NCBI GenBank assembly: GCA_945864305.1
Contig: CAMBAJ010000001.1
Location: forward strand, 1-64,000
Length of the DNA: 64,000 nt
Direction: 5' to 3'
Source of the DNA: an uncultured Clostridia bacterium
Lineage (GTDB): Bacteria > Bacillota > Clostridia > Oscillospirales > Oscillospiraceae
Part shown: piece by piece, positions 1-64,000 of the stretch
How positions within the stretch are numbered: position 1 is the first letter of the stretch
How the letters are laid out: each line of letters opens with the position of its first letter
The notes under the pieces: model-generated
Seen by the model: the letters and a program-made list of their open reading frames with translations, nothing else
What the model was told of the DNA's origin: nothing
The model's database searches: none
Position numbers and translations under genes: made by a program

Positions 1-680
1 AGATCATGCCCCGCGCCAAGTGGTGCGAGACCCTGATCTGTGTCCCCGCCTGCAACATCTCCACCGCCGCCAAGGTCTTCAAGGACCTGCGCATCTCCGT
101 GGGTGCCGAGAACGTGTACTTCGAGGAGAAGGGCGCCTACACCGGCGAGGTCTCCGCTGACATGCTGAAGGACCTGGGCGTCAAGTACGTCATCGTCGGC
201 CACAGCGAGCGCCGCCAGTACTTCTGCGAGACCGATCAGACCGTCAACAAGAAGGTCCACGCCGTCCTGAACGCCGGCATGAACCCCATCATCTGCGTGG
301 GCGAGAGCCTGGAGCAGCGTGAGACCGGCATCACCAACGAGTGGATCGCCCTGCAGGTCAAGAGTGCCCTGTACGGCGTGCCCGCCGACAAGCTGCGCCG
401 CTGCATCATCGCCTATGAACCCATCTGGGCCATCGGCACCGGCAAGACTGCCACTGCCGAGCAGGCTGGCGAGGTCTGCTCCAACATCCGCGCCACCATC
501 CGCGCCCTGTATGGTGCCCGCGTGGCCCGTTCCGTTACCATCCAGTACGGCGGCTCCATGAATCCCAAGAACGCCGCCGAGCTGCTGGCTCAGCCCGACA
601 TCGACGGTGGTCTCATCGGCGGTGCCGCCCTGAAGCCTGAGCAGTTCGTGGAGATCATCAACGCCGCCAATCAGGAGTAA
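1..680 (+). CDS. tpiA: Triosephosphate isomerase, 5' truncated by window edge
   Basis: Interconverts dihydroxyacetone phosphate and glyceraldehyde-3-phosphate in cytosolic glycolysis. Visible are the catalytic His region (VGHSERRQYF), the catalytic Glu loop (AYEPIWAIGTGK) and the C-terminal phosphate-binding GGSMNPKN and GGLIGGAAL. The N-terminal strand with the catalytic Lys (usually NWKMN) lies left of the window. The ATG at position 6 is an internal Met, because the frame is open from the first base and family members are about 250 aa. It is followed 174 bp later by gpmI, so this is the end of a glycolytic gene run. Confidence 0.96.
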   Translation, partial: IMPRAKWCETLICVPACNISTAAKVFKDLRISVGAENVYFEEKGAYTGEVSADMLKDLGVKYVIVGHSERRQYFCETDQTVNKKVHAVLNAGMNPIICVGESLEQRETGITNEWIALQVKSALYGVPADKLRRCIIAYEPIWAIGTGKTATAEQAGEVCSNIRATIRALYGARVARSVTIQYGGSMNPKNAAELLAQPDIDGGLIGGAALKPEQFVEIINAANQE

Positions 681-854
681 TCGTTCGAGGGGGAGCCTGC
701 TCCCCCTCGCTTTCCCCCGGTGCGGTTTGGCAAGTAAGGAACGTTCTTGATTTCCCGAACGCAAATCAGCCGGAGGATACCAGGTTTTTCCCGCACTCTC
801 CTTAGGAGCCGCGAAGGACTGGCGCATGCCAGCGAAATGAGGAATCGATTTTTT

Positions 855-2372
855 ATGAACAAAACACCAACTACCCTGATTATCATGGACGGCTTCGGCA
901 TGTCCGGCGGCACTGTCGGCAACGCTGTCCGCGCCGCCCAGACGCCCCGTCTGGACCAGTTTTTCCAGGAATTCGCCCACACGGAGCTGTCCGCGTCCGG
1001 CTTGGACGTGGGCCTGCCCGACGGGCAGATGGGCAACAGCGAGGTGGGCCACACCAACATCGGCGCAGGCCGTGTGGTGTTCCAGGACCTGCCCCGCATC
1101 ACCAAGTCCATCGCCGACGGTGACTTTTTCCAGAACCCGGCCTACAACCATGCCATGGACGCCTGCAAGGAAAAGGGCACGTCCCTGCACCTGATGGGCC
1201 TGCTGTCCGACGGCGGCGTGCACTCTCATATCCAGCACCTGTTCGCCCTGCTGAAGATGGCCAAGGACAAGGGCCTGGAAAAGGTCTATATCCACGCCTT
1301 CCTGGACGGCCGCGACGTGTCTCCCACCTCCGGCGCCGACTTTGTGGCCCAGACCGTGGAGAAGTGCCGGGAGCTGGGCGTGGGCAAGATCGCCACAGTC
1401 ATGGGCCGCTACTACGCCATGGACCGCGACAAGCGCTGGGACCGTGTGGAGCAGGCCTATGATGCCATGGTCTACGGTGAGAGCGCCGCGTTCAATCCCG
1501 TGCCCGTGGCCGCCGTGAAGGACTCCTACGCCGCCGGCATCACCGACGAGTTCGTGGAGCCGGTGGTCTGCGACCAGGAGGGCACCATCTCCGACAACGA
1601 CAGCGTCATTTTCTTCAACTACCGTCCCGACCGGGCCCGGGAGATCACCCGGACTCTGGTGGACCCCGACTTTGACGGCTTCACCCGTCAGTTCTTCCCC
1701 GTCACCTTTGTGTGCAACACGGAGTACGACGCCACCATGCCCAACGTGGAGGTGGCCTTCCCCCGCAACACCGTCCGCAACGGCCTGGGCGAGTACCTCA
1801 GCCAGATGGGCATGACCCAGCTGCGCATCGCCGAGACCGAGAAGTACGCCCATGTGACCTTCTTCTTCAACGGCGGCTCCGAGACCGTGTTCCCCGGCGA
1901 GGACCGCTGCCTGGTGGCCTCTCCCAAGGTGGCCACCTATGACCTCCAGCCGGAGATGAGCGCCTACGAGGTGTGCGACAAGTGCGTGGAACGCATTGAG
2001 TCCGGCGCCTACGACGTCATCATCCTGAACTTCGCCAACTGCGACATGGTGGGCCACACCGGCGTGTTTGACGCCGCCGTGAAGGCCTTGGAGACCGTGG
2101 ATGAGTGCGTAGGCCGCGTAGTGGACACCACCCTGAAAATGGGCGGCATCGCCATGATCACCGCCGACCACGGCAACGCCGAGCAGATGGAAGAGGCCGA
2201 CGGCTCTCCCATGACCGCCCACACCACCAATCCGGTGCCCTTCATTCTCTGCGGCGCCGGCACGGAGCTGCGGAGCGGCGGCCGTCTAGCGGACATCGCC
2301 CCCACCATGCTGGATGTGATGGGTCTGGCCTGTCCCGAGGAGATGGACGGCAAAACGCTGATCGTAAAATAA
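855..2372 (+). CDS. gpmI: 2,3-bisphosphoglycerate-independent phosphoglycerate mutase
   Basis: Converts 3-phosphoglycerate to 2-phosphoglycerate using two Mn ions and a phosphoserine intermediate. The 505-aa protein starts MNKTPTTLIIMDGFG, whose DGFG Asp is a metal ligand. The catalytic Ser lies in GQMGNSEVGHTN, and the C-terminal metal ligands are in MVGHTG and TADHGNAEQM. The ATG at 855 is chosen over the track start at 747 because family proteins begin at LIIMDG and a GAGGA sits about 11 nt upstream. The 36 extra residues of the longer ORF have no family counterpart. Downstream of tpiA; a strong terminator follows directly. Confidence 0.97.
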   Translation: MNKTPTTLIIMDGFGMSGGTVGNAVRAAQTPRLDQFFQEFAHTELSASGLDVGLPDGQMGNSEVGHTNIGAGRVVFQDLPRITKSIADGDFFQNPAYNHAMDACKEKGTSLHLMGLLSDGGVHSHIQHLFALLKMAKDKGLEKVYIHAFLDGRDVSPTSGADFVAQTVEKCRELGVGKIATVMGRYYAMDRDKRWDRVEQAYDAMVYGESAAFNPVPVAAVKDSYAAGITDEFVEPVVCDQEGTISDNDSVIFFNYRPDRAREITRTLVDPDFDGFTRQFFPVTFVCNTEYDATMPNVEVAFPRNTVRNGLGEYLSQMGMTQLRIAETEKYAHVTFFFNGGSETVFPGEDRCLVASPKVATYDLQPEMSAYEVCDKCVERIESGAYDVIILNFANCDMVGHTGVFDAAVKALETVDECVGRVVDTTLKMGGIAMITADHGNAEQMEEADGSPMTAHTTNPVPFILCGAGTELRSGGRLADIAPTMLDVMGLACPEEMDGKTLIVK

Positions 2373-2386
2373 CAAAAATCCTTACC

Positions 2387-2419
2387 GTCCGGACGGCCGT
2401 TGGCCGTCCGGACTTTTTT
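2387..2419 (+). terminator. Rho-independent terminator after gpmI
   Basis: Perfect 12-bp stem (GTCCGGACGGCC / GGCCGTCCGGAC) with a three-base loop followed by six T residues. It closes the tpiA-gpmI transcript. Confidence 0.93.
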
Positions 2420-2483
2420 GTATAAATCCAGGAAATTCCGTCCATACTTCCCTCAGACCCAAAATTTGAGGGAGGGACCTTAC

Positions 2484-3194
2484 ATGGCAAACAAAAAATG
2501 GGACGCCTTCATGGGCAGCGCCGGCTTCTATGTGACACTGGCAGTCTGTCTGCTGGTGGTAGGCGTCAGCGGCTATTTCCTGCTGTTCGATTCTAAAGAC
2601 GCGGAGCCCGCCGCGGAGGAGACCTCGCAGGTTCCGGAGACAGAGTCCGCCGCCCCGGCGGAAGACCTGGAGGAACCGGAGGCGCCCGCGGTGGTGGAGA
2701 CCATCTCGCCGGACCCTGTGGAGACCCAGACCTCGTCCATGCCGGAAATAGAAATCGATGATACCCCTGTAACGGCGGAGGCTCCCCGGACGGTGGTGTC
2801 GCCGTTGGATGGACAGGTAGTGACGGCGTTCTCCGTGGATCAGTTGGTGTACAGTGAGACCCTGGGAGACTGGCGGACCCACGACGGCGTGGATATCTCC
2901 GCCAGTGCCGGGACCGCCGTGCTGGCTGCCTGCGCCGGGACGGTGGCCGGCATAGAGGACGATCCGCTGATGGGCACCACCGTGACCATCAGCCACGCCG
3001 GCGGCTATCAGACCGTCTACGCCAGTCTCCAGGAGCACCCCAGTGTGGAGATCGGTGACAGCGTATCCGCCGGGCAGACCATCGGCGCCGTAGGCGACAC
3101 GGCAGCGGCAGAGGCCGCACAGGGGCCGCATTTACACTTCTCCGTCACCAAGGACGGGGATGTCGTGGACCCGGACGATTTTCTGAACCAATAA
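2484..3194 (+). CDS. Membrane-anchored M23-family peptidase, SpoIIQ-like
   Basis: 236 aa. A short N-terminal tail is followed by one transmembrane segment (about residues 17-37), an acidic Pro/Glu-rich linker (about 40-105), and a C-terminal LytM/M23 domain. The zinc motifs HDGVDI and GPHLHF are both intact, so it could be an active glycyl or cross-bridge endopeptidase. The start at 2484 follows GGGAGGGACC and puts the TM segment at the N terminus, as in SpoIIQ. In spore formers this architecture fits the forespore SpoIIQ-SpoIIIAH channel, but other single-TM M23 proteins look alike, so the sporulation role is inference. Confidence 0.85.
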   Translation: MANKKWDAFMGSAGFYVTLAVCLLVVGVSGYFLLFDSKDAEPAAEETSQVPETESAAPAEDLEEPEAPAVVETISPDPVETQTSSMPEIEIDDTPVTAEAPRTVVSPLDGQVVTAFSVDQLVYSETLGDWRTHDGVDISASAGTAVLAACAGTVAGIEDDPLMGTTVTISHAGGYQTVYASLQEHPSVEIGDSVSAGQTIGAVGDTAAAEAAQGPHLHFSVTKDGDVVDPDDFLNQ

Positions 3195-3199
3195 AACGT

Positions 3200-3234
3200 G
3201 AGCCGGACAGCGGAAAATTTCCGCCGTCCGGCTC
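3200..3234. terminator. Convergent-gene hairpin between M23 peptidase and MATE gene
   Basis: GAGCCGGAC-A-GCGGAAA pairs with TTTCCGC-C-GTCCGGCTC. The minus strand is followed by a T-rich CGTTTTAT, the plus strand by a weaker GTTGTAT. It probably serves the two converging genes in both directions. Confidence 0.7.
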
Positions 3235-3285
3235 GTTGTATAGTCGGAGTGATTTTGTATTCGGACGCCCCACCGGGCCCGCAGG

Positions 3286-4680
3286 TCAGCTCTTCCCCTC
3301 ACGCATATTGGCATTGGCACTGCGGACGGTCCGGCGCAGGAAAATCGCGCTGAGAGTCACGGAGGCGATCTCCGCAATGGGGAAAGACCACCACACCAAC
3401 TCCAGCCGGCCCGTCTGGGCCAGCAGCCATGCCACCGGCAGCAGCACCACCAGCTGGCGGCACACGGAGACCACCATGCTGTACATGGGGTTGCCCACAG
3501 CCTGACACACGGAGCCGGAAATAATGCAGAAGCCCGCCAGCAGGAAGGAAATGCTGATAGTCCTCAGTGCAGGGACACCGATGGCTGTCATCTCGGCGGA
3601 GGCGTCGAACAGAGCCAGCAGCATTGCCGGGAACGTCTGGAAAGCCAGAAAACCCAGGAACATAATGGAGACAGCGGTAAAGATTGTCAGCCGGACGGTT
3701 TTCCACACCCGCTCCGGCTTGGCGGCACCGTAGTTATAGGAGATGATGGGCACCATGCCGTTATTCAGACCGAAGACCGGCATGAAGATAAAGCTCTGAA
3801 TCTTGAAATAAGCACCGAATACAGCTGTTGCCGTGGGGGTGAAGACAAAGAGAATCTTGTTCATGCCAAAAGTCATCACAGAACCGATGGACTGCATGAC
3901 GATAGAGGGCACGCCCACCCGGTAGATATCCCGGGCCACCATCTTGTCCCAGCAGATCAGGCGGGGCCGGATATGGATTTCGGGATTGCGCTTCAGATTC
4001 AGAAAAATGGCGATGATCCCCGCCGTGATCTGGCCCGCCACTGTCGCCACCGCCGCACCGGTCACTCCCAGCCGGGGCATCCCGCACAGGCCGAAGATGA
4101 AGATGGGGTCCAGAACGATGTTGATGACGGCACCGATGAGCTGGGTGGTCATGGCCAGGACGGTCCGGCCGGTGGATTGCAGCAGCCGCTCGAAACAGAA
4201 CTGGCAGAACAGGCCCACGGACAGGCCCAGGCAAATGCGGGTATACGCGGTGCCCATCTCCACAATCTCCGGCACGCTTTTGGCCTGGGCCATGAAGAAC
4301 GCCCGGGAGAGGAAGACACCGATGAAGGCAAATACCACGGCGTTGCACAATGACAGGAAGATACCGGTACCGGCGGCCCGGTCGGCCATGTCCTGCCGCT
4401 TCTCGCCCAAGGACCGGGACAGCAGGGCATTGATGCCCACGGCGGTACCGGCGCCCACGGCGATCATCAGGTTCTGGAGGGGGAAGGCCAGACTGACGGC
4501 GTTGAGGGCGTTCTCGCTGATACGGGAGACAAACACACTGTCCACCACGTTGTACATGGCCTGGACCAGCATGGAGATCATCATGGGGACCGCCATGCCC
4601 GCCAGCAGCTTGCCCACCGGCATGACGCCCATTTTATTTTCCCGAGGTGCCGCACCCGCGGCGGGAGTTCTATCGTTCAT
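3286..4680 (-). CDS. MATE-family multidrug/Na+-driven efflux protein (first copy)
   Basis: 464 aa and strongly hydrophobic throughout, with the 12-helix pattern of the multi-antimicrobial extrusion family. Typical segments are seen: AVPMMISMLVQAMYNVVDSVF near the N terminus, GINALLSRSLGEKR in the first half, and the related second-half repeat. It exports cationic compounds in exchange for Na+ or H+ in characterised relatives; the substrate here cannot be read. The start has an AAAGGA nine bases upstream. It is a lone gene between converging and tandem neighbours, with no regulator beside it. A second MATE gene lies at 12.9-14.3 kb but they are clearly not recent duplicates. Confidence 0.92.
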   Translation of the reverse strand: MNDRTPAAGAAPRENKMGVMPVGKLLAGMAVPMMISMLVQAMYNVVDSVFVSRISENALNAVSLAFPLQNLMIAVGAGTAVGINALLSRSLGEKRQDMADRAAGTGIFLSLCNAVVFAFIGVFLSRAFFMAQAKSVPEIVEMGTAYTRICLGLSVGLFCQFCFERLLQSTGRTVLAMTTQLIGAVINIVLDPIFIFGLCGMPRLGVTGAAVATVAGQITAGIIAIFLNLKRNPEIHIRPRLICWDKMVARDIYRVGVPSIVMQSIGSVMTFGMNKILFVFTPTATAVFGAYFKIQSFIFMPVFGLNNGMVPIISYNYGAAKPERVWKTVRLTIFTAVSIMFLGFLAFQTFPAMLLALFDASAEMTAIGVPALRTISISFLLAGFCIISGSVCQAVGNPMYSMVVSVCRQLVVLLPVAWLLAQTGRLELVWWSFPIAEIASVTLSAIFLRRTVRSANANMREGKS

Positions 4681-4742
4681 CTCTGATGTTCCTTTCCGTT
4701 TCTCTATCTGTTCCTCTGTTTCTCATATTCCTTATGTTTTAC

Positions 4743-4827
4743 AGAAAAAGGACGCGGCTCTTGCAGCCGCGCCTTCTTCCGCAGGGGCGCCGCCCCTGCA
4801 CCCCGCCCGCTTTTAGAAAAAAGCGGG
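4743..4827 (-). terminator. Three-hairpin region downstream of prfB
   Basis: Reading the minus strand after the prfB stop, three hairpins follow in series: CCCGC/GCGGG around an A/T-rich loop (4805-4827), GCAGGGGC/GCCCCTGC (4781-4799), and CGCGGCTGCAAGAGCCGCG followed by TCCTTTTT (4743-4771). The last is a canonical intrinsic terminator. The first two look like a dispersed intergenic palindrome. Confidence 0.75.
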
Positions 4828-4838
4828 GCAAAAACCTT

Positions 4839-5963
4839 TTACTTTTTCAGTTCACCGGTGGCCAGCTGGGTCAGATAGGCGTTCAGGAAGCCATCCAGGT
4901 CGCCGTCCATCACGGCGTCGATATTGCTGGTCTCATAGCTGGTGCGGGTGTCCTTCACCATCTGGTAGGGCATGAACACGTAGGAACGAATCTGGCTGCC
5001 CCACTCGATCTTCATCTGGACGCCCTTGATATCCGAGATTTTCTCCGCGTGCTGCTGCGCCTTCAGCTCCAACAGCTTGGCCCGCAGCATCTTCATACAG
5101 TTGTCCTTGTTCTGGAACTGGCTGCGCTCCTGCTGGCTGGCCACCACAATGCCGGTGGGCTTGTGGATCAGGCGGACAGCGGAGGATGTCTTGTTGACGT
5201 GCTGGCCGCCGGCGCCGGAGGCGCGGTAAACCTGCATCTCGATGTCCTCTTCCCGAATCTCAACAGAGTCATCGTTCTCCAACTCCGGCATGACCTCCAC
5301 AGCGGCAAAGGAGGTCTGGCGGCGGGCGTTGGCGTCAAAGGGGGAGACGCGGACCAGCCGGTGGACGCCGTTCTCGCTCTTCAAAAGGCCGTAGGCGTTC
5401 TCGCCCTCAATGGAGATGGCGGCGGACTTGATGCCCGCCTCGTCGCCGTCTTCGTAGTCCAGAATCTTGTAGACGAAGCCGTGGCGCTCGGCCCAGCGGG
5501 TGTACATGCGGTAGAGCATCTGGGCCCAGTCCTGGGCCTCGGTGCCGCCGGCGCCGGCGTGGAACTGCAAAATGGCGTTGGAGTTGTCGTACTCGCCGGA
5601 GAGCAGGGTGGTCATCCGGGTCTCCTCCACCTTCTCCTCCAGGTCCGCGTACTCGCTCTTCAGCTCCTCCAGGATCTCGGGGTCGTCCTCCTCCTGGCCC
5701 ATCTCGCAGAGGGTGGTCAGGTCCTCCCAGCTGGAGATCAGCTTCTCCTGCCGGGCGATTTTATTTTGCAGCTGCTTCAGGCGCATCTGCACCTTCTGGG
5801 ACCGCTCCAGATCGTTCCAGAAGCCGTCCTGGGCCGTCTCGTCCTCCAGACGGGCGGCCTCCTGCTTCGCGCTCTCGATATCCAGAGCGGCGGACAGCTT
5901 GTCCAGCTCGGGCTCCAGCTCCCGCAATTTTTGTTTGTAGACGTCATATTCGATCAAAGCCAT
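4839..5963 (-). CDS. prfB: Peptide chain release factor 2, without programmed frameshift
   Basis: Terminates translation at UGA and UAA in the ribosomal A site. The 374-aa protein has the acidic helical domain 1, the SPF anticodon-like tripeptide (RVSPFDANARRQTSF), and the GGQ peptidyl-hydrolysis motif (GAGGQHVN). The frame is continuous through the region (KLSAALDIES) where most prfB genes have an in-frame UGA at CUUUGA, so the autoregulatory +1 frameshift is absent. A GGAG lies ahead of the ATG and a TTTACA-17-TATAAT promoter upstream. Confidence 0.97.
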   Translation of the reverse strand: MALIEYDVYKQKLRELEPELDKLSAALDIESAKQEAARLEDETAQDGFWNDLERSQKVQMRLKQLQNKIARQEKLISSWEDLTTLCEMGQEEDDPEILEELKSEYADLEEKVEETRMTTLLSGEYDNSNAILQFHAGAGGTEAQDWAQMLYRMYTRWAERHGFVYKILDYEDGDEAGIKSAAISIEGENAYGLLKSENGVHRLVRVSPFDANARRQTSFAAVEVMPELENDDSVEIREEDIEMQVYRASGAGGQHVNKTSSAVRLIHKPTGIVVASQQERSQFQNKDNCMKMLRAKLLELKAQQHAEKISDIKGVQMKIEWGSQIRSYVFMPYQMVKDTRTSYETSNIDAVMDGDLDGFLNAYLTQLATGELKK

Positions 5964-6001
5964 GATTTTCTCTCCATTTTCCGAATTTCATTAGCTGTAA
6001 T

Positions 6002-6030
6002 ATTATATAGGAGCGGAATTTATTTGTAAA
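6002..6030 (-). promoter_or_regulatory. Sigma-A type promoter for prfB
   Basis: Minus strand TTTACA, 17-bp spacer, TATAAT, ending 38 bp before the prfB ATG. Near-consensus boxes and an exact spacer. Confidence 0.85.
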
Positions 6031-6185
6031 GGGGAACCTGTTTTTTCATGGAGTACATTGGTTGTTCATAGTTTGTTCATGACTGTATCCTTTGTTTCGG
6101 CTATGTTATAGGCAGGAAAGTATTATGTAACCATCCATCATTGATTTGTACCTGTTAAATGCGACGATTTATGGAGGGAAAAACG

Positions 6186-9100
6186 ATGAAGAGATTTTTC
6201 AGAAAACAATTGCCGGCCATTCTGCTGGCGCTGACCATGATGGTCAGTCTGGTGCCTGCCGCCATGGCGGATAATGAAAATACGCCGCCAAGTCAAAACA
6301 CCTGTGAACATGTATGGAGCGGCTGGGTCGAAACGGTAGCGCCAAAGTGCAATGCAGAAGGTACAAAGGTCCGCTCCTGCACTCTCTGCGAAAAAACAGA
6401 AACGGAAACAGTTTCCCCAACCGGTGCCCATTCTTATGAGCAAATCAGCAATACAGCCACTTGCGGCAAAGATGGCATTATTACCGAGCGATGCACCGTC
6501 TGCGGTAATGAGGTCACACGGGCAAGTTATGCAACCAACGCTCATACGTGGGTCAACGATGGTGCACCGAATCCAAGTGCCACTTGCGGTACAGCAGGCA
6601 GTCAGCCTCAGAAGTGTTCTGACTGCGGTGCTACACAAACAGTAACGATTCCCGCGACTGAACAGCATACCTGGGGAACATGGCAAACTACGAAAGCTGC
6701 CACCTGTACGGTGGCCGGTACTCAGACCGCTACCTGCTCAGTCTGCCATCAAACCAAAATTCAAACGCTTGACGCCCTGGGCCACGTGGACAGCAACAGC
6801 GATGGCAAGTGCGACCGCTGCGGTGCCAATATGGGCACCTATTACACCGTGACCTTCCAGTATCTGAACTCCAGCCTGAGTACCACCTACAGTGAAAAGT
6901 CTGTGGCCGCCAACAGCTATGCCTCCGCGCCGTCCGTCACCAACAAGATCACCTCCGGCGGAAAGACCTACACCTTCGCGGGCTGGACCACCACTTTCAG
7001 TGGGAGCAGCAGCTGGTATCTCTACAAGAGCCAGAGTCTGGTCAATCCGTCCAGCTACCGCATTACCGGCAATACCACCTTCTACGCCGTCTACTCCACC
7101 GCCAGCGATTCCACCATCACCTACACCGTCGCTCCCGGCAAGGAGGAGTCCTTCTCCGCCAGCGACTTCAACTCCGCCTACAGGGGCGAGTGCAGCGGTA
7201 CGTTCCGCTACGTCACCTTCAGCGTGACCAGCAGCGCCTACAACAGCTTTGAGGGCGATATCTACTGCGGCAGCACCAAGCTCAGCCGCTCGCAGCTGAC
7301 TTCCTCTGAATTCTACTACAGCAGCTCCTCCTACGGCGATTACGCCCTCAGCGACCTGTCCCTGGTGGCGCCTTCTTCCGCTGATAAGGATACTCTGACG
7401 CTGTCCTTCACCGCGTACGGCAGCAGCGGCTACAGCATGGAGGGCACCGTGAAACTGGTCATCGACGGCAAGGGCTCCGGCGACATTACCTACAAAGTGG
7501 CTGCTGGAAAGGAAGTCGCCTTTGATGAGGATGATTTCAACGATGTCTTCCAGGAGGAGTATCCCAACTACAACATGAAATATGTGACCTTCTCCACCTC
7601 CGACACCCTGAGCACCTCCGAAGGCACCATCTACTATGACTACGGTTACAGCGATCAAAAATCCTTCACCAAGAGTACCATTGACGACTATACCTTCTAT
7701 TACGGCAACAATTCCAGCTATGATTATCCGCTGGACGAATTGTCCTTCGTGGCCGGCAAGAACGCCTCTGACCACACCGTGGAACTGTCCTTCCGAGCTT
7801 ACTACAACTCTTCTAGATATGTGGACGGCACCCTGACCATTGAAGTTGGCGACGGCGGCTCTTCCAGCGACATCACCTATAAGGTGGCCGCCGGCAAGGA
7901 AGCGGCCTTTGACGAGGACGATTTCAACAAGGTCTTCCAGAAAGAGTATTCCAGCTACGACATCAAATACGTCACCTTCTCCACCTCCGCCACCCTGAGC
8001 ACTTCTGAGGGCACCGTCTACTACGATTACGGGTACAGTGACGAGAAGTCCTTCACCAAGAACACCATTGACGACTACAAATTCTATTACGGCAAAAATA
8101 CCAGCTCCGGTGATTACGCCCTGGACGACCTGTCCTTCGTAGCCGGCAAAAACGCCTCCAAGCGCACCGTGGAGCTGTCCTTCCGGGCTTACTACAACTC
8201 TTCCAAATATGTGGACGGCACCCTGACCATTGAGGTTGGTGGCAGTTCTTCCGCCGATATCACCTACAAGGTGGCCCCCGGCAAGGAAGTGGCCTTTGAT
8301 GAGGATGACTTCAACAGCGTCTACCGCAAGGAGTACTCCTCCGGTACCATTAAATGGGTGGAGTTCACGGCTCCTTCCACGCTGACCAGCGCCGGCACCA
8401 TCTACTACGACTACGGCCGCAGCGATCAGAAGTCCTTCACCCGTTCCACCCTCAACAGCGCCAAGTTCTACTACGGCACCTCCAGCAGCTACGGCGATTA
8501 CGCTCTGGACGATCTTTCCTTCGTGGCCTCCAGCAGCTTCAATGCCGCCGTAGAGCTGTCTTTCCGGGCCTATTACAGTGATTCCAAGTATGTGGACGGC
8601 ACGGTGGTCCTCCAGCCGGACGGCACTGCCGCCTCCTCCAACTATATCGGCAATATCCGGTATTCCACCACCACCGGCACCAAGGTCCAGATCAACGCCA
8701 ACGACATCTCCCGGTTCTTCTCCAAGGTCTGCCCCGGCTACACCATGCAGTATGTGATGCTCACCGGCGTGCCCTCTACCGGCAGCCTGTATTACAACTA
8801 CTATGGAACCAGCAAGTACGGCACCACCGCCAAGGCCCAGATCACCGCCTCCAATTGCGGCGGTCAGGCGTTCTACGCCAGCCCCACCTCCACCAGCCAG
8901 TTTGCGCTGACGGAGCTGACTTACGTGCCCAGCGGCTCCAACTATTGCGCCTCCATTCCCTTCACCGCCTACAGCGGCTCCCGCTCTGCATCCGGTGCCA
9001 TTCTCATCAGCGTCAGCAACTCCACTGTGGCGGAGGTCTACGGCGCAACGCCCAAGAACACCGCTGTCACCTTCCCCGCCAGTTCCATCTACAACGCGGT

Positions 9101-9866
9101 CCTCAACGCCACCGGTTCCGCCCTCAGCAGCATCCAGCTGCTGAGCCTGCCCTCCTATACCACCGGTACGGTCTATGTGGGCACCGGCACCTCTACCGCC
9201 GCCAACACCACCACCCAATACACCTACGGCGGCACCATGAACCAGCTTCGGTTCGTCCCCGCCACCGGCTACACCGGTTCTGTTGAGATCCCCTACGTGG
9301 CGCTGAACAGCAATGGCACCGCCATTGCCTCCGGCACCTTCTCCCTGGGCGTGGTGAACAGCGTGAAGAAGTTCTCCGACGTGACCACCTCCACCTGGTG
9401 CTACAAGTATGTGGCGGAGCTGTCCGACGCCAGCGTCATCGCCGGCTACAACGACGGCACCTTCAAGCCCAACAGCACTGTCACCTACGGTGCGGCGCTG
9501 AAGCTCATCATGCTGGCCGCCGGTTATCCCGAGCAAAAGCCTGTCAACAGCAATGTCTTCAGCGGATATCTGGCCAAGGCCCGGGCCGAGGGCATCATCA
9601 CCCGCAGCAACGTGGACCTGACCAAGCCCATCACCCGCCTGCAGGTGGCCCAACTGGCCGCCGGCGCTCTGAAGCTGAACACCAGCAACCTGTCCAGCGT
9701 GAAGCCCTTCACCGACACCAATGACGCCAGCGTCCAGGCCCTGAACGCCGCGGGCATTGTGGAAGGCTACTTCTCCAACGGCACCAGCACCTACAAGCCC
9801 AACAACACCCTGACCCGCGGCCAGGTCTCCGCCATCGTCTGGCGCATGCAGAATTACAGAAAATAA
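6186..9866 (+). CDS. Large SLH-domain surface protein with Cys-pair modules and tandem repeats
   Basis: 1226 aa. It starts at MKRFFRKQ behind GGAGGG (7 nt), with a signal peptide ending about ALA/AMA. Residues ~35-220 hold four or five Cys-pair modules (CEHVW, RSCTLCEK, ERCTVCGN, QKCSDCGA, ATCSVCHQ). Next is an InlB/Listeria-Bacteroides-type repeat (YTVTF...FAGWTT...YAVYS, ~222-310). About six ~125-aa beta-rich repeats follow, led by ITYKVAxGKE.AFDEDDFN; copies 2-4 are nearly identical. The C terminus has three SLH domains (FSDVTTSTWCYKYV, FSGYLAKARAEGI, FTDTNDASVQAL) for cell-wall anchoring. Its ligand is unknown; the Cys modules may bind zinc or form disulfides. Confidence 0.9.
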   Translation: MKRFFRKQLPAILLALTMMVSLVPAAMADNENTPPSQNTCEHVWSGWVETVAPKCNAEGTKVRSCTLCEKTETETVSPTGAHSYEQISNTATCGKDGIITERCTVCGNEVTRASYATNAHTWVNDGAPNPSATCGTAGSQPQKCSDCGATQTVTIPATEQHTWGTWQTTKAATCTVAGTQTATCSVCHQTKIQTLDALGHVDSNSDGKCDRCGANMGTYYTVTFQYLNSSLSTTYSEKSVAANSYASAPSVTNKITSGGKTYTFAGWTTTFSGSSSWYLYKSQSLVNPSSYRITGNTTFYAVYSTASDSTITYTVAPGKEESFSASDFNSAYRGECSGTFRYVTFSVTSSAYNSFEGDIYCGSTKLSRSQLTSSEFYYSSSSYGDYALSDLSLVAPSSADKDTLTLSFTAYGSSGYSMEGTVKLVIDGKGSGDITYKVAAGKEVAFDEDDFNDVFQEEYPNYNMKYVTFSTSDTLSTSEGTIYYDYGYSDQKSFTKSTIDDYTFYYGNNSSYDYPLDELSFVAGKNASDHTVELSFRAYYNSSRYVDGTLTIEVGDGGSSSDITYKVAAGKEAAFDEDDFNKVFQKEYSSYDIKYVTFSTSATLSTSEGTVYYDYGYSDEKSFTKNTIDDYKFYYGKNTSSGDYALDDLSFVAGKNASKRTVELSFRAYYNSSKYVDGTLTIEVGGSSSADITYKVAPGKEVAFDEDDFNSVYRKEYSSGTIKWVEFTAPSTLTSAGTIYYDYGRSDQKSFTRSTLNSAKFYYGTSSSYGDYALDDLSFVASSSFNAAVELSFRAYYSDSKYVDGTVVLQPDGTAASSNYIGNIRYSTTTGTKVQINANDISRFFSKVCPGYTMQYVMLTGVPSTGSLYYNYYGTSKYGTTAKAQITASNCGGQAFYASPTSTSQFALTELTYVPSGSNYCASIPFTAYSGSRSASGAILISVSNSTVAEVYGATPKNTAVTFPASSIYNAVLNATGSALSSIQLLSLPSYTTGTVYVGTGTSTAANTTTQYTYGGTMNQLRFVPATGYTGSVEIPYVALNSNGTAIASGTFSLGVVNSVKKFSDVTTSTWCYKYVAELSDASVIAGYNDGTFKPNSTVTYGAALKLIMLAAGYPEQKPVNSNVFSGYLAKARAEGIITRSNVDLTKPITRLQVAQLAAGALKLNTSNLSSVKPFTDTNDASVQALNAAGIVEGYFSNGTSTYKPNNTLTRGQVSAIVWRMQNYRK
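7482..8651 (+). repeat. Three near-identical ~387-bp in-frame tandem repeats in the surface protein gene
   Basis: Copies start at 7482, 7869 and 8256 with exactly 387-bp periodicity. DNA as well as protein is conserved: GTGGACGGCACCCTGACCAT occurs near the end of both of the first two copies. More diverged copies flank them on both sides. The pattern indicates recent intragenic duplication and possible length variation between strains. Confidence 0.85.
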
Positions 9867-9883
9867 GCTCCCTGAAATGTTGA

Positions 9884-9912
9884 AGAGGACTGCCTTCCGG
9901 CAGTCCTCTTTC
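9884..9912. terminator. Terminator between surface-protein gene and retron RT gene
   Basis: AGAGGACTGCC-TTCC-GGCAGTCCTCT followed by TTTCTC on the plus strand. It lies directly against the stop codon of the converging reverse-transcriptase gene, so the plus-strand gene is the main user. Confidence 0.85.
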
Positions 9913-10845
9913 TCATATCTCTTCACGCTGCATGCGGCGGCGCTGGGCCAGCAGCCACTCCCGGTCCCGGCGAGCGGCCTCATCTCCGGGGTCTGCCTGG
10001 AGGATATAGCCCACCCGGCCCAACAGATGGTCCAGATAGGCCCGGGGCGTCATTTCACCGCCGGTCCGCCGCAGGTGGTCCTCCACACCGAACCTTTGGC
10101 AGTAGTAGACCGCCTGGCGCACCGCCCGGCGCTCCTCCGCCGGTACGCGGACGCCGCGATTCACCACCAGCCCTGTCACCGTCTGCCGGCGGCCGTCCCG
10201 GCAAAGGCGGGTCTTTCCGGCATGGAGGAAAAAGCCCAGCGCGGCCAGTTCCTCCTCCGCCTTCTCCCGGACACCGTCCAAATGCTGTCCGGAGAACACC
10301 AGGTCGTCGCAGTAGCGGGAATAGGTGACGCCCCGCTCCCGGCACCAGGCCCCCAGGCCCTCGTCAAAGTCCCGCAGGAGAATGTTGACGATGGCAGGGG
10401 AGGTGGGCGCCCCTTGGGGCAGGCCGTCCCGGTAGTAGCAGAGCATGGTCAGCAGGATGCGCAAGGGCTCGGAGAACACCTCCGGCGGGAACACGGTCTC
10501 CTTCACCGCCGTGTAGCGGACGCTGTCAAAGAAATGGCGGATATCCAGGCGGAGCACCTCCCGCTGTCCCGTGTGCCGGGCGGCGTTCCGGACCGCGCCG
10601 GAGCCGCAGCGGTAGGCTGTGGCGTAGTGGGACACTGGCATATAGGCCAGAAGGTTGCGGTAGATGCTGCGCTGGATGCGCTTGAGAATCTCATCCGGCA
10701 CCGCCAGCTGCCGCTCGCCGCCGTTCTTTTTCGGAATCTTCACCGTGTGATAGTGGGACGGCAGACTGTTGCTGACGGCGTACAGCGTCCTGGCGTCGAT
10801 TTTCAGGTCCCGGGCGAGGGTGGAGACCTCCCGATATACAATCAT
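9913..10845 (-). CDS. Retron-type reverse transcriptase
   Basis: 310 aa. It starts at MIVYREVSTL behind a perfect AAAGGAGG; the track start is 57 codons too far upstream, inside the msr-msd RNA. RT motifs in order are NAARH (residues 87-91, the retron region-X NAxxH), DIRHFF (101-106), GLPQGAPTSP (141-150), the catalytic YCDD (178-181; YADD is commoner), and VTG (223-225, the retron region-Y triplet). The C terminus ends in the usual small basic thumb (LGRVGYI), with no fused domain. With its upstream RNA it should make a branched RNA-DNA hybrid (msDNA). Known retrons are anti-phage systems with an effector gene; none is adjacent here. Confidence 0.93.
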   Translation of the reverse strand: MIVYREVSTLARDLKIDARTLYAVSNSLPSHYHTVKIPKKNGGERQLAVPDEILKRIQRSIYRNLLAYMPVSHYATAYRCGSGAVRNAARHTGQREVLRLDIRHFFDSVRYTAVKETVFPPEVFSEPLRILLTMLCYYRDGLPQGAPTSPAIVNILLRDFDEGLGAWCRERGVTYSRYCDDLVFSGQHLDGVREKAEEELAALGFFLHAGKTRLCRDGRRQTVTGLVVNRGVRVPAEERRAVRQAVYYCQRFGVEDHLRRTGGEMTPRAYLDHLLGRVGYILQADPGDEAARRDREWLLAQRRRMQREEI

Positions 10846-10871
10846 GTGGAAGCCTCCTTTCCCAGGCCCTC

Positions 10872-11047
10872 CGGAACAAAACCAGTCTGCATGGCGAGAC
10901 GCGCGGCGGTATCGTGAGCACACAGCGTGTGCGGTAATACCGCTGTGCGGCCTCGGCTGAGCGCAGCGAATACGGGGCAGATGCCAGTCCCGGCGGCGAC
11001 TCGCCGCCGGTGCCAATGGGAGCCATTGGACCCTTTCTTTTGTTCCG
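10872..11047 (-). ncRNA. Candidate retron msr-msd RNA
   Basis: Minus-strand RNA ending 26 nt before the RT start codon. The ends form a perfect 10-bp inverted repeat, a1 CGGAACAAAA (11047-11038) and a2 TTTTGTTCCG (10881-10872). After a1 come stem-loop CCAATGG-CTC-CCATTGG (11029-11013) and stem-loop CCGGCGGCG-AGT-CGCCGCCGG (11010-10990), the msr part. A long hairpin follows at 10955-10895, with a 13-bp stem (three G-U pairs), an inner GTGTGC/GCACAC-type arm (10918-10932) and a CGAG/CTCG base, the msd part. The G at 11037 directly after a1 is a possible branching guanosine, but the classical AGC context is not obvious. Confidence 0.82.
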
Positions 11048-11078
11048 TGCGCCGCCCTTTCGGGTCTGCGTTATGTCC

Positions 11079-11107
11079 ACCATACTCCTTTTTTCCCGCC
11101 GCCGCAA
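11079..11107 (-). promoter_or_regulatory. Possible promoter of the retron
   Basis: Minus strand TTGCGG, 17-bp spacer, TATGGT, about 32 bp before a1. The boxes are weaker than consensus but spacing and position fit a transcript starting just ahead of the msr. Confidence 0.45.
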
Positions 11108-11231
11108 GAGGCGCGGCCGCCCTTTTGAAAAATTCCCCCGCGGAACGGCTTTTATGCGCCCATAATCTGGACGGGAGGGCGTTTCCATGCTATCATGATT
11201 CCATCATATACAAATACGGGAGGATTTCCAT

Positions 11232-12812
11232 ATGTATTTGCAGGATCAGCACAAGGTCTGGCTGGCCACCGGCGACACGCCCATCTATCTGGAGCCCGCC
11301 ATGGCCAACCGCCACGGCCTTATTGCCGGCGCCACCGGCACTGGCAAGACCGTCACACTGAAGGTGCTGGCGGAGTCCTTCAGCGACATGGGTGTGCCGG
11401 TGTTTCTGGCGGACATCAAGGGCGACCTCAGCGGCATGTGCCTGCCGGGACAGGAGAACAAGCACATCCACCGCAGCATCGACACCATGGGCATCACAGG
11501 CTTTGACTACACCGCCTATCCCGTCCGCTTTTTCGACGTCTACGGCCAGAAGAGCCACCCCGTCCGCACCACCATCTCCGAGATGGGGCCGGAGCTGCTG
11601 AGCCGCCTGCTGGGCCTGAACGACACCCAGAGCGGCATTCTGCGCATCGTGTTCCGCATCGCCGACGACCAGGGGCTGCTGCTCATCGACCTGAAGGACC
11701 TGCGGAGCATGGTCCAGTACGTGGGCGACAACGCCAGGGAGTACAAGCTGACCTACGGCAACATCTCCAGCCAGTCCGTGGGCGCCATTCAACGGGCATT
11801 GCTGGCTCTGGAGGACGAGGGCGGCGGCATCTTCTTCGGAGAGCCCGCCCTGGACATCGCCGACTGGATGGACTGGGCGGAGGACGGCCGGGGCGTCATG
11901 AACATTCTGGAGTGCCAGGAGCTGTTCCAGCATCCGCTGCTGTACGCCACCTTCCTGCTGTGGATGCTCTCGGAGCTCTATGAGATGCTGCCTGAGGCCG
12001 GAGACCTGGACAAGCCCAAGCTGGCCTTCTTCTTCGACGAGGCCCACCTCCTGTTCAACGGTGCCCCCAAGGCGCTGGTGGAAAAGGTGGAGCAGGTGGT
12101 GCGGCTGATCCGCTCCAAGGGCGTCAGCGTCTGGTTCATCACTCAGAATCCCTCCGATATCCCGGACAGTGTCCTGGGACAGATCGGCAACCGGGTCCAG
12201 CACGCACTGCGGGCCTACACCCCCAACGACCAGAAGGCCCTGCGGGCCGCCGCCAAATCCTTCCGGGTCAACCCGGCCTTCAACACCGAGGAGGCCTTAC
12301 AGGCCCTGGGTGTCGGCGAGGCTCTGGTGTCCGTTCTGGACGAGAAGGGCGTGCCCTCCATCGTGCAGAAGGCGGGCATCCTGCCGCCCCGCAGCTCCAT
12401 GAGCGCCGCACCGGAGGCAGATGTCCAGCAGGCCATTCAGAAAAGCCCCCTCTATCAGAAATACGCCCAGTCCATGGACCGCCGCTCCGCCTATGAGGTT
12501 CTGGAGGAGGTCCGGGACCAGCAGGCTGCCCAGGAAGAGGCGGCGGCCCGTCAGGCGGCCTGGGAAAAGGAGCAGAAGGCCCGAGAGAAAGAAATGAAAG
12601 CTCAGCAGGCCGCCTGGGAGCGGGAGCAGCGGGAACGGGAGCGGGCATACCGGCAGGCTCCGCCCCGGCGTCCCTCCGCCTCCAGCCGGTCCACCTCCAG
12701 CCGCAGGAAGCAGGACCCTCTGGAAAAGGCCATCAACTCCGCCGCCAACACCGTGGGCCGGGAGGTCGGCAAGCAGATCGTCCGGGGCCTGTTCGGCACC
12801 TTCCGCCGCTGA
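11232..12812 (+). CDS. HerA/FtsK-like ATPase of the DUF853 family
   Basis: 526 aa. The Walker A motif is GATGTGKT (about residues 34-41), and the Walker B is [11 protein letters not shown] sensor-like WFITQNP segment and an Arg-rich VRLIRSKG follow. These mark a RecA-fold motor of the HerA-helicase superfamily annotated as DUF853. The C-terminal ~110 residues are a charged Gln/Glu/Arg/Ala-rich coiled coil with a basic tail. The cellular role of the family is poorly known; a DNA-translocating function is inference. It is divergent from the retron, so co-transcription is excluded; DUF853 genes are common in genomes without retrons. GGGAGG precedes the ATG. Confidence 0.9.
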
Positions 12813-12833
12813 CGGCACATCGTATCTCATACA

Positions 12834-12882
12834 AATCATCCCCTGGGAAAGCCGCGCTTTTCCAGGGGATGATTGCTTTTTT
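12834..12882 (+). terminator. Terminator after DUF853 gene
   Basis: AATCATCCCCTGG.AAA pairs with TTTCCAGGGGATGATT around a GC loop, then GCTTTTTT. It can also act for the converging MATE gene. Confidence 0.88.
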
Positions 12883-12892
12883 CAGGAATGAA

Positions 12893-14263
12893 TCATGGCG
12901 TTTCCACATCCGCCGCAGGCCGGATTCCATCCATCTGCATGCGGTAGCTCCTGACAAAATAGGCCGCCTCCGCCGCTCCGGTGATGGCCCAGGAGAAGAT
13001 ATACAGCAGGTATAGGGACGTGATGGTTCCGAAATAAGTAAAGACGGTGTATATCCAGATCACCCGGAACACGCAGGAACCGCTGATGACGATGATCATG
13101 GGCGCCACGGTCTTTCCAAGTCCCCGGGAGGCGGCGATGGAGCAGTCCATAAAGGCCGAGAACGCATAGGAGCACCCCATGATCACCAGCCGCTTCATAC
13201 CGGCGCCGATAACAGCCTCCTCCGTGGTGAACAGAGAGAGGAACTGCCGGCCGAAGAGGACCAGCACCGCGCTCATGACGGCGGCAACTCCGAAGGAATA
13301 AGCCATGCTGATCAAATAGCTCTTTCGTACCCGGTCTCTTCTCCCGGCGCCGTAATTCTGGCCGATGAAGCTGGCGCACGCCGTGTAAAAGGCCGCCATT
13401 ACATCGTAGACCAGCGCATCGGCGTTGGCGGCGGCGGAATTTCCCTCCACCATAGTGGCGTCAAAGGAGTTGACGGCCGCTTGTATAAAGAGGTTGGCAA
13501 TGGCGAAGATCGCGCTCTGCAGCCCCGCCGGGATGCCCAGCATCAGCAGTTTTCTGGTGCACTTTTTATCCAGGCGGATGGCGGAAAGCCGCAGGGCACA
13601 GGCGTCCCCGCGGCGGAACAGGGCCCCCAGAGTCAGAGCCATGGAAAGATACTGGGACGCCGCACTGGCAGTGGCCACACCCGCCACATCCAGGCGGCAG
13701 ACAATGACGAAAAACAGGTTCAGCAGCACGTTGACAACACCGGCGATGGTCAGATAGAACAGTGGCTTTTTCGTATCCCCCACCGCGCTGAACACCGCGT
13801 TTCCGAAGTTATACAGCGCCAGAGCCGGCATGCCCAGGAAATAGATGCGGAGATAGAGCTCCGCGCCGTCAATCAGTTCCGGCTTAGTATGAAGGAGCTC
13901 CAGAAGTCCCCGGGCAAAGCAGATGCCCGCCGCGGCCAACAGCAGTCCCGCCGCGGCGGAGACGAGGAACGCCGTGTGCACGGTCTTCCGGACCTCCGCT
14001 TCGTTCTTTGCGCCGAAGTGCTGCGCCACCAGCACGTTCACGCCACCACTGAGGCCGATCAGAAATCCGGTAAACAGCGTAACGAGGGTCGTGGTGGAGC
14101 CCACCGCGCCCAGGGCGGCAGTGCCCGCGAACCGGCCTACCACCGCGATATCGGACATGTTGAACAGCACCTGCAGCACGTTGGAGGCGATCAGCGGCAG
14201 GCTGAACAGAAATATCTGTTTTTTCAAAGGGCCGCGCGTCAGGTCCTGTAAGGTTGTATTCAT
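12893..14263 (-). CDS. MATE-family efflux protein (second copy)
   Basis: 456 aa, 12 predicted transmembrane helices. It contains typical family segments such as LIASNVLQVLFNMSDIAVVGRF, GLSGGVNVLVAQHFGAK and, in the second half, AFYTACASFIGQNYGAGRRDR. It would act in the cytoplasmic membrane as a cation-driven drug or metabolite exporter; no substrate can be assigned. The ATG follows GGGAGA. A promoter and two tandem hairpins lie in its 103-nt leader, so leader-based regulation is possible. It belongs to a different MATE subgroup from the copy at 3.3-4.7 kb. Confidence 0.92.
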   Translation of the reverse strand: MNTTLQDLTRGPLKKQIFLFSLPLIASNVLQVLFNMSDIAVVGRFAGTAALGAVGSTTTLVTLFTGFLIGLSGGVNVLVAQHFGAKNEAEVRKTVHTAFLVSAAAGLLLAAAGICFARGLLELLHTKPELIDGAELYLRIYFLGMPALALYNFGNAVFSAVGDTKKPLFYLTIAGVVNVLLNLFFVIVCRLDVAGVATASAASQYLSMALTLGALFRRGDACALRLSAIRLDKKCTRKLLMLGIPAGLQSAIFAIANLFIQAAVNSFDATMVEGNSAAANADALVYDVMAAFYTACASFIGQNYGAGRRDRVRKSYLISMAYSFGVAAVMSAVLVLFGRQFLSLFTTEEAVIGAGMKRLVIMGCSYAFSAFMDCSIAASRGLGKTVAPMIIVISGSCVFRVIWIYTVFTYFGTITSLYLLYIFSWAITGAAEAAYFVRSYRMQMDGIRPAADVETP

Positions 14264-14304
14264 TGGTTGTCTCTCCCATTTTCCGGTCTGTCCGGATTCT
14301 TTCC

Positions 14305-14366
14305 CGCCGTCGGAATCTGCCGGACGGCGCGCAAAACGGCAGGGGAGGCGAATGCCATCCCTGCCG
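14305..14366 (-). promoter_or_regulatory. Two tandem hairpins in the MATE-gene leader
   Basis: Beginning at the predicted transcript start: CGGCAGGG-AT-GGC-ATTC-GCC-TC-CCCTGCCG (14366-14337), then CGCCGT-C-CGG-CAGATT-CCG-ACGGCG (14329-14305). Both are stable. No known riboswitch class was recognised; the loops do not carry the ACGR of guanidine-II elements. Confidence 0.5.
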
Positions 14367-14372
14367 GTAAGA

Positions 14373-14400
14373 AGTATAGCAGAAGGACTTATATATGCAA
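14373..14400 (-). promoter_or_regulatory. Promoter of the second MATE gene
   Basis: Minus strand TTGCAT, 16-bp spacer, TATACT; predicted start near 14366. Confidence 0.75.
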
Positions 14401-14470
14401 GCCGGATATGACGCTTGCAGCTCGCTGCGCCAATGCGTTAAAAATACGATCTTGCACTGTCTCCCGCCAC

Positions 14471-14645
14471 TCGGACGCGAGTCCAGCGCAGCGGGTCGCA
14501 TCCGAAAGCCAAGAAAGCGCACATCCGGTGTATGAAAAGGCCCTGAGGTCTTTTCTGAGCCGGGAAGTGCGACAGTTTCGCGGTATGCAATTTTAATCCG
14601 TCCCCCAAATCCGAACCGGAATCCAGTGGAGCGAATCCGGTTCGG
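14471..14645. repeat. Pair of 35-nt palindromic elements with shared loop
   Basis: Element 1 (14471-14505) and element 2 (14611-14645) both have 10-nt arms around a 15-nt loop. The arms differ in sequence but stay self-complementary (TCGGACGCGA/TCGCATCCGA and CCGAACCGGA/TCCGGTTCGG). The loops share TCCAGYGSAGCG. This fills most of the 460-nt gap between the MATE gene and tRNA-Gly; no coding region is supported there. Confidence 0.6.
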
Positions 14646-14723
14646 AAGCGTAGAAATTCCCTGTCCGGCTAAGAAGCCTCGCCGTCAAGACGGGGATTCG
14701 TGCTAAACAGGGAATTTCCGAGC

Positions 14724-14797
14724 TGGAGCGGCTGAGGGGAGTCGAACCCCCCTATGCAGCTTGGGAAGCTGCCGTTCTACCGATGAACTACAGCCGC
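14724..14797 (-). tRNA. tRNA-Gly (anticodon CCC)
   Basis: Full cloverleaf on the minus strand: acceptor GCGGCTG/CAGCCGC, D arm GTTC...GAAC, anticodon stem GCAGC/GCTGC with loop TTCCCAA, T loop TTCGACT. The discriminator T is followed by an encoded CCA. A near-consensus promoter lies just upstream. Confidence 0.95.
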
Positions 14798-14810
14798 GTG
14801 TCTGGAGGGT

Positions 14811-14839
14811 ATGATAGCACATCTTCCGCAAAAATGCAA
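14811..14839 (-). promoter_or_regulatory. Promoter of tRNA-Gly
   Basis: Minus strand TTGCAT, 17-bp spacer, TATCAT, 13 bp before the tRNA 5' end. Confidence 0.75.
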
Positions 14840-14918
14840 CACGAAAAATGCGGCTCGTCATGAATGTCCTCCTCTGTTCATACAATCTATCAACTGAGGA
14901 TACTGGAGGAGGAGCACC

Positions 14919-16040
14919 ATGAAAAAAATGATCACACTGCTGTGCGCCGTATTGGTATTGTGCACCAGCGCTCGGGCCGTGGAGGTGTCGGCACCGTCGG
15001 CGCTGCTGATGGAGAAGGAGACCGGCCAGGTCCTGTTCGCCAAGGACGAGCACGCCAAGCTGGAGCCAGCCAGCGTCACCAAGGTCATGACTCTGCTTCT
15101 GACCATGGAGGCCATCGGCTCGGGGCAGCTCTCCTACGACACCGTGATCACCGCCTCCGCCCACGCCTGTTCGATGGGCGGCAGCCAGATCTGGCTGAAG
15201 GAAAATGAGCAGATGACGGTCAGCGATATGCTGAAGGCCGTCTGCGTGGTGTCCGCCAACGACTGCGCCGTGGCTCTGGCCGAGCAGATTGCCGGCAGTG
15301 AGGACGCCTTTGTGGAGCGGATGAACCAGCGGGCGGCGGAACTGGGGATGAACGACACCACCTTTAAAAACGCCACCGGCCTGCCGGCGGCGGGCCATGT
15401 CACCTCCGCCTATGACATCGCCCTCATGAGCCGGGAGCTGGTTTTGAACCACCCGGACATCCGCCAGTATACCACCATCTGGATGGACACCCTGCGCAGC
15501 GGCCAGTCCGAGCTGGTGAACACCAACAAGCTCATCCGTTTTTATGAGGGTGCCACCGGGCTGAAAACCGGCTCCACCGACGCCGCCGGCTACTGCCTCT
15601 CCGCCACGGCTGAGCGGGAGGGGATGGAGCTCATCGCCGTCATCATGAAGGGCGCCACCTCCGCCCAGCGGTTTGAGGACGCCAAGACGCTGCTCTCCTA
15701 CGGGTTTTCCGCATACGCGCTGAAAAAGGTCACACCGGAGACGCCGCTGCCGCCGGTAAAGGTGGAGCTGGGGACCCAGGCCACCGTCCAGCCCGTGCTG
15801 GGAGAGGGCGGCTCGCTGCTGCTGGAACGGGCCAGAGCCAGCGATCTTCAGCAGTCCGTCACCCTGGCGGACTCCGTCGCCGCGCCGGTGGAAGCGGGCG
15901 ACTCTCTGGGGACGCTGACCGTCACTTCAGGCGGGGAAACCGTGGCTGAAATCCCCATTCTGGCCGGAGAATCCGTTCCCCGCATCACCTATGGGCAAAT
16001 GTTGCGCCGGCTGCTGCAAACGGCGTTTTTGTCAGATTGA
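14919..16040 (+). CDS. D-alanyl-D-alanine carboxypeptidase (S11 penicillin-binding protein)
   Basis: 373 aa with a Sec signal peptide (cleavage about ARA-VEV). The three active-site motifs of the SxxK peptidases are present: SVTK (about residue 53), SAN in VVSANDC, and KTG in [11 protein letters not shown]. It trims the terminal D-Ala from peptidoglycan stem peptides outside the membrane. A C-terminal PBP5-type beta domain and an amphipathic tail ([13 protein letters not shown]) suggest membrane attachment. The DacF/DacB-like subtype, which in spore formers shapes cortex crosslinking, is likely but not separable here. Strong GGAGGAGGAG ahead of the ATG. Confidence 0.93.
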
Positions 16041-16085
16041 TGGAAAGTCATTTCCAGATTTCGTCATCATTTCGACGGCTTTCCC

Positions 16086-16114
16086 TTGCCGTTTTCCCCT
16101 CAAAATGCTATACT
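16086..16114 (+). promoter_or_regulatory. Promoter of pgi
   Basis: TTGCCG, 17-bp spacer, TATACT, 60 bp before the pgi ATG. A GACAG-T-AGGCA/TGCCT-GTC hairpin follows in the leader (16118-16148). Confidence 0.78.
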
Positions 16115-16174
16115 TTTGACAGTAGGCAACTCTTGCGCTGCCTGTCCATGAGAAAGGAAAGGACGATACATAAG

Positions 16175-17509
16175 ATGTTGGATGTCAAGTTGTTTGAAAT
16201 GAAGACCTTCCTGCCCATGCCTTACGAGGATGCTCTGGCTCCCCGTCTGAAGCTGGCACACGAGAAGCTGCAAAACGGTTCCGGCGCCGGCGGCGAGTTC
16301 ACCGGCTGGGTCCACCTGCCCCGGGACTACGACAAGGAGGAGTTCGCCCGCATCCAGGCCGCCGCCGCCCGTATCCAGGCCAATTCCCAGGCCCTGGTGG
16401 TCATCGGCATCGGCGGAAGCTACCTGGGCGCCCGGGGCGTCATCGACTGCCTGTGCTCCCCCAACTACAATCTGAAGAAGAAGGACACCCCCAATGTCTA
16501 CTTCGTGGGCAACGGCCTCTCCGCGGACTCCATGCAGGAGGTCCTGGACCTGCTGGACGGCGTGGACTTCTCCGTCAACGTCATCTCCAAGTCCGGCACC
16601 ACCACCGAGCCCGCCGTGGCCTTCCGCTTCTTCCGGGAGGCGCTGGAGAAGAAGTACGGCAAGGAGGGCGCCAGGGAGCGCATCTTCGCCACCACCGACA
16701 AGGCCCGGGGCGCTCTGAAGTCCCTGGCGGACGCCGAGGGCTGGGAGACCTTCGTGGTGCCCGATGAGATCGGCGGACGCTACTCCGTGCTGACCGCCGT
16801 GGGCCTGCTGCCCATCGCCGTCACCGGCGTGGATATCGAGGCCCTGATGCGGGGCGCCGCCCAGATGATGGATATCTGCGCGACTCCCTCCTTCGACTGC
16901 CCCGCCTGGAAGTACGCCGCCATCCGCTATGAGCTGTACCGCTCCGGCCGCTCCATCGAGCTGCTGGCCTGCTACGACCCCGCCTTCCGCTTCATGAGCG
17001 AGTGGTGGAAGCAGCTCTACGGCGAGAGCGAGGGCAAGGACGGCAAGGGCCTGTTCCCCGCCAGCGTGGAATTCACCGCCGACCTGCACTCCATGGGCCA
17101 GTATATCCAGCAGGGCAAGCGGCTCATGTTTGAGACCGTGGTCCGTCTGGGCGCCTCCGGCCACCAGCTGTACGTCCCCAGAGATGAAGATGACGGCGAC
17201 GGATTGAACTTCCTGGCCGGCGAGTCCATGGACTTCATCCGTGACCGGGCCATGGAGGGCACCCTGCTGGCCCACACCGAGGGCGGCGTGCCCAACGTCA
17301 TTGTGGAGGCCGACGGCAAGGGCCCCGAAGCTCTGGGCCAGCTGATCTACTTCTTCGAGTACGCCTGCGGCCTGTCCGGCTATCTGCTGGACGTGAACCC
17401 CTTCGACCAGCCCGGGGTGGAGGCCTACAAGAAAAACATGTTCGCGCTGCTGGGCAAGTCCGGCTACGAGGACCGGAAGGCCGAGCTGGAGGCCAAGCTG
17501 AACAAATAA
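16175..17509 (+). CDS. pgi: Glucose-6-phosphate isomerase
   Basis: Interconverts glucose-6-phosphate and fructose-6-phosphate. 444 aa, the length of Firmicutes Pgi, with the sugar-phosphate-binding SIS folds: [16 protein letters not shown], the Ser/Thr loop [10 protein letters not shown], the PGI signature [19 protein letters not shown], and [12 protein letters not shown] near the active-site His. The ATG at 16175 is preferred over the track start at 16037. The upstream codons run through a clear promoter (16086-16114) and have no family counterpart, and AAGGAAAGGA precedes 16175. It is monocistronic: promoter before it and terminator after it. Confidence 0.96.
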
Positions 17510-17519
17510 ACCGCCTGCG

Positions 17520-17546
17520 AAAGCGGCGCCCTGCGGCGCCGCTTTT
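17520..17546 (+). terminator. Terminator after pgi
   Basis: AAAGCGGCGCC-CTGC-GGCGCCGCTTTT with a T run; perfect stem. Confidence 0.88.
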
Positions 17547-17603
17547 CCCACAGTCCCGGAGCATTTGCACTGTATATTATAGACAAATATTGAATTTGCT
17601 TTT

Positions 17604-17632
17604 TTGCATTGTTTTTTGCTTTGCTTTATGCT
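17604..17632 (+). promoter_or_regulatory. Promoter of the small P-loop gene
   Basis: TTGCAT, 17-bp spacer, TATGCT in an unusually T-rich tract between pgi and the P-loop gene. Confidence 0.6.
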
Positions 17633-17699
17633 ATCCTTAACATAGCAAAGTCCCCCTTCCAGGCATCCAAGCAATTAAAAATGACAGGAGTGATTTACT

Positions 17700-18110
17700 A
17701 TGGTCAGACTGATTATGGGCGTGAAGGGTTCCGGCAAAACCAAGCAGCTCATCGAACTGATCAACAATGCGGCGAAGGACGAGCCCGGCAACGTGGTTTG
17801 CATTGAGGCCAACCGCAACATGACTTATGATATCCACTATCATATCCGTCTCATTGACGCCCAGGAATATAAGCTGAACAACTACGATCTGTTCCGCGGC
17901 TTCATCAGCGGCCTGTACGCAGGCAACTACGACATCTCTCATGTGTTCATTGACAATCTGTGCAAGACTGTCGGCCGCGAGGTCGACAACGATGCCGAGC
18001 AGTTCCTGCACTGGCTGGACGTGTTTGGCGAGAAGAACAACATCAAGTTCACCGTCACCATCAGCGCCGATACATCCCTCGCCACCGAGGGTATGCAGAA
18101 ATACCTGTAA
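17700..18110 (+). CDS. Small P-loop NTPase-like protein of unknown function
   Basis: 136 aa. An N-terminal Walker A (MGVKGSGKT) and a Walker-B-like hydrophobic-Asp stretch (ISHVFIDNL) are seen, followed by a third strand (KFTVTISAD). It is soluble, with no membrane segments and no recognisable additional domain, and too small for most ATPase families. I recall similar uncharacterised proteins in clostridia, but assign no function. It has its own promoter, an AGGAG ribosome site and its own terminator, so it is expressed alone. Confidence 0.8.
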   Translation: MVRLIMGVKGSGKTKQLIELINNAAKDEPGNVVCIEANRNMTYDIHYHIRLIDAQEYKLNNYDLFRGFISGLYAGNYDISHVFIDNLCKTVGREVDNDAEQFLHWLDVFGEKNNIKFTVTISADTSLATEGMQKYL

Positions 18111-18124
18111 TTACGAAAATACAA

Positions 18125-18155
18125 GGGCCTCCATCCTGTGGATGGAGGTCCTTTT
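18125..18155 (+). terminator. Terminator after the P-loop gene
   Basis: GGGCCTCCATCC-TGT-GGATGGAGGTCC with one G-U pair, then TTTTT. Confidence 0.9.
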
Positions 18156-18172
18156 TCAGTTGCAAAAGACGC

Positions 18173-18205
18173 AAAAAAGGGAGACGCGCCGCAAGCGCGT
18201 CTCCC
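18173..18205 (-). terminator. Terminator after the SLH/GH18-like gene
   Basis: Minus strand GGGAGACGCGC-TTGCG-GCGCGTCTCCC followed by TTTTTTG, just after the stop codon. Confidence 0.9.
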
Positions 18206-18212
18206 TTCATGT

Positions 18213-19724
18213 TTACCGCAGGCCCAGGGTAAAGTCTGGCGACAGGTTCCGAAGGTCGCTCAAACACACCTGATTGACATTGAAGCAGCGCAGCAGCTGC
18301 GTCCGCTCCGCGGCGGCCTGTCCGTTCAGATACCACACCACCAGGCTTTTATTGTCCGCTGAACTGCCGCTTAGGTAGGCACAGGCATAGCGGTTGGAAT
18401 AGTAAGTCACCGTCTCCTTATCCGCCAGAACCGTCTCGATCTCCGCGCCTGACATGGAGCCGCTCTTCTTTCCGGCAGTCCAGGAGGAGCCCGTGGTGGT
18501 CATCAGCACGGAGAGCTTGCCGCTGTCCACCTTGCCCGCCATCTCCCCCAGCGCGTAATAGAGTTCTTCCAGCGGTTCCACCGGCGCTGTGGGGAAGCTT
18601 CCGCTGGTTTTTTCATAGGACGTGATCCGCAGCACCATCCGGTCCACGGACTTGCCCAGTGTCTCATAATCGTATCCCTTGTAGGTAGTACCCTGCCAGG
18701 ATGGGGCCTCCACCACCAGGTACAGCAGCTTGTCCCCCAGAGCCGGCTTCAGGGCCTTGATAAACTTCGTCAAAGCGGTTTCTTTCTCACCTTTTAACTT
18801 GGCGATGTCCAGAAACACGCCGTCGTAGCCGCCGCTCTCCACAGCCGCCGCCAGAACCGCCGCCGTCTCAGCCGCACTGCCGTTCAGGGCCGTGGGACCG
18901 CCGATGACACGGAGCAGCGCCTTCGCCCCCGCCTGGTGAGTGGCGTCCTGGAGAGAAGCCGCCTCCTCCTGGTCCATCGTGGCGTTGACCGCGGGCTTTC
19001 CCGCGCTGATGAGTCGGCCGGCGGAGATGGCCACAGCCTCATAGCCCTCCAGACTGCCCAGGCCCTCCGCCGAGGAGACGATACCCACCTTGCCGGGGGC
19101 GGCGCTGTGAAGCTTGTCGTACAGCCGTATCAGAATCACCGCCACCTGCTCCCGGGTAGCCGTCTTCTCCGGAGAGAAGGTGGTGCTCGTGGTGCCGCCC
19201 ACCAGCCCCAGGTCATAGGCCATGGTAGTATAGCCCACGTTGGTGGTCACATCCGTGAAGGGCATGGGCAGGTCCTGCACCAGCCCCGCGATGGTGCCGT
19301 AGCCCAGGGCTCGGACCAGCATCACCGCCAGTTCCTCCCGGGTGATGGGATCATCGGGCCGGAAGCTGTCGCTCTGGTCCGTCAACGCCCCGTGGGCGTA
19401 GGCGGCCTCCACGGCGCCGGCATACCAGGCGTCCAGAGGCACGTCTTTATAGGTGGCCTGGGTGGGCGCCGCCGTCTCCCATCCGAAAAACCGGCACAGC
19501 ACCACAGCAAAGGCCGACCGCTTCATCTCATGGCCCATGCCAAAGCGGGTGGCCGTCTCGCCCTGAAAGAACTTCATGTCTACACAGCGTCCGATGGCGT
19601 CCGCCGCCCAACTGGAGGCGAGCACGTCACTGAACTGCGCCGCGGAGGCGGAAAGGGTCAGGCCGCCAGCCAGCACAGCGCACAGCACCAGGCAGGCAAG
19701 GATTTGCTGCAATCGTTTTTTCAT
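18213..19724 (-). CDS. SLH-domain protein with C-terminal GH18-like domain
   Basis: About 503 aa. A signal peptide (ending TLSASA) precedes three SLH domains (FSDVLASSWAADAI, YKDVPLDAWYAGAV, FTDVTTNVGYTTMA) in residues ~30-210. The C-terminal ~290 residues resemble a TIM barrel of the GH18/spore-lytic glucosaminidase type, with SGGYDGVFLDIAK at the position of the DGxxxDxE signature; the catalytic Glu is Ala here. So it is wall-anchored but may not be hydrolytic. The ATG at 19724 is chosen; a TTG six bases upstream has better spacing to GGAG and is an alternative start. Confidence 0.82.
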   Translation of the reverse strand: MKKRLQQILACLVLCAVLAGGLTLSASAAQFSDVLASSWAADAIGRCVDMKFFQGETATRFGMGHEMKRSAFAVVLCRFFGWETAAPTQATYKDVPLDAWYAGAVEAAYAHGALTDQSDSFRPDDPITREELAVMLVRALGYGTIAGLVQDLPMPFTDVTTNVGYTTMAYDLGLVGGTTSTTFSPEKTATREQVAVILIRLYDKLHSAAPGKVGIVSSAEGLGSLEGYEAVAISAGRLISAGKPAVNATMDQEEAASLQDATHQAGAKALLRVIGGPTALNGSAAETAAVLAAAVESGGYDGVFLDIAKLKGEKETALTKFIKALKPALGDKLLYLVVEAPSWQGTTYKGYDYETLGKSVDRMVLRITSYEKTSGSFPTAPVEPLEELYYALGEMAGKVDSGKLSVLMTTTGSSWTAGKKSGSMSGAEIETVLADKETVTYYSNRYACAYLSGSSADNKSLVVWYLNGQAAAERTQLLRCFNVNQVCLSDLRNLSPDFTLGLR

Positions 19725-19950
19725 GGTCAAATTCGCTCCTTTGGGCGTTTCTTTTGGGGAAAGTCACCGGCATTGCCGGCTGGCGGGGCTGCTACTTCGG
19801 AGTCTTCAGAGTGCCATGCGGCAATTTTTCGAAGTCCAAAAGGCGGGCTGTCCATCACCAATTGTTGGCATTGTATCAAAATTTGGCAGTTTCGTCAAAT
19901 GAGAGGTGTCGAATATCGGGCAATACCACTGAAAATCAAGCGATTTTTTC
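19725..19950 (-). other. Leader and intergenic region upstream of the SLH/GH18-like gene
   Basis: About 230 nt without a supported gene. On the minus strand there are several hairpins, the clearest being CCGGC-AAT-GCCGG about 40 nt before the ribosome binding site. No recognised riboswitch consensus was found. Confidence 0.35.
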
Positions 19951-19979
19951 TTTACCTGCGTCCGGTTTTCTGCTATACT
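19951..19979 (+). promoter_or_regulatory. Promoter of the recJ gene cluster
   Basis: TTTACC, 17-bp spacer, TATACT, ending 63 bp before the recJ GTG. The genes that follow are closely spaced for about 4.8 kb. Confidence 0.78.
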
Positions 19980-20041
19980 AGACTAGTTATCATGTAGTTA
20001 CCATGGAATTTGTATACTCCTTGGAAAGGAGGGGACGTCCT

Positions 20042-22123
20042 GTGAAATTCAAAAAATGGAACATCGGCTCGCCGAAGGCGGAGGACGTGGCTCTCCTGCG
20101 CAGCGCCGGATATCCCTATCTGCTTTCCACGGTCCTGGCCGCCCGGGGCGTCTCCTCGGCAGAGGGGGCCGCAGAATTTCTGGACCGGGAGCGAAAGCTG
20201 ACCATCTCCCCCATGCTGATGCGGGACATGGGCAAGGCCGTCACCCGGATTCAACGGGCCATCGCCAGCGGAGAGACCATCGCGGTCTTTGGTGACTACG
20301 ATGTGGACGGCATCACCTCCACGGTGCTGCTGATGGACTATCTCAAGAGCTGCGGCGTAAACTGCCTGCGGTATATCCCCCGGAGGATTGAGGACGGCTA
20401 CGGCCTGTCCAAAGACGCCATCCAGGGGCTTCACGATCAGGGCGCCACACTGATGATCACCGTGGACTGCGGCATCACCGGCAACGAGGAAGTGGAATTT
20501 GCCAACTCCCTGGGTATGGATGTGGTGGTCACGGACCACCACGAGTGTAAGGAAAATCTTCCTGACGCCGTGGCTGTGGTGGACCCCCACCGGCCAGACT
20601 GCCCCTATCCCTTCAAGCATCTGGCCGGCTGCGGCGTGGCGCTGAAGCTGGTCCTGGCCCTGGGCGGCGAGAACCGGGAGGACGCCCTGTTCGCCCGATA
20701 CTGCACCTTGGCCGCCATCGGCACCATCGCCGATGTCATGCGGATGGAGGGGGAGAACCGGACCATCGTCTCCTGTGGTCTGGAGGCCCTGCCCCACACG
20801 GATTTTGTGGGCGTTCATGCCCTTTTGAAGGAGGCGGGCCTGCTGGGCAAGCCCATCACCTCCATCCAGATCGGTTTCGTGCTCTCCCCCCGCATCAATG
20901 CCGCGGGGCGCATGGGCGCGGCGGACCTGGCCGCCGACCTGCTGGAGACGGACGACCCGGCCCGGGCCGAGGAGATGGCCCGGCAGCTGTGCGATCTGAA
21001 CCGGGAGCGGCAGGCTGTGGAGCAGGCCATCTGCGCCGACGCCATCCACCAGATCGACAAGCTTCGCAGTGAGGACCGGAATGCTTTGGTGCTGTCCAGT
21101 GAAAACTGGCATCAGGGCGTGGTGGGCATCGTGGCCTCCCGGCTCTCTGAAAAATACTCCTGTCCCAGTTTTATGATCCACCTGAAGGATGGCACGGGCA
21201 AGGGCTCCTGCCGCTCCTACGGCGGGTTCAACCTCTTCGCGGCGCTGGAGTCCTGCGCCGACCTGCTGGACGGCTTCGGTGGTCACGAACTGGCGGCGGG
21301 CTTCACCATCCCTGAGGAAAATATCGGTGCCTTCCGCACCCGGATGAACCGTTACGTCCGCTCCGTCTCCGGCGGGGAGCCGCCGGTCTCCTCTCTGGAA
21401 ATCGACGCGCCCATCACCTGTCCCGCAGACGTGACCCTTTCCGAGGTGGAGCATCTGAGCCAACTGGAGCCCTACGGTGCCGGCAACCCCCGCCCCACCT
21501 TCGCCCTCCTGGGCGCCACGGTGGATGCCATCCAGTCCGTGGGTCAGGGCAAGCATTTAAAACTCCGCCTGTCCAAGGGCACCTGCCGGTTTGACGCCAT
21601 CTTCTTCTCCGTGACAGCGGAGGAGTGCGGCATCGCCGCCGGGATGCGGGTGGACGCCGCTTTCTATCTCCAGGCCAACACCTTCCGGGGCAATACGACT
21701 CTGCAATTGCAGCTCATCGACATTCGCCCCTCTTTAACGCCCAGCCGCCACGAGGCGGAGGCCCTGGAGCTGGTACACCGCCTGATGGACGGCCGCCCCA
21801 TCTCCGCTCAGGAAAAAGCCCGTCTCCGGGCTTCCCGGGACCAGTTCGCCGCCTGCTGGGTGGTGCTGGAGCGGCATCTGCGGCAGGGGAAGGTGGAAGA
21901 GGAACTGCTGCCATTCCTCCGGCAGTTGGCCGCCCAGGCCGGCGGCAGTGAGAGCTTCCTCCGCACGGCTCTGGCGCTGCAGGTCTTTCGGGAGCGGGGA
22001 CTGATCTCCCTGTCCCTTCGGGACAGCCGGCTCTCCCTGTGTCTCAACCACACCCAGGGGAAGGTCGATCTGTTCGGCTGTCCCTATCTCGTCCGACTGC
22101 AGGATGCCGTTAATCGGAATTGA
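20042..22123 (+). CDS. recJ: Single-stranded-DNA-specific exonuclease RecJ
   Basis: Degrades ssDNA 5' to 3' in recombination and mismatch repair. 693 aa with the DHH motifs FGDYDVDGITST, DCGITG, VTDHHE and VDPHR (Mn ligands) in the N-terminal half. The DHHA1 segment is SCRSYGGFNLFAALESC...GGHELAAGFT, and an OB-fold C-terminal region follows. The GTG at 20042 is preferred to the track start at 20003, because AAAGGAGGGG sits 7 nt before the GTG and family homology starts at KKWNI. It ends 12 bp before relA/spoT. Confidence 0.93.
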   Translation: MKFKKWNIGSPKAEDVALLRSAGYPYLLSTVLAARGVSSAEGAAEFLDRERKLTISPMLMRDMGKAVTRIQRAIASGETIAVFGDYDVDGITSTVLLMDYLKSCGVNCLRYIPRRIEDGYGLSKDAIQGLHDQGATLMITVDCGITGNEEVEFANSLGMDVVVTDHHECKENLPDAVAVVDPHRPDCPYPFKHLAGCGVALKLVLALGGENREDALFARYCTLAAIGTIADVMRMEGENRTIVSCGLEALPHTDFVGVHALLKEAGLLGKPITSIQIGFVLSPRINAAGRMGAADLAADLLETDDPARAEEMARQLCDLNRERQAVEQAICADAIHQIDKLRSEDRNALVLSSENWHQGVVGIVASRLSEKYSCPSFMIHLKDGTGKGSCRSYGGFNLFAALESCADLLDGFGGHELAAGFTIPEENIGAFRTRMNRYVRSVSGGEPPVSSLEIDAPITCPADVTLSEVEHLSQLEPYGAGNPRPTFALLGATVDAIQSVGQGKHLKLRLSKGTCRFDAIFFSVTAEECGIAAGMRVDAAFYLQANTFRGNTTLQLQLIDIRPSLTPSRHEAEALELVHRLMDGRPISAQEKARLRASRDQFAACWVVLERHLRQGKVEEELLPFLRQLAAQAGGSESFLRTALALQVFRERGLISLSLRDSRLSLCLNHTQGKVDLFGCPYLVRLQDAVNRN

Positions 22124-22135
22124 GGTGATCTGATC

Positions 22136-24352
22136 ATGACAATTCAGGAACAATACGAGCTGCTGGAAAAAACCGTCCGGGGGTATAACCCTGCCGCCGA
22201 CTTTGCCCAGATCCGCGCCGCTTTCGAGTACGCCGACAAGTGCCACGAGGGCCAGAAGCGCAAGAGTGGCGAGCCTTATATCATCCATCCGCTGGCGGTG
22301 GCCCAGATCGTAGCGGAGGAACTGAAGCTGGACTCCGAGTCCATCGAGGCCGCTCTGCTCCACGACGTCATCGAAGATACGCCCGCCACCCACGAGGACG
22401 TAGCCAAGCTCTTCTCTCCCACCATCGCCGACCTGGTGGAGGGCGTCAGCAAGCTGACCCGTATCCAGTACGCCACCAAGGAAGACGAGCAGATGGAGAA
22501 CCTGCGGAAGATGCTCATTGCCATGAGCAAGGACATCCGGGTCATTCTCATCAAGATTTCCGACCGGCTCCACAACATGCGGACCATGGAGTACCAGTCC
22601 CCTGAAAAGCAGAAGCAGAAATCCCTGGAGACCATGGAGATCTATGCCCCCATCTCCCATCGGCTGGGCATGCAGCGCATCAAGTGGGAGCTGGAGGACC
22701 TGTCCTTAAAATATCTGGACCCCATCGGCTATGAGGAAATCGTCTCCAAGCTGGATGCCAAAAAGGCGGAATACGAGGCCTTCATGCTGCGCACCCAGGA
22801 CCAGATTGATCAGCGTCTGAACGAGCTGAACATCCAGCACATCGTCTACGGCCGGATGAAGCATCCCTACTCCATCTACCGGAAGATGTTCAACCAGAAT
22901 AAGTCCCTGGACGAGATTTTCGACCTGTTCGCCTTCCGGGTCATTGTGGAAAACGTGGGCGATTGCTACAACGTGCTGGGCGTTATCCACGACATCTACA
23001 AGCCCATCCTGGGCCGGTTCAAGGACTATATCGGCACCCCTAAGCCCAACGGCTACCAGTCCCTCCACACCACTGTTATGGGCACCGACGGCTATCCCTT
23101 TGAGGTGCAGATCCGCACCCGGGAGATGCACGAGGTCGCCGAATACGGCGTGGCCGCCCACTGGAAATACAAACAAAACGGCCAGGGCGCCGGCACCGAG
23201 GGCCGGTACGAATGGGTCCGGCGCCTGCTGGAAAACCAGGAGGGCGCCGATGCCGAAGAATATATCCACTCTCTGAAAATCGACATGTTCTCCGACCAGG
23301 TGTTCGTGTTCACGCCCAACGGCGACGTGCAGAACCTGCCCGCCGGCGCCACGCCCATTGATTTTGCCTACGCGGTCCACTCCGCCGTGGGCAACCACAT
23401 GGTGGGTGCCAAGGTCAACAACCGCATCGTCACCTTTGACCATGTGCTGAAAAACGGTGACATTGTGGAGATTCTAACCTCCAAGGCCGCCAAGGGCCCC
23501 AGCCGGGACTGGATGAAGATTGCCAAGAGCAGTGAGGCCCGTAGCAAGATCCGTCAGTGGTTCAAGAAGGAGAAGAAAGAGGAGAACATCGCCAACGGCC
23601 GGGCCGCCTTTGAGGCGGAGTTGAAGCACTGCGGCATCGCCATGCGGGATGTCACTGATCCGGAAAATCTGCCGGGGCTTCTGAAAAAGGTCTCCTACGG
23701 CTCTCTGGACGAGATGTACGCCGCTATCGGCTACGGCGGCTTCACCGCTCAGAAGGCTGTCAGTCGGATGCACGGCGAACTGCAGCGCATCGCCAAACAG
23801 CACCAGTTGGAGGCCCAGGCGGCCGAAACCGCTGCCGCCGCCAAGACCAGCAAGCAAGCGGAAGAGCCTCATATCCCCGCCCCCAAGCGGGTCAAGAGCG
23901 AGCAGGGCATCATCGTGGAGGGTCTGGACAACTGCCTCGTAAAGTTCTCCAAGTGCTGCACGCCTGTGCCCGGCGACGACATCGTGGGCTTTATCACCCG
24001 GGGCTACGGCGTCTCCGTCCACCGGGCAGACTGCCCCAACGCCTCCAAGCGGGACGATCCCAGTCAGTCGGGCCGGTGGATCAAGGTCTCCTGGGGCAAT
24101 GACACCAACGACAGCTATCCCACCACGCTGGAGGTGGTCTGCAAGGACCGGAGCAATCTGCTGCTGGATATCTCCGCCGCTCTCTCCACCACCAACACCT
24201 TCGTGCTGGGCATCAACTCCCGCAGCACGGAGGACGAATTCGCCATCTTCCGCATTGAAGTCCGCATGCGGGACTCCCAGCAGCTGAAAGTCCTGATGAA
24301 CAAGCTGCATCAGATTTCCGGCGTTTTGAAAGTTACCCGGCCGGCAGGATAA
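22136..24352 (+). CDS. relA: Bifunctional (p)ppGpp synthetase/hydrolase (RelA/SpoT, Rel)
   Basis: Makes and degrades the stringent-response alarmone. 738 aa in the full long-Rel layout: HD hydrolase domain with intact HD and ED residues (LLHDVIEDTPAT, ~residues 80-90), synthetase domain (RFKDYIGTPKPNGYQSLHT), TGS (VFTPNGDVQNLPAGATPIDFAYAVH), a zinc-finger-like region with FSKCCTPVPGD, and a C-terminal ACT domain. It follows recJ by 12 bp and is followed by dtd at 18 bp, the frequent recJ-rel-dtd order of Firmicutes. Confidence 0.96.
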   Translation: MTIQEQYELLEKTVRGYNPAADFAQIRAAFEYADKCHEGQKRKSGEPYIIHPLAVAQIVAEELKLDSESIEAALLHDVIEDTPATHEDVAKLFSPTIADLVEGVSKLTRIQYATKEDEQMENLRKMLIAMSKDIRVILIKISDRLHNMRTMEYQSPEKQKQKSLETMEIYAPISHRLGMQRIKWELEDLSLKYLDPIGYEEIVSKLDAKKAEYEAFMLRTQDQIDQRLNELNIQHIVYGRMKHPYSIYRKMFNQNKSLDEIFDLFAFRVIVENVGDCYNVLGVIHDIYKPILGRFKDYIGTPKPNGYQSLHTTVMGTDGYPFEVQIRTREMHEVAEYGVAAHWKYKQNGQGAGTEGRYEWVRRLLENQEGADAEEYIHSLKIDMFSDQVFVFTPNGDVQNLPAGATPIDFAYAVHSAVGNHMVGAKVNNRIVTFDHVLKNGDIVEILTSKAAKGPSRDWMKIAKSSEARSKIRQWFKKEKKEENIANGRAAFEAELKHCGIAMRDVTDPENLPGLLKKVSYGSLDEMYAAIGYGGFTAQKAVSRMHGELQRIAKQHQLEAQAAETAAAAKTSKQAEEPHIPAPKRVKSEQGIIVEGLDNCLVKFSKCCTPVPGDDIVGFITRGYGVSVHRADCPNASKRDDPSQSGRWIKVSWGNDTNDSYPTTLEVVCKDRSNLLLDISAALSTTNTFVLGINSRSTEDEFAIFRIEVRMRDSQQLKVLMNKLHQISGVLKVTRPAG

Positions 24353-24370
24353 TACAAAGGAGGATTTCCC

Positions 24371-24814
24371 ATGCGCGCAGTTGTCACCCGCGTGAAACAC
24401 GCCTCCGTCACCATTGACGGCAAGGTCAACGGCCAGATCGGCGAGGGCTTTCTGGTCCTGCTGGGCGTAGGCCCCGCTGATACGGAGGAGACCGCCGACA
24501 AACTGGCGGACAAAATCTGCAATCTCCGCGTCTTTGAAGATGAAAACGATAAGATGAATCTGAATCTGGAGCAGGTGGGAGGCAGCCTCCTGGTGGTCTC
24601 CCAGTTCACCCTGTACGCTGACACCTCCTCCCGCCGTCCCGGCTTCTCCGGCGCGGCGAAGCCGGACCTGGCCATTCCGCTGTACGAGCGGTTCATGGCC
24701 CACTGCCGGGAGCGGGGCTTCACGGTGGAACACGGCGAGTTCGGCGCCAAAATGGAAGTGGATTCCCTGAACCACGGCCCTGTGACCATCCTGTTCGACA
24801 CCGACCGCCCCTGA
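24371..24814 (+). CDS. dtd: D-aminoacyl-tRNA deacylase
   Basis: Hydrolyses D-amino acids (and Gly mischarged on Ala tRNA) from tRNAs as a translation quality-control step. 147 aa, the family length, with the active-site signature SQFTLYAD and the C-terminal NHGPVT cross-subunit Gly-Pro motif. Only about 18 bp from relA with AAAGGAGG in the gap, so it is co-transcribed. Confidence 0.96.
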   Translation: MRAVVTRVKHASVTIDGKVNGQIGEGFLVLLGVGPADTEETADKLADKICNLRVFEDENDKMNLNLEQVGGSLLVVSQFTLYADTSSRRPGFSGAAKPDLAIPLYERFMAHCRERGFTVEHGEFGAKMEVDSLNHGPVTILFDTDRP

Positions 24815-24847
24815 TTTCCCATCAATTCCATCTCTGTGGAGGTCTCT

Positions 24848-25462
24848 ATGGATATCCAAATTTTGCAGGTGGGTCCCATCGGGACCAACTGCTATCTGCT
24901 CTGCGATGAAACGGAAAAGCTGTGTGCCGTGGTGGACCCCGGCGGGGACGCCGCCCGGGTGGCCGCCGCTGTGGTGGACACCGGCTGCGCCCCCTGCGCC
25001 ATCCTGCTGACCCACGGCCACTACGACCACACCGGCGGCGTGGCGGAGCTGCGGGCCAAGTGGCCCGATGTCCCCGTGTACCTGAACCACCGGGACCAGT
25101 ACGAGGGGGACGCCTACCTCCAGCAGCTGTTCCCGCCGGTGCCCGGCGCGAAGGACTACGACGAGGGCGACACCATTCAGGTGGGCGGTCTCACGGTGGA
25201 TGTGATGGCCACGCCCGGCCACTCCGAGGGCAGCGTCACCCTGCTGTGCGGCGACGTGCTGCTGTGCGGCGACACTTTGTTCGCCGGCTCCTGCGGCCGG
25301 ACGGATTTCCCCGGCGGCAGCGTGAAGAAGATCATGGCCTCCCTGAAACGCTTGGGCAGTCTGGAGGGCGATCTCCAGGTGTATCCCGGCCACATGGAGA
25401 CCAGCACCCTGGACCAGGAGCGGTCCTGGAACCCCTATCTCCACCAGGCCATGCAGGAGTAA
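24848..25462 (+). CDS. MBL-fold metallo-hydrolase, glyoxalase II-like
   Basis: 204 aa. The metallo-beta-lactamase motif THGHYDHTGG supplies the HxHxDH zinc ligands, with further ligand regions in TPGHSEGS, GDTLFAGSCGRTD and the C-terminal YPGHMET. This matches the short YcbL/GloB-like subfamily often found behind dtd in clostridia. The substrate is not known; a thioester hydrolase role is only family-level inference. The ATG at 24848 has GGAGG 5 nt upstream and is chosen over the GTG at 24836. hemZ begins 6 bp downstream. Confidence 0.9.
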   Translation: MDIQILQVGPIGTNCYLLCDETEKLCAVVDPGGDAARVAAAVVDTGCAPCAILLTHGHYDHTGGVAELRAKWPDVPVYLNHRDQYEGDAYLQQLFPPVPGAKDYDEGDTIQVGGLTVDVMATPGHSEGSVTLLCGDVLLCGDTLFAGSCGRTDFPGGSVKKIMASLKRLGSLEGDLQVYPGHMETSTLDQERSWNPYLHQAMQE

Positions 25463-25468
25463 CAAAAC

Positions 25469-26941
25469 ATGAAACTGGTATTGAACGGCCACGATGAGCG
25501 GTACGTGGTGGAGCAGAGCCTGATGAACCTGTTCCCCGGCGAGCTGCCCGTCTATGAGCCTGTGCAGCCCGGCGACGAGAGCTGGGCCATCATCACCCTG
25601 CGGGAGTCCGAGGCCGACTGCCGCGTGACGGTGGAGCTGCGCCACGGCGGAAAGACCGCCGCCCAGAGCTGCCGGGCCGTCCTCTCCGGCACGGATTTTG
25701 AAAAAGAGGGCCAGCGGCGCCACGCCATCGCCCGGGGCTTCTTCCTGGCGGCCCGGGCCGTCACCGGCGTCACGCCGCCCTGGGGGATGCTGACCGGCGT
25801 CCGGCCCGACAAGCCCGTCACCTGGGCCCTGGCGGGCGGAAAGACGCCGGAGGAGGCCGCGGCCATGCTGGAGGAGGATTACTTCGTCACCCCCGAGCGG
25901 GCCGCTCTGGCCCTGGAGACCGGCTCCACGGCCCTGACCGCTTCCCGCAAGCTGGGGCCGAAGGACATCGCCGTGTACGTTGGCATCCCCTTCTGCCCCA
26001 CCCGCTGCGCCTACTGCTCCTTTGTCAGCCAGTCGGTGGAGCGGAGCTTCGCCTTGGTGCCGCCCTATGTCGACGCCCTGATCGAGGAGATCAAAGCCGG
26101 TGGGAAGATGGTCCGGGAAGAGATGCTGCGGTGCCGCGCCTTCTACATGGGCGGCGGCACGCCCACGACCCTGACAGCGGAGCAGATGGACCGGGTGCTG
26201 ACGGCCTTTGAGGAGTCCTTTGACCTGTCCCCCTGCGAGGAGATCACGGTGGAGGCGGGCCGTCCAGACACCATCACGGCGGAGAAGCTGGCGGTGCTGA
26301 GGGCCCACGGCGTCACCCGGGTCTCCGTCAACCCCCAGACCATGGAGGACCATGTGCTCCGGGCCATCGGCCGGTGCCACACGGCCGGAGATATCGAGGC
26401 CGCCATGGAGCTGGTGGAAAAATATGAGTTTCCCCATGTGAACATGGACCTGATCGCCGGTCTCCCGGAGGATAGCCCCGAGGGCTTCCGCCGGTCCCTG
26501 GACCGCTGTCTGGCCTTCGGCACGGACAATGTCACGGTCCACACCCTGGCACTGAAAAAGGGCAGCCGCATCCTGCTGGAAGGGCTGTCCATCCCCGGCC
26601 CCGAGGCCGTGGCGGAGATGCTGGACTATGCCGCCCCCACCCTGCGGAGCGCCGGTTACGGACCCTACTACCTGTACCGGCAGAAGTACATGTCCGGCAG
26701 CTTTGAAAACATCGGCTGGTGCCGCCCCGGTGCGGAGTGCTGGTACAACGTCTATATCATGTCGGAACTGTGCTCCATCCTGTCCTTCGGCGCCGGCGGG
26801 TCCACCAAGATGGTGGAGCCCGGCACCAACCACATCGAGCGGGTGTTCAACCTCAAGTACCCCAAGGAGTACACGGAGCGCCCCGAAAAATGCCTTGCCA
26901 ACCAGGCGGCGTTTGCCGCATTCTATCACCAGCTGCCCTAA
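25469..26941 (+). CDS. hemZ: Radical SAM coproporphyrinogen III oxidase-like protein
   Basis: 490 aa. An N-terminal ~165-residue extension typical of HemZ is followed by a radical-SAM barrel with the 4Fe-4S motif CPTRCAYC and the SAM-binding MGGGTPTT, then HemN-like VNMDLIAGLPED. HemN/HemZ proteins oxidatively decarboxylate coproporphyrinogen III without oxygen, although clostridial HemZ function is only partly established. Position after dtd and the MBL hydrolase is a conserved clostridial arrangement. There is only 6 bp between the previous stop and this ATG, and no good ribosome site, so translational coupling is likely. Confidence 0.9.
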   Translation: MKLVLNGHDERYVVEQSLMNLFPGELPVYEPVQPGDESWAIITLRESEADCRVTVELRHGGKTAAQSCRAVLSGTDFEKEGQRRHAIARGFFLAARAVTGVTPPWGMLTGVRPDKPVTWALAGGKTPEEAAAMLEEDYFVTPERAALALETGSTALTASRKLGPKDIAVYVGIPFCPTRCAYCSFVSQSVERSFALVPPYVDALIEEIKAGGKMVREEMLRCRAFYMGGGTPTTLTAEQMDRVLTAFEESFDLSPCEEITVEAGRPDTITAEKLAVLRAHGVTRVSVNPQTMEDHVLRAIGRCHTAGDIEAAMELVEKYEFPHVNMDLIAGLPEDSPEGFRRSLDRCLAFGTDNVTVHTLALKKGSRILLEGLSIPGPEAVAEMLDYAAPTLRSAGYGPYYLYRQKYMSGSFENIGWCRPGAECWYNVYIMSELCSILSFGAGGSTKMVEPGTNHIERVFNLKYPKEYTERPEKCLANQAAFAAFYHQLP

Positions 26942-26977
26942 GCCGCAGCTGCCACACTTTGAAAGGAGCCAACTGAT

Positions 26978-27913
26978 ATGCCGTATTCTCTGACGCAGAT
27001 CAATGAAGCCATCCGCAGCGATCCTCAGGCGTTTGTCGAAGAATGTGACGCCGCCTTTGCCAAGAAGGTGGAAAACGCAGCGAAAAAGATCGCCGACCAC
27101 CGCACCGAGTCCCATGTCATCCTGCTCTCCGGCCCCTCCGGCTCCGGCAAGACCACCACCGCCCTGAAAATCGAGGAGCAGCTGGAGAAAATGGGCATTG
27201 AGACCCACACCGTCTCCATGGACAACTATTTCAACACCATTGACCCGGAGACCGCTCCCCGGAATCGGGAGGGCGCCATCGACTACGAGTCTCCCTTCTG
27301 CCTGGACATCGACCTGTTGAACCGGCACTTCGCCATGCTGGACCGGGGTGAGACCATTCACGTGCCCAAGTATGAGTTCGCCCGGCAAATGCGCTCCGAT
27401 ATCATGTCCCAGCCCATGCGCCTGGGTCCCGACGAGCTGGCCATCTTTGAGGGCATCCACGCCCTGAACGACATCATCGTGGGCAAGAATCCCCACGCCT
27501 TCAAGCTGTACATCGCCGCCCGCAGCAATCTGGTGGACGACGAAGGGAAGGTCGTGTTCCAGCACGCCTGGCTGCGGCTGTGCCGCCGTATTGTCCGGGA
27601 CTACAAGTTCCGGGGCAGCGACGCCAGCTTCACCCTGAAAATGTGGGCCAACGTCCGCCGGGGCGAAAAGCTGTACATCTCCCCCTACAAGGAGAACGCC
27701 GATTTGATGTTCGACTCCTCGCTGGCCTTTGAGTTCTCCGTGCTCAAGCCCTTTGTGGTGCCTCTGCTGGAGGCCATCCCCGCCGGAAAGTACGACGTGG
27801 TGGATGACATGCTGAAGGGCTTTGAGCAGATCGAGGCTCTGGACGAGAAGTACGTGGCTCCCAACTCCCTGGCAAGAGAATTCATCGGCGGAAGCACCTA
27901 CGACAATCATTGA
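26978..27913 (+). CDS. Uridine kinase/phosphoribulokinase-family nucleoside kinase
   Basis: 311 aa with Walker A GPSGSGKTTT (about residues 51-60), the Asp of SMDNYF, and IFEGIHALND, the usual landmarks of uridine kinase-like P-loop kinases. An N-terminal ~45-residue helical extension and a long C terminus distinguish it from Udk (about 210 aa). It probably phosphorylates a nucleoside or related sugar compound; the actual substrate is not evident. GAAAGGAG precedes the ATG. The next gene starts 14 bp after, and a purine nucleoside phosphorylase is two genes on, consistent with nucleoside salvage. Confidence 0.85.
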   Translation: MPYSLTQINEAIRSDPQAFVEECDAAFAKKVENAAKKIADHRTESHVILLSGPSGSGKTTTALKIEEQLEKMGIETHTVSMDNYFNTIDPETAPRNREGAIDYESPFCLDIDLLNRHFAMLDRGETIHVPKYEFARQMRSDIMSQPMRLGPDELAIFEGIHALNDIIVGKNPHAFKLYIAARSNLVDDEGKVVFQHAWLRLCRRIVRDYKFRGSDASFTLKMWANVRRGEKLYISPYKENADLMFDSSLAFEFSVLKPFVVPLLEAIPAGKYDVVDDMLKGFEQIEALDEKYVAPNSLAREFIGGSTYDNH

Positions 27914-27927
27914 GGGAGGTTTTCCTT

Positions 27928-28320
27928 ATGAACGAAAAGCTGTATGAACTGCTGGACACCATCCAGCGTACCGCCGTCCAGGCCAGCGACGTGGCCGCCG
28001 ATGCCGCCTACGGCGTCAGCAAAAAGGCCGGAGAGCTGCTGTCCGTGGCAAAGCTGAACATCCGGGTGGTGGAGTTGAAAGCCGAGGTCAACACGGCGCT
28101 CCGGGAGCTGGGCGAGATGCTCTACGCCACCCACACCGGCGATCCCACGGATTCCGAGACACTGCTGGCAAAGCTGGAGAGCATTGACGCTCTGAAAACC
28201 CAGATCGCGGACCTGAACGCCCAGATCGGCCGGGAGCAGGCCGCCGCTGCCTGTCCCACCTGCGGCGCCGCCATTCAGGAGGGCGACCAGTTCTGCCGGG
28301 AGTGCGGAGGGAAGCTGTGA
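27928..28320 (+). CDS. Small helical protein with C-terminal zinc ribbon
   Basis: 130 aa. Residues 1-100 are helical and coiled-coil-like (TIQRTAVQASDVAADAAYG, LNIRVVELKAEVNTAL). The last 30 residues form a double CxxC zinc ribbon (CPTCGAAIQEGDQFCRECGGKL). No catalytic motif is seen and the function is unknown; such proteins often serve as adaptors or scaffolds. The ATG at 27928 follows GAGGGAGG. Its TGA overlaps the punA ATG (TGATG), so the two are translationally coupled. Confidence 0.8.
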   Translation: MNEKLYELLDTIQRTAVQASDVAADAAYGVSKKAGELLSVAKLNIRVVELKAEVNTALRELGEMLYATHTGDPTDSETLLAKLESIDALKTQIADLNAQIGREQAAAACPTCGAAIQEGDQFCRECGGKL

Positions 28321-29147
28321 TGGAAACCTATACCTACGCGCAGTATCAGGAGAGTGCGGAGGCTCTGCGGGCCCGGCTGGGCGGCTTCACGCCCCGTATC
28401 CTGCTGATTTTGGGCTCCGGCCTGGGCGCTCTGGGCGACGAGGTGGAAGATCCCATCACGGTATCCTATGACGAGGTCCCCCACATGAAGCACTCCACCG
28501 CCCCGGACCACAAGGGCCGCTTTCTCTTTGGACGCCTGTCCGGCCAGGACGTGGCCGTCATGCAGGGCCGTCTCCACACCTATGAGGGCTGGTCCTTCGC
28601 GGATGTCAGCTATCCCGTCCGGGTGCTGCGGCTGCTGGGAGCAGAGACGCTGATCGTCACCAACGCCGCCGGCGCGGTGAACACCGCCTTCTCCGCCGGA
28701 GATATCATGCTCATCACCGACCACATCAAGCTCTTCGGCGTCAGCCCTCTATGCGGCGCCAACATCGACGAGTTCGGCCCCCGCTTCCCGGATATGAGCC
28801 ATGTCTACACCCCTGCTCTCCAGGACGCCGCCCGTCAGGCCGCGAAGGAGCTGGGCATTCCCCTGCGCCAGGGCGTGTACATGTTCTTCCCCGGTCCCCA
28901 GTACGAGACTCCCGCCGAGGTGCGGGCCGCCCGTCTTCTGGGCGCTGACGCGGTGGGCATGTCCACCGTGCCGGAGGCCATCGTGGCCGCTCACTGCGGC
29001 ATGAAGGTGCTGGGCTTCACCCTGTGCACCAACATGGCGGCGGGCGTGCTGGACCAGCCCCTTGACGGCGAGGAGGTCATTGCCGCCGGTTTGGCGGCGG
29101 GGCCGAAATTCACGGCCCTGGTAAAAGCCTGCCTGGAACGGGTATAA
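28320..29147 (+). CDS. punA: Purine nucleoside phosphorylase
   Basis: Cleaves purine (deoxy)nucleosides with phosphate to base and (deoxy)ribose-1-phosphate in purine salvage. 275 aa with the trimeric PNP landmarks: LILGSGLG (phosphate), GRLHTYEGW, TNAAGAVN, FFPGPQYETPAEVR and VGMSTVPEAIVA near the purine site. The start at 28320 overlaps the previous stop by one base. The GGAGGG inside the preceding gene serves as its ribosome site. Confidence 0.95.
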   Translation: METYTYAQYQESAEALRARLGGFTPRILLILGSGLGALGDEVEDPITVSYDEVPHMKHSTAPDHKGRFLFGRLSGQDVAVMQGRLHTYEGWSFADVSYPVRVLRLLGAETLIVTNAAGAVNTAFSAGDIMLITDHIKLFGVSPLCGANIDEFGPRFPDMSHVYTPALQDAARQAAKELGIPLRQGVYMFFPGPQYETPAEVRAARLLGADAVGMSTVPEAIVAAHCGMKVLGFTLCTNMAAGVLDQPLDGEEVIAAGLAAGPKFTALVKACLERV

Positions 29148-29213
29148 TGTGCCGTCTGGCGCAATAGGCTACATAAGAATTTCATGCATTTCTTATTTTG
29201 AGGTAACTTCTTC

Positions 29214-30824
29214 ATGTCGAATCAAAAAAAGCAATCCTTTTTGGGCGGTGCCGCCATTCTGGCGGCGGCTGTCGCCATCGTGAAGGTCATCGGTGCTGTC
29301 TATAAGATTCCCTTCGGCAACATCGTCGGCAGCGAGGGGCAGACGTATTTCAACGTTGCCTACAATATCTATAACGTGCTGCTGACCATCTCCACCGCCG
29401 GTCTGCCGCTGGCCATCTCCAAGCTCACCAGTGAGGCTCACGCCCAGGGGCGGGAAAATCAGAAGCGGAAGATTTTCCGCACCGCCATCTGGCTGTTCTT
29501 TGCGCTGGGTCTGGTAGGTGCACTGCTCATGTACTTCGGCGCTGCCCAGCTGGCGGACTTTATGAATGAGCCCCTGGGCTACTGGCCCATTAAGGCCCTG
29601 GCGCCCGCGGTGTTCTGCGTGTGTCTGCTGGCCTGCATGCGGGGCTATACCCAGGGCCAGAGGAACATGACGCCCACCGCCGTGTCTCAGATCCTGGAGG
29701 CGCTGTGCAAGCTGTTTCTGGGCCTGACGCTGGCCTGGTACTTCCTGAAGCTGGGCATGGGGCTGGATATTGCCGCGGCAGGTGCCATTCTGGGCGTCAC
29801 CGTGGGAACCGTCCTGTCCATGTGCTTCCTGGTCGTCTATCTGCTGACCCACCGGGACCGCGGCGAGTCTCTGGATGTGCCGGACAGGGCCGGAGCGCTG
29901 ATGAAGCGGATCCTCGCCATCGGCATCCCCATCACCCTCAGCAACTCCGCCATGAGCATCATCACGCTGATCGACACGAAAAACGTGCTGGGGCGGCTGC
30001 GGACCATCCCGGAGCTGGCGGATTCCGCCGCCACGCTGTTCGGTCAGTACCAGTTCGGCATGAACCTCATCAATCTGCCGCCGTCCTTCGTCTATCCCGT
30101 CACTATGAGCCTGATCCCCTTCGCGGCGGCGGCTCTCAGCCGGAAGGACCACGCAGGTGCGGGCCGCATCGTCTCCTCCGCCTTCCGCATCATTGCCACT
30201 CTGGCCATTCCCGCCGGTGTGGGCCTCAGTGTGCTGGGCGGTCCGGCTCTGATGATGCTCTATCCCCGCCAGCAGGCGGACGCCATGGCTGCCGGCCCCC
30301 ATATGCGCTGGCTGGGCATCGCCTGCATCTTCATCTGCATCATGACCTTGACCAACGCCATCTTACAGACCTACGGCAAGGAGAGGATTCCCATCTTCAC
30401 CGTCATCGCCGGCGGCATCACGAAAATCGTGATGAACTATATCCTGGTGGGGAATCCTGATATCAACATCCACGGCGCGCCCATCTCCACCCTGTGCTGC
30501 TACATGGTCATCGTGGGGCTGAACCTGTTCTTCGTGTGGAAGTACTCCCCGGAGAAGCCCCACTATATCCAGCTGTTCGCAAAGCCGGTCCTGGCCTCCG
30601 TCCTCATGGGCGGCGCCGCCTGGGCGGTGTACGGCTTCGTGAACCGGGCCCTCGCCGGCAGTCACTCCGCCTACGGCGCCAACGCCATCGCCACGATGGT
30701 GGGCATCTGCGCCGGCGTGGTGGCGTATGCCATTCTGGTCATCGCCCTGCGCATTCTGCGGGCGGAGGACGTCCGCTCCATTCCCCACGGGGAGAAACTT
30801 GTCAAACTTCTGCACCTGAAGTAA
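29214..30824 (+). CDS. SpoVB/MurJ-type polysaccharide flippase
   Basis: 536 aa, about 14 transmembrane helices, MOP-superfamily pattern with the N-terminal GGAAILAAAVAIVKVIGAVYKIPFGNIVG typical of SpoVB-like proteins. It would flip lipid-linked wall or polysaccharide precursors across the cytoplasmic membrane. In spore formers SpoVB supports cortex synthesis, but several paralogues are common, so the exact role is inference. It sits between nucleotide-metabolism genes, with an AT-rich ATAAGAA/TTCTTAT hairpin in the 66-bp gap before it. Confidence 0.88.
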   Translation: MSNQKKQSFLGGAAILAAAVAIVKVIGAVYKIPFGNIVGSEGQTYFNVAYNIYNVLLTISTAGLPLAISKLTSEAHAQGRENQKRKIFRTAIWLFFALGLVGALLMYFGAAQLADFMNEPLGYWPIKALAPAVFCVCLLACMRGYTQGQRNMTPTAVSQILEALCKLFLGLTLAWYFLKLGMGLDIAAAGAILGVTVGTVLSMCFLVVYLLTHRDRGESLDVPDRAGALMKRILAIGIPITLSNSAMSIITLIDTKNVLGRLRTIPELADSAATLFGQYQFGMNLINLPPSFVYPVTMSLIPFAAAALSRKDHAGAGRIVSSAFRIIATLAIPAGVGLSVLGGPALMMLYPRQQADAMAAGPHMRWLGIACIFICIMTLTNAILQTYGKERIPIFTVIAGGITKIVMNYILVGNPDINIHGAPISTLCCYMVIVGLNLFFVWKYSPEKPHYIQLFAKPVLASVLMGGAAWAVYGFVNRALAGSHSAYGANAIATMVGICAGVVAYAILVIALRILRAEDVRSIPHGEKLVKLLHLK

Positions 30825-30881
30825 AAAAGTCCTGAAATTTCAAGGCTTTTCTGCGAATATTCTTGCAAAGGCAGGCAATGT

Positions 30882-31679
30882 ATGGTAGATTTTCAATGTA
30901 AGAGCCGCTATGGCTGGGAGGACTTCCTGGAAATCATGAAGCTCCTCCGCTCCCCCGGCGGCTGTCCCTGGGACGCGGAGCAGACCCACGCGTCCATCCG
31001 CCGGAATTTTCTGGAGGAGACCTATGAGGTCCTGGACGCCCTGGACCGCGACGACCCCCACGCCATGTGCGAGGAACTGGGGGATGTTTTGATGCAGGTG
31101 GTGTTCCACACCCAGATTGAGACCGAGCGGGGCCACTTCACCATGGACGACGTGGTGGACGGCGTGGCCCAAAAGCTGGTGTACCGACACCCCCATGTAT
31201 TTGGCGGCACCATGCAGGCCGACAACAGCGAGCAGGTTCTGGTGAACTGGGAGGTTTTGAAGCGGCAGGAAAAAGGCCAGCGCTCCACCTCCGACGCCAT
31301 CGAGTCCGTGCCCCACACCCTGCCTGCCCTGTGGCGGGCAGAAAAGGTCCAGAGCAAGACCGCCAAGGCCGGCTTTGACTGGAAGGACGCCGTCAGCGCC
31401 CTGACCAAGCTGGAGGAGGAGGTCCGGGAGTTGCGGGAGGCTCTGGAGTCCGGTAAAGACACCGATGCGCCCCACGGCATCCGGGAAGAGGTGGGCGACA
31501 CACTGTTCATGGCCGCCAAGGTGGCCCAGATGACCGGCGTGGACCCGGAGGATGCCCTCCACCGCGCCTGCGACAAATTCGACGCCCGCTTCCGCCAGGT
31601 GGAGGCCGGGGCGGACAAGCCCCTCTCGGAGTGCTCCGGGGAGGAGCTGCTGGCCCTCTGGCGGGCCGCCAAGCAATAG
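30882..31679 (+). CDS. mazG: Nucleoside triphosphate pyrophosphohydrolase MazG
   Basis: Hydrolyses (d)NTPs to monophosphates and pyrophosphate, cleaning up damaged nucleotides. 265 aa with two MazG helical repeats. The first has PGGCPWDAEQTHASIRR and EETYEVLDAL...EELGDVLMQV; the second has LEEEVRELREAL and EEVGDTLFMA. The ExxE12-28ExxD metal sites are intact in both. This corresponds to the YabN C-terminal half in Bacillus, and the genes that follow (HU, rqcP/yabO, yabP, yabQ, divIC, yabR) reproduce the Bacillus order. Confidence 0.94.
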   Translation: MVDFQCKSRYGWEDFLEIMKLLRSPGGCPWDAEQTHASIRRNFLEETYEVLDALDRDDPHAMCEELGDVLMQVVFHTQIETERGHFTMDDVVDGVAQKLVYRHPHVFGGTMQADNSEQVLVNWEVLKRQEKGQRSTSDAIESVPHTLPALWRAEKVQSKTAKAGFDWKDAVSALTKLEEEVRELREALESGKDTDAPHGIREEVGDTLFMAAKVAQMTGVDPEDALHRACDKFDARFRQVEAGADKPLSECSGEELLALWRAAKQ

Positions 31680-31753
31680 GAGTCTTCAACGCGTGATTCG
31701 CGTTAAGAGAATAAATTGACATCCACAAACGATTTTATAGGAGGATACTATCC

Positions 31754-32029
31754 ATGAACAAAGCTGAACTGATCAACGCCGTCGCCGCTTCCACCGGCTT
31801 CTCCAAGAAGGACGCGGAGACTGTTGTCTCTGCCACTCTGGACGCCATCACCGCCGCTCTGCAGGAGGGTGAGAAGGTCCAGCTGGTCGGCTTCGGTTCC
31901 TTTGAGGTCAAGAAGCGCGCTGCCCGCATCGGCCGCAATCCCAAGACCAAGGAGACCATTGAGATTCCTGCTTCCGTGGTGCCCGTGTTCAAGGCCGGCA
32001 AGGCTCTGAAGGACAGCGTCTCCAAGTAA
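31754..32029 (+). CDS. hup: HU-family DNA-binding protein
   Basis: 91 aa with the HU/IHF signature [21 protein letters not shown] and the DNA-inserting beta-arm Pro region ([15 protein letters not shown]). It binds and bends chromosomal DNA as a homodimer. A strong AGGAGG precedes the ATG. Codon use is that of a highly expressed gene. An AACGCG/CGCGTT palindrome lies in the gap before it, perhaps an operator. Confidence 0.97.
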
Positions 32030-32080
32030 TTCGCATTCAGAGTCTCTTTTCCTTGCGAAAAGGCAAACAATCGCCAAAAG

Positions 32081-32104
32081 CTGCCGGCACCAAGGTGCCG
32101 GCAG
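32081..32104 (+). terminator. Hairpin between hup and rqcP
   Basis: CTGCCGGCACC-AA-GGTGCCGGCAG followed by a moderate T-rich TCCTTGTTT. Probably a partial terminator lowering expression of the sporulation and quality-control genes relative to HU. Confidence 0.65.
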
Positions 32105-32125
32105 TCCTTGTTTGGAGGGTTTTCT

Positions 32126-32371
32126 ATGCGTTTGGACAAATATCTGAAGGTAGCCCGGCTCATCAAGCGGCGGACCGTGGCCAACGAGGCCTGTGACAAC
32201 GGTCTCGTCACCGTCAACGGCAAGCCCGCCCGGGCGTCTTATGACGTCAAAGTGGGGGACCAGATCACCATGCGGTTCGGCGTCCGCACCGTCACGGTGG
32301 AGGTCCTGTCCCTCCAGGAAACAGTGAAACAGGCCGATGCCGCCGCGCTGTACCGGGAAATTGGGTGGTAA
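32126..32371 (+). CDS. rqcP: S4-domain RNA-binding protein RqcP (YabO/Hsp15-like)
   Basis: 81 aa, a single S4 domain (MRLDKYLKVARLIKRRTVANEAC). In Bacillus the orthologue stabilises P-site tRNA during RqcH-directed C-terminal tailing of stalled nascent chains on 50S subunits. The start at 32126 follows GGAGGG. Its place before yabP, yabQ and divIC matches Bacillus yabO. Confidence 0.9.
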   Translation: MRLDKYLKVARLIKRRTVANEACDNGLVTVNGKPARASYDVKVGDQITMRFGVRTVTVEVLSLQETVKQADAAALYREIGW

Positions 32372-32424
32372 GGCATATTCGTCCCGCCGTCCCCATATCA
32401 TGGGGACAGGGGAGGGACGAGGAA

Positions 32425-32712
32425 ATGAACGATTACAACACGGTACCCGCGGCCGGACACCGACTGGAACTCATCGGCCGGGAGCATCTGGTCATCTCCG
32501 GCGTGGAAGATGTGGAGCGTTTTGACGAGACCGGCATCGTCATGTCCACCTCCGCCGGGACCCTGGTGGTCACGGGAGAGGACCTGCACATCGGCAAGCT
32601 GTCTCTGGACGGCGGCGAGCTCCACGTGGACGGCCGCATCGACTCCCTGTCCTATGAAGACCAGGGACCTGCCCGGGGCGGATTTTTCAGCCGGCTGTTC
32701 GGCTCTGCATGA
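32425..32712 (+). CDS. yabP: Sporulation protein YabP
   Basis: 95 aa with a family-typical beta-rich core (HLVISGVEDVERFDETGIVMSTSAGTLVVTG), LHIGKLSLDGGELHVDGRIDSLSY and an RGGFFSRLFG tail. YabP is a mother-cell sporulation protein required, with YabQ, for normal cortex formation in characterised bacilli. The start at 32425 with GACGAGGAA upstream is preferred over the track start. The last codon overlaps the yabQ start (ATGA). Confidence 0.9.
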   Translation: MNDYNTVPAAGHRLELIGREHLVISGVEDVERFDETGIVMSTSAGTLVVTGEDLHIGKLSLDGGELHVDGRIDSLSYEDQGPARGGFFSRLFGSA

Positions 32713-33362
32713 CGAACGAGATTTCCCACCAGCTACTGGTCTTTGGTCAGTCCATCCTGCTGGGGCTGTCCATAGGCCTGCTGTATGACCTGTTGCGTCC
32801 CTTCCGTCTGCGGCTGCCCCGACTGACTGGATTGCTGGATGGGCTGTACTGCCTGACCGTGGGCTGTGCCGTGTTCCTTTTTCTCCTAGGGCAGGCCGAG
32901 GGGCAGCTCCGGGGCTTTGTGGTCCTGGGGGCCGTGGGCGGAGCCGTGCTGTTTTTCTGCGCCTTCTCCGAATTGCTGCGGCCCGTATGGGCCTTTTGGG
33001 TCGACACACTGGCCTACTTGTTACATCTGTTGTCTTTTCCGTTGCTTTGGGCCAAAAATTTCTGCAAAAAATTGGCCCGCCGCGGAAAAAATCTCTTTTA
33101 TTTTGCGGGAAAATGCTTTACAATAAGAAACACCGGATATGTGTTTTCATCCCGGAAAGGAGGCGGCAGATATGGCAAAAGTGGAAAAAAAGTCCCGGAA
33201 AAAGCAGCGCGTCCGCAGCAGCCTGCTGACCAAGCTTCTGCTGTTGGTCCTTCTGGTCGCCGTGGGATGGCAGCTGTACGATCTCCACGGCCAGGTGGCA
33301 AACGCCCAGGCGGAAAAAGAGCGTCTGGCCGCAGAGGTCGAGACCACCCGGCAGGAGAATGA
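32709..33362 (+). CDS. yabQ: Spore cortex biosynthesis protein YabQ
   Basis: 217 aa. The first ~125 residues hold four or so transmembrane helices (QSILLGLSIGLLYDLLR, YCLTVGCAVFLFLLG, FVVLGAVGGAVLFFCAFSELL, AFWVDTLAYLLHLLSF), as in YabQ. The following basic Arg/Gly/Pro-rich tail has no clear counterpart and overlaps divIC by 191 bp in another reading frame. Either the tail is a genuine overlap, or the natural stop was lost by a frameshift. ATGA overlap with yabP indicates coupled translation. Confidence 0.82.
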   Translation: MTNEISHQLLVFGQSILLGLSIGLLYDLLRPFRLRLPRLTGLLDGLYCLTVGCAVFLFLLGQAEGQLRGFVVLGAVGGAVLFFCAFSELLRPVWAFWVDTLAYLLHLLSFPLLWAKNFCKKLARRGKNLFYFAGKCFTIRNTGYVFSSRKGGGRYGKSGKKVPEKAARPQQPADQASAVGPSGRRGMAAVRSPRPGGKRPGGKRASGRRGRDHPAGE

Positions 33363-33480
33363 GGCCCTGGCGGCGGATATTGCCGAGGGCGGCACTGCTG
33401 AGAAAAAGCAGGAGATCGCCCGGGATGAACTGGGCTGGGTCGGTCCCGGCGAGTATGTGTTTTACAATAGGAGCAACTGA
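33172..33480 (+). CDS. divIC: Septum formation initiator DivIC/FtsB
   Basis: 102 aa. A short basic cytoplasmic tail, one transmembrane helix (LLTKLLLLVLLVAVGWQLY) and an extracytoplasmic coiled coil (VANAQAEKERLAAEVETTRQENEAL) define DivIC/FtsB, a partner of FtsL and DivIB in activating septal wall synthesis. GGAAAGGAGG lies inside yabQ ahead of the ATG. The ending ARDELGWVGPGEYVFYNR matches the family C terminus. Confidence 0.92.
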   Translation: MAKVEKKSRKKQRVRSSLLTKLLLLVLLVAVGWQLYDLHGQVANAQAEKERLAAEVETTRQENEALAADIAEGGTAEKKQEIARDELGWVGPGEYVFYNRSN

Positions 33481-33610
33481 TCGGTGTCGGGCGACGAGGG
33501 GGGCGGCCGCTCCCCCCGCTTGTATCCAGCGCCGGTCTTTTTTTGATAAGCTGCGTCCGGATTAGGAGCCGGGTCCAGTGAAAATCACGGAAGGAGAAAC
33601 TAAGTACTGT

Positions 33611-34102
33611 ATGGAGCCACAGGTTGGGAGCATTCTGGAAGGCAAGGTGACCACGATCACCAAATTCGGCGCGTTCGTCGCTCTGGAGGGCGGCAAGTCG
33701 GGTTTGGTACATATCTCGGAGATTGCCAACACGTTCGTAAATGATGTACACGATTTTCTGCAGGAGGGGCAAACCGTCAAGGTGTTGGTCCTCTCCACGG
33801 AGAACGGAAAGATCAATCTTTCCATCAAAAAGGCCCTGCCGCCCCAGGAACGGCCCGTTTCCCGCGGTCCCCGGCCCATGGGTTCCCGGCCCGCAGGCCC
33901 CCGTCCCGCCGGTACGGCGGCGCCCCGGCCCGCTCCCCAGAACCGGACGTACAGCCACGCGGCGCAGCAGCCTCTACCGCCCTCCAGCGACCAGTCTTTT
34001 GAGGATAAGCTCAAGCAGTTCCTCTCCTCCTCCGAGGGAAAGATGGCCGATCTGAACCGTAGCATTGACGGCAAGCGTGGCGGCGGACGCAGAAGAAGAT
34101 AA
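33611..34102 (+). CDS. yabR: S1 RNA-binding-domain protein YabR
   Basis: 163 aa. An N-terminal S1 OB fold (VGSILEGKVTTITKFGAFV, SGLVHISEIANTFV, GKINLSIKKA) is followed by a Pro/Arg/Gly-rich disordered linker and a short helical end (FEDKLKQFLSSSEGKMADL). Likely binds RNA or ribosomes. The start at 33611 aligns with YabR homologues. A GTG at 33578 with GGAG nine bases upstream is a real alternative that would add 11 residues. Confidence 0.88.
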   Translation: MEPQVGSILEGKVTTITKFGAFVALEGGKSGLVHISEIANTFVNDVHDFLQEGQTVKVLVLSTENGKINLSIKKALPPQERPVSRGPRPMGSRPAGPRPAGTAAPRPAPQNRTYSHAAQQPLPPSSDQSFEDKLKQFLSSSEGKMADLNRSIDGKRGGGRRRR

Positions 34103-34109
34103 GCATTCC

Positions 34110-34138
34110 AGAGGACCGCAGACGCGGTCCTCTTTTTT
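34110..34138 (+). terminator. Terminator after yabR
   Basis: AGAGGACCGC-AGAC-GCGGTCCTCT then TTTTTT. Confidence 0.92.
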
Positions 34139-34156
34139 ACGCCAATCTGCCGGCAA

Positions 34157-34220
34157 TAAAAAAGGGCCGCCCGGCAATTCTGCCGCGCGGCCCAAACGGG
34201 TGGGATATTGGAAAGCTTCC
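34157..34220 (-). ncRNA. Candidate small RNA between yabR and hpf
   Basis: On the minus strand a TTTACA-17-TATTAT promoter (34255-34227) is followed after about 30 nt by a perfect nested hairpin GGGCCGC/GCGGCCC enclosing CGGCA/TGCCG (34193-34164) and then TTTTTTATT. There is no ATG or ribosome site between them. The arrangement predicts a ~65-nt independently terminated transcript. Confidence 0.5.
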
Positions 34221-34226
34221 TCTATC

Positions 34227-34255
34227 ATAATAGCATTGCCCTTTGTCCTTGTAAA
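34227..34255 (-). promoter_or_regulatory. Promoter of the candidate small RNA
   Basis: Minus strand TTTACA, exactly 17 bp, TATTAT. No coding sequence lies downstream on that strand before the terminator. Confidence 0.6.
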
Positions 34256-34427
34256 TAGGAGGTTTTGCCGCTTTTCCACTGCTTTTGTCGAAGTTTATCG
34301 CCATTCCGTTCTCTCTTGAACTTTTTATAAATCTCGTACTCTTTCCTCTGGTCAAAGGCAAACATGTGTGTTATACTAAACCAAAGAGAGGACTCCGCCT
34401 CTCTTCCACACGAAAGGAGCGATCTCG

Positions 34428-34976
34428 ATGAAGTATACCTACGCCTGCAAGAAAGTCTCTCTGAATGATTCCATCAAGGAGTATGCCGAGAAGCGGATCT
34501 CCAAGCTGGAGCGCTATTTCCGGGAAGATGACACCAGTGCCTTTGTCACATTTTCTGTTGAGAAAGACCACTTGTGCACCGTTGAGATCACCATCCGAGG
34601 CGGCGGCACGCTTCTCCGCGCCCAGACGGAGGCTCCGGATGGCGACATGCGCGGTGCCATCGATGCCGCTGTGGGCTATATCGAGCGCCAGATTTTGAAG
34701 AACAAGACCCGCTTGGCCAAGCGCCTGCGCAGTGAGGGCTTCCCGCCTGCCGCTCCCGCCGATGACTTCGAGGTGGCTGAGGAAAAGGAGTTCAACATCG
34801 TCCGCACCAAGCGCTTCGCGGTCAAGCCCATGAGCCCCGAGGAGGCCATTTTGCAGATGAATCTGCTGGACCACGACTTCTTCGTGTTCCGCAGCAGCGA
34901 GGATGACAGCCTGTGCATTGTCTATCAGCGCAAAAACGGCGGCTATGGTTTGATCGTCACGGACGAGGAAGAATGA
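34428..34976 (+). CDS. hpf: Ribosome hibernation promoting factor, long form
   Basis: 182 aa. The N-terminal RaiA/HPF domain (residues ~1-100, YACKKVSLNDSIKEYAEKRISKLERYF) is joined by a linker to the C-terminal dimerisation domain (IVRTKRFAVKPMSPEEAILQMNLLDHDFFVF...GLIVTDEE). Long HPF binds the 30S decoding site and dimerises ribosomes into inactive 100S particles in stationary phase. GAAAGGAG precedes the ATG, and a TATACT box is seen about 55 bp upstream. Confidence 0.96.
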   Translation: MKYTYACKKVSLNDSIKEYAEKRISKLERYFREDDTSAFVTFSVEKDHLCTVEITIRGGGTLLRAQTEAPDGDMRGAIDAAVGYIERQILKNKTRLAKRLRSEGFPPAAPADDFEVAEEKEFNIVRTKRFAVKPMSPEEAILQMNLLDHDFFVFRSSEDDSLCIVYQRKNGGYGLIVTDEEE

Positions 34977-34986
34977 CATACATACA

Positions 34987-35014
34987 GGGAGGCCGAAAAC
35001 GGCCTCCCTTTTTT
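34987..35014 (+). terminator. Terminator after hpf
   Basis: GGGAGGCCG-AAAA-CGGCCTCCC then TTTTTT. Confidence 0.93.
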
Positions 35015-35043
35015 GCGAAAAATTGCGGTTTTTCCGCAAATGC

Positions 35044-35072
35044 TTGCCTTGGAGGCAGTTATTTGTTATACT
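35044..35072 (+). promoter_or_regulatory. Promoter of the PIN-like gene
   Basis: TTGCCT, 17-bp spacer, TATACT, about 53 bp before the ATG. Confidence 0.7.
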
Positions 35073-35124
35073 GACCTGGACTCTCACCGGAGAGTGAAAA
35101 TAAACAAAGGACTGTAACGGATTC

Positions 35125-35718
35125 ATGAAAATGATTTTTTTAGTGGACGGCGACAACAATATCGGCACCGGCTTGGAGGGCATTGACATGCTCTCTGAGC
35201 AGGACACCGTCCTCATCTTCTATCAAAAGACCGGTCTGGCGCTCTCTAAGATTCAGAAGCTCTGCGCCGGCACAAAAGCCAACGTTCAGTACGTGGAAAG
35301 CGTTCGGGGCGGCAAAAACGCCATTGATTTCCAGATCATTACGGAGTTGGGGGTTCTGGTGGGACGGCGGGAAACAGACTACGCCTACGTCATCAGCCAG
35401 GACAAAGGCTATGCGGCGTCTATCGACGCTTTGCGGGCCCGGTATGCCGACGCCTTTCAGGAGGTAGACCTGCGCCCCTCCATTGAGTCCTGCCTCAGCC
35501 TTCCCTTTGTGCTGAAGGCCGCCGACCGTCAGGCCCTGTGCAACGCCCTGGTAAAGGAGTACGGCGCCGCCCAAGGCAGCGCCCTGTACAACCATTTGAA
35601 AGCCATCTTCCAGGCTCCGGAAGCCCCCGCTGAGCCAGAGGAAAAGCCCGCCAAGACATCCCGGCCCCACCGGAACTACCGCAGGAAAAAAGCTGCCGTC
35701 GAAAAGGCAGCGGAATAA
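35125..35718 (+). CDS. PIN-like domain protein (putative RNase)
   Basis: 197 aa. The N-terminal ~115 residues read like a PIN/NYN fold: FLVDGDNN with a first acidic pair, NAIDFQIITELG with a central Asp, and ETDYAYVISQDKGY with a third acidic site. Such domains are metal-dependent ribonucleases. The C-terminal third is helical, then a Pro/Lys/Arg-rich tail (SRPHRNYRRKKAAVEK) suggests nucleic-acid binding. There is no antitoxin gene next to it, so a toxin role is unlikely. It has its own promoter and terminator. A weak AAAGGA stands rather far from the ATG. Confidence 0.75.
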   Translation: MKMIFLVDGDNNIGTGLEGIDMLSEQDTVLIFYQKTGLALSKIQKLCAGTKANVQYVESVRGGKNAIDFQIITELGVLVGRRETDYAYVISQDKGYAASIDALRARYADAFQEVDLRPSIESCLSLPFVLKAADRQALCNALVKEYGAAQGSALYNHLKAIFQAPEAPAEPEEKPAKTSRPHRNYRRKKAAVEKAAE

Positions 35719-35721
35719 GAC

Positions 35722-35755
35722 AACAACGCCCGGCCTTCCCAGGCCGGGCGTTGTT
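35722..35755. terminator. Bidirectional terminator between PIN-like gene and gapA
   Basis: AACAACGCCCGGCCT and its exact reverse complement AGGCCGGGCGTTGTT flank a TCCC loop, a 15-bp perfect stem. It lies about 90 bp from the end of converging gapA. Confidence 0.85.
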
Positions 35756-35844
35756 TGTATAGAATGGTTTCATCGGCATCCATGGCTCCCGGTTAACCGG
35801 GACTGCGCTCTTTCCGATTTTCAGGCTTTTCCACCCAGAGCGTC

Positions 35845-36870
35845 TCAATCCTGATGGTCCACCTCATACATGTGGGCAATGAGGTCCAGCAACTTGTTGG
35901 TATAGCCCCACTCGTTGTCATACCAGGCGATGAGCTTTACAAAGTCGTCGTCCAGCATGATGCCCGCCGTCTCATCGAAGATACAGGTCTGGGAGAAGCC
36001 GGTCAGGTCCGAGGAAACCACCTGGTCCCGGGTGCAGGTGATGATGCCCTTCATGCTGTTCTTGGAGGCGTTCTCCATGGCCACGCACACATCATGATAG
36101 GTGGCGGGCTGGATGAGCCGGGCCGTCAGGTCCACCACAGACACGTCGTTGGTGGGCACCCGGAAGCTCATACCGGTCATCTTGCCCTTCAGCTCCGGGA
36201 TGACCTCGCCCACAGCCTTGGCAGCGCCGGTGGTAGAGGGAATGATATTGCCCAGGACGCTGCGGCCGGTGCGCCAATCCCGGCCGGCCCGGGCGTCCAC
36301 CGCCTTCTGTTTGGCCGTGGCGGCGTGAATGGTGGACATCAGGGCCTGCTTGATGCCGAAGGTATCATGGATAACCTTGGTCATAGGCGCCAGACAGTTG
36401 GTGGTGCAGGAGGCGTTGGACACCACGTCCATATCCGTGGTGTACTTCTTATGGTTCACGCCCATGACGAAAGTGGGCGTGCAGTCGTCCTTGGACGGGG
36501 CAGAGATGATGACCTTCTTCGCGCCATGGGTCAGGTGCACGGACGCCTTTTCCGTGGTGTTGTAAACGCCGGTGGATTCGATGATGTACTCCGCGCCGCA
36601 GTCGTCCCAGTGGAGTTGAGCCGCATCGCTCTCACTGTATACCCGAATTTTCTTCCCGTTGATGATCAGATTTTTGCCGTCATGTTCCACGCTGCCCTGG
36701 AACGTCCGGAACACGGAGTCGTATTTTACCTGGTAGACCATGTAGTCCAGGTCCGCGTTCCGCAGGTTGATACCGCAGATTTGATAGCTGTTGCAGCCCC
36801 GCTCCACCATGATCCGCAGCGCCACACGCCCGATTCGGCCGAAGCCGTTGATACCCACTTTAATAGCCAT
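35845..36870 (-). CDS. gapA: Glyceraldehyde-3-phosphate dehydrogenase
   Basis: Oxidises glyceraldehyde-3-phosphate to 1,3-bisphosphoglycerate with NAD+. 341 aa with the Rossmann start KVGINGFGRIGR, the catalytic Cys in SNASCTTNCLAP, catalytic His in STIHAATAKQK, the C-terminal domain signature and WYDNEWGYTNKLLDL. It is monocistronic and stands apart from the tpiA-gpmI run at the left edge. A perfect TATAAT -10 box lies at 36927-36932 on the minus strand, but no strong -35 is seen. An AT-rich TACGTAATAATTGCGTA stretch further upstream may be regulatory. Confidence 0.97.
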   Translation of the reverse strand: MAIKVGINGFGRIGRVALRIMVERGCNSYQICGINLRNADLDYMVYQVKYDSVFRTFQGSVEHDGKNLIINGKKIRVYSESDAAQLHWDDCGAEYIIESTGVYNTTEKASVHLTHGAKKVIISAPSKDDCTPTFVMGVNHKKYTTDMDVVSNASCTTNCLAPMTKVIHDTFGIKQALMSTIHAATAKQKAVDARAGRDWRTGRSVLGNIIPSTTGAAKAVGEVIPELKGKMTGMSFRVPTNDVSVVDLTARLIQPATYHDVCVAMENASKNSMKGIITCTRDQVVSSDLTGFSQTCIFDETAGIMLDDDFVKLIAWYDNEWGYTNKLLDLIAHMYEVDHQD

Positions 36871-37038
36871 GACTCAGTTCCCTTCCACATCTTTATTCTG
36901 CCGGTGTCCCGGCCTGTGCTCATTTCATTATAATGCAATTTCCGAAAATTTAAATAGTTTTTACGTAATAATTGCGTATTAATTTTTATTATTTCTTATG
37001 AGAATTACACAGTTTTCCAGAGACAGCTTTTTTGCCTG

Positions 37039-37091
37039 ATTCGACAAAATTCGACAAAGTTCTTGTTTTTGCATTTTGTTTTTGCTATTCT
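37039..37091 (+). promoter_or_regulatory. Promoter with tandem 10-bp repeats ahead of the kinase-like gene
   Basis: TTGTTT (37063-37068), 17-bp spacer, TATTCT (37086-37091). Two perfect head-to-tail copies of ATTCGACAAA (37039-37058) lie directly upstream of the -35 box, an activator-site-like position. The remainder of the 313-nt gap to gapA is AT-rich and shows no gene. Confidence 0.55.
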
Positions 37092-37183
37092 GTTGGTGTT
37101 TCAGGCAGGCATTTCCTGGTTTGGCCGGGATTCCTGCCGCAAATGCTACATTCAGCACGCAAAGTGCTTGAAAGGAGCTTTTC

Positions 37184-37993
37184 ATGGAGCCGGATCAGAA
37201 TCCGTTGGCCTCTCTGTTCCCCAATATTTCCGCTCAACTGCGCAGTGCTCTCAGCAACCTGCATCTGGCCGCGGCCCAGCTGGCTCCCGCCAGCGCCCGG
37301 GAGCAGGACCCCGCTCTGGACGCCCGTGCCGCTCTGCTGGACCAGAGCTATTACCAGCTGCTGCGGCTGGTCAACAGCCTCTCCGCCGCGGCCTGTCTCT
37401 CCGATAATACGCCGTTGCGGCTTCAGGACCGGGACATCGTGGCCCTGGTAAGCGATTTATGCGACCGTGCCGGGTCCCTGGCCCCGCTGCTGGGGCTGGA
37501 GCTGCGGTTCGTCTGCGCGTTGGACTGTCATATCTGTGCCATCGCTCCCGACGCCGTGGAGCAGCTGCTCTATCATCTTCTGTCCAACGCCTTCAAGTTC
37601 ACCCCCGCCGGCGGGATCGTCACAGTGGAGCTGCGGGTAAAGGGCAGCTTTGTCCTCCTGTCCGTGGCCGATACTGGCTGCGGCATTTCTGAGGAACATC
37701 TGGTCACGCTGTTTGACCGTTATCTGCATCAGCATCCCATGGACCCGCCCCCCCACGGTGTGGGTCTGGGCTTGCCCCTGTGCAGCCATATCGCAAAGGG
37801 ACACGGCGGAACGCTGATGGCCGAATCCCATCCCGGCAAGGGCAGCTGTTTTACCGTTTCCATCCCTGACCGGCAAGTGGGGGACACTATCTCCGATGTG
37901 CCCTTCGACTACGCGGGTGGATTCAACCGGACTTTGATGGCCCTGTCGGACGCCCTGCCCGCCAAAGCCTTTGTTCTGCGCAGCCAGAAGTGA
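37184..37993 (+). CDS. Histidine-kinase-like protein lacking the phosphoacceptor His
   Basis: 269 aa, soluble, no sensor or membrane domain. The N-terminal helices resemble a HisKA dimerisation domain, but the H-box reads ISAQLRSAL (residues 15-23) where HELRTPL is usual, so the His is Ala. The C-terminal HATPase domain is intact: N-box LLSNAFKFTP, G1 DTGCGIS, G2 GVGLGLPL. It probably binds ATP and may act as a phosphatase, anti-kinase or scaffold rather than an autokinase. There is no response regulator beside it. It has GAAAGGAGC before the ATG, a promoter and its own terminator. Confidence 0.82.
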   Translation: MEPDQNPLASLFPNISAQLRSALSNLHLAAAQLAPASAREQDPALDARAALLDQSYYQLLRLVNSLSAAACLSDNTPLRLQDRDIVALVSDLCDRAGSLAPLLGLELRFVCALDCHICAIAPDAVEQLLYHLLSNAFKFTPAGGIVTVELRVKGSFVLLSVADTGCGISEEHLVTLFDRYLHQHPMDPPPHGVGLGLPLCSHIAKGHGGTLMAESHPGKGSCFTVSIPDRQVGDTISDVPFDYAGGFNRTLMALSDALPAKAFVLRSQK

Positions 37994-37994
37994 C

Positions 37995-38032
37995 AAACTT
38001 GGTCGTGAGATGACTCACGGCCAAGTTTTTGT
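37995..38032 (+). terminator. Terminator after the kinase-like gene
   Basis: AAACTTGGTCGTGAG-ATGA-CTCACGGCCAAGTTT with one G-U pair, then TTG; 15-bp stem. Confidence 0.85.
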
Positions 38033-38060
38033 TTGCATTTCCCGCGCTATCGGATACAAT
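38032..38060 (+). promoter_or_regulatory. Promoter of mnmA
   Basis: TTTGCA, 17-bp spacer, TACAAT, 33 bp before the ATG. Confidence 0.75.
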
Positions 38061-38093
38061 AGCAATATCGTTTCATTGAGAGGAGAATTTTCC

Positions 38094-39161
38094 ATGTCAC
38101 CCAAGCACGTGTGTGTCGCTATGAGCGGCGGTGTAGACAGCGCCGGCGCCGCCCTGCTGTTGCAGCGGCTGGGCTATAAGGTGTCTGGCGTTACGCTGCG
38201 GCTCCACGCCTATAAGGACCGTCCCGGCCTCTGCGGCTCGGCGGATGACATTGAGACCGCCAGAGCTGTCGCCGCACGCCTGGGTATTTCCCATACCGTG
38301 CTGGATCTGAGCAATCTTTTCCAGACCGCCGTCATGGACCGCTTTGTCTCCGAATACGTCAGCGGCCGCACGCCAAATCCCTGCATCGACTGCAACCGGG
38401 AGATCAAGTTCGGCGCCCTGCTGGACTGGGCGCTGGCCCACGGTGCCGATTTCATCGCAACCGGCCATTACGCCCGGGTGGACTATGACAAATCCACCGG
38501 CCGATGGCTGCTGCTGCGGGGACAGGACCCCAAAAAGGATCAGAGCTATGTGCTCTATCAGCTGACCCAGCGTCAGTTGGCCCACCTGCTGCTGCCCGTC
38601 GGCACCTATGAAAAACCGGCCCTCCGGGCGCTGGCCAGGGAGGCGGGACTGGATAACGCCGACAAGGCTGACAGTCAGGACATCTGCTTCGTTCCCGACG
38701 GGGACTATGTGGCCTTTCTGCGCCGGTACGGCGGCGTGAAACCGGTCCCCGGGGACTTCGTGGACCAGGCGGGGCATGTCCTGGGACGCCACAAGGGCCT
38801 GGAGTGCTACACCACTGGCCAGCGCAAGGGATTGGGTGTCAGCGCTGACACGCCGCTGTACGTACTCCGAAAGGAGCTGGACACAGGCAGAGTCATCCTG
38901 GGCCCCAACAGCGACCTCTTCACCCGGGAGCTGACGGCGGAGCGGATCAATTGGATTTCCATCCCCGAACTGACCGCCCCCATGTCCGTCACCGCCAAAA
39001 CCCGGTACAGCCAGCGGGAGGCCTCCGCCGTGGCGGAGCCTTTGCCGGGCGGGCGCATCCACGTTGTGTTTGAGGAGCCCCAGCGGGCCATTACCGCCGG
39101 TCAGGCTGTGGTGCTGTACGACGGGGAAAGGGTCGTGGGTGGAGGTACTATCTGCGGGTAA
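38094..39161 (+). CDS. mnmA: tRNA-specific 2-thiouridylase MnmA
   Basis: Adds sulfur to the wobble uridine (s2U34) of Glu, Gln and Lys tRNAs. 355 aa with the ATP-pyrophosphatase PP-loop AMSGGVDS, the first catalytic Cys in NPCIDCNREIKF and the second in DSQDICFVPDGDY, then the C-terminal beta-barrel tail. The ATG at 38094 follows GAGAGGAG and replaces the longer track ORF, whose first 41 codons run through a terminator and promoter. Confidence 0.96.
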   Translation: MSPKHVCVAMSGGVDSAGAALLLQRLGYKVSGVTLRLHAYKDRPGLCGSADDIETARAVAARLGISHTVLDLSNLFQTAVMDRFVSEYVSGRTPNPCIDCNREIKFGALLDWALAHGADFIATGHYARVDYDKSTGRWLLLRGQDPKKDQSYVLYQLTQRQLAHLLLPVGTYEKPALRALAREAGLDNADKADSQDICFVPDGDYVAFLRRYGGVKPVPGDFVDQAGHVLGRHKGLECYTTGQRKGLGVSADTPLYVLRKELDTGRVILGPNSDLFTRELTAERINWISIPELTAPMSVTAKTRYSQREASAVAEPLPGGRIHVVFEEPQRAITAGQAVVLYDGERVVGGGTICG

Positions 39162-39166
39162 AACGC

Positions 39167-39191
39167 AAAAGGGCGCCGCATTGCGGCGTCC
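39167..39191. terminator. Bidirectional terminator after mnmA
   Basis: GGGCGCCGC-ATT-GCGGCGTCC. The minus strand is followed by TTTTGCGTTT, the plus strand by TT only. The stronger T run favours the small minus-strand gene. Confidence 0.7.
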
Positions 39192-39198
39192 TTCAAAC

Positions 39199-39276
39199 TC
39201 ATCGGTCACTGGTGATCCAGCTGTCCTGGAAAATCAGATCATCCACATCACCGGTATGATTTGTCTGGGGTCTCAT
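39199..39276 (-). CDS. Possible 25-residue peptide
   Basis: Minus-strand ORF MRPQTNHTGDVDDLIFQDSW..., 25 codons, too short for the ORF track. Support: an excellent AAGGAGG eight bases before the ATG, a hairpin terminator with T run 8 bp after the stop, and a TATACT-like box about 40 bp upstream. The peptide is acidic and hydrophilic with no signal sequence. Function unknown; no modification enzyme or transporter is beside it. Confidence 0.45.
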   Translation of the reverse strand: MRPQTNHTGDVDDLIFQDSWITSDR

Positions 39277-39412
39277 CTTAATATCCTCCTTCGCGTTTAA
39301 GGTCTTTCTGACAGTATATGCATCACGGTCCGGAAAATTGCACGAAATCATGCATCGCAGAATTTGTCGAGTGATTTTTTATGGGATTTTTTGATTTTTT
39401 GCCCATCCGCCC

Positions 39413-39441
39413 TTGACAGGCACACGGGAACGTGGTATTCT
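39413..39441 (+). promoter_or_regulatory. Promoter of the tRNA-Leu / tRNA-fMet operon
   Basis: TTGACA, 17-bp spacer, TATTCT, 18 bp before tRNA-Leu; the strongest -35 box in the window. Confidence 0.88.
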
Positions 39442-39459
39442 AATCATTGCCGACAAGCT

Positions 39460-39545
39460 GCCGGTGTGGTGGAATGGTAGACACGGCGGACTTAAAATCC
39501 TCTGGTAGCAATACCGTACCGGTTCGAGTCCGGTCACCGGCACCA
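39460..39545 (+). tRNA. tRNA-Leu (anticodon TAA)
   Basis: Class II tRNA with acceptor GCCGGTG/CACCGGC, anticodon loop CTTAAAA, long variable arm, T loop TTCGAGT, discriminator A and encoded CCA. Confidence 0.95.
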
Positions 39546-39558
39546 CAGAATTTCATAT

Positions 39559-39635
<77 letters not shown>

Positions 39636-39640
<5 letters not shown>

Positions 39641-39670
39641 ACCTGATTTCGTATGAAATCAGGTGTTTTT
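39636..39670 (+). terminator. Island-borne terminator behind tRNA-fMet
   Basis: AAAACACCTGATTTC-GTAT-GAAATCAGGTGTTTT then T. Everything right of the attL repeat belongs to the island, so the element supplies a replacement terminator for the tRNA operon. Confidence 0.88.
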
Positions 39671-39693
39671 CTGCACTTTTTGCCTTAAAATAG

Positions 39694-39741
39694 TTTGGGT
39701 CAAAATTTGGGTCAGAGGTCTGACCCAAGCCGTGACCCAAA
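39694..39741. repeat. Left cluster of TGACCCAAA-type nonamers
   Basis: TTTGGGTCA at 39694 and 39706, and TGACCCAA(G/A) at 39721 and 39733, two in each orientation, 54 bp inside attL. Possible arm-type binding sites of the island recombinase. Confidence 0.6.
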
Positions 39742-39868
39742 CGGGAATATGTGAATTTAGTTCTGGGTAGCACAGCTCTCCTTTTATCGAGCCGTTTCTT
39801 GATGTTATTTCTAAATGTTGTTATAATTCAGCTATCCCCTTAGTCAAAAAAGAAGGAGCAGTCCAAAA

Positions 39869-41020
39869 ATGAATATGAAACAGCTTGTTATTTGTTTGGG
39901 CGTCGCTGTTATTATCAATCTGGCACTTACGATATTCTTTATAACAAAGGTATTCCGCCTTGAAAAACGCGCAAAAAAACCGTTGCAACATCACAAAAGC
40001 CATTCAACGTCAAATGGCTCAAAAGGGATTTTTATCGGAATATTTCTTTTAATATTCGTAATTCTCATCATTTTGGCTGAAGCCCCTGCTGTTTTTATGG
40101 CGGTATATAAGATTCCTGGAGATGCCCCATTTTCAGACGGGCGATATGCTTTTTGGGGAAGTCTCTTGGGCGGAGCAATTGGCGGAATCGCCGCGCTATT
40201 AACGATATACTACACTATTCGGTATTATAACAAAAAAGATGCTGAACAAAAAAATCTGGAAGTATATCGTCAGCAGGTCACTAAAATCGATAAGATTATT
40301 TCGGCCATTAATAATCGCGATGTCATAAATTATGATTTTACTTACGCCCTCGGTTTTTCAAAAGAGTTGTTGCAAGAAATAATTAACTATAATGGACTTG
40401 TTTGCTGGCTGAAAGGCTTTTTTACCGAATATGGAATGGGGGTTTTAGGTAGTTTTCAGCAAGAATACATTGACCTACAAAAAGTGAAAAAGCCTTATTA
40501 TAAGATTCAAGAAATTCTTAACGATAAAATCCATTTTATCCGTGGGTGTTTTTCTAGAGATTCTCAACTCGAGGAGAATGAGTGGAGGATAAAGCGCCCT
40601 TCTGTCATAGAGTTTCTTAATTTGCAACCAGAGTTACGGCAATGTGCAGAACGAATTGGCCACCTGGGCCTATATGAGAATGCAAACGAACTAATTCATA
40701 GCGACCCAACGCTTTCGTATATACTTGAGATTGAAGGCGGTGGATCGGCAGGATTATGGGCATCGCTAATCCATGACCCCCAAGGCGCGTTTAGTGGTGA
40801 TCCTGATCAATATAATAGATGGAAAGAATTTAATACATGCGTTCAAAATCTATTAATCCATCTGTCCGAGTTTAAGATTACGGAGTATCAAAGAATAGTT
40901 GTTGAAGGCGAGGCCGTTACACTTCCACAATATTATATCAAAAAAGAAGGTTCCTTCATGCACGAAACAACTACTGTTGAAGAGTATCCGCCTAAGGAAG
41001 AAGTGGCTAGTAAACCTTAA
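39869..41020 (+). CDS. Three-TM membrane protein with cytosolic domain, unknown function
   Basis: 383 aa. Transmembrane segments lie at about residues 6-27, 53-77 and 94-115 (FWGSLLGGAIGGIAALLTIYYTIRYY), followed by a charged ~260-residue helical cytosolic domain. The TM plus coiled-coil layout recalls putative abortive-infection (AbiC-like) membrane proteins, but no diagnostic motif is seen. The gene is AT-rich compared with all neighbours. It is the first gene inside the island, has AGAAGGAG before the ATG, and ends at a bidirectional terminator facing the integrase. Confidence 0.75.
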   Translation: MNMKQLVICLGVAVIINLALTIFFITKVFRLEKRAKKPLQHHKSHSTSNGSKGIFIGIFLLIFVILIILAEAPAVFMAVYKIPGDAPFSDGRYAFWGSLLGGAIGGIAALLTIYYTIRYYNKKDAEQKNLEVYRQQVTKIDKIISAINNRDVINYDFTYALGFSKELLQEIINYNGLVCWLKGFFTEYGMGVLGSFQQEYIDLQKVKKPYYKIQEILNDKIHFIRGCFSRDSQLEENEWRIKRPSVIEFLNLQPELRQCAERIGHLGLYENANELIHSDPTLSYILEIEGGGSAGLWASLIHDPQGAFSGDPDQYNRWKEFNTCVQNLLIHLSEFKITEYQRIVVEGEAVTLPQYYIKKEGSFMHETTTVEEYPPKEEVASKP

Positions 41021-41067
41021 TGTATACAGAATCATTTCTGACATCTTATGCATTAAGATAAGCGCAA

Positions 41068-41110
41068 AATGGCGAGAGTCTTTGGCAGATTCTCGCCATT
41101 CTTTCTTTTT
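41068..41110. terminator. Terminator between the membrane-protein gene and the integrase
   Basis: AATGGCGAGA and TCTCGCCATT separated by 13 nt, then CTTTCTTTTT on the plus strand. The genes converge here. Confidence 0.8.
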
Positions 41111-42261
41111 CAGATTGCGCCGGTTAATACGCTCGCCATCGTATTCGCCGCTTCCTTCTGCGCTGTTGTGGTAACATGGGCGTAGGTGTCCAGGGTGAAT
41201 CCCGCCGAGAAGTGGCCCAGCATCCCGGAGACGGTCTTGATATCTACGCCGTTCTGGAGGGCTAACGTGGCGAAGGTGTGGCGCAGGTCGTGGAAACGGA
41301 CTTTTGGTAGCCCTGCCCGTTTCAGCACTCGGTGGAGCATATGGAGGACACTGTCCGGGGAGATTGGGCCACCCGTGGGGGATGGAAATACGTATTGGCT
41401 GTTGCCGCCTTTTTTCTTCTGTGTTTTCAGAACGTCTATCGCATCCGCCGACAGCGGCAGGGTGCGGTAGGCGTTTTTCGTTTTCAAGGGGGCTTCCACG
41501 ATCTCACCGTCGATGCGGGCGATCTGCCGCTGTACCCGGAGGCTGCCATGCTCCAAATCAATGTCGCTCCATTTCAAGCCAAGCAGCTCTCCCCGGCGCA
41601 GGCCGGTGGCCAGTTCGATGTAGTACATCTCGAACACCCCACTTTCTTTTGCCTCCCGCAGGAAAGAGGTCAACTGCTCGACGGGGAGAGTTTTCATCTC
41701 CCGGTGTTCGAGTTTTGGGAGGGCACAGGCGTCGGCTGGATTGGTCAGGATGAGTCTTTGCTCGATTGCCAGATTCAAGGCAGAGCAGATGATTTGGTTA
41801 ATGTTCCGTACCGTCTTGGCGCTGAGGCCTTTTGGTTGCTTCTTGGATTCGATACGCTCCACTCGCCCATTTCCCAATAGCTTTTTGTAGAGTTTCTGCA
41901 ATTCCAGAGAAGTAAGTTTATTCAACGGGATGCTGCCGATGTTGGGCTTGATGTGGTTCTCGATGTAGCCCCGATAGGTCTGGTGAGAGGATGGGCGGAC
42001 TTTGATTTTGGCGTAGTTTTCAAACCAGACGTCCATCCATTGCCCGACTGTGTACTGGCCCACTTTGCTCATATCCAGTTTGGCAGAGTCCTCGATAGCC
42101 CGTTTCAGCTTTTCTTTGACCTCTGTCTGAGTCTTACCAAGGATATTCTTGTAGATGGTCTTGCCTGTTGCCGGGTCATGTCCTGCCGTGTAGCGGCCCT
42201 CCCAGCGGCCATCCTTTCGTTTGCGGATGCTGCCCTCGCCGTTGGCTCGTTTCTTTGCCAT
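41110..42261 (-). CDS. int: Tyrosine recombinase (phage/ICE-type integrase)
   Basis: 383 aa. An N-terminal AP2-like DNA-binding segment (GEGSIRKRKDGRWEGRYTAG) is followed by a SAM-like core-binding domain and the catalytic domain. Active-site residues are Arg in ATGLRRGELLGL, Lys in PLKTKNAYR, HDLRHTFAT, His in MLGHFS and the nucleophile Tyr in TLDTYAHVT. All are intact, so the enzyme is probably active. It should integrate and excise the island at tRNA-fMet. It sits near the middle of the island, not beside an att site. Its ATG overlaps the stop of the small gene in front. Confidence 0.95.
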   Translation of the reverse strand: MAKKRANGEGSIRKRKDGRWEGRYTAGHDPATGKTIYKNILGKTQTEVKEKLKRAIEDSAKLDMSKVGQYTVGQWMDVWFENYAKIKVRPSSHQTYRGYIENHIKPNIGSIPLNKLTSLELQKLYKKLLGNGRVERIESKKQPKGLSAKTVRNINQIICSALNLAIEQRLILTNPADACALPKLEHREMKTLPVEQLTSFLREAKESGVFEMYYIELATGLRRGELLGLKWSDIDLEHGSLRVQRQIARIDGEIVEAPLKTKNAYRTLPLSADAIDVLKTQKKKGGNSQYVFPSPTGGPISPDSVLHMLHRVLKRAGLPKVRFHDLRHTFATLALQNGVDIKTVSGMLGHFSAGFTLDTYAHVTTTAQKEAANTMASVLTGAI

Positions 42262-42566
42262 CAGTCATCCCTCCTCTGCTGCTGTCCCATCCGGTGTTCT
42301 TCTTCCTCCGCGAAGGAGTAGGGCGGCTCCATGCTCAGTTCGCTGATAATGCCCCAGGCCAGACGGAAACCTGCGGCGAAACTGGCGAGGGCGGTTTCGT
42401 CCCGCAGCTCTGCTTCCAGGTCCACCAATTTCAGAAGACTGCGGCGTTCCTGTTTGGCCTTGCCCTCAGTCAATGCCTGATGGATTTCGTTAATTTCCTG
42501 CCGCAGTTCCGGGAAATCCGGCTCCTTGAAGAATTGTCGCTGCAGTCCTCTCATGTATTCGTACAT
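42261..42566 (-). CDS. Small helical protein co-transcribed with the integrase (DUF6809-like)
   Basis: 101 aa, highly charged and helical: EPDFPELRQEINEIHQALTEG and KLVDLEAELRDETALASFAAGFRLAWGII. Similar short proteins precede integrases or other genes in clostridial mobile elements and are annotated as unknown. A role as recombination directionality factor is possible but not shown; it lacks a clear winged-helix Xis signature. GGAGG precedes the ATG and the stop overlaps the integrase start. Confidence 0.75.
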   Translation of the reverse strand: MYEYMRGLQRQFFKEPDFPELRQEINEIHQALTEGKAKQERRSLLKLVDLEAELRDETALASFAAGFRLAWGIISELSMEPPYSFAEEEEHRMGQQQRRDD

Positions 42567-42724
42567 CGTATCGCCTCCTTGTCAGCGACACACAATACCA
42601 TCCCCTGACCTTAATAGCCATCCCAACCGGGCAGAGTTATCAGATTGTTATCAATTGCGGTTTGAACTGCGCCGAGGCTTATTCTTTGTTTTGCGACGCA
42701 ATTTTTGAGGGTGTTCGCCTGCCC

Positions 42725-42774
42725 AAAAAGGCATCTTCCGTTCTGGCGTTCGGCAGAGCGGAAGATGCCTTTTT
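42725..42774. terminator. Long bidirectional terminator hairpin
   Basis: AAAAAGGCATCTTCCG and CGGAAGATGCCTTTTT are exact complements flanking an 18-nt loop that itself can pair (TTCTG/CAGAG). T runs occur on both strands. Confidence 0.85.
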
Positions 42775-42807
42775 GCTCACGATAGCATATCTTTCGGGGC
42801 ATGCCCC

Positions 42808-43116
42808 CTACTTTTTTCTTGCGAGAGTAAGTTCTCGGGGGGTGACGACCGCAGAAGCCATATCACCCCTTCGATTTTGTCCCCACTTTGGAACTCCCCG
42901 AAAACCCCCGCAACTGCCCGCACTGCGGGCAGAAGTGACCGAACTAGGCGTCACGCTTGACGCCTGTTCTTTATCCTGCCTCAGCTTTCGTCCTCCGTCG
43001 GCTCCCGGAAACCGGCCCAAATCCGTTCTCACAGCCCTGGCCGGTGTCTGTTCCCGATTCTCCCGGCAAAGTCGCACACAACGGCTCACAAGGCCAACCA
43101 AGGTGTGAATGGACAC
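42808..43116 (-). CDS. Doubtful 102-aa basic protein
   Basis: Minus-strand ORF beginning MSIHTLVGLVSRCVRLCRENRE after a strong AGGAGGGAACG, and ending 34 bp before a terminator. The body is rich in Arg, Gly, Ser and Ala without recognisable fold or motif. It could be a decayed mobile-element gene or chance. Ribosome site and terminator are the only positive evidence. Confidence 0.3.
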   Translation of the reverse strand: MSIHTLVGLVSRCVRLCRENREQTPARAVRTDLGRFPGADGGRKLRQDKEQASSVTPSSVTSARSAGSCGGFRGVPKWGQNRRGDMASAVVTPRELTLARKK

Positions 43117-43342
43117 TCATCGTTCCCTCCTGTGCCAATAAGTTCTTCTTTGATTACAGCGGTGAATTTTTTGCACCAGCGTTCCGCTGCGTTCATGCAC
43201 CTTTCTCAGCACTCCGAATCCGAGCTGTACAGACTTTTGTACAAGCCTGTGCTCTATTATGTTTTCGCAAAAGCGATTTAAAATCGTAATCTCAGAAACC
43301 AACGTTGGCCCAAAAACCGCATGAATCGGAGGGAATATTTCC
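43117..43342. other. Upstream region of the PolC-like gene
   Basis: 226 nt with no supported ORF. It contains two TGTACA palindromes 6 bp apart (about 43227-43244), a weak TTGTAC/TATGTT promoter-like pair, and a GGAGG ribosome site 10 bp before the PolC-like ATG. Confidence 0.35.
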
Positions 43343-44629
43343 ATGGGGGAAGAATTGATGCGCAAAGTCTGGGGCATCTGCGCAGACCGCTATGGTGCTG
43401 CTTTGACGGATATCATTTTCAACAGACTGCAGCAGGAGCTTCAAAATATTACCGTAAATGGCTTTTCCGAAGACTACTTGTCCACAAGCGGCATCTGCCT
43501 GGAGCTCCAGCACCGCAACGCATTACAGATCTGTCTTGGCACGGTTGGCAACTCATTTGTCGCCTACTTGTTAGGTATCACAGAGATCAATCCCCTCCCG
43601 CCACATTACCGCTGTCCTCACTGCAAGCGGGTAACCTTTGTATCGGACGTTTTGGATGGATTTGATTTACCGCCGCAGGATTGCCCTGTCTGCCGCACTC
43701 CCATGGAAGGTGACGGACATCATTTGCATACCGCATGGTTCACCGGGTGGGATGGAACTTGCCCACCAGCCTTTGGGGAGTTTAGGATGACTCCGAAGGG
43801 AATCCAAATAACAGAGCAGGCTTTGAAAAAACATTCTCCTCTGACACCGCTTGTATTCAGCAATGGCCGGTTCGCAGGCTGGTATCTTTGCAATTCAGAA
43901 AACCTGCGTCATGCGGAGTGGATACATCTCGCATATCCCGGACGTCCAAACCATATTGTACCGGGAGTGAAATACGACTGCGATCTGCCTGCGCCGCGTA
44001 TTCTTATCCATGACAGTGTTTTTTTAAGAAAGCTGGAATGGCTATCGGACGTTACCGGCGTTGAGCTATCCTCGATCCCGATGAATAACCCGGCTATATA
44101 TAACGCATTTTGCAGAGCAATTGAGTATGATACCGCTGACGCAGGTAATCTGCTCTGCACAACAGGTCTTTGCGCTTCGGAGGAACTGCTCAGTGACAGA
44201 TTTACTCTTTGGAGACAGGCTTCCAAGAGCGGATTATCTTTTTCCAGACTTGTCTCGCTGTATGGCGTTATGCATATAAGCGTTCGCCATTCGAGTGCAT
44301 TGGATTTGTCCACAGCGTTGACATTCAGTGACCGCGATTCCGTGATGGAGTATCTGATCCGTCAGGGTCTGCCCCCAAAGGACGCTTTCCAAACAGCCGA
44401 CAATATGCGGTACGGGAGATTTGCCCACATGCCAGCAGATGCATACCCCGTTTTTATACAGGGAATAAACGATGACGGCTTCTTTTTTCATGCGGCGCAA
44501 AACACGGAATATCTGTTTCCCAGAGCGCATAATTCAGCTGTCGTTATGAATGCTGTGCGACTGGCCTGGTTTTCCATTTATGAACCAAGTGCTTTTCGGG
44601 AAGTACAGGACATTGCCCACACTCCATGA
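43343..44629 (+). CDS. Degenerate PolC-like protein (DNA polymerase III alpha core homologue without catalytic Asp)
   Basis: 428 aa. Residues ~15-95 match the start of the PolC polymerase core (YGAALTDIIFNRLQQELQNI; GNSFVAYLLGITEINPLPPHY). The zinc site CPHC...CPVC (91/94/114/117) and GFDLPPQDCPVC are kept. Where PolC has VPDIDLNFSG with two catalytic Asp, this has CPPAFGEFRM. The third Asp (KLDILGHDDP) is replaced in PAPRILIHDS. About 70 residues including the TTGQHPGG region are deleted. The finger region is recognisable again (SVMEYLIRQGLPPKDAF; YLFPRAHNSAVVMNAVRLAWF). PHP, exonuclease, OB and C-terminal parts are absent. It cannot polymerise; a decoy, sensor or replisome-binding role is inference. 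Confidence 0.85.
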   Translation: MGEELMRKVWGICADRYGAALTDIIFNRLQQELQNITVNGFSEDYLSTSGICLELQHRNALQICLGTVGNSFVAYLLGITEINPLPPHYRCPHCKRVTFVSDVLDGFDLPPQDCPVCRTPMEGDGHHLHTAWFTGWDGTCPPAFGEFRMTPKGIQITEQALKKHSPLTPLVFSNGRFAGWYLCNSENLRHAEWIHLAYPGRPNHIVPGVKYDCDLPAPRILIHDSVFLRKLEWLSDVTGVELSSIPMNNPAIYNAFCRAIEYDTADAGNLLCTTGLCASEELLSDRFTLWRQASKSGLSFSRLVSLYGVMHISVRHSSALDLSTALTFSDRDSVMEYLIRQGLPPKDAFQTADNMRYGRFAHMPADAYPVFIQGINDDGFFFHAAQNTEYLFPRAHNSAVVMNAVRLAWFSIYEPSAFREVQDIAHTP

Positions 44630-44710
44630 GAAATCTTCCGTCCAACTTTGATGCGAAATCATCGGGGCGCTGGTAAACAGTAGCTGCCTATGCTTCTTCG
44701 CTCGCAGGCG

Positions 44711-44740
44711 TTGGACAAATTTACACATATATGTTAAGAT
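44711..44740 (+). promoter_or_regulatory. Promoter of the WYL-nuclease operon
   Basis: TTGGAC, 18-bp AT-rich spacer, TAAGAT, about 31 bp before the WYL start. Confidence 0.6.
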
Positions 44741-44771
44741 ACAGGCAACGATCAGACTGGGAGTGGATGTC

Positions 44772-45737
44772 ATGATGACAGATCGGGCCAACGCCATCTG
44801 CCTTCTTCAGATTTTGAAAGAATATTCTGATGAGAATCATATCCTGTCCATGCGGGAGATCATCGGAAAACTGTCTGCTTTGTATGATATGGAACTGGAC
44901 CGCCGCACCGTATACAGCGCCATAGATCTGCTGTGCAATCTGGGGTATGACATTTCTGTTTACGATGAAAACAAGAAGGGCTATTATCTGCGCAGCCGCG
45001 AATTTGAGGCTGCGGAAGTGCGTCTCCTGATGGACGCGGTTTATTCTTTCGATTATATTCCGGCCAAGCAAACGCAATATTTGATTCAAAAGCTGCAAGG
45101 CTTTCTCAGTGTTCATGAACGAAAGCAGTATAAAAATCTGACAGTTGTAAGACAGGAGCGGAAAACGCAGAATGCGGAGGTCTTTTTGAATATTGAGCTT
45201 TTGGACGAGGCCATCTCAAAAAAGCAAAAAGTCTCATTTACATATCTGGAATATGGGCTGGACAAGCAGCTTCACCCCCGGAGGGAAAAGCCCTATATCG
45301 TCAGCCCTTATGGAATGGTATGTGAGAACGAGCATTACTATTTGATCAACATCAAAGATGGTTTTTCAACGCCCAGCCTGTACCGAATCGATTTGATGAG
45401 GGACATCTCCCTTCTGAATGAACCTGTTGCCATAGATGCCAAAAACGCCTGTTTGGACTCCGTACAAAAGGTGACCTATGCGTTTGTAGGAAAGCAGGAA
45501 GAAATCAAACTGCGCTGTGAGAATTTCACACTTCGGTATGTGTTGGACCGGTTTGGGACGGATGTCCGGATCACGGATAACCATGGCGGCACCTTTACCG
45601 CCAGTTTCTCCGCTTCTCCGAATGGCGTCAAGTTTTGGGCGCTGCAGTACCTCCCTTACATAGAGGTTCTGTCCCCTCAGTCCTTGCGGGATTCCATCAT
45701 TGACAGCATCAAAAGCAACAAGTATCTGGAGGTGTAA
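44772..45737 (+). CDS. WYL-domain transcriptional regulator
   Basis: 321 aa. An N-terminal winged HTH (ANAICLLQILKEYSDENHILSMREI...RRTVYSAIDLLCNLG) is followed by a WYL domain (about 130-210: VSFTYLEY, IVSPYGMVCENEHYYLIN, YRIDLMRDI) and a C-terminal WCX extension. WYL proteins bind ligands, often nucleic acid, and regulate many phage-defence loci. The start is placed at the ATG at 44772 with GGGAG upstream; ATG 44775 is equally possible. It is followed 2 bp later by the nuclease gene, so it probably controls it and perhaps the PolC-like gene. Confidence 0.92.
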   Translation: MMTDRANAICLLQILKEYSDENHILSMREIIGKLSALYDMELDRRTVYSAIDLLCNLGYDISVYDENKKGYYLRSREFEAAEVRLLMDAVYSFDYIPAKQTQYLIQKLQGFLSVHERKQYKNLTVVRQERKTQNAEVFLNIELLDEAISKKQKVSFTYLEYGLDKQLHPRREKPYIVSPYGMVCENEHYYLINIKDGFSTPSLYRIDLMRDISLLNEPVAIDAKNACLDSVQKVTYAFVGKQEEIKLRCENFTLRYVLDRFGTDVRITDNHGGTFTASFSASPNGVKFWALQYLPYIEVLSPQSLRDSIIDSIKSNKYLEV

Positions 45738-45739
45738 CC

Positions 45740-46981
45740 ATGTATAGCGGCAGTCCAAGCACATCAAACGAGATCTCAGATAAAGAGGCGCTGCAGAACT
45801 TGTTGCTGGACATTCAGTGCCTGGATAGATTGTCAAAATGGAGCAATCGCTTTAATCTTTTTGACGTTCTGAAAATATCCGGCACCGAGATCCGCCACAG
45901 CAACGTGCTGGCATGGCTCCTTGATCCTAATGAGAACCACGGTCTCGGGGATGCTGTCCTGCGGAGGCTTTTGCAAACACTGGTGATCAATTCGCCCCAG
46001 GCAGATGTTTTCCATTCCCTCCTGATGGACCTGTATGGATTTACCGTTTTGCGGGAGTGGGAGCATATCGACCTGCTTGCAGTCTCTCATGAAGAAAGAT
46101 TCCTGCTTTGCATAGAAAACAAGGTTTTCTCCGGGGAACACGATCATCAGTTGGCCCGATATCAAGAGCTTCTGGAAAAAGAGTACCCGCAATATCACAA
46201 AATTTTTGCATTTCTCACGCCGGGCGGTACAGAGCCAGAGGAGGAAACCGCCTGTGGCACTTGGCAGGCGATCAGCTATGAGCAGATCATAGAGGTGGTA
46301 GAGGCTGCCAAGTTCGAAAAGACGCTGTCCGCAGAAGTCTCATATTTTATTGACCAATATTTGGATGCAGTCAGGAGGCATATTGTGGGAGACCGTGAGC
46401 TTGAAAAAATTTGCAGAGAGATCTATGCCAAACACCGTCAGGCGCTGGATCTGATTTATGAAAATCGCCCGGATACTGCTTCGCAGATTTCATCCATCGT
46501 GCAGGAATGGTGCGAAGAGAAATCCCACACAGGCGAGATCAGTTTTGATCCCCAATATTCCGGAAAAACGTACATTCGATTCACTACACCGTACATGACG
46601 AAACTCTTGCCTGAATTTGAAGAGGAAAAGAGCGGTTGGAACTCAAAAAGCATGTACTACTATGAGGTAGTCAACTATGGAAATTCTATCAAAGTTGTTT
46701 TGACCGTCGGGCGTGACAATCTCTCCGCACACCAGATGGACTGCTGTGAACAGCTGAGCACACTCTTAAATCAGCCGGACAAAAAAGAGGCGTGGCGTTG
46801 GAAACGGTTGTTTGCTACACGTCGGCACAGCATAAAAGCTGATCCTTTAACGGACGATTTGCATAAGGAACTCTTTCAGGCTATGGATCAATATTGGGAA
46901 CAAATCGCTGATTTTGAGCATAAAACTTGTACAGCGATTGAACAATCTTCCCAAACGCTTGATGGGAACCTTCCCGTTTGA
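45740..46981 (+). CDS. PD-(D/E)XK-superfamily nuclease
   Basis: 413 aa. The family start TEIRHSNVLAWLLDPNENHGLGDAVLRRLL (residues 49-78) and the catalytic core EHIDLLAV...FLLCIENKVFSGEHDHQLARYQELL (D111, E126, K128) identify the PDDEXK_4 group of restriction-like nucleases, often found as solitary cargo in defence islands. The C-terminal ~200 residues carry no known domain and may sense a target. The active site is intact. It is directly coupled to the WYL regulator, and is the last gene before attR. Confidence 0.88.
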   Translation: MYSGSPSTSNEISDKEALQNLLLDIQCLDRLSKWSNRFNLFDVLKISGTEIRHSNVLAWLLDPNENHGLGDAVLRRLLQTLVINSPQADVFHSLLMDLYGFTVLREWEHIDLLAVSHEERFLLCIENKVFSGEHDHQLARYQELLEKEYPQYHKIFAFLTPGGTEPEEETACGTWQAISYEQIIEVVEAAKFEKTLSAEVSYFIDQYLDAVRRHIVGDRELEKICREIYAKHRQALDLIYENRPDTASQISSIVQEWCEEKSHTGEISFDPQYSGKTYIRFTTPYMTKLLPEFEEEKSGWNSKSMYYYEVVNYGNSIKVVLTVGRDNLSAHQMDCCEQLSTLLNQPDKKEAWRWKRLFATRRHSIKADPLTDDLHKELFQAMDQYWEQIADFEHKTCTAIEQSSQTLDGNLPV

Positions 46982-47019
46982 TCATGGGAGATTCCTGTCT
47001 TCACCGCCACTCTATGGCC

Positions 47020-47040
47020 TGACCCAAACCGTGACCCAGA
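47020..47040. repeat. Right pair of TGACCCAAA-type nonamers
   Basis: TGACCCAAA at 47020 and TGACCCAGA at 47032, with the same 12-bp phasing as the left cluster, about 110 bp inside attR. Confidence 0.6.
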
Positions 47041-47152
47041 CTGGGATCGGAGCAGGCAGCAGACAACGGAACCAACGGAGCGGACAGCAAACAATTTTGA
47101 CCAAATAGGCCCGGAAAGGTCTCAAAAGCAGTCGACAGCAGCCTCGGCCGCA

Positions 47153-47204
47153 GCTCATAACCCGGAGGTCGTAGGTTCAAGTCCTGCCCCCGCAACCATA
47201 AAAC
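47153..47204 (+). repeat. attR, 52-bp direct repeat and tRNA-fMet 3' remnant
   Basis: Exact copy of 39589-39640: half an anticodon arm, variable loop, T arm and CCA of tRNA-fMet with no 5' half, so not a functional tRNA. Confidence 0.92.
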
Positions 47205-47239
47205 CCTGGAATCGCAATGATTCCAGGGTTTTCTTTTTT
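47200..47239 (+). terminator. Ancestral tRNA-operon terminator displaced by the island
   Basis: AAAACCCTGGAATC-GCAAT-GATTCCAGGGTTTT then CTTTTTT. It would have stood right behind tRNA-fMet before integration. Confidence 0.9.
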
Positions 47240-47345
47240 GCTTTTACAAGGGAAAAAGTAACACTTTTCTAACAACAATTTTTCGCACTCTCTTCGGAGT
47301 CATTTATAACGTATTCTTTCCTGCAAACCCTGTGCAAATACATCC

Positions 47346-47374
47346 TTGACGAAATGCAAATGGTATTGTACAAT
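47346..47374 (+). promoter_or_regulatory. Promoter of the cobalamin regulon
   Basis: TTGACG, exactly 17 bp, TACAAT. Transcription would start near 47381, just ahead of the riboswitch. Confidence 0.88.
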
Positions 47375-47449
47375 AAGTAAAAATTATAAATAATGTGAGT
47401 ATGCATCATAATGCATTATATACCAAAAATGATCGGGTATCTCATGTAA

Positions 47450-47635
47450 TGTAAGATATCCGAATGAGGAAATTCGGTGAGAGACCGAAACGTGCCGGCA
47501 CTGTAAGCGAGAGACTTGGCCTAAACGCCTGATAGGCGCTGAACGTGAGTTCGCCATTGGAGCAATCTGAGAAGGTGGGCAGTAAGTCGCAGAAGATAAT
47601 TTCTTCTTATCGCAAGTCAGGAGACCTATTTTGGG
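47450..47635 (+). promoter_or_regulatory. Cobalamin (AdoCbl/B12) riboswitch
   Basis: Contains the conserved elements in order: GAATGAGGAAATTCGGTGAGAGACCGAA (GGGAA..GGTGAGA-type core), GGCACTGTAAGCGA, the GCCATTGG...GAGAAGGTGGG module and the terminal AAGTCAGGAGACCT B12 box. It probably switches the downstream terminator, repressing the operon when B12 is sufficient. Confidence 0.93.
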
Positions 47636-47681
47636 GAATTTGACAGGGGACGTGGAGTTCCTCTGTTTTGCTGTGGGAATA

Positions 47682-47725
47682 GCGGCCACGGTAGTCCTTG
47701 CGGGCTGCCGTGGCCGTTTATTTTT
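47682..47725 (+). terminator. Riboswitch-controlled terminator
   Basis: CGGCCACGG...CCGTGGCCG stem with TAG/CTG continuation, followed by TTTATTTTT, 18 bp before the first gene of the regulon. The position fits transcriptional attenuation by the riboswitch. Confidence 0.85.
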
Positions 47726-47743
47726 CAACAAGGGGGATTGATT

Positions 47744-48037
47744 GTGGAGAAGCGGGATGACCGGAAAGGATGCCACTACATGTTTTTCCAGAACAGAGAA
47801 TGCGAGATGTTTCCCTGCCACTCCGGTGTGCCGGAGGAAATGTTTAACTGCCTTTTTTGTTACTGCCCGCTCTATACCCTGGGCGAGGCCTGCGGCGGAG
47901 GTTTCACCTATACGCAAAAAGGGATCAAAAACTGTTCTGCCTGTACATTTCCGCACAGGCGAGAAAACTATGATGCCGTCCTGGCCCGGTTTCCGGAACT
48001 GGCAGAGCTGGCCCGGCGGCATGATCATGCACAATAA
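47744..48037 (+). CDS. Cysteine-rich small protein of the cobalamin regulon
   Basis: 97 aa with ten Cys in a zinc-binding-like pattern (GCHYMFFQNRECEMFPCH, NCLFCYCPLYTLGEACGGGF, KNCSACTFPHRRENYD). This is the cysteine-rich small domain often linked to CobT or cobalamin loci. Its function is unproven; metal handling or a corrinoid-related role is plausible. The GTG at 47744 has AGGGGG seven bases upstream and is preferred to the TTG at 47738. It is the first gene behind the riboswitch, 24 bp before the importer lipoprotein. Confidence 0.85.
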   Translation: MEKRDDRKGCHYMFFQNRECEMFPCHSGVPEEMFNCLFCYCPLYTLGEACGGGFTYTQKGIKNCSACTFPHRRENYDAVLARFPELAELARRHDHAQ

Positions 48038-48061
48038 GAGTTTACTTGGAGGAACAACCAT

Positions 48062-49012
48062 ATGAAACGAATTGCTTGCCTGCTGCTGTGCGGCGTGCTT
48101 TTAACGATGCTTTCCGCCTGTGGCGGAAGTGAACCGTCTCCGGCTGAAACGGAGACGCCGGCGGAGTCCATTACCTTTACTGACGACTTGGGGCGTGAGG
48201 TCACGCTGGCGAAGCCCAGCCGCGTGGCGGCTTTGATCGGCAGCTTTGCCGATGTCTGGTGCCTGGCCGGCGGACAGGATACCCTGGTGGCCACGGCAAA
48301 CGACAGCTGGACCCAGTTTGACCTGGACTTACCGGAGACCGTGAAAAACCTGGGGACTACCACGGAGCCCAATGTGGAACTGCTGCTGGCGGCGGAGCCG
48401 GATTTTGTGATTGGCAGCACCAAGACGGAGGCTGACCTGGAACTGCAGGACCTGCTGGAGCAAAGTGGCATCCCCGTGGCATATTTCAACGTCAGTTCCT
48501 TTGGTGACTATTTGCGGATGCTGGAGATCTGCACCCAGCTCACCGGCTGCCCGGAAAACTATGAGGAGTACGGCACGAAGGTACAGGCGCAGATTGACCA
48601 GGCGAAGACCCGCCCTGACGGCAGCGAACCCAGTGTGCTGTATGTCCGGGCGACGGGCTCCAGCTGCAAGGTGAAAAACAGCAAGGACACCGTGCTGGGC
48701 GAAATGCTGGCGGACCTGGGCTGCGTCAACATAGCGGACAGCGAGAGCAGCCTGCTGGAGAGCCTTAGCCTGGAGACGATTTTGGCGGCCGACCCGGACT
48801 ATATCTTTGTAGTCATTCAGGGGACGGACACGACGAAGGCGGAACGCCTGCTGGAGACGACCCTGCTGTCCAATCCTGCTTGGAACGAGCTGACCGCCGT
48901 TCGGGAAGACCGGTACCACGTGATGGATCAGCGCCTGTATAACGTAAAGCCAAACGCGCGGTGGGGAGAGGCGTATGAAAAACTGGCGGACATCCTGTAT
49001 CCCGAACAATAA
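48062..49012 (+). CDS. ABC importer substrate-binding lipoprotein, BtuF/FecB type
   Basis: 316 aa with a lipoprotein signal (LLTMLSAC, Cys ~20), then a type III periplasmic-binding fold: ITFTDDLGREVTLAKPSRVAALIGSFADVWCLAGG and EPNVELLLAAEPDFVIGS. The fold binds cobalamin, haem or Fe-siderophores; location behind a B12 riboswitch makes a corrinoid the likely ligand. The next gene overlaps its 3' end by 38 bp. Confidence 0.88.
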   Translation: MKRIACLLLCGVLLTMLSACGGSEPSPAETETPAESITFTDDLGREVTLAKPSRVAALIGSFADVWCLAGGQDTLVATANDSWTQFDLDLPETVKNLGTTTEPNVELLLAAEPDFVIGSTKTEADLELQDLLEQSGIPVAYFNVSSFGDYLRMLEICTQLTGCPENYEEYGTKVQAQIDQAKTRPDGSEPSVLYVRATGSSCKVKNSKDTVLGEMLADLGCVNIADSESSLLESLSLETILAADPDYIFVVIQGTDTTKAERLLETTLLSNPAWNELTAVREDRYHVMDQRLYNVKPNARWGEAYEKLADILYPEQ

Positions 49013-49991
49013 ATACCTGCGGATATACGCGGCACTGGCGGCACTGGTGCTGGCGGTGTCGCTGCTGAACCTGTGCCTTGGGGCGGAAAAGATGCCCTTG
49101 GGGGAGGTGCTCCGGGCGCTGACAGGCGGGGGAAGTGGGACTACGGCGTTCCGCATCGTCCGGTATGTCCGCCTGCCCCGGCTGTGCGCGTGCCTGCTGG
49201 CAGGCGGCGCTCTGGCGGCCTCCGGCGCCATCATCCAGGGCGTTTTGTCCAACGCCTTGGCGGCGCCCAGCACCATCGGTGTCAACGCGGGCGCTGGACT
49301 GGCGGTAGCGCTGTGCTGCGCCATAGCCCCCACCGCAGTGAAGGTGGTTCCGCTGGCAGCTATGGCGGGAGCATTCCTGGGGGTGATGACGGTGTTGATG
49401 ATCGCCCGGCGGACAGGCGCCTCCAAGATCACCCTGGTGCTGGCCGGTGTGGCGGTGTCCAGCATTTTCAGTGCCGGCATCGACGCGGTGGTCACCTTTG
49501 TGCCGGAGGCCCTGAACGGCTATTCAGACTTCCGCATCGGCGGTTTTTCCGGTGTTTCCATGGCCCGGATTCTACCGGCCCTCTGGCCTGCGATCCTCAG
49601 CTTTGTGGCCAGCCTCAGTCTGCATAACGAAATGGATGTGCTTCTCCTGGGAAAGGAGCAGGCCCAGAGCCTGGGCCTGCCGGCGGAGCGTCTGCGGGTG
49701 ACTCTGTTGGGCCTGGCGGCGGTGCTTGCCGGAGCGGCGGTCAGCGTATGCGGCCTTGTAGGGTTTGTGGGCCTGATTGTGCCTCATATCATGCGCACTC
49801 TGGTGGGCGAGGAAAGCGGCCCGTTGCTGGTCTCCTCCGCTCTGGGAGGTGCCGCGCTGCTGGGCGGATGCGATTTGCTGGGCCGAATGCTCTTTGCGCC
49901 CTATGAGATTCCGGTGGGCATCGTCATGTCCCTGGCGGGCGGTCCCTTCTTCATCTGGTTGCTGCAAAGGAGGGGACGGCTTCATGATTGA
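48975..49991 (+). CDS. ABC importer permease, BtuC/FecCD type
   Basis: 338 aa, about ten transmembrane helices. Family landmarks are RLPRLCACLLAGGALAASGAIIQGVLSNALAAPSTIGVNAGAGL near the N terminus and LVGFVGLIVPHIMRTLVGE, the coupling region that contacts the ATPase. It starts inside the lipoprotein gene behind GGGGAGAGG and overlaps the next gene by 8 bp. Confidence 0.92.
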   Translation: MKNWRTSCIPNNKYLRIYAALAALVLAVSLLNLCLGAEKMPLGEVLRALTGGGSGTTAFRIVRYVRLPRLCACLLAGGALAASGAIIQGVLSNALAAPSTIGVNAGAGLAVALCCAIAPTAVKVVPLAAMAGAFLGVMTVLMIARRTGASKITLVLAGVAVSSIFSAGIDAVVTFVPEALNGYSDFRIGGFSGVSMARILPALWPAILSFVASLSLHNEMDVLLLGKEQAQSLGLPAERLRVTLLGLAAVLAGAAVSVCGLVGFVGLIVPHIMRTLVGEESGPLLVSSALGGAALLGGCDLLGRMLFAPYEIPVGIVMSLAGGPFFIWLLQRRGRLHD

Positions 49992-50766
49992 GCTGAAAGA
50001 GCTGACCGTGGGCTACGGCGAAAAGCCGGTGCTCCGGGAGGTTTCCATGGTCTTCCCGCCGGGACAGGTGACGGTGCTGCTGGGGCCCAACGGCTGCGGC
50101 AAGAGCACCCTGATGAAAACGGCTCTGGGCCTCCTGCCCCGGCAAGGCGGAGAAATTCTTTACGACGGCGTGGGCCTGGAGCACCTGACGACTCGCCAGG
50201 TGGCCCGTAAAGCGGCCTATCTGGCCCAGTCCCGGGAGATTCCCAGCATCACCGCCCGGCGAATGGTGCTGCACGGACGCTTTCCGTACCTGGGATACCC
50301 TCGCCGCTACCGGGCGGAGGACTATGAGACCGCGCAAAAAGCCCTGGAATGGGCAGGCGCGGGCGACCTGGCCGATTGCCCCATGCAGGAGCTCAGCGGA
50401 GGCCAGCGGCAAAAGGTGTATCTTGCCATGGCGCTGGCCCAGGACACGGAGACGGTCTTTATGGACGAGCCCACCACCTATCTGGATGTGCGGCACCAGC
50501 TGGAAGTCATGACGGTGTCCCGCCGGCTGGCGGACATGGGCAGGGCGGTGGTTCTGGTACTTCACGATCTGTCTATGGCCCTGCGGGAGGCGGACCGGCT
50601 GGCGATGCTGGCAGACGGTGCGCTGCGCCAAATCGGAACGCCGGAGGAGATTTTCGCCGGCGGCGAGCTGGACCGGGCCTTCGGCGTGACGGTGCGGCGG
50701 GTCTGGACGGAGAGCGGCTGGCTGTATTACTGCCAGGAAAAACAGGAACCGAAGGAGACGGAATGA
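49984..50766 (+). CDS. ABC importer ATPase, BtuD/FecE type
   Basis: 260 aa with Walker A GPNGCGKST, signature ELSGGQRQKVYLA, Walker B VFMDEPT and switch His in LVLHDLS. It energises the corrinoid-type importer. The ATG at 49984 follows AAGGAGGGG; the track ORF is extended upstream in a non-coding frame. Its end overlaps the next start (ATGATG). Confidence 0.93.
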   Translation: MIELKELTVGYGEKPVLREVSMVFPPGQVTVLLGPNGCGKSTLMKTALGLLPRQGGEILYDGVGLEHLTTRQVARKAAYLAQSREIPSITARRMVLHGRFPYLGYPRRYRAEDYETAQKALEWAGAGDLADCPMQELSGGQRQKVYLAMALAQDTETVFMDEPTTYLDVRHQLEVMTVSRRLADMGRAVVLVLHDLSMALREADRLAMLADGALRQIGTPEEIFAGGELDRAFGVTVRRVWTESGWLYYCQEKQEPKETE

Positions 50767-51392
50767 TGGCGTATTTTCCGTTTTTTGTGGATTTAAGCGG
50801 CAGAGAGGGATTAATCGTAGGCGGCGGCGCGGTGGCACTGCGGAAAGTGCAAAAGCTGCTGCCCTATGGTCCCCGGCTGACGGTAGTGGCTCCGGAAATC
50901 AGCCCGAAGTTTGAGGAGCTGGAACAGGTGGACCTCTGTCGGCGGCCTTTTGCGGCAGTGGACCTGGACGGCTGCGATTTTGCCGTGGCCGCCACGAATG
51001 ACCGGCAGTTGAACCACTATGTGGCAGAGCTGTGCGGCCAGCGGCGGATTCCGGTGAATGTGGCGGACAGCAAAGAGGACAGCGCCTTCCTCTTTCCCGC
51101 CCTGCTGCGGCGGGGAGAACTGTCCGTAGGCGTTTCCGCCAGCGGCGCGGCGCCTGCCGCGGCGGCCTGGGTGCGGGACCGGTTTGACCAGGTGCTGCCG
51201 GAGCGTCTGGAGGAGATTTTACAGTATTTGGAGGATATCCGGAAGCCGCTCCGGCAGGCTGTGCCGAACGGTGAGCCCCGGCGGCGGCTTCTTGCATCGC
51301 TGGCCGTGGACTGCTTGGAGGCCGGGAGACCTCTCACTGAGACGGAACTACGCCAAAAGCTTGCCGACGCGGAGAAGGGAGAACCAGTATGA
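50763..51392 (+). CDS. sirC: Precorrin-2 dehydrogenase / siroheme synthase N-terminal type
   Basis: About 209 aa. A Rossmann fold (LIVGGGAVALRKVQKLL) for NAD+, then FAVAATNDRQLNHYVAELC, VNVADSKEDSAFLFPALLRRGELSVGVSASGAAP, the CysG-N/Met8 landmarks. It oxidises precorrin-2 to sirohydrochlorin, the substrate of CbiK in this operon. The first 138 codons of the track ORF are an out-of-frame extension. ATG 50763 or 50766 are both possible, with GGAG upstream. Confidence 0.92.
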   Translation: MMAYFPFFVDLSGREGLIVGGGAVALRKVQKLLPYGPRLTVVAPEISPKFEELEQVDLCRRPFAAVDLDGCDFAVAATNDRQLNHYVAELCGQRRIPVNVADSKEDSAFLFPALLRRGELSVGVSASGAAPAAAAWVRDRFDQVLPERLEEILQYLEDIRKPLRQAVPNGEPRRRLLASLAVDCLEAGRPLTETELRQKLADAEKGEPV

Positions 51393-52888
51393 CGGAAAAA
51401 ACAGGCTGTGTCTGGCTGATCGGTGCCGGCTGCGGCAGCGCGGATTTGATTACGGTGAGGGGTCTGGAATTGCTGCGGCAGTGTGACGTGGTGGTGTATG
51501 ACGACCTGATCGACAGTGCGCTTTTGTCCGAGGCACCCCGGGAAGCAAAGCGCATCTACATGGGGAAGCGGTGCGGAAAGCACTCGGCTCCGCAGGAGGA
51601 AATTTCTCATGTTCTGGTGGAAGAAGCGCGGGCGGGGCGCAAAGTAGCCCGCCTGAAGGGCGGCGACCCCTATGTGTTCGGCAGGGGCGGCGAGGAGGCC
51701 CAGGCCCTGCGGGCTGCGGGCATCCCCTATGAAGAGGTGCCGGGCATCTCCTCCGCCATTGCCATTCCCGCCGCCGCCGGTATCCCGGTGACCCACCGGG
51801 GCGTCAGCCGGAGCCTGCATATCATCACCGGCCACACCGCCGCAGACGGCTTGCCTGAGAACATCGAACATCTGGCGGCCCTGGAGGGAACATTGGTGTT
51901 CCTTATGGGCCTGAGCCATCTGGAGCAAATCGCCGGGAGCCTGCTGGAGGCGGGAAAGGCGCCGGACACCCCGGCGGCAGTGATCTCCGGCGGAAACGCG
52001 GCCCATCCCATGACCGTGCGGGCCACGCTGGGCACTATTGCCCAGCGGGCCCGGGAGGCGGATGTGCGCCCGCCTGCTGTCATCGTTGTGGGCGGTACGG
52101 CGGCGATGGACCTGTCCGGGACGGTGGAAAAGCCCCTGGCGGGCGTCCGCGCGGGTCTGACCGGAACGGACGAAATGGCCGCCCGGCTGCGCTCCGCCCT
52201 GGAGCCGCTGGGCGCAAGGACCTGGCACGTGGAACGGGCGGAGGTTCAGGAGCTTCCCGTGGAGATAGCCCCGGCGGAGCTGTTCCGGGACCGCCGCTGG
52301 CTGGTGTTTACCAGCGCCAACGGCGTGGAGACCTTTTTCCGCCGCCTGCGGCGGGAACGGGTGGACCTGCGGCGCTTGGCCGGATGCAGGTTCGCAGTGA
52401 TCGGCGCCTCTACCGGCGCGGCGCTGGAGCGGCATGGGATTTTGCCGGACCTGTGTCCGCCTGCCTATACCAGCGAATCCCTGGCCGCCGCTCTGGCGGA
52501 GCGGGTGGCTGCGGGGGAAGACGTGGTGCTGCTGCGTGCCCGGGAGGGGACACCCCAGCTGCCGGAGCTGCTTCGCCAACAAGGCATCCCGGTGCGGGAC
52601 GTGCCTATCTACACGGTGCGCACTGATATGGAGACGGCGGGCGAGGTTCTGGAGACGCTGGACTACCTGGCCTTTTCCAGCGCCGGGGGTGTGGAGCGGT
52701 ATTTCGCGGTTCACGGCGCCGTTCCGGAGAAGACCGTGTGCGTCTGCATCGGCGCCGTCACCGCCGGAGCCCTGAAAGCCCGGTATGAAAAGCCGTTCCT
52801 GACGGCGTCGTCCATCTCCGCCGAGGGCATCGCGAATACGATTCTGGAGCATTGGACCCTGCGTGGCGGGAAAACGCCCATGCCCTGA
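51389..52888 (+). CDS. cobA-hemD: Uroporphyrinogen-III C-methyltransferase fused to uroporphyrinogen-III synthase
   Basis: 499 aa. Residues ~1-245 are SUMT/CobA: VWLIGAGCGSADLITVRGLELL, RLKGGDPYVFGRGGEEAQAL and VPGISSAIAIPAAAGIPVTHRG; it methylates uroporphyrinogen III twice to precorrin-2. Residues ~250-495 are HemD: AGLTGTDEMAARL, LVFTSANGVETFF, FAVIGASTGAALERHG and DYLAFSSAGGVERYF. The fusion places ring closure and the first corrin-committed step on one chain, as in many clostridia. It overlaps the preceding stop by four bases. Confidence 0.94.
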   Translation: MTEKTGCVWLIGAGCGSADLITVRGLELLRQCDVVVYDDLIDSALLSEAPREAKRIYMGKRCGKHSAPQEEISHVLVEEARAGRKVARLKGGDPYVFGRGGEEAQALRAAGIPYEEVPGISSAIAIPAAAGIPVTHRGVSRSLHIITGHTAADGLPENIEHLAALEGTLVFLMGLSHLEQIAGSLLEAGKAPDTPAAVISGGNAAHPMTVRATLGTIAQRAREADVRPPAVIVVGGTAAMDLSGTVEKPLAGVRAGLTGTDEMAARLRSALEPLGARTWHVERAEVQELPVEIAPAELFRDRRWLVFTSANGVETFFRRLRRERVDLRRLAGCRFAVIGASTGAALERHGILPDLCPPAYTSESLAAALAERVAAGEDVVLLRAREGTPQLPELLRQQGIPVRDVPIYTVRTDMETAGEVLETLDYLAFSSAGGVERYFAVHGAVPEKTVCVCIGAVTAGALKARYEKPFLTASSISAEGIANTILEHWTLRGGKTPMP

Positions 52889-52950
52889 AACACGATCACG
52901 CCTTTTTTATAGGAAGAAGCAATAAAATTTATGAGAAATGAGGTCATCAC

Positions 52951-53697
52951 ATGAGCAAACAGGAAAAACAAGCTGTGGTTTTGTCCGCGGTGCTGAGCCT
53001 TGCCCTGTGCGGCGCAACCTCCGCTTCCGCCATGCACATTATGGAGGGCTATCTGCCGCCCTCCTTCTGCGTAATCTGGGGGGTGATCTGCCTGCCGTTT
53101 CTGGTGGCGGGCGTGTTCTCCATCCGCCGCATCGCGAAAGAGCAGCGGAAAGCCATGCTGCTTCTTGCGATGGCGGGCGCGTTTGTCTTTGTGATCTCCT
53201 CTCTGAAAATTCCCTCCGTCACCGGCAGCTGCAGCCATATGACCGGAACGGGCCTTGCGGCCATCCTCTTCGGCGTGCCGGCCACGGCGGTGCTGGGAAT
53301 CATCGTTCTGGTGTTCCAGGCAATCCTGTTGGCCCACGGTGGCCTGACTACCCTGGGTGCCAACACGTTCAGCATGGCGATCGCCGGCCCCCTGGTCAGC
53401 TGGGGCCTTTACCGCGCGGGAAGAAAGCTGAACCTGCCTAAGAAGCTGAACGTATTCCTGGCAGCTGCCATCGGCGACCTGTTCACCTACTGCGTCACCA
53501 GTTTGCAGCTTGCCATGGCATATCCCAGCGACAACGGCGGCGTGGCCGCCAGTGTGGTGGAGTTTCTGGGTGTGTTTGCGCCGACCCAGCTTCCCCTGGC
53601 TGTCATCGAGGGGCTTTTGACGATGCTGGTCATCATGGGCATGGAAGCCTATGCCATGCCGGAGCTGCGGGCCATTGGCTATATGAAGGAGGTTTAA
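52951..53697 (+). CDS. cbiM: Cobalt ECF transporter substrate-specific component CbiM
   Basis: 248 aa. A cleavable signal-like helix precedes MHIMEGYLPP, whose Met-His start is the Co2+ ligand site after processing in characterised CbiM/NikM. Further landmarks are SCSHMTGTGLAAILFG and LLAHGGLTTLGANTFSMAIAGP. It binds cobalt at the outer face of the membrane. First of the cbiMNQO set; a 62-bp gap separates it from cobA-hemD. Confidence 0.95.
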   Translation: MSKQEKQAVVLSAVLSLALCGATSASAMHIMEGYLPPSFCVIWGVICLPFLVAGVFSIRRIAKEQRKAMLLLAMAGAFVFVISSLKIPSVTGSCSHMTGTGLAAILFGVPATAVLGIIVLVFQAILLAHGGLTTLGANTFSMAIAGPLVSWGLYRAGRKLNLPKKLNVFLAAAIGDLFTYCVTSLQLAMAYPSDNGGVAASVVEFLGVFAPTQLPLAVIEGLLTMLVIMGMEAYAMPELRAIGYMKEV

Positions 53698-53698
53698 C

Positions 53699-54013
53699 AT
53701 GAGCAAGAATCAAAAAATTGCGGTAGCTTCCCTGCTTGCCGTGCTGTTGATTGCACTGGTTCCCCTCTTTGCCCTGAAGGGCGCCGAATTCGGCGGCAGC
53801 GATGACGCCGGGAGCCAGATGGTGGAGACCATCCGGGGCGAGAGCTACGAGCCCTGGTTTACTCCTGTGCTGGAGCAGCTGATCGGCGGCGAGCTGCCCG
53901 GCGAGGTAGAGAGTCTGTTTTTCTGTTTGCAGACGGGCCTGGGCGTGGGCGTGATTGCCTTCGGCTTCGGCTATCTGGTGGCCCGGAAGAAATATTCCGG
54001 GAAAGCGAAGTAA
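53699..54013 (+). CDS. cbiN: Cobalt transport protein CbiN
   Basis: 104 aa with two transmembrane helices flanking an extracytoplasmic loop (ALKGAEFGGSDDAGSQMVETI...YEPWFTPV...LPGEVESLFFCLQTGLGVGVIAFGFGYLV). CbiN helps CbiM load cobalt. It starts 1 bp after the cbiM stop with AGGAGG within cbiM. Confidence 0.94.
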   Translation: MSKNQKIAVASLLAVLLIALVPLFALKGAEFGGSDDAGSQMVETIRGESYEPWFTPVLEQLIGGELPGEVESLFFCLQTGLGVGVIAFGFGYLVARKKYSGKAK

Positions 54014-54069
54014 GACGGGACCTGCCATAAACATTTGGCGGCAGGATTTGCGCGGAGGAGGAGAACCGT

Positions 54070-54975
54070 ATGATCGTTGCGGTTTTGGCGGGCTTTGTCA
54101 TGTTCAGCCTGTGTGTCGGAACGCTGCCAACGGCAGCCGCCGCGGCGCTCTGCGTCCTGGTGGGCGGCATACTGCTGGCGTTTGGACACCACAGCCACGG
54201 CGGTGTGCTGGTTATCGACGTCTATGCCCGGCGCTCCCGCTATTTTGCGTGGTCCCCGGCGCTAAAAACGGCGTGCTGCGTGCTATTGTTGCTCCTCTGC
54301 GTTGCCTCGGCATCCCCCTGGGTCCCCTTAGTCCTGGCGCTGATACTGGCGCTGCTGACAGTTTGCGGCGGCGGGATCCATCTCCATGATTACCTGGCTC
54401 TGCTCAGCCTGCCGGCGGCCTTTCTGCTGCTCTCCGGGCTGGCGCTGCTGTGGGACTACGCCCCGGCAGCGGACGGGGCCGTGGCCATTCCTTTCTGGAA
54501 CGGCTGGCTGGTGGTCACCGCGGCGGCCCAAGTCCGGGCACGGCTGGTGATGGCCCGGGCGCTGGGTGCGGTGAGCTGCCTGTATTTTCTGAGCCTGTCC
54601 ACCACCATGCCGGAGATCCTCTCCGTGCTGCGGCGGGCCCATGTCCCGTCTGTGATGACGGAGCTGGCGGTTCTGATCTACCGGTATCTCTTTGTGCTGC
54701 TGTCCGTGTATCAGTCTATGAAGGATGCGGCGGCCAGCCGCCTGGGATACAGCGGCTTTGCCCGGAGCATCCGGACCACCGGTTCGGTGTACGGCAATCT
54801 GCTGGCAACCAGCTTCCGGCGCTCCGGGGCCTGCTTTGACGCCATGGAGAGCCGCTGCTATGACGGAGAAATTCGCTTTTTGGAGCGGGAAAAGCCTGTG
54901 ACGCTGCCTGCGGCGCTGCTGTTCGGCGGCCTGCTGGCGGGCACGGTGGCCTGCATGATGATAGGAGGCGCCTGA
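54070..54975 (+). CDS. cbiQ: Cobalt ECF transporter T component CbiQ
   Basis: 301 aa, several hydrophobic helices, with the coupling-helix region ARLVMARALGAVSCLYFLSLSTTMPEILSVLRRAHVPSVMTEL and the Ala-Arg-Gly-like AAASRLGYSGF motif through which T components engage the ATPases. The first ~40 residues form an extra hydrophobic segment. GGAGGAG precedes the ATG; its stop overlaps cbiO. Confidence 0.93.
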   Translation: MIVAVLAGFVMFSLCVGTLPTAAAAALCVLVGGILLAFGHHSHGGVLVIDVYARRSRYFAWSPALKTACCVLLLLLCVASASPWVPLVLALILALLTVCGGGIHLHDYLALLSLPAAFLLLSGLALLWDYAPAADGAVAIPFWNGWLVVTAAAQVRARLVMARALGAVSCLYFLSLSTTMPEILSVLRRAHVPSVMTELAVLIYRYLFVLLSVYQSMKDAAASRLGYSGFARSIRTTGSVYGNLLATSFRRSGACFDAMESRCYDGEIRFLEREKPVTLPAALLFGGLLAGTVACMMIGGA

Positions 54976-55823
54976 TGGAGGAGCTTTTGCGGTTTGAACA
55001 CGTCTCTTTTGCCTATGAGGACGGCGCGGAGCAGCGGCTGGCGCTGAAGGACTGTTCCGTCTCCATCGGAGCCGGGGAGCGGGTGGCGGTGCTGGGCAGC
55101 AACGGCGCCGGGAAGTCCACCTTTTTCCTGCTGTCCAACGGCGTGCTGTGCCCGAAGGAGGGAACGGTATTTTTCCACGGGGAGCCGGTTGGGAGAAAGA
55201 AGCAGGAGCTGAACCGCCTGCGCCGGGGTGTCGGGCTGGTGTTTCAGGACCCGGACGTCCAGATACTGGGCGGCACCGTGGAGGAGGAGATCAGCTTCGG
55301 CCCCATGAATCTGGGCCTCTCCCGGGAGGAGGTGCGCCGCCGTGTGGACGGTGCGGTGGAGCGGATGCATCTGGAGGACCTGCGGCAGCGGGCGCCCCAG
55401 TATCTCTCCGGCGGTGAGAAAAAGCGGGTCTCCATCGCGGATGCCCTGGCGATGGAGCCGGAGCTGCTGCTGATGGACGAACCGGCGGCCAGCCTGGACC
55501 CGGAGAACTGCCGGATTCTGGAGGAAACGCTGGACATGCTGGGGGAGCAGGGGCTTGCCCTGGCGGTAGCCACCCATGATGTGGACTTTGCGTGGCGCTG
55601 GGCGCAGCGGATTTTGGTTTTTCAACACGGCTGTCTGGCGGCGGACCGGACGCCGGAGGAAATCTTTTCGGACACAGCTCTGCTGGATACCTGCCATCTG
55701 GCGCAGCCCATGCTGTTCCGGGCGGCTAGGGCAATGGGCATTCGGCCCCTGCCCCGCACCATGGAAGACTTTGAGCAGGCGGTTTCCGGAAGACACAGGG
55801 AACAGGGAGGAGAAAGAATATGA
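54975..55823 (+). CDS. cbiO: Cobalt ECF transporter ATPase CbiO
   Basis: 282 aa with Walker A GSNGAGKST, Q-loop VFQDPDVQILGGTVEEEISFGP, signature YLSGGEKKRVSIA, Walker B LLLMDEPAASLDP and switch His ATHDVDF. It powers CbiMNQ. The C-terminal extension is typical of ECF ATPases. It overlaps cbiQ by one base and cbiK by four. Confidence 0.95.
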   Translation: MEELLRFEHVSFAYEDGAEQRLALKDCSVSIGAGERVAVLGSNGAGKSTFFLLSNGVLCPKEGTVFFHGEPVGRKKQELNRLRRGVGLVFQDPDVQILGGTVEEEISFGPMNLGLSREEVRRRVDGAVERMHLEDLRQRAPQYLSGGEKKRVSIADALAMEPELLLMDEPAASLDPENCRILEETLDMLGEQGLALAVATHDVDFAWRWAQRILVFQHGCLAADRTPEEIFSDTALLDTCHLAQPMLFRAARAMGIRPLPRTMEDFEQAVSGRHREQGGERI

Positions 55824-56605
55824 AACAGGCTGTGGTCTGTGTCAGCTTTGGCACCAGCGTGCCCGCCGGCCGGGAGAATATCACGGCGGTGGAAAATGTG
55901 CTGCGGCATTCGGCACAGGACAGAATATTCATCAGCGCCTTTACCAGCGGCGTCATCCGGCGTATCCTGAAGGAGCGGGGCGAGACGGTGTACAGCGTGG
56001 CGGAGGCGCTGGAGGAGCTGTGGAAACAGGGCGTTACGGAAGTTCTGGTGCAGCCCACCCACATTTTGTGTGGACATGAGTATGACAAACTGAAGCGTGA
56101 GGCAGAGCCCTGGCGGGACAAGTTCGATGCCCTGCGCATCGGGCGGCCGCTTCTGACGGATACAGGCGACTTACAGACGCTTGCGGCGGTACTGTCCGCG
56201 GCTTACCCTCATCAAGCTGGCGAAACTCTGGTGCTGTTCGGCCACGGAACGGACCATGCGGCCAATCTGGTATACCCCGCTTTGCAGACGGCGTTTTACC
56301 TGGCGGGACGGCCGGATGTGCTGGTGGGGACCGTGGAGGGCTGGCCCGCCTTTGAGGACGTGCTGGCGCAGCTGAAAGCCCAGGATAGGAAAAGCGTACA
56401 TCTGGTGCCGCTGATGCTGGTGGCCGGAGACCATGCCTTGCATGACATGGCGGGCGACACCCCGGACAGTTGGAAATCCAGACTGGAGGCGGAGGGCTTC
56501 ACCGTCCGCAGTACCCTCCGGGGACTGGGCGTGATGCCGGCGGTCCAGGATATGTACCGGACCCATCTGGAGGAGGACCTGCGGGGAGACGGCCATGGCA
56601 CTTGA
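55820..56605 (+). CDS. cbiK: Sirohydrochlorin cobaltochelatase CbiK
   Basis: Inserts Co2+ into sirohydrochlorin, starting the anaerobic B12 route. 261 aa, two-domain chelatase fold: VVCVSFGTSVPAGRENI, QPTHILCGHEYDKLK, the metal-binding His in LVLFGHGTDHAANLVY, VPLMLVAGDHALHDMAGD and LRGLGVMPAVQDMY. It lies directly behind the cobalt transporter, so uptake and insertion are encoded together. It overlaps cbiD by 11 bp. Confidence 0.95.
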   Translation: MKQAVVCVSFGTSVPAGRENITAVENVLRHSAQDRIFISAFTSGVIRRILKERGETVYSVAEALEELWKQGVTEVLVQPTHILCGHEYDKLKREAEPWRDKFDALRIGRPLLTDTGDLQTLAAVLSAAYPHQAGETLVLFGHGTDHAANLVYPALQTAFYLAGRPDVLVGTVEGWPAFEDVLAQLKAQDRKSVHLVPLMLVAGDHALHDMAGDTPDSWKSRLEAEGFTVRSTLRGLGVMPAVQDMYRTHLEEDLRGDGHGT

Positions 56606-57731
56606 GTACTACATCCGAAGCGGGCAGAAAAAGCTGCGTTGCGGCTATACCACCGGCACCTGCGCGGCGCTGGCGTCGGCGGGCGCCGCCCGGCTGCTGC
56701 TGACCGGCACGCTGCCGGAAACGCTGCGGTTGGACACGCCGAAGGGCGTCACCGTGGAGGTGGAGCCGGCGGAATGGGCGGTGGAGGACGGCAAGGCCCG
56801 GTGCGCCGTGCAGAAGGACGGCGGCGACGACGCCGACATCACCACAGGCCATCTCATCGCGGCTGAGGTCACCCGGACCCCGGATGGCATTTCCATTGAC
56901 GGCGGCAAGGGCGTGGGCCGGGTGACGAAGCCGGGGCTGGATCAGCCCGTGGGCGCGGCGGCCATCAACCATGTGCCCCGCCAGATGATCACCGCCGCCG
57001 TGCAGGCGGTATGCGAAGATGTGGGATACGAGGGGGGACTCTCCGTCGTAATCTCCGTCCCGGATGGTGAGGAGCTGGCCCGACGGACCTTCAACCCGTC
57101 GTTGGGCATCGAGGGCGGCATTTCCATCCTCGGCACCTCGGGTATCGTGGAGCCCATGAGCATCCAGGCCATTGTGGATACCATCGGGGTGGAAATCCAC
57201 CAGGCGGCGGTGTCCGGCGCCCGGGACCTGCTGCTGACTCCGGGCAATTACGGCTTGGACTTTTTGAAAGAGACGGCGCTGCTGCCGGAGAAAATTCCCT
57301 GCGTCAAGTTCTCCAACTTCGTGGGGGAGGCGCTGGACATCGCGGTGTCGGAGGGTTTTCAGACCGCGCTGCTGGTAGGCCACATCGGCAAGCTGGTGAA
57401 GCTGGCGGGTGGCGTGATGAACACCCACTCCAAATGGGCGGACTGCCGCATGGAGCTGTTCTGCGCCCATGCCGCCGTCTGCGGCGGGACAACGGCTCTC
57501 TGCCGCGATTTGATGGAGGCGGCCACTACAGATGCCTGCATTGCCCTACTGGATGAGGCGGGCCTGCGGGAACGGGTGCTGGAGAGCCTGCTGGCGGCCA
57601 TTCAGAAGCATCTGAACCACCGGGCGGGGGACAACATGCAGGTGGGTGCGGTCATTTTTTCCAATGAATACGGTTTGCTGGGACAGACAGAAACCGCGAA
57701 AAAAATCATAGAACAGTGGAGAAGAATATGA
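56595..57731 (+). CDS. cbiD: Cobalt-precorrin-5B C1-methyltransferase CbiD
   Basis: 378 aa with the CbiD start KLRCGYTTGTCAALASAGAA, KGVGRVTKPGLDQPVGAAAIN, LGIEGGISILGTSGIVEPMS, and HIGKLVKLAGGVMNTHSKWADCR. It methylates C1 using SAM and is unrelated in fold to the other corrin methyltransferases. It overlaps cbiK and cbiL at its two ends. Confidence 0.96.
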   Translation: MALEYYIRSGQKKLRCGYTTGTCAALASAGAARLLLTGTLPETLRLDTPKGVTVEVEPAEWAVEDGKARCAVQKDGGDDADITTGHLIAAEVTRTPDGISIDGGKGVGRVTKPGLDQPVGAAAINHVPRQMITAAVQAVCEDVGYEGGLSVVISVPDGEELARRTFNPSLGIEGGISILGTSGIVEPMSIQAIVDTIGVEIHQAAVSGARDLLLTPGNYGLDFLKETALLPEKIPCVKFSNFVGEALDIAVSEGFQTALLVGHIGKLVKLAGGVMNTHSKWADCRMELFCAHAAVCGGTTALCRDLMEAATTDACIALLDEAGLRERVLESLLAAIQKHLNHRAGDNMQVGAVIFSNEYGLLGQTETAKKIIEQWRRI

Positions 57732-58420
57732 AAAAAGGTGTTTTTTATGGCGTAGGTGTCGGCCCGGGCGACCCGGAGCTGATGACGCTGAAAGCGGTGC
57801 GGGTGCTGGAGCGCTGCCCAGTCATTGCGGCGCCCAGGACGAAAAGCGGCGAGATGCTGGCACTGGATATTGCCTCCGCCGCCGTGGACCTGGGAGAGAA
57901 GGCCGTCGTGCCCCTGTATTTCAGCATGGAGCGGGAGAAAGCGGTGCAGCACGCGGCCCATCTGGCGGCAGCGGAAGCGGTGCGGGCCCATCTGGACGAG
58001 GGCCGGGATGTGGCGATGCTGAATCTGGGGGATGTGTCCATTTACGCCACCTATTCCTACCTGATGGAGATTTTAAAGGACCAGGGCTATGAGACGGTGA
58101 TGGTGCCCGGCGTTCCCAGCTTCTGCGCGGTGGCGGCCCGGCTGGGCGTCAGCCTGACGGAGATGAACGGCCCGCTGCATATCGCCCCCGGCAGCATGGC
58201 GCTGGACGAGGTGCTGGACCAGCCCGGAACGAAGGTGCTGATGAAGTCCGGCCGGCAGATGCCCGCCGTCCTGGACGCTCTGGCGGCCCGGGACGCGCTG
58301 GGAAAGAGCATGTTGGTCCAGAACTGCGGCCTGCCGGAGGAGACGGTGTACGCGGACCTCTCCCAGAGCCGGCCGGAGGGCAAGCGCGGATACTTTTCCA
58401 CAGTGATCGTAAAGGAGTGA
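57728..58420 (+). CDS. cbiL: Cobalt-factor-II / precorrin-2 C20-methyltransferase
   Basis: 230 aa tetrapyrrole methylase: GVGVGPGDPELMTLKAVRVL (SAM-binding start), MLNLGDVSIYATYSYL, VPGVPSFCAVAARLG and GTKVLMKSG. It methylates C20 of the cobalt-isobacteriochlorin. The ATG at 57728 is preferred over the GTG at 57716, with GGAGAAG as ribosome site inside cbiD. Confidence 0.95.
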   Translation: MKKGVFYGVGVGPGDPELMTLKAVRVLERCPVIAAPRTKSGEMLALDIASAAVDLGEKAVVPLYFSMEREKAVQHAAHLAAAEAVRAHLDEGRDVAMLNLGDVSIYATYSYLMEILKDQGYETVMVPGVPSFCAVAARLGVSLTEMNGPLHIAPGSMALDEVLDQPGTKVLMKSGRQMPAVLDALAARDALGKSMLVQNCGLPEETVYADLSQSRPEGKRGYFSTVIVKE

Positions 58421-58426
58421 GCCACG

Positions 58427-59182
58427 ATGGTACATTTTGTCGGTGCGGGGCCGGGAGCGCCCGACCTCATCACCCTGCGGGGCGCGGAGCTGCTGAAGCA
58501 GGCGGACGTCATCATCTACGCCGGGAGCCTTGTGAACCCGGCGCTGCTGGACATGGCCCGAGAGGACTGCGAGATCCATAACAGCGCGAAAATGACGCTG
58601 GAGCAGGTCATCGACGTGATGAAGCAGGCGGAAGCGGCGGGCAAAACCACGGTGCGGCTGCACACCGGCGACCCCTGTGTCTACGGAGCCATCCGGGAGC
58701 AGATGGACGCCCTGGACGAGCTGGGCATTTCCTATGACGACGTGCCGGGCGTCTCCAGCTTCTGCGGCGCGGCGGCGGCCCTGCGGGCGGAATACACGCT
58801 GCCCGGCGTCAGCCAGAGCGTCATCATCACCCGGCTGGCGGGCCGTACCCCGGTGCCGGATGCGGAGAGTTTATCGTCTATGGCAAGCCACGGCGCGTCC
58901 ATGGCAGTGTTCCTCTCCAGCGGGATGCTGGGCCGGGTTCAGGAGGAACTGCTGAAGGGTGCCTATACGGAGGACACCCCGGCGGCGCTGGTATACAAGG
59001 CTACCTGGCCGGAGGAGAAAACCGTGCGCTGCACGGTAGGGACCCTGGCCCAGGCGGGAGAGGCCCACGGCATCAGCAAAACGGCGCTGGTGCTGGTGGG
59101 GAATTTCCTGGACAGCCCCTATGAAAAGAGTAAGCTGTACGACCCGACGTTTACGACGGAATTCCGGGAGGCCAGCCGGTGA
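58427..59182 (+). CDS. cbiF: Cobalt-precorrin-4 C11-methyltransferase
   Basis: 251 aa. FVGAGPGAPDLITLRGAELL, YAGSLVNPALL, RLHTGDPCVYGAIREQM and VPGVSSFCGAAAALRAEYTLPGVSQSVIITR are the CbiF/CobM hallmarks. It methylates C11 and is needed before ring contraction products are processed. Overlaps cbiG by four bases. Confidence 0.95.
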   Translation: MVHFVGAGPGAPDLITLRGAELLKQADVIIYAGSLVNPALLDMAREDCEIHNSAKMTLEQVIDVMKQAEAAGKTTVRLHTGDPCVYGAIREQMDALDELGISYDDVPGVSSFCGAAAALRAEYTLPGVSQSVIITRLAGRTPVPDAESLSSMASHGASMAVFLSSGMLGRVQEELLKGAYTEDTPAALVYKATWPEEKTVRCTVGTLAQAGEAHGISKTALVLVGNFLDSPYEKSKLYDPTFTTEFREASR

Positions 59183-60186
59183 GCGCCCGGCGGATCGCCT
59201 ACCTGTCCTTCACGGAGCGGGGAGCCGCCTTAGCGGAGCAGCTGCGGGCCGCCTTGGGCGGCACGGCATCGTGCACCCGGCGGATAGAGGGCTTTTCCCT
59301 GCCCCAATGGACGGCTGAAGCCTTTGGCGCTTTTGACGCACTGGTGTTTGTGGGCGCGGTGGGCATCGCGGTCCGGGCGGTGGCGCCGTTTCTGAAAAGC
59401 AAGGCCCGGGACCCGGCGGTGGTGGCGGTGGATGAATGCGGCCGCTTCGCCGTTCCGGTAGTCTCCGGCCATCTGGGCGGCGCCAACGACCTTGCAAGAG
59501 AAATTGCCGCCATTTGCGGCGCGGTGGCCGTCATTACCACCGCCACCGATGCCAACGGACTGTTCGCCGTGGACGAGTGGGCGAAGCACCAGAACTGCGC
59601 GGTGACGGACCCCCACGGCATCAAGGCGGTCTCCGCCAGGATTTTGGCGGGTGAGACCGTCCGTGTCCGCTCGGAGTGGCCGGTGGAGGGCGAGTGCCCG
59701 GTGGGCGTGGCCCTGACGGACGGCCCGGACTGGGATGTCTGGGTGGATGTCCGCCGCCATGAGGGTGGACTGTGCCTGACACCCAGGGCATTGGTGCTGG
59801 GCGTGGGGTGCCGCAGGGGTACGCCCCGGGAGGCGCTGGAGACAGCGTTTCGGGAATTGTACACGGAACAAAACCTCTGGCTGGAGGCGGTGTGCGGTGC
59901 GGCCACCATTGACCTCAAGGCGGAAGAGGCCGGACTGCTGGACTTCTGCGCCGCCCACGGCTGGCCGCTGACCTGCTATTCCGCGGAAGAACTGCGCCGG
60001 GCGGAGGGAACGTTTACGCCCTCGGCCTTTGTGGAGCAGACAACAGGCGTGGACAATGTCTGCGAGCGGAGCGCGGTGCTGGCAGGCGGAGGAGCGCTGC
60101 TGACGGGAAAACACGCCGGAAACGGAGTCACCATGGCGCTGGCCTGGCGGCCGTTCCGGCTGGATTGGAGATGGAAGAATGGGTAA
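59179..60186 (+). CDS. cbiG: Cobalt-precorrin-5A hydrolase CbiG
   Basis: 335 aa. It opens the delta-lactone of cobalt-precorrin-5A, releasing acetaldehyde. N-terminal domain with FVGAVGIAVRAVAPFLKSKARDPAVVAVDECGRFAVPVVSGHLGGAN, then the C-terminal domain LVLGVGCRRGTPREALETAF and GVDNVCERSAVLAGG. It starts with GTG overlapping the cbiF stop, and overlaps cbiH by 8 bp. Confidence 0.94.
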   Translation: MSARRIAYLSFTERGAALAEQLRAALGGTASCTRRIEGFSLPQWTAEAFGAFDALVFVGAVGIAVRAVAPFLKSKARDPAVVAVDECGRFAVPVVSGHLGGANDLAREIAAICGAVAVITTATDANGLFAVDEWAKHQNCAVTDPHGIKAVSARILAGETVRVRSEWPVEGECPVGVALTDGPDWDVWVDVRRHEGGLCLTPRALVLGVGCRRGTPREALETAFRELYTEQNLWLEAVCGAATIDLKAEEAGLLDFCAAHGWPLTCYSAEELRRAEGTFTPSAFVEQTTGVDNVCERSAVLAGGGALLTGKHAGNGVTMALAWRPFRLDWRWKNG

Positions 60187-60919
60187 AGTCTATGTGGTGG
60201 GGCTGGGCCCCGGCGGGGAGCAGTACCTGACGGCGGAGGCCCGGGCGGCCCTGGACGCGGCGGAGGTGCTCTGCGGCTATACGGTGTATGTGGACCTGGT
60301 GGCGCCGCTGTACCCGGGCAAGGAAGTCTACACAACGCCGATGAAGAAGGAAATCGACCGCTGCCGCTGGGCGCTGGAGACAGCCAATGATGGCCGGACG
60401 GTGGCTATGGTCTGCAGCGGTGACGCCGGAGTCTACGGCATGGCCGGCCCGGTGCTGGAGCTGGCGGCGGATTATCCTGCAGTAGATGTGGAAGTGGTGC
60501 CCGGCGTCACGGCGGCCCTCTCCGGCGGAGCGGTGCTGGGGGCCCCTCTGGGACACGATTTCTGTGTCATCTCTCTGTCGGACCTGCTGACCCCCTGGGA
60601 GGTCATCGAAAAACGGCTCACTTGCGCGGCGGAGGGCGATTTTGCCGTTTGCCTGTATAACCCCAGCTCCAAAAAGCGGAAGGACTATCTGCAGCGGGCC
60701 TGTGAAATCCTGCTGCGCAGCCGGAGCGGGGACACGGTCTGCGGCTGGGTGCGGAACATCGGCCGGGAGGGCCAGGAGCATCGGATTCTCACCCTGGAGC
60801 AGCTGCAAAACGCGGAAGTGGATATGTTTACAACGGTGTTTATCGGCTCCTCCCGCACCCGCTGTGTGGAGGGGCGGATGGTAACGCCCAGAGGCTACGA
60901 AAAGAAATGCGAATTGTAA
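60179..60919 (+). CDS. cbiH: Cobalt-factor-III C17-methyltransferase (ring contraction)
   Basis: 246 aa. VVGLGPGGEQYLTAEARAAL, LCGYTVYVDLV, MVCSGDAGVYGMAGPVLEL, VPGVTAALSGGAVLGAPLGHDFCVISLSDLLTPW and CLYNPSSKKRKDYL identify CbiH/CobJ. It methylates C17 and contracts the macrocycle in the anaerobic pathway. Overlaps cbiJ by 13 bp. Confidence 0.95.
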   Translation: MGKVYVVGLGPGGEQYLTAEARAALDAAEVLCGYTVYVDLVAPLYPGKEVYTTPMKKEIDRCRWALETANDGRTVAMVCSGDAGVYGMAGPVLELAADYPAVDVEVVPGVTAALSGGAVLGAPLGHDFCVISLSDLLTPWEVIEKRLTCAAEGDFAVCLYNPSSKKRKDYLQRACEILLRSRSGDTVCGWVRNIGREGQEHRILTLEQLQNAEVDMFTTVFIGSSRTRCVEGRMVTPRGYEKKCEL

Positions 60920-61647
60920 TTTTCAGCGGGACTACCGAGGGCCGCCTGCTCTCCCACCTGCTGGCGGAGAAAGGGGCCGCAGTGACGGTCTGCGTAGCCA
61001 CGGAATACGGCTGCGAGGAGCAGGGAGAAGCCCCCGGCGTCACCGTCCTGACGGGACGGAAAACCGTGGAGGAGATGGCGGAGCTGCTGCAGGGCAGCGA
61101 TTTGTGCGTGGACGCCACCCATCCCTACGCCGTAGAGGTGACGAAGAGCGTCCGGCGGGCCTGCAGCGAGGCGGGAGTCCCGTACCGCCGGTTGCTCCGG
61201 GACCGGAGCGCGGACACGGACGCCCTCGTGGTGGACAGCGCGGAAGCGGCGGCGGAGCTGCTGGCGGACCGGGAGGGGAATATCCTCCTGGCTACCGGCA
61301 TGAAGGAACTGCCTGCGTTTGCGGGTATTTCCCCTGCCAGACTGTATCCCAGAGTGCTGCCCACCGGGGACAGCATTGCGGCCTGCGAGCGGGCGGGTAT
61401 CCCCCGCCGCAATGTCATTGCCATGCAGGGGCCGTTTTCCAGAGAACTGAACGAGGCGCTGATCCGTCAGTTCCATATTGTGTATCTGGTGACCAAGGAC
61501 GGCGGAAAGGCCGGAGGCTTTCAGGAGAAAGTCCAGGCGGCTGAGAACACCGGCATTGAGCTGGTGCTCATCCGCCGCCCGGAGGAGACGGGCGAATCCT
61601 TTGATGAGGTAGTCAAAAGCTGCGAGGAGATGATGAAATGCTTGTAA
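60907..61647 (+). CDS. cbiJ: Cobalt-precorrin-6A reductase CbiJ
   Basis: 246 aa. Rossmann-like start VIFSGTTEGRLLSHLLAEKG, DATHPYAVEVTKSVRRAC, YPRVLPTGDSIAACERAGI, MQGPFSRELNEALI and VTKDGGKAGGFQEKVQAA match CbiJ/CobK. It reduces the macrocycle with NAD(P)H. It starts inside cbiH and overlaps cbiET by 10 bp. Confidence 0.94.
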   Translation: MRIVIFSGTTEGRLLSHLLAEKGAAVTVCVATEYGCEEQGEAPGVTVLTGRKTVEEMAELLQGSDLCVDATHPYAVEVTKSVRRACSEAGVPYRRLLRDRSADTDALVVDSAEAAAELLADREGNILLATGMKELPAFAGISPARLYPRVLPTGDSIAACERAGIPRRNVIAMQGPFSRELNEALIRQFHIVYLVTKDGGKAGGFQEKVQAAENTGIELVLIRRPEETGESFDEVVKSCEEMMKCL

Positions 61648-62852
61648 CACTGGTGGGCCTGGGCTGCGGAACCGCCGCCACCATGACGGCGGAGGGCCTG
61701 GAGGCCTTGCGGCGGGCGGACTGCCTGCTGGGCGCTGGACGTCTGCTGGCGGCAGTGCCGGAAAACGGCGCAGCAAAACGGGTGGAGGCCACCCGTCCCC
61801 GGCAGCTTCTGGACGCACTGCTGGAAAGCGGAGCGGAGCGGCCCTGCGTGGTGTACAGCGGCGACACGGGCTTTTATTCCGGTACCCGGGGGCTGCTGGC
61901 CCTGCTGGCGGAGGCGGGCATCGAGAGCCGGGTGCTGCCCGGCATCTCCAGCGTGCAGCTCCTGGCGGCCCGGCTGGGCCGTCCCTGGCAGGCGTGGAAG
62001 CTGTGTTCCGCCCACGGAACAGACTGTGACCCGGTGACGGCGGTGATGGAGGGCCAGCCTGCCTTTTTCCTCACCGGCGGGGCCCTGGGGCCCGCGGACC
62101 TGTGCCGCCGGCTGGCGGAGGCGGGCCTGGGCAGCCTGGAAGTGACCGTGGGGGAAAATCTCTCCTACGAGACCGAACATATTTTGCGCGGTACGGCGGC
62201 AGAGTTCGCCGGGCGGAGCTTTGCGCCGCTGTCCGTGCTGCTGGCGGAGGCGGCACCGCGCCCCTTCCCGCTCCGGACCGCCGGATTTCCTGACGAGGCC
62301 TTTCTGCGGGGCAAGGTGCCCATGACGAAGCAGGAGGTCCGTGCCGCCATACTGGGCAAGCTGGCCGTCCGGCCGGAGGATACGGTGTGGGACGTGGGCG
62401 CGGGGACCGGCAGCGTCAGCGTGGAACTTGCCCGGGCGGCCTGCCGTGGACGGGTGTTTGCCGTGGAATGCCAGGAGGAGGCCTGTGACCTCATCCGCCG
62501 GAACCGGGAGCGGTTCGGTGCCTGGAACCTGACGCTCATTCAGGGCAAGGCCCCGGAGGCATTGGAGAACCTCCCCGCGCCGGATGCGGTGTTCATCGGT
62601 GGGACAAAGGGAACGCTGGAGCCGGTGCTGGACGTGGTGCTGCGGAAAAACCCCAACGCCCGTATCTGCGTCTCCGCCATCGCGCTGGAGACGCTGTCCG
62701 CCGCCGTATCTGCCCTGACGGCCCGCGGCCTGACGGCGGAGGTGGCGCAAATCGGCGTCAGCAGGACGAAGGCAGCGGGGAAGCTGCACCTGCTGATGGC
62801 CAACAACCCGGTGTTTCTGATTTCCGCAGGACCTTCGGAGGCGGCACTATGA
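61638..62852 (+). CDS. cbiET: Fused cobalt-precorrin-7 methyltransferase CbiE / C15-methyltransferase-decarboxylase CbiT
   Basis: 404 aa. Residues ~1-205 are CbiE (TLVGLGCGTAATMTAEGLEAL, VYSGDTGFYSGTRGLLALL, VPGISSVQLLAARLGRPW); ~210-400 are CbiT (PMTKQEVRAAILGKLAVRPEDTVWDVGAGTGSVSVELA, then FIGGTKGTLEPVLDVVLRKN). The fused enzyme methylates C5 and C15 and removes a C12 acetate carboxyl, like CobL. Its TGA overlaps the cbiA ATG. Confidence 0.95.
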   Translation: MLVTLVGLGCGTAATMTAEGLEALRRADCLLGAGRLLAAVPENGAAKRVEATRPRQLLDALLESGAERPCVVYSGDTGFYSGTRGLLALLAEAGIESRVLPGISSVQLLAARLGRPWQAWKLCSAHGTDCDPVTAVMEGQPAFFLTGGALGPADLCRRLAEAGLGSLEVTVGENLSYETEHILRGTAAEFAGRSFAPLSVLLAEAAPRPFPLRTAGFPDEAFLRGKVPMTKQEVRAAILGKLAVRPEDTVWDVGAGTGSVSVELARAACRGRVFAVECQEEACDLIRRNRERFGAWNLTLIQGKAPEALENLPAPDAVFIGGTKGTLEPVLDVVLRKNPNARICVSAIALETLSAAVSALTARGLTAEVAQIGVSRTKAAGKLHLLMANNPVFLISAGPSEAAL

Positions 62853-64000
62853 TTCGGCTGCTGATCGCTGCCCCGGCTTCCGGGAGCGGAAAAACTTCCG
62901 TGACCTGCGCTCTGCTGACGGCGCTGCAAAAAAGAGGGCTGGACCCCTGCGCCTTCAAGTGCGGGCCGGATTACATCGACCCCATGTTCCACCGCAGTGT
63001 CCTGGGCGTGGAGAGCCATAATCTGGACCTCTTCCTCGCGGAGGAGACGGCGGTGCGGCAAAACTTCCGCCGCTGGGCGGCGGGCCACGGCGCCGCTGTG
63101 TGCGAAGGGGTCATGGGATTTTACGACGGCCTGGGCGGTACCACGGACAGGGCCAGCGCCTGGCATGTGGCAAAAACGTTGGAACTGCCGGTGCTCCTGG
63201 TGGTGCGGCCCCGGGGAGCCAGTTTGACGCTGGCTGCCCAGATTCGGGGCCTGCTGGACTTTCGGAAGGGCAGCGGCGTCATGGGAATTCTCCTGAACGA
63301 CTGCGCGCCGTCCCTTTGCCGTTCTTTGACGCCGATGCTGGAGCGGGAGACGGGCCTGCCGGTGCTGGGGTGCCTGCCGCATCTGGAGGAGGCGGCGTTT
63401 TCCAGCCGTCATCTGGGCCTGTATACCGCCGGGGAGATTCAAGACTTGACCCAGCGCATGGACCTGCTGGCCCAAAAACTGGAAGAGCATGCCGACCTGG
63501 ATCGCCTGCTGGAGCTGTGTGGGGACGGTGCGGCCCCGTTTGCCGCAGAGCCGCGCGTGAAGGGATCGGACGGCGTTCCCATTGCGGTTGCCCGGGACGA
63601 GGCGTTTTGCTTCACCTATGCCGAGACGCTGGAGGCGCTGGAGGCCGCCGGGGGGAGCCTGCGCTTTTTCAGCCCGCTGCGGGACAGTGCCCTGCCGTCG
63701 GACGCCGCCGGATTGTATCTGCCGGGCGGCTATCCGGAATTGTATGCGGAAGCACTTTCCCGGAATGACGCTATGCGCCGGGTGGTGAGGCAGGCAGTGG
63801 AGAATGGCCTGCCCACCGTGGCGGAATGCGGCGGCTTCCTGTACTTGGGACAGTCGCTGGAGGATGAAAAGGGCCGCGCTTTTCCCATGGCGGGGGTCCT
63901 TCCCGGACAGGGTATCCGGACCCCGCGGCTGGTGCGCTTTGGCTATGGGGAGCTGACGGCACGGGCGGACAACCTGCTGCTGCAGGCGGGGGAGACTCTG
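62849..64000 (+). CDS. cbiA: Cobyrinate a,c-diamide synthase CbiA, 3' truncated by window edge
   Basis: 384 codons open to the window end; missing from the ORF track because no stop is reached. N-terminal P-loop LIAAPASGSGKTSVTCAL, then CGPDYIDPMFHRSVLG, CEGVMGFYDGLGGT and VGxL-type core. The C-terminal glutamine amidotransferase triad Cys lies in VAECGGFLYLGQSL, and YLPGGYPELYA precedes it. It amidates the a and c carboxylates using Gln and ATP. cbiC is not found between cbiET and cbiA, so it should lie further right or elsewhere. Confidence 0.94.
   Translation, partial: MIRLLIAAPASGSGKTSVTCALLTALQKRGLDPCAFKCGPDYIDPMFHRSVLGVESHNLDLFLAEETAVRQNFRRWAAGHGAAVCEGVMGFYDGLGGTTDRASAWHVAKTLELPVLLVVRPRGASLTLAAQIRGLLDFRKGSGVMGILLNDCAPSLCRSLTPMLERETGLPVLGCLPHLEEAAFSSRHLGLYTAGEIQDLTQRMDLLAQKLEEHADLDRLLELCGDGAAPFAAEPRVKGSDGVPIAVARDEAFCFTYAETLEALEAAGGSLRFFSPLRDSALPSDAAGLYLPGGYPELYAEALSRNDAMRRVVRQAVENGLPTVAECGGFLYLGQSLEDEKGRAFPMAGVLPGQGIRTPRLVRFGYGELTARADNLLLQAGETL

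What the first reader, a model, noticed from the sequence alone, without database searches (positions are those of the whole stretch)
43343..46981. Three-gene candidate defence cassette: PolC-like protein, WYL regulator, PD-(D/E)XK nuclease
The three genes are co-directional. The WYL and nuclease genes are 2 bp apart, with a promoter at 44711-44740, and the cassette is the right-hand cargo of a tRNA-integrated island. WYL regulators and PDDEXK_4 nucleases are both recurrent in defence islands. Together with an inactive polymerase homologue this makes a coherent but undescribed combination: replication sensing, ligand-controlled expression, DNA cleavage.
Basis: inference. Interest (0 to 1): 0.8.

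Follow-up and report, generated by a model that had tools for sequence, protein, structure and literature searches.

The report
WYL-controlled nuclease pair beside dead PolC
A small mobile DNA island in a gut bacterium (Oscillibacter relatives) carries a probable phage-defence gene pair, a sensor-type regulator followed by a DNA-cutting enzyme, while the neighbouring broken copy of a replication polymerase turns out to be a separate passenger and not a conserved third part.

Summary
Three co-directional intact genes lie at 43343-46981, on the right side of a 7.56-kb island bounded by a perfect repeat of the tRNA-Met 3' end and carrying a tyrosine integrase. The first gene is a PolC fragment without the catalytic core, the second a WYL/WCX regulator, the third a PDDEXK_4 nuclease that matches PADLOC's candidate defence family PDC-S26 over almost its full length.

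The three-gene system is not supported. All four copies of the triad are one recent island (94-99% identical); in one (O. valericigenes An890) the PolC-like gene is cut in half while WYL and nuclease are intact. Sixteen divergent nuclease loci showed no PolC-like gene. One, an independent human gut contig, has the same WYL-nuclease order (55% and 42% identity, genes abutting). So the unit is WYL + nuclease: a regulated candidate defence nuclease, a new variant of a known kind, untested.

By-product: dead PolC derivatives recur in Oscillospirales. Three genomes from three families carry one fused to an XRE helix-turn-helix; I found no paper on this. Whether the window's PolC fragment does anything for the nuclease is open, and I think it unlikely (about 0.12).

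The parts
39559..39634 (+). tRNA-Met(CAT), integration target
   Evidence: ARAGORN; same tRNA-Leu/tRNA-Met pair is the target in L040 and L041
39589..39639 (+). left att: 3' part of tRNA-Met
   Evidence: perfect direct repeat with 47153-47203, period 7564
39717..39748 (.). arm-type repeat near left end (GGTCTGACCCAAGCCGTGACCCAAACGGGAAT), with an inverted partner at 39693-39716
   Evidence: 84% repeat at 47016-47047; role as integrase arm sites is inference
39869..41020 (+). membrane-anchored ORF, unknown; left cargo, no matching sequence in the L040 or L041 islands
41110..42261 (-). tyrosine integrase
   Evidence: PF00589 1.7e-30, PF14659 7.9e-17
42261..42566 (-). DUF6809 small protein upstream of integrase
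   Evidence: PF20648 5.3e-7
43343..44629 (+). dead PolC fragment: Zn/N-palm and fingers of PolC, catalytic core missing; not a conserved partner of the pair
44712..44740 (+). sigma-70-like promoter candidate for WYL-nuclease
   Evidence: 9/12 match, TG-extended; number of such sites not above chance
44763..45737 (+). WYL-WCX regulator (N-terminal HTH weak)
   Evidence: dN/dS 0.05
45740..46981 (+). PDDEXK_4 nuclease, PADLOC PDC-S26; D111, E126, K128 motif
   Evidence: PF14281 1.1e-36; PDLC04972 2.2e-131 over residues 12-401
47016..47047 (.). arm-type repeat near right end
47153..47203 (+). right att (tRNA-Met 3' end copy)

Best explanation
44763-46981 is a two-gene candidate defence module carried by a small tRNA-Met integrative island: a WYL-WCX transcription regulator and, 2 bp downstream and so probably translated from the same mRNA, a PD-(D/E)XK nuclease of the PDC-S26 kind. 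Most likely mechanism: the regulator binds the 133-bp gap upstream and keeps the pair low; on infection or DNA damage a ligand in the WYL pocket (nucleotide or ssDNA in characterised WYL proteins) changes it, nuclease level rises and DNA is cut, either the invader's or everything (abortive). Shown: gene order, families, nuclease motif, conservation of the pair in two lineages, mobility. Inferred: co-transcription, repression, ligand, cleavage target, anti-phage effect. The upstream PolC-like gene is a catalytically dead PolC derivative that joined this island independently.
For: Nuclease: PF14281 1.1e-36 and PDC-S26 2.2e-131 full length; D111...E126-N-K128 invariant in divergent homologues. 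Pair: MT838960.1 (L087) has WYL 394-1353 (55% id) directly followed by the nuclease (alignment from 1346; 42% id) and no PolC-like gene in the 393 bp upstream, where the window's copy ends 133 bp before WYL. WYL under strong purifying selection, 4 aa changes against 16 expected. PolC-like gene dispensable to the pair: L041 keeps only residues 194-428 of it, with WYL 100% and nuclease 99% identical. The nuclease moves alone on many carriers: integron-like cassette array, plasmids, recombinase element, phage contig. Literature: WYL regulators CapW and BrxR sit before defence operons and control them (PMC9122588, PMC9122589, PMC9122601).
Against: No experiment. The pair outside the island rests on a single divergent locus (L087). 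The other 15 nuclease loci have no WYL gene found next to them and the nearest other WYL relatives have no nuclease, so the partnership is recent or loose. No palindromic operator stands out and the promoter is no better than chance. The island's WYL has Leu211 where its relatives and DriD have the second Arg of the R-x-x-R pocket motif, so ssDNA sensing may be altered. PDC-S26 is itself only a candidate family. Selection on the nuclease is not significant over 19 differences (P 0.20).
Confidence: 0.6

Rival explanations
1. The three genes are one system: the dead PolC fragment binds replication intermediates or a phage replication protein, or acts as a decoy, and passes the signal to the WYL regulator, which releases the nuclease.
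For: Same order in three of four island copies; the PolC-like ORF is intact after large divergence from PolC and shows mild constraint (27 aa changes, 33.1 expected, P 0.04); dead PolC fragments elsewhere are fused to an HTH, so such domains can be regulatory; one more PolC-like gene has a WYL gene about 1 kb upstream (L104).
Against: All copies are one recent island. L041 has the pair with half the gene. L087 has the pair without it. 0 of 16 nuclease loci and 0 of 7 PolC-like loci combine the two. The L104 WYL is only 33% identical and is separated from the PolC-like gene by another gene.
Confidence: 0.12
2. Ordinary genomic-island cargo with no joint function: the nuclease is a stand-alone gene (type IV-like or orphan restriction) and the WYL gene regulates something else or only itself.
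For: Most nuclease relatives stand alone in unrelated contexts; WYL proteins of this broad type occur in 248 of 394 Oscillospirales genomes.
Against: 2-bp spacing in the window and abutting genes in a contig at 42-55% identity are hard to explain by chance; the same WYL subfamily (55%) is the partner in both.
Confidence: 0.2
3. The nuclease is a selfish or competition factor of the island (excludes rival elements from the tRNA-Met site or stabilises the island) and not a host phage defence.
For: It lives on mobile carriers throughout: integron-like array, plasmids, recombinase element, phage contig; cargo has been swapped at the same site (L041).
Against: No specific evidence for element-against-element action; PDC families were proposed as defence candidates by embedding (PMC12988326).
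Confidence: 0.12

Closest known systems
PADLOC PDC-S26 (PF14281 PDDEXK_4 single-gene phage defence candidate)
   Same: Nuclease matches the profile over residues 12-401 (E 2.2e-131), with the D-ExK motif
   Different: PDC-S26 is listed as a single gene; here it is paired with a WYL regulator. The family is unvalidated.
CapW (CBASS) and BrxR (BREX) WYL regulators
   Same: WYL + WCX domains, gene directly upstream of a defence-type effector on a mobile island
   Different: Different effector; no recognisable palindromic operator found; second pocket Arg replaced by Leu; similarity only at domain level
DriD (Caulobacter), ssDNA-sensing WYL activator
   Same: Closest solved WYL relatives by sequence (7TZV, 7U02, 8TP8; profile E 1e-8)
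   Different: DriD is a DNA-damage activator with no nuclease partner; R-x-x-R only half kept in the window
PolC (Geobacillus kaustophilus 3F2B)
   Same: Residues 5-142 and 220-417 align to PolC 419-558 and 685-882 (E 3.7e-39), Zn cysteines kept
   Different: Catalytic core 559-684 replaced by 77 unrelated residues; OB, exo, PHP and C-terminal domains absent; cannot be a polymerase

Membership tests
PDC-S26 / PDDEXK_4 | full-length profile match | tested here: met
   PDLC04972 2.2e-131, residues 12-401 of 413; PF14281 126.9 bits over cut-off 22.3
PDC-S26 / PDDEXK_4 | PD-(D/E)XK catalytic motif | tested here: met
   D111, E126, K128 invariant in alignments A2 and A6
PDC-S26 / PDDEXK_4 | anti-phage activity | not testable with these tools
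   needs plating assays; PDC families unvalidated (PMC12988326)
CapW/BrxR-type defence WYL regulator | wHTH-WYL-WCX architecture | tested here: inconclusive
   WYL and WCX over cut-off; HTH_11 only 15.3 bits, cut-off 25
CapW/BrxR-type defence WYL regulator | conserved pocket arginines (R-x-x-R; PafB R211/R214 in PMC11804915) | tested here: not met
   R208 kept, position 211 is Leu in the island WYL and Arg in L087, L085, L086 and DriD
CapW/BrxR-type defence WYL regulator | palindromic operator upstream | tested here: not met
   best inverted repeat in the 145-bp upstream region no better than shuffles, 100/100; a weak operator could be missed
CapW/BrxR-type defence WYL regulator | represses the downstream operon | not testable with these tools
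   needs EMSA or reporter assay
PolC DNA polymerase III | catalytic Asp motifs PDIDLNF and LKLDILGHD | tested here: not met
   absent in window and L040 copies, present in canonical PolCs
PolC DNA polymerase III | curated family score | tested here: not met
   NF001688 185 bits against cut-off 873
Restriction-modification | cognate methyltransferase in the locus | tested here: not met
   no methyltransferase among the island ORFs scanned
Integrative island at tRNA | tRNA 3' end duplicated and integrase inside | tested here: met
   perfect repeat and integrase; same site used in L040 and L041

The most novel reading that the evidence does not exclude
Catalytically dead PolC derivatives form a real, undescribed group of regulatory or sensor proteins in Oscillospirales, some fused to an XRE DNA-binding domain, and the window's copy is such a sensor that informs the adjacent WYL regulator about replication, coupling replication sensing to a defence nuclease.
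Probability: 0.12. Interest if true: 0.75.

Novelty: new variant of a known kind. Interest (0 to 1): 0.4.

Why it matters
If true, a candidate single-gene defence nuclease (PDC-S26) has a regulated form, which would show how a toxic nuclease is kept silent on a mobile island and gives a simple two-gene system to test. The check also uncovered that parts of the replicative polymerase PolC have been reused without catalysis, in some genomes fused to an HTH, which raises the question of whether dead polymerase domains can act as sensors of replication.

Tried and rejected
Three-gene system: rejected as the main reading (see rivals). Searches of viral contigs with all three proteins as single queries found nothing; with the WYL alignment nothing; with the nuclease alignment two loci without WYL. 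Wider dead-PolC search in viral contigs: none. Gut 'phage' contigs with contiguous PolC hits turned out to be PolC-type polymerase ORFs of 900-1464 aa that keep the PDID motif, beside housekeeping genes where the flanks could be read. Structure of the PolC fragment: pLDDT 39, not used. Nuclease model pLDDT 62.6; Foldseek E no better than 0.02; structural second look: core 100-189 on EcoO109I Z 5.2, 89 residues, rmsd 3.5; C-terminal 243-413 on unrelated a/b folds Z up to 7.4: middling, not used as evidence. Operator search: nothing above shuffles, no shared motif with L087. Empty-site test by the right flank gave no clear result. A tree groups the window's PolC fragment with the G043 paralogue (100%), but long branches and synteny (G043 and G068 paralogues both next to RtcB) suggest long-branch attraction. 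Literature: no paper found for PDC-S26 by name, PF14281, PDDEXK_4 with WYL, or a PolC pseudoenzyme with an HTH.

Full report
WHAT IS THERE. The host is an Oscillibacter-type genome: the same island is found in O. valericigenes An890 and in two MAGs. The island is bounded by a perfect repeat of the 3' end of tRNA-Met (39589-39639 and 47153-47203, 7564 bp apart), carries a tyrosine integrase (41110-42261 on the - strand), and has lower GC than the flanks. Near both ends lies a shared repeat around GTGACCCA (39717 and 47016) that looks like integrase arm sites (inference). In two other genomes the same tRNA-Leu/tRNA-Met pair is the target, and there the att copies at both ends share the same number of mismatches to the window.

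THE NUCLEASE. PF14281 PDDEXK_4, E 1.1e-36, and PADLOC PDC-S26, E 2.2e-131 over residues 12-401 of 413. D111, E126 and K128 are invariant in divergent homologues, so it is probably active. PDC families are unvalidated candidates found by a guilt-by-embedding approach (PMC12988326). Relatives occur in very different carriers: a Vibrio plasmid inside an integron-like cassette array, a Leptospira plasmid near an adenine methyltransferase and MazF, a contig with two serine recombinases, and a contig with a tape-measure protein.

THE REGULATOR. WYL and WCX domains over their cut-offs, a weak HTH. Its closest solved relatives are DriD-type proteins (that 7TZV, 7U02 and 8TP8 are DriD is partly my own knowledge, supported by PMC12340889). 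Characterised WYL proteins bind ssDNA through a tunnel with an R-x-x-R pair (PMC11804915). The island's protein keeps R208 but has Leu at 211, where L087, L085, L086 and DriD have Arg. So ssDNA sensing cannot be assumed.

THE PolC-LIKE GENE. It aligns to G. kaustophilus PolC 3F2B in two blocks, residues 5-142 and 220-417, and the segment between them that holds the catalytic aspartates is replaced by 77 unrelated residues. OB, exonuclease, PHP and C-terminal domains are missing. It cannot be a polymerase. Over 49 differences to the G008 copy it has 27 amino-acid changes where 33.1 are expected without selection (P 0.04), dN/dS 0.38: mild constraint, not decay. In An890 only residues 194-428 remain, preceded by a DnaQ-BRCT gene and a 176-aa ORF.

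IS IT ONE SYSTEM? The triad exists in four copies (window, L034, L035/L040, L036/L041), 94-99% identical: one recent event, so their shared order proves nothing. I therefore looked at divergent relatives. PolC-like: no other member of the same clade in 394 Oscillospirales genomes. Nuclease: 16 loci outside the island examined (L083, L084, L087-L095, L098-L102); none has the PolC-like gene, one has the WYL gene. The flanks held for L088-L093 are only about 1.5 kb or less. WYL: the other close relatives, G117 (53%) and G171 (50%), have neither, though G171 lies at a contig edge. The exception is important: MT838960.1, a 4.7-kb human gut scaffold from Mexico filed as phage, has WYL (55%) immediately followed by the nuclease (42%) and no PolC-like gene upstream. 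So the pair is older than the island, and the PolC-like gene is not part of it.

MECHANISM. I commit to a WYL-controlled nuclease acting in defence (0.6). Steps shown: order, families, active-site motif, a conserved pair, mobile carriers. Steps inferred: one mRNA, repression by WYL, the inducing ligand, DNA cleavage of phage or of the whole cell. CapW and BrxR are precedents for WYL control of defence operons (PMC9122588, PMC9122589), and about half of BrxR homologues lie with defence systems (PMC9122601). I do not file this regulator as a CapW/BrxR member: an operator palindrome and the second pocket arginine were tested and not found.

A BY-PRODUCT. While tracing the PolC fragment I met other accessory PolC proteins: a 721-aa protein in An890 with a PHP domain and no catalytic motif (L038), a 685-aa one in G043 (L037), an 829-aa one (L141) and a 900-aa one (L104) that keep PDID, and, most striking, an XRE helix-turn-helix fused to the PolC Zn/N-palm and fingers with the catalytic core missing (L134: HTH_3 1.1e-13, DNA_pol3_finger 2.4e-13). 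This fusion recurs at 75% and 40% identity in genomes of two further families (G113, G077): 3 of 87 genomes sampled. I found no paper on it. Dead PolC domains can thus be joined to DNA-binding regulators, which keeps a regulatory role of the window's fragment possible, but nothing ties it to this nuclease. The tree does not join the fragment with the XRE fusions.

VERDICT. Observation confirmed; interpretation partly supported. The defensible finding is a two-gene WYL + PDC-S26 module on a tRNA-Met island: a new variant of a known kind, of moderate interest.

Noticed in passing
L134:8281-9705 (G123), L139:7004-8455 (G113), L140:7199-8662 (G077): XRE helix-turn-helix fused to a catalytically dead PolC fragment (Zn/N-palm + fingers), conserved in three Oscillospirales families at 40-75% identity; in G113 it lies directly upstream of pyrH-frr-uppS.
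   Followed up: partly
L038:8666-10831: 721-aa PolC-like protein with PHP domain and no catalytic motif in O. valericigenes An890, the same strain that carries the truncated island copy.
   Followed up: partly
L104:2059-6823: WYL gene, a 268-aa ORF and a 900-aa PolC-like protein (PHP, PDID kept, no exonuclease) in a row on what looks like an integrative conjugative element.
   Followed up: partly
L037:8652-12391 and L141:3059-6742: PolC paralogues next to RtcB in two genomes of one genus; intact motifs in one (G068), degenerate and split in the other (G043).
   Followed up: partly
window 44763-45737: Leu211 replaces the second arginine of the WYL R-x-x-R pocket motif, in the island copies.
   Followed up: partly
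L041:5620-7419: DnaQ-type exonuclease + BRCT protein and a 176-aa ORF replace the first half of the PolC-like gene: cargo exchange at the same tRNA-Met site.
   Followed up: partly
window 39869-41020: 383-aa membrane-anchored ORF in the left half of the island, no family at cut-off (PADLOC CARF_TM only E 0.026), without a match in the L040 and L041 islands.
   Followed up: no
window 42724-42775: near-perfect 25-bp inverted repeat with a 2-nt loop between the DUF6809 gene and the PolC-like gene; possible bidirectional terminator.
   Followed up: no
L102:4986-6158: PDC-S26 relative inside an integron-like array of small genes on a Vibrio plasmid.
   Followed up: no
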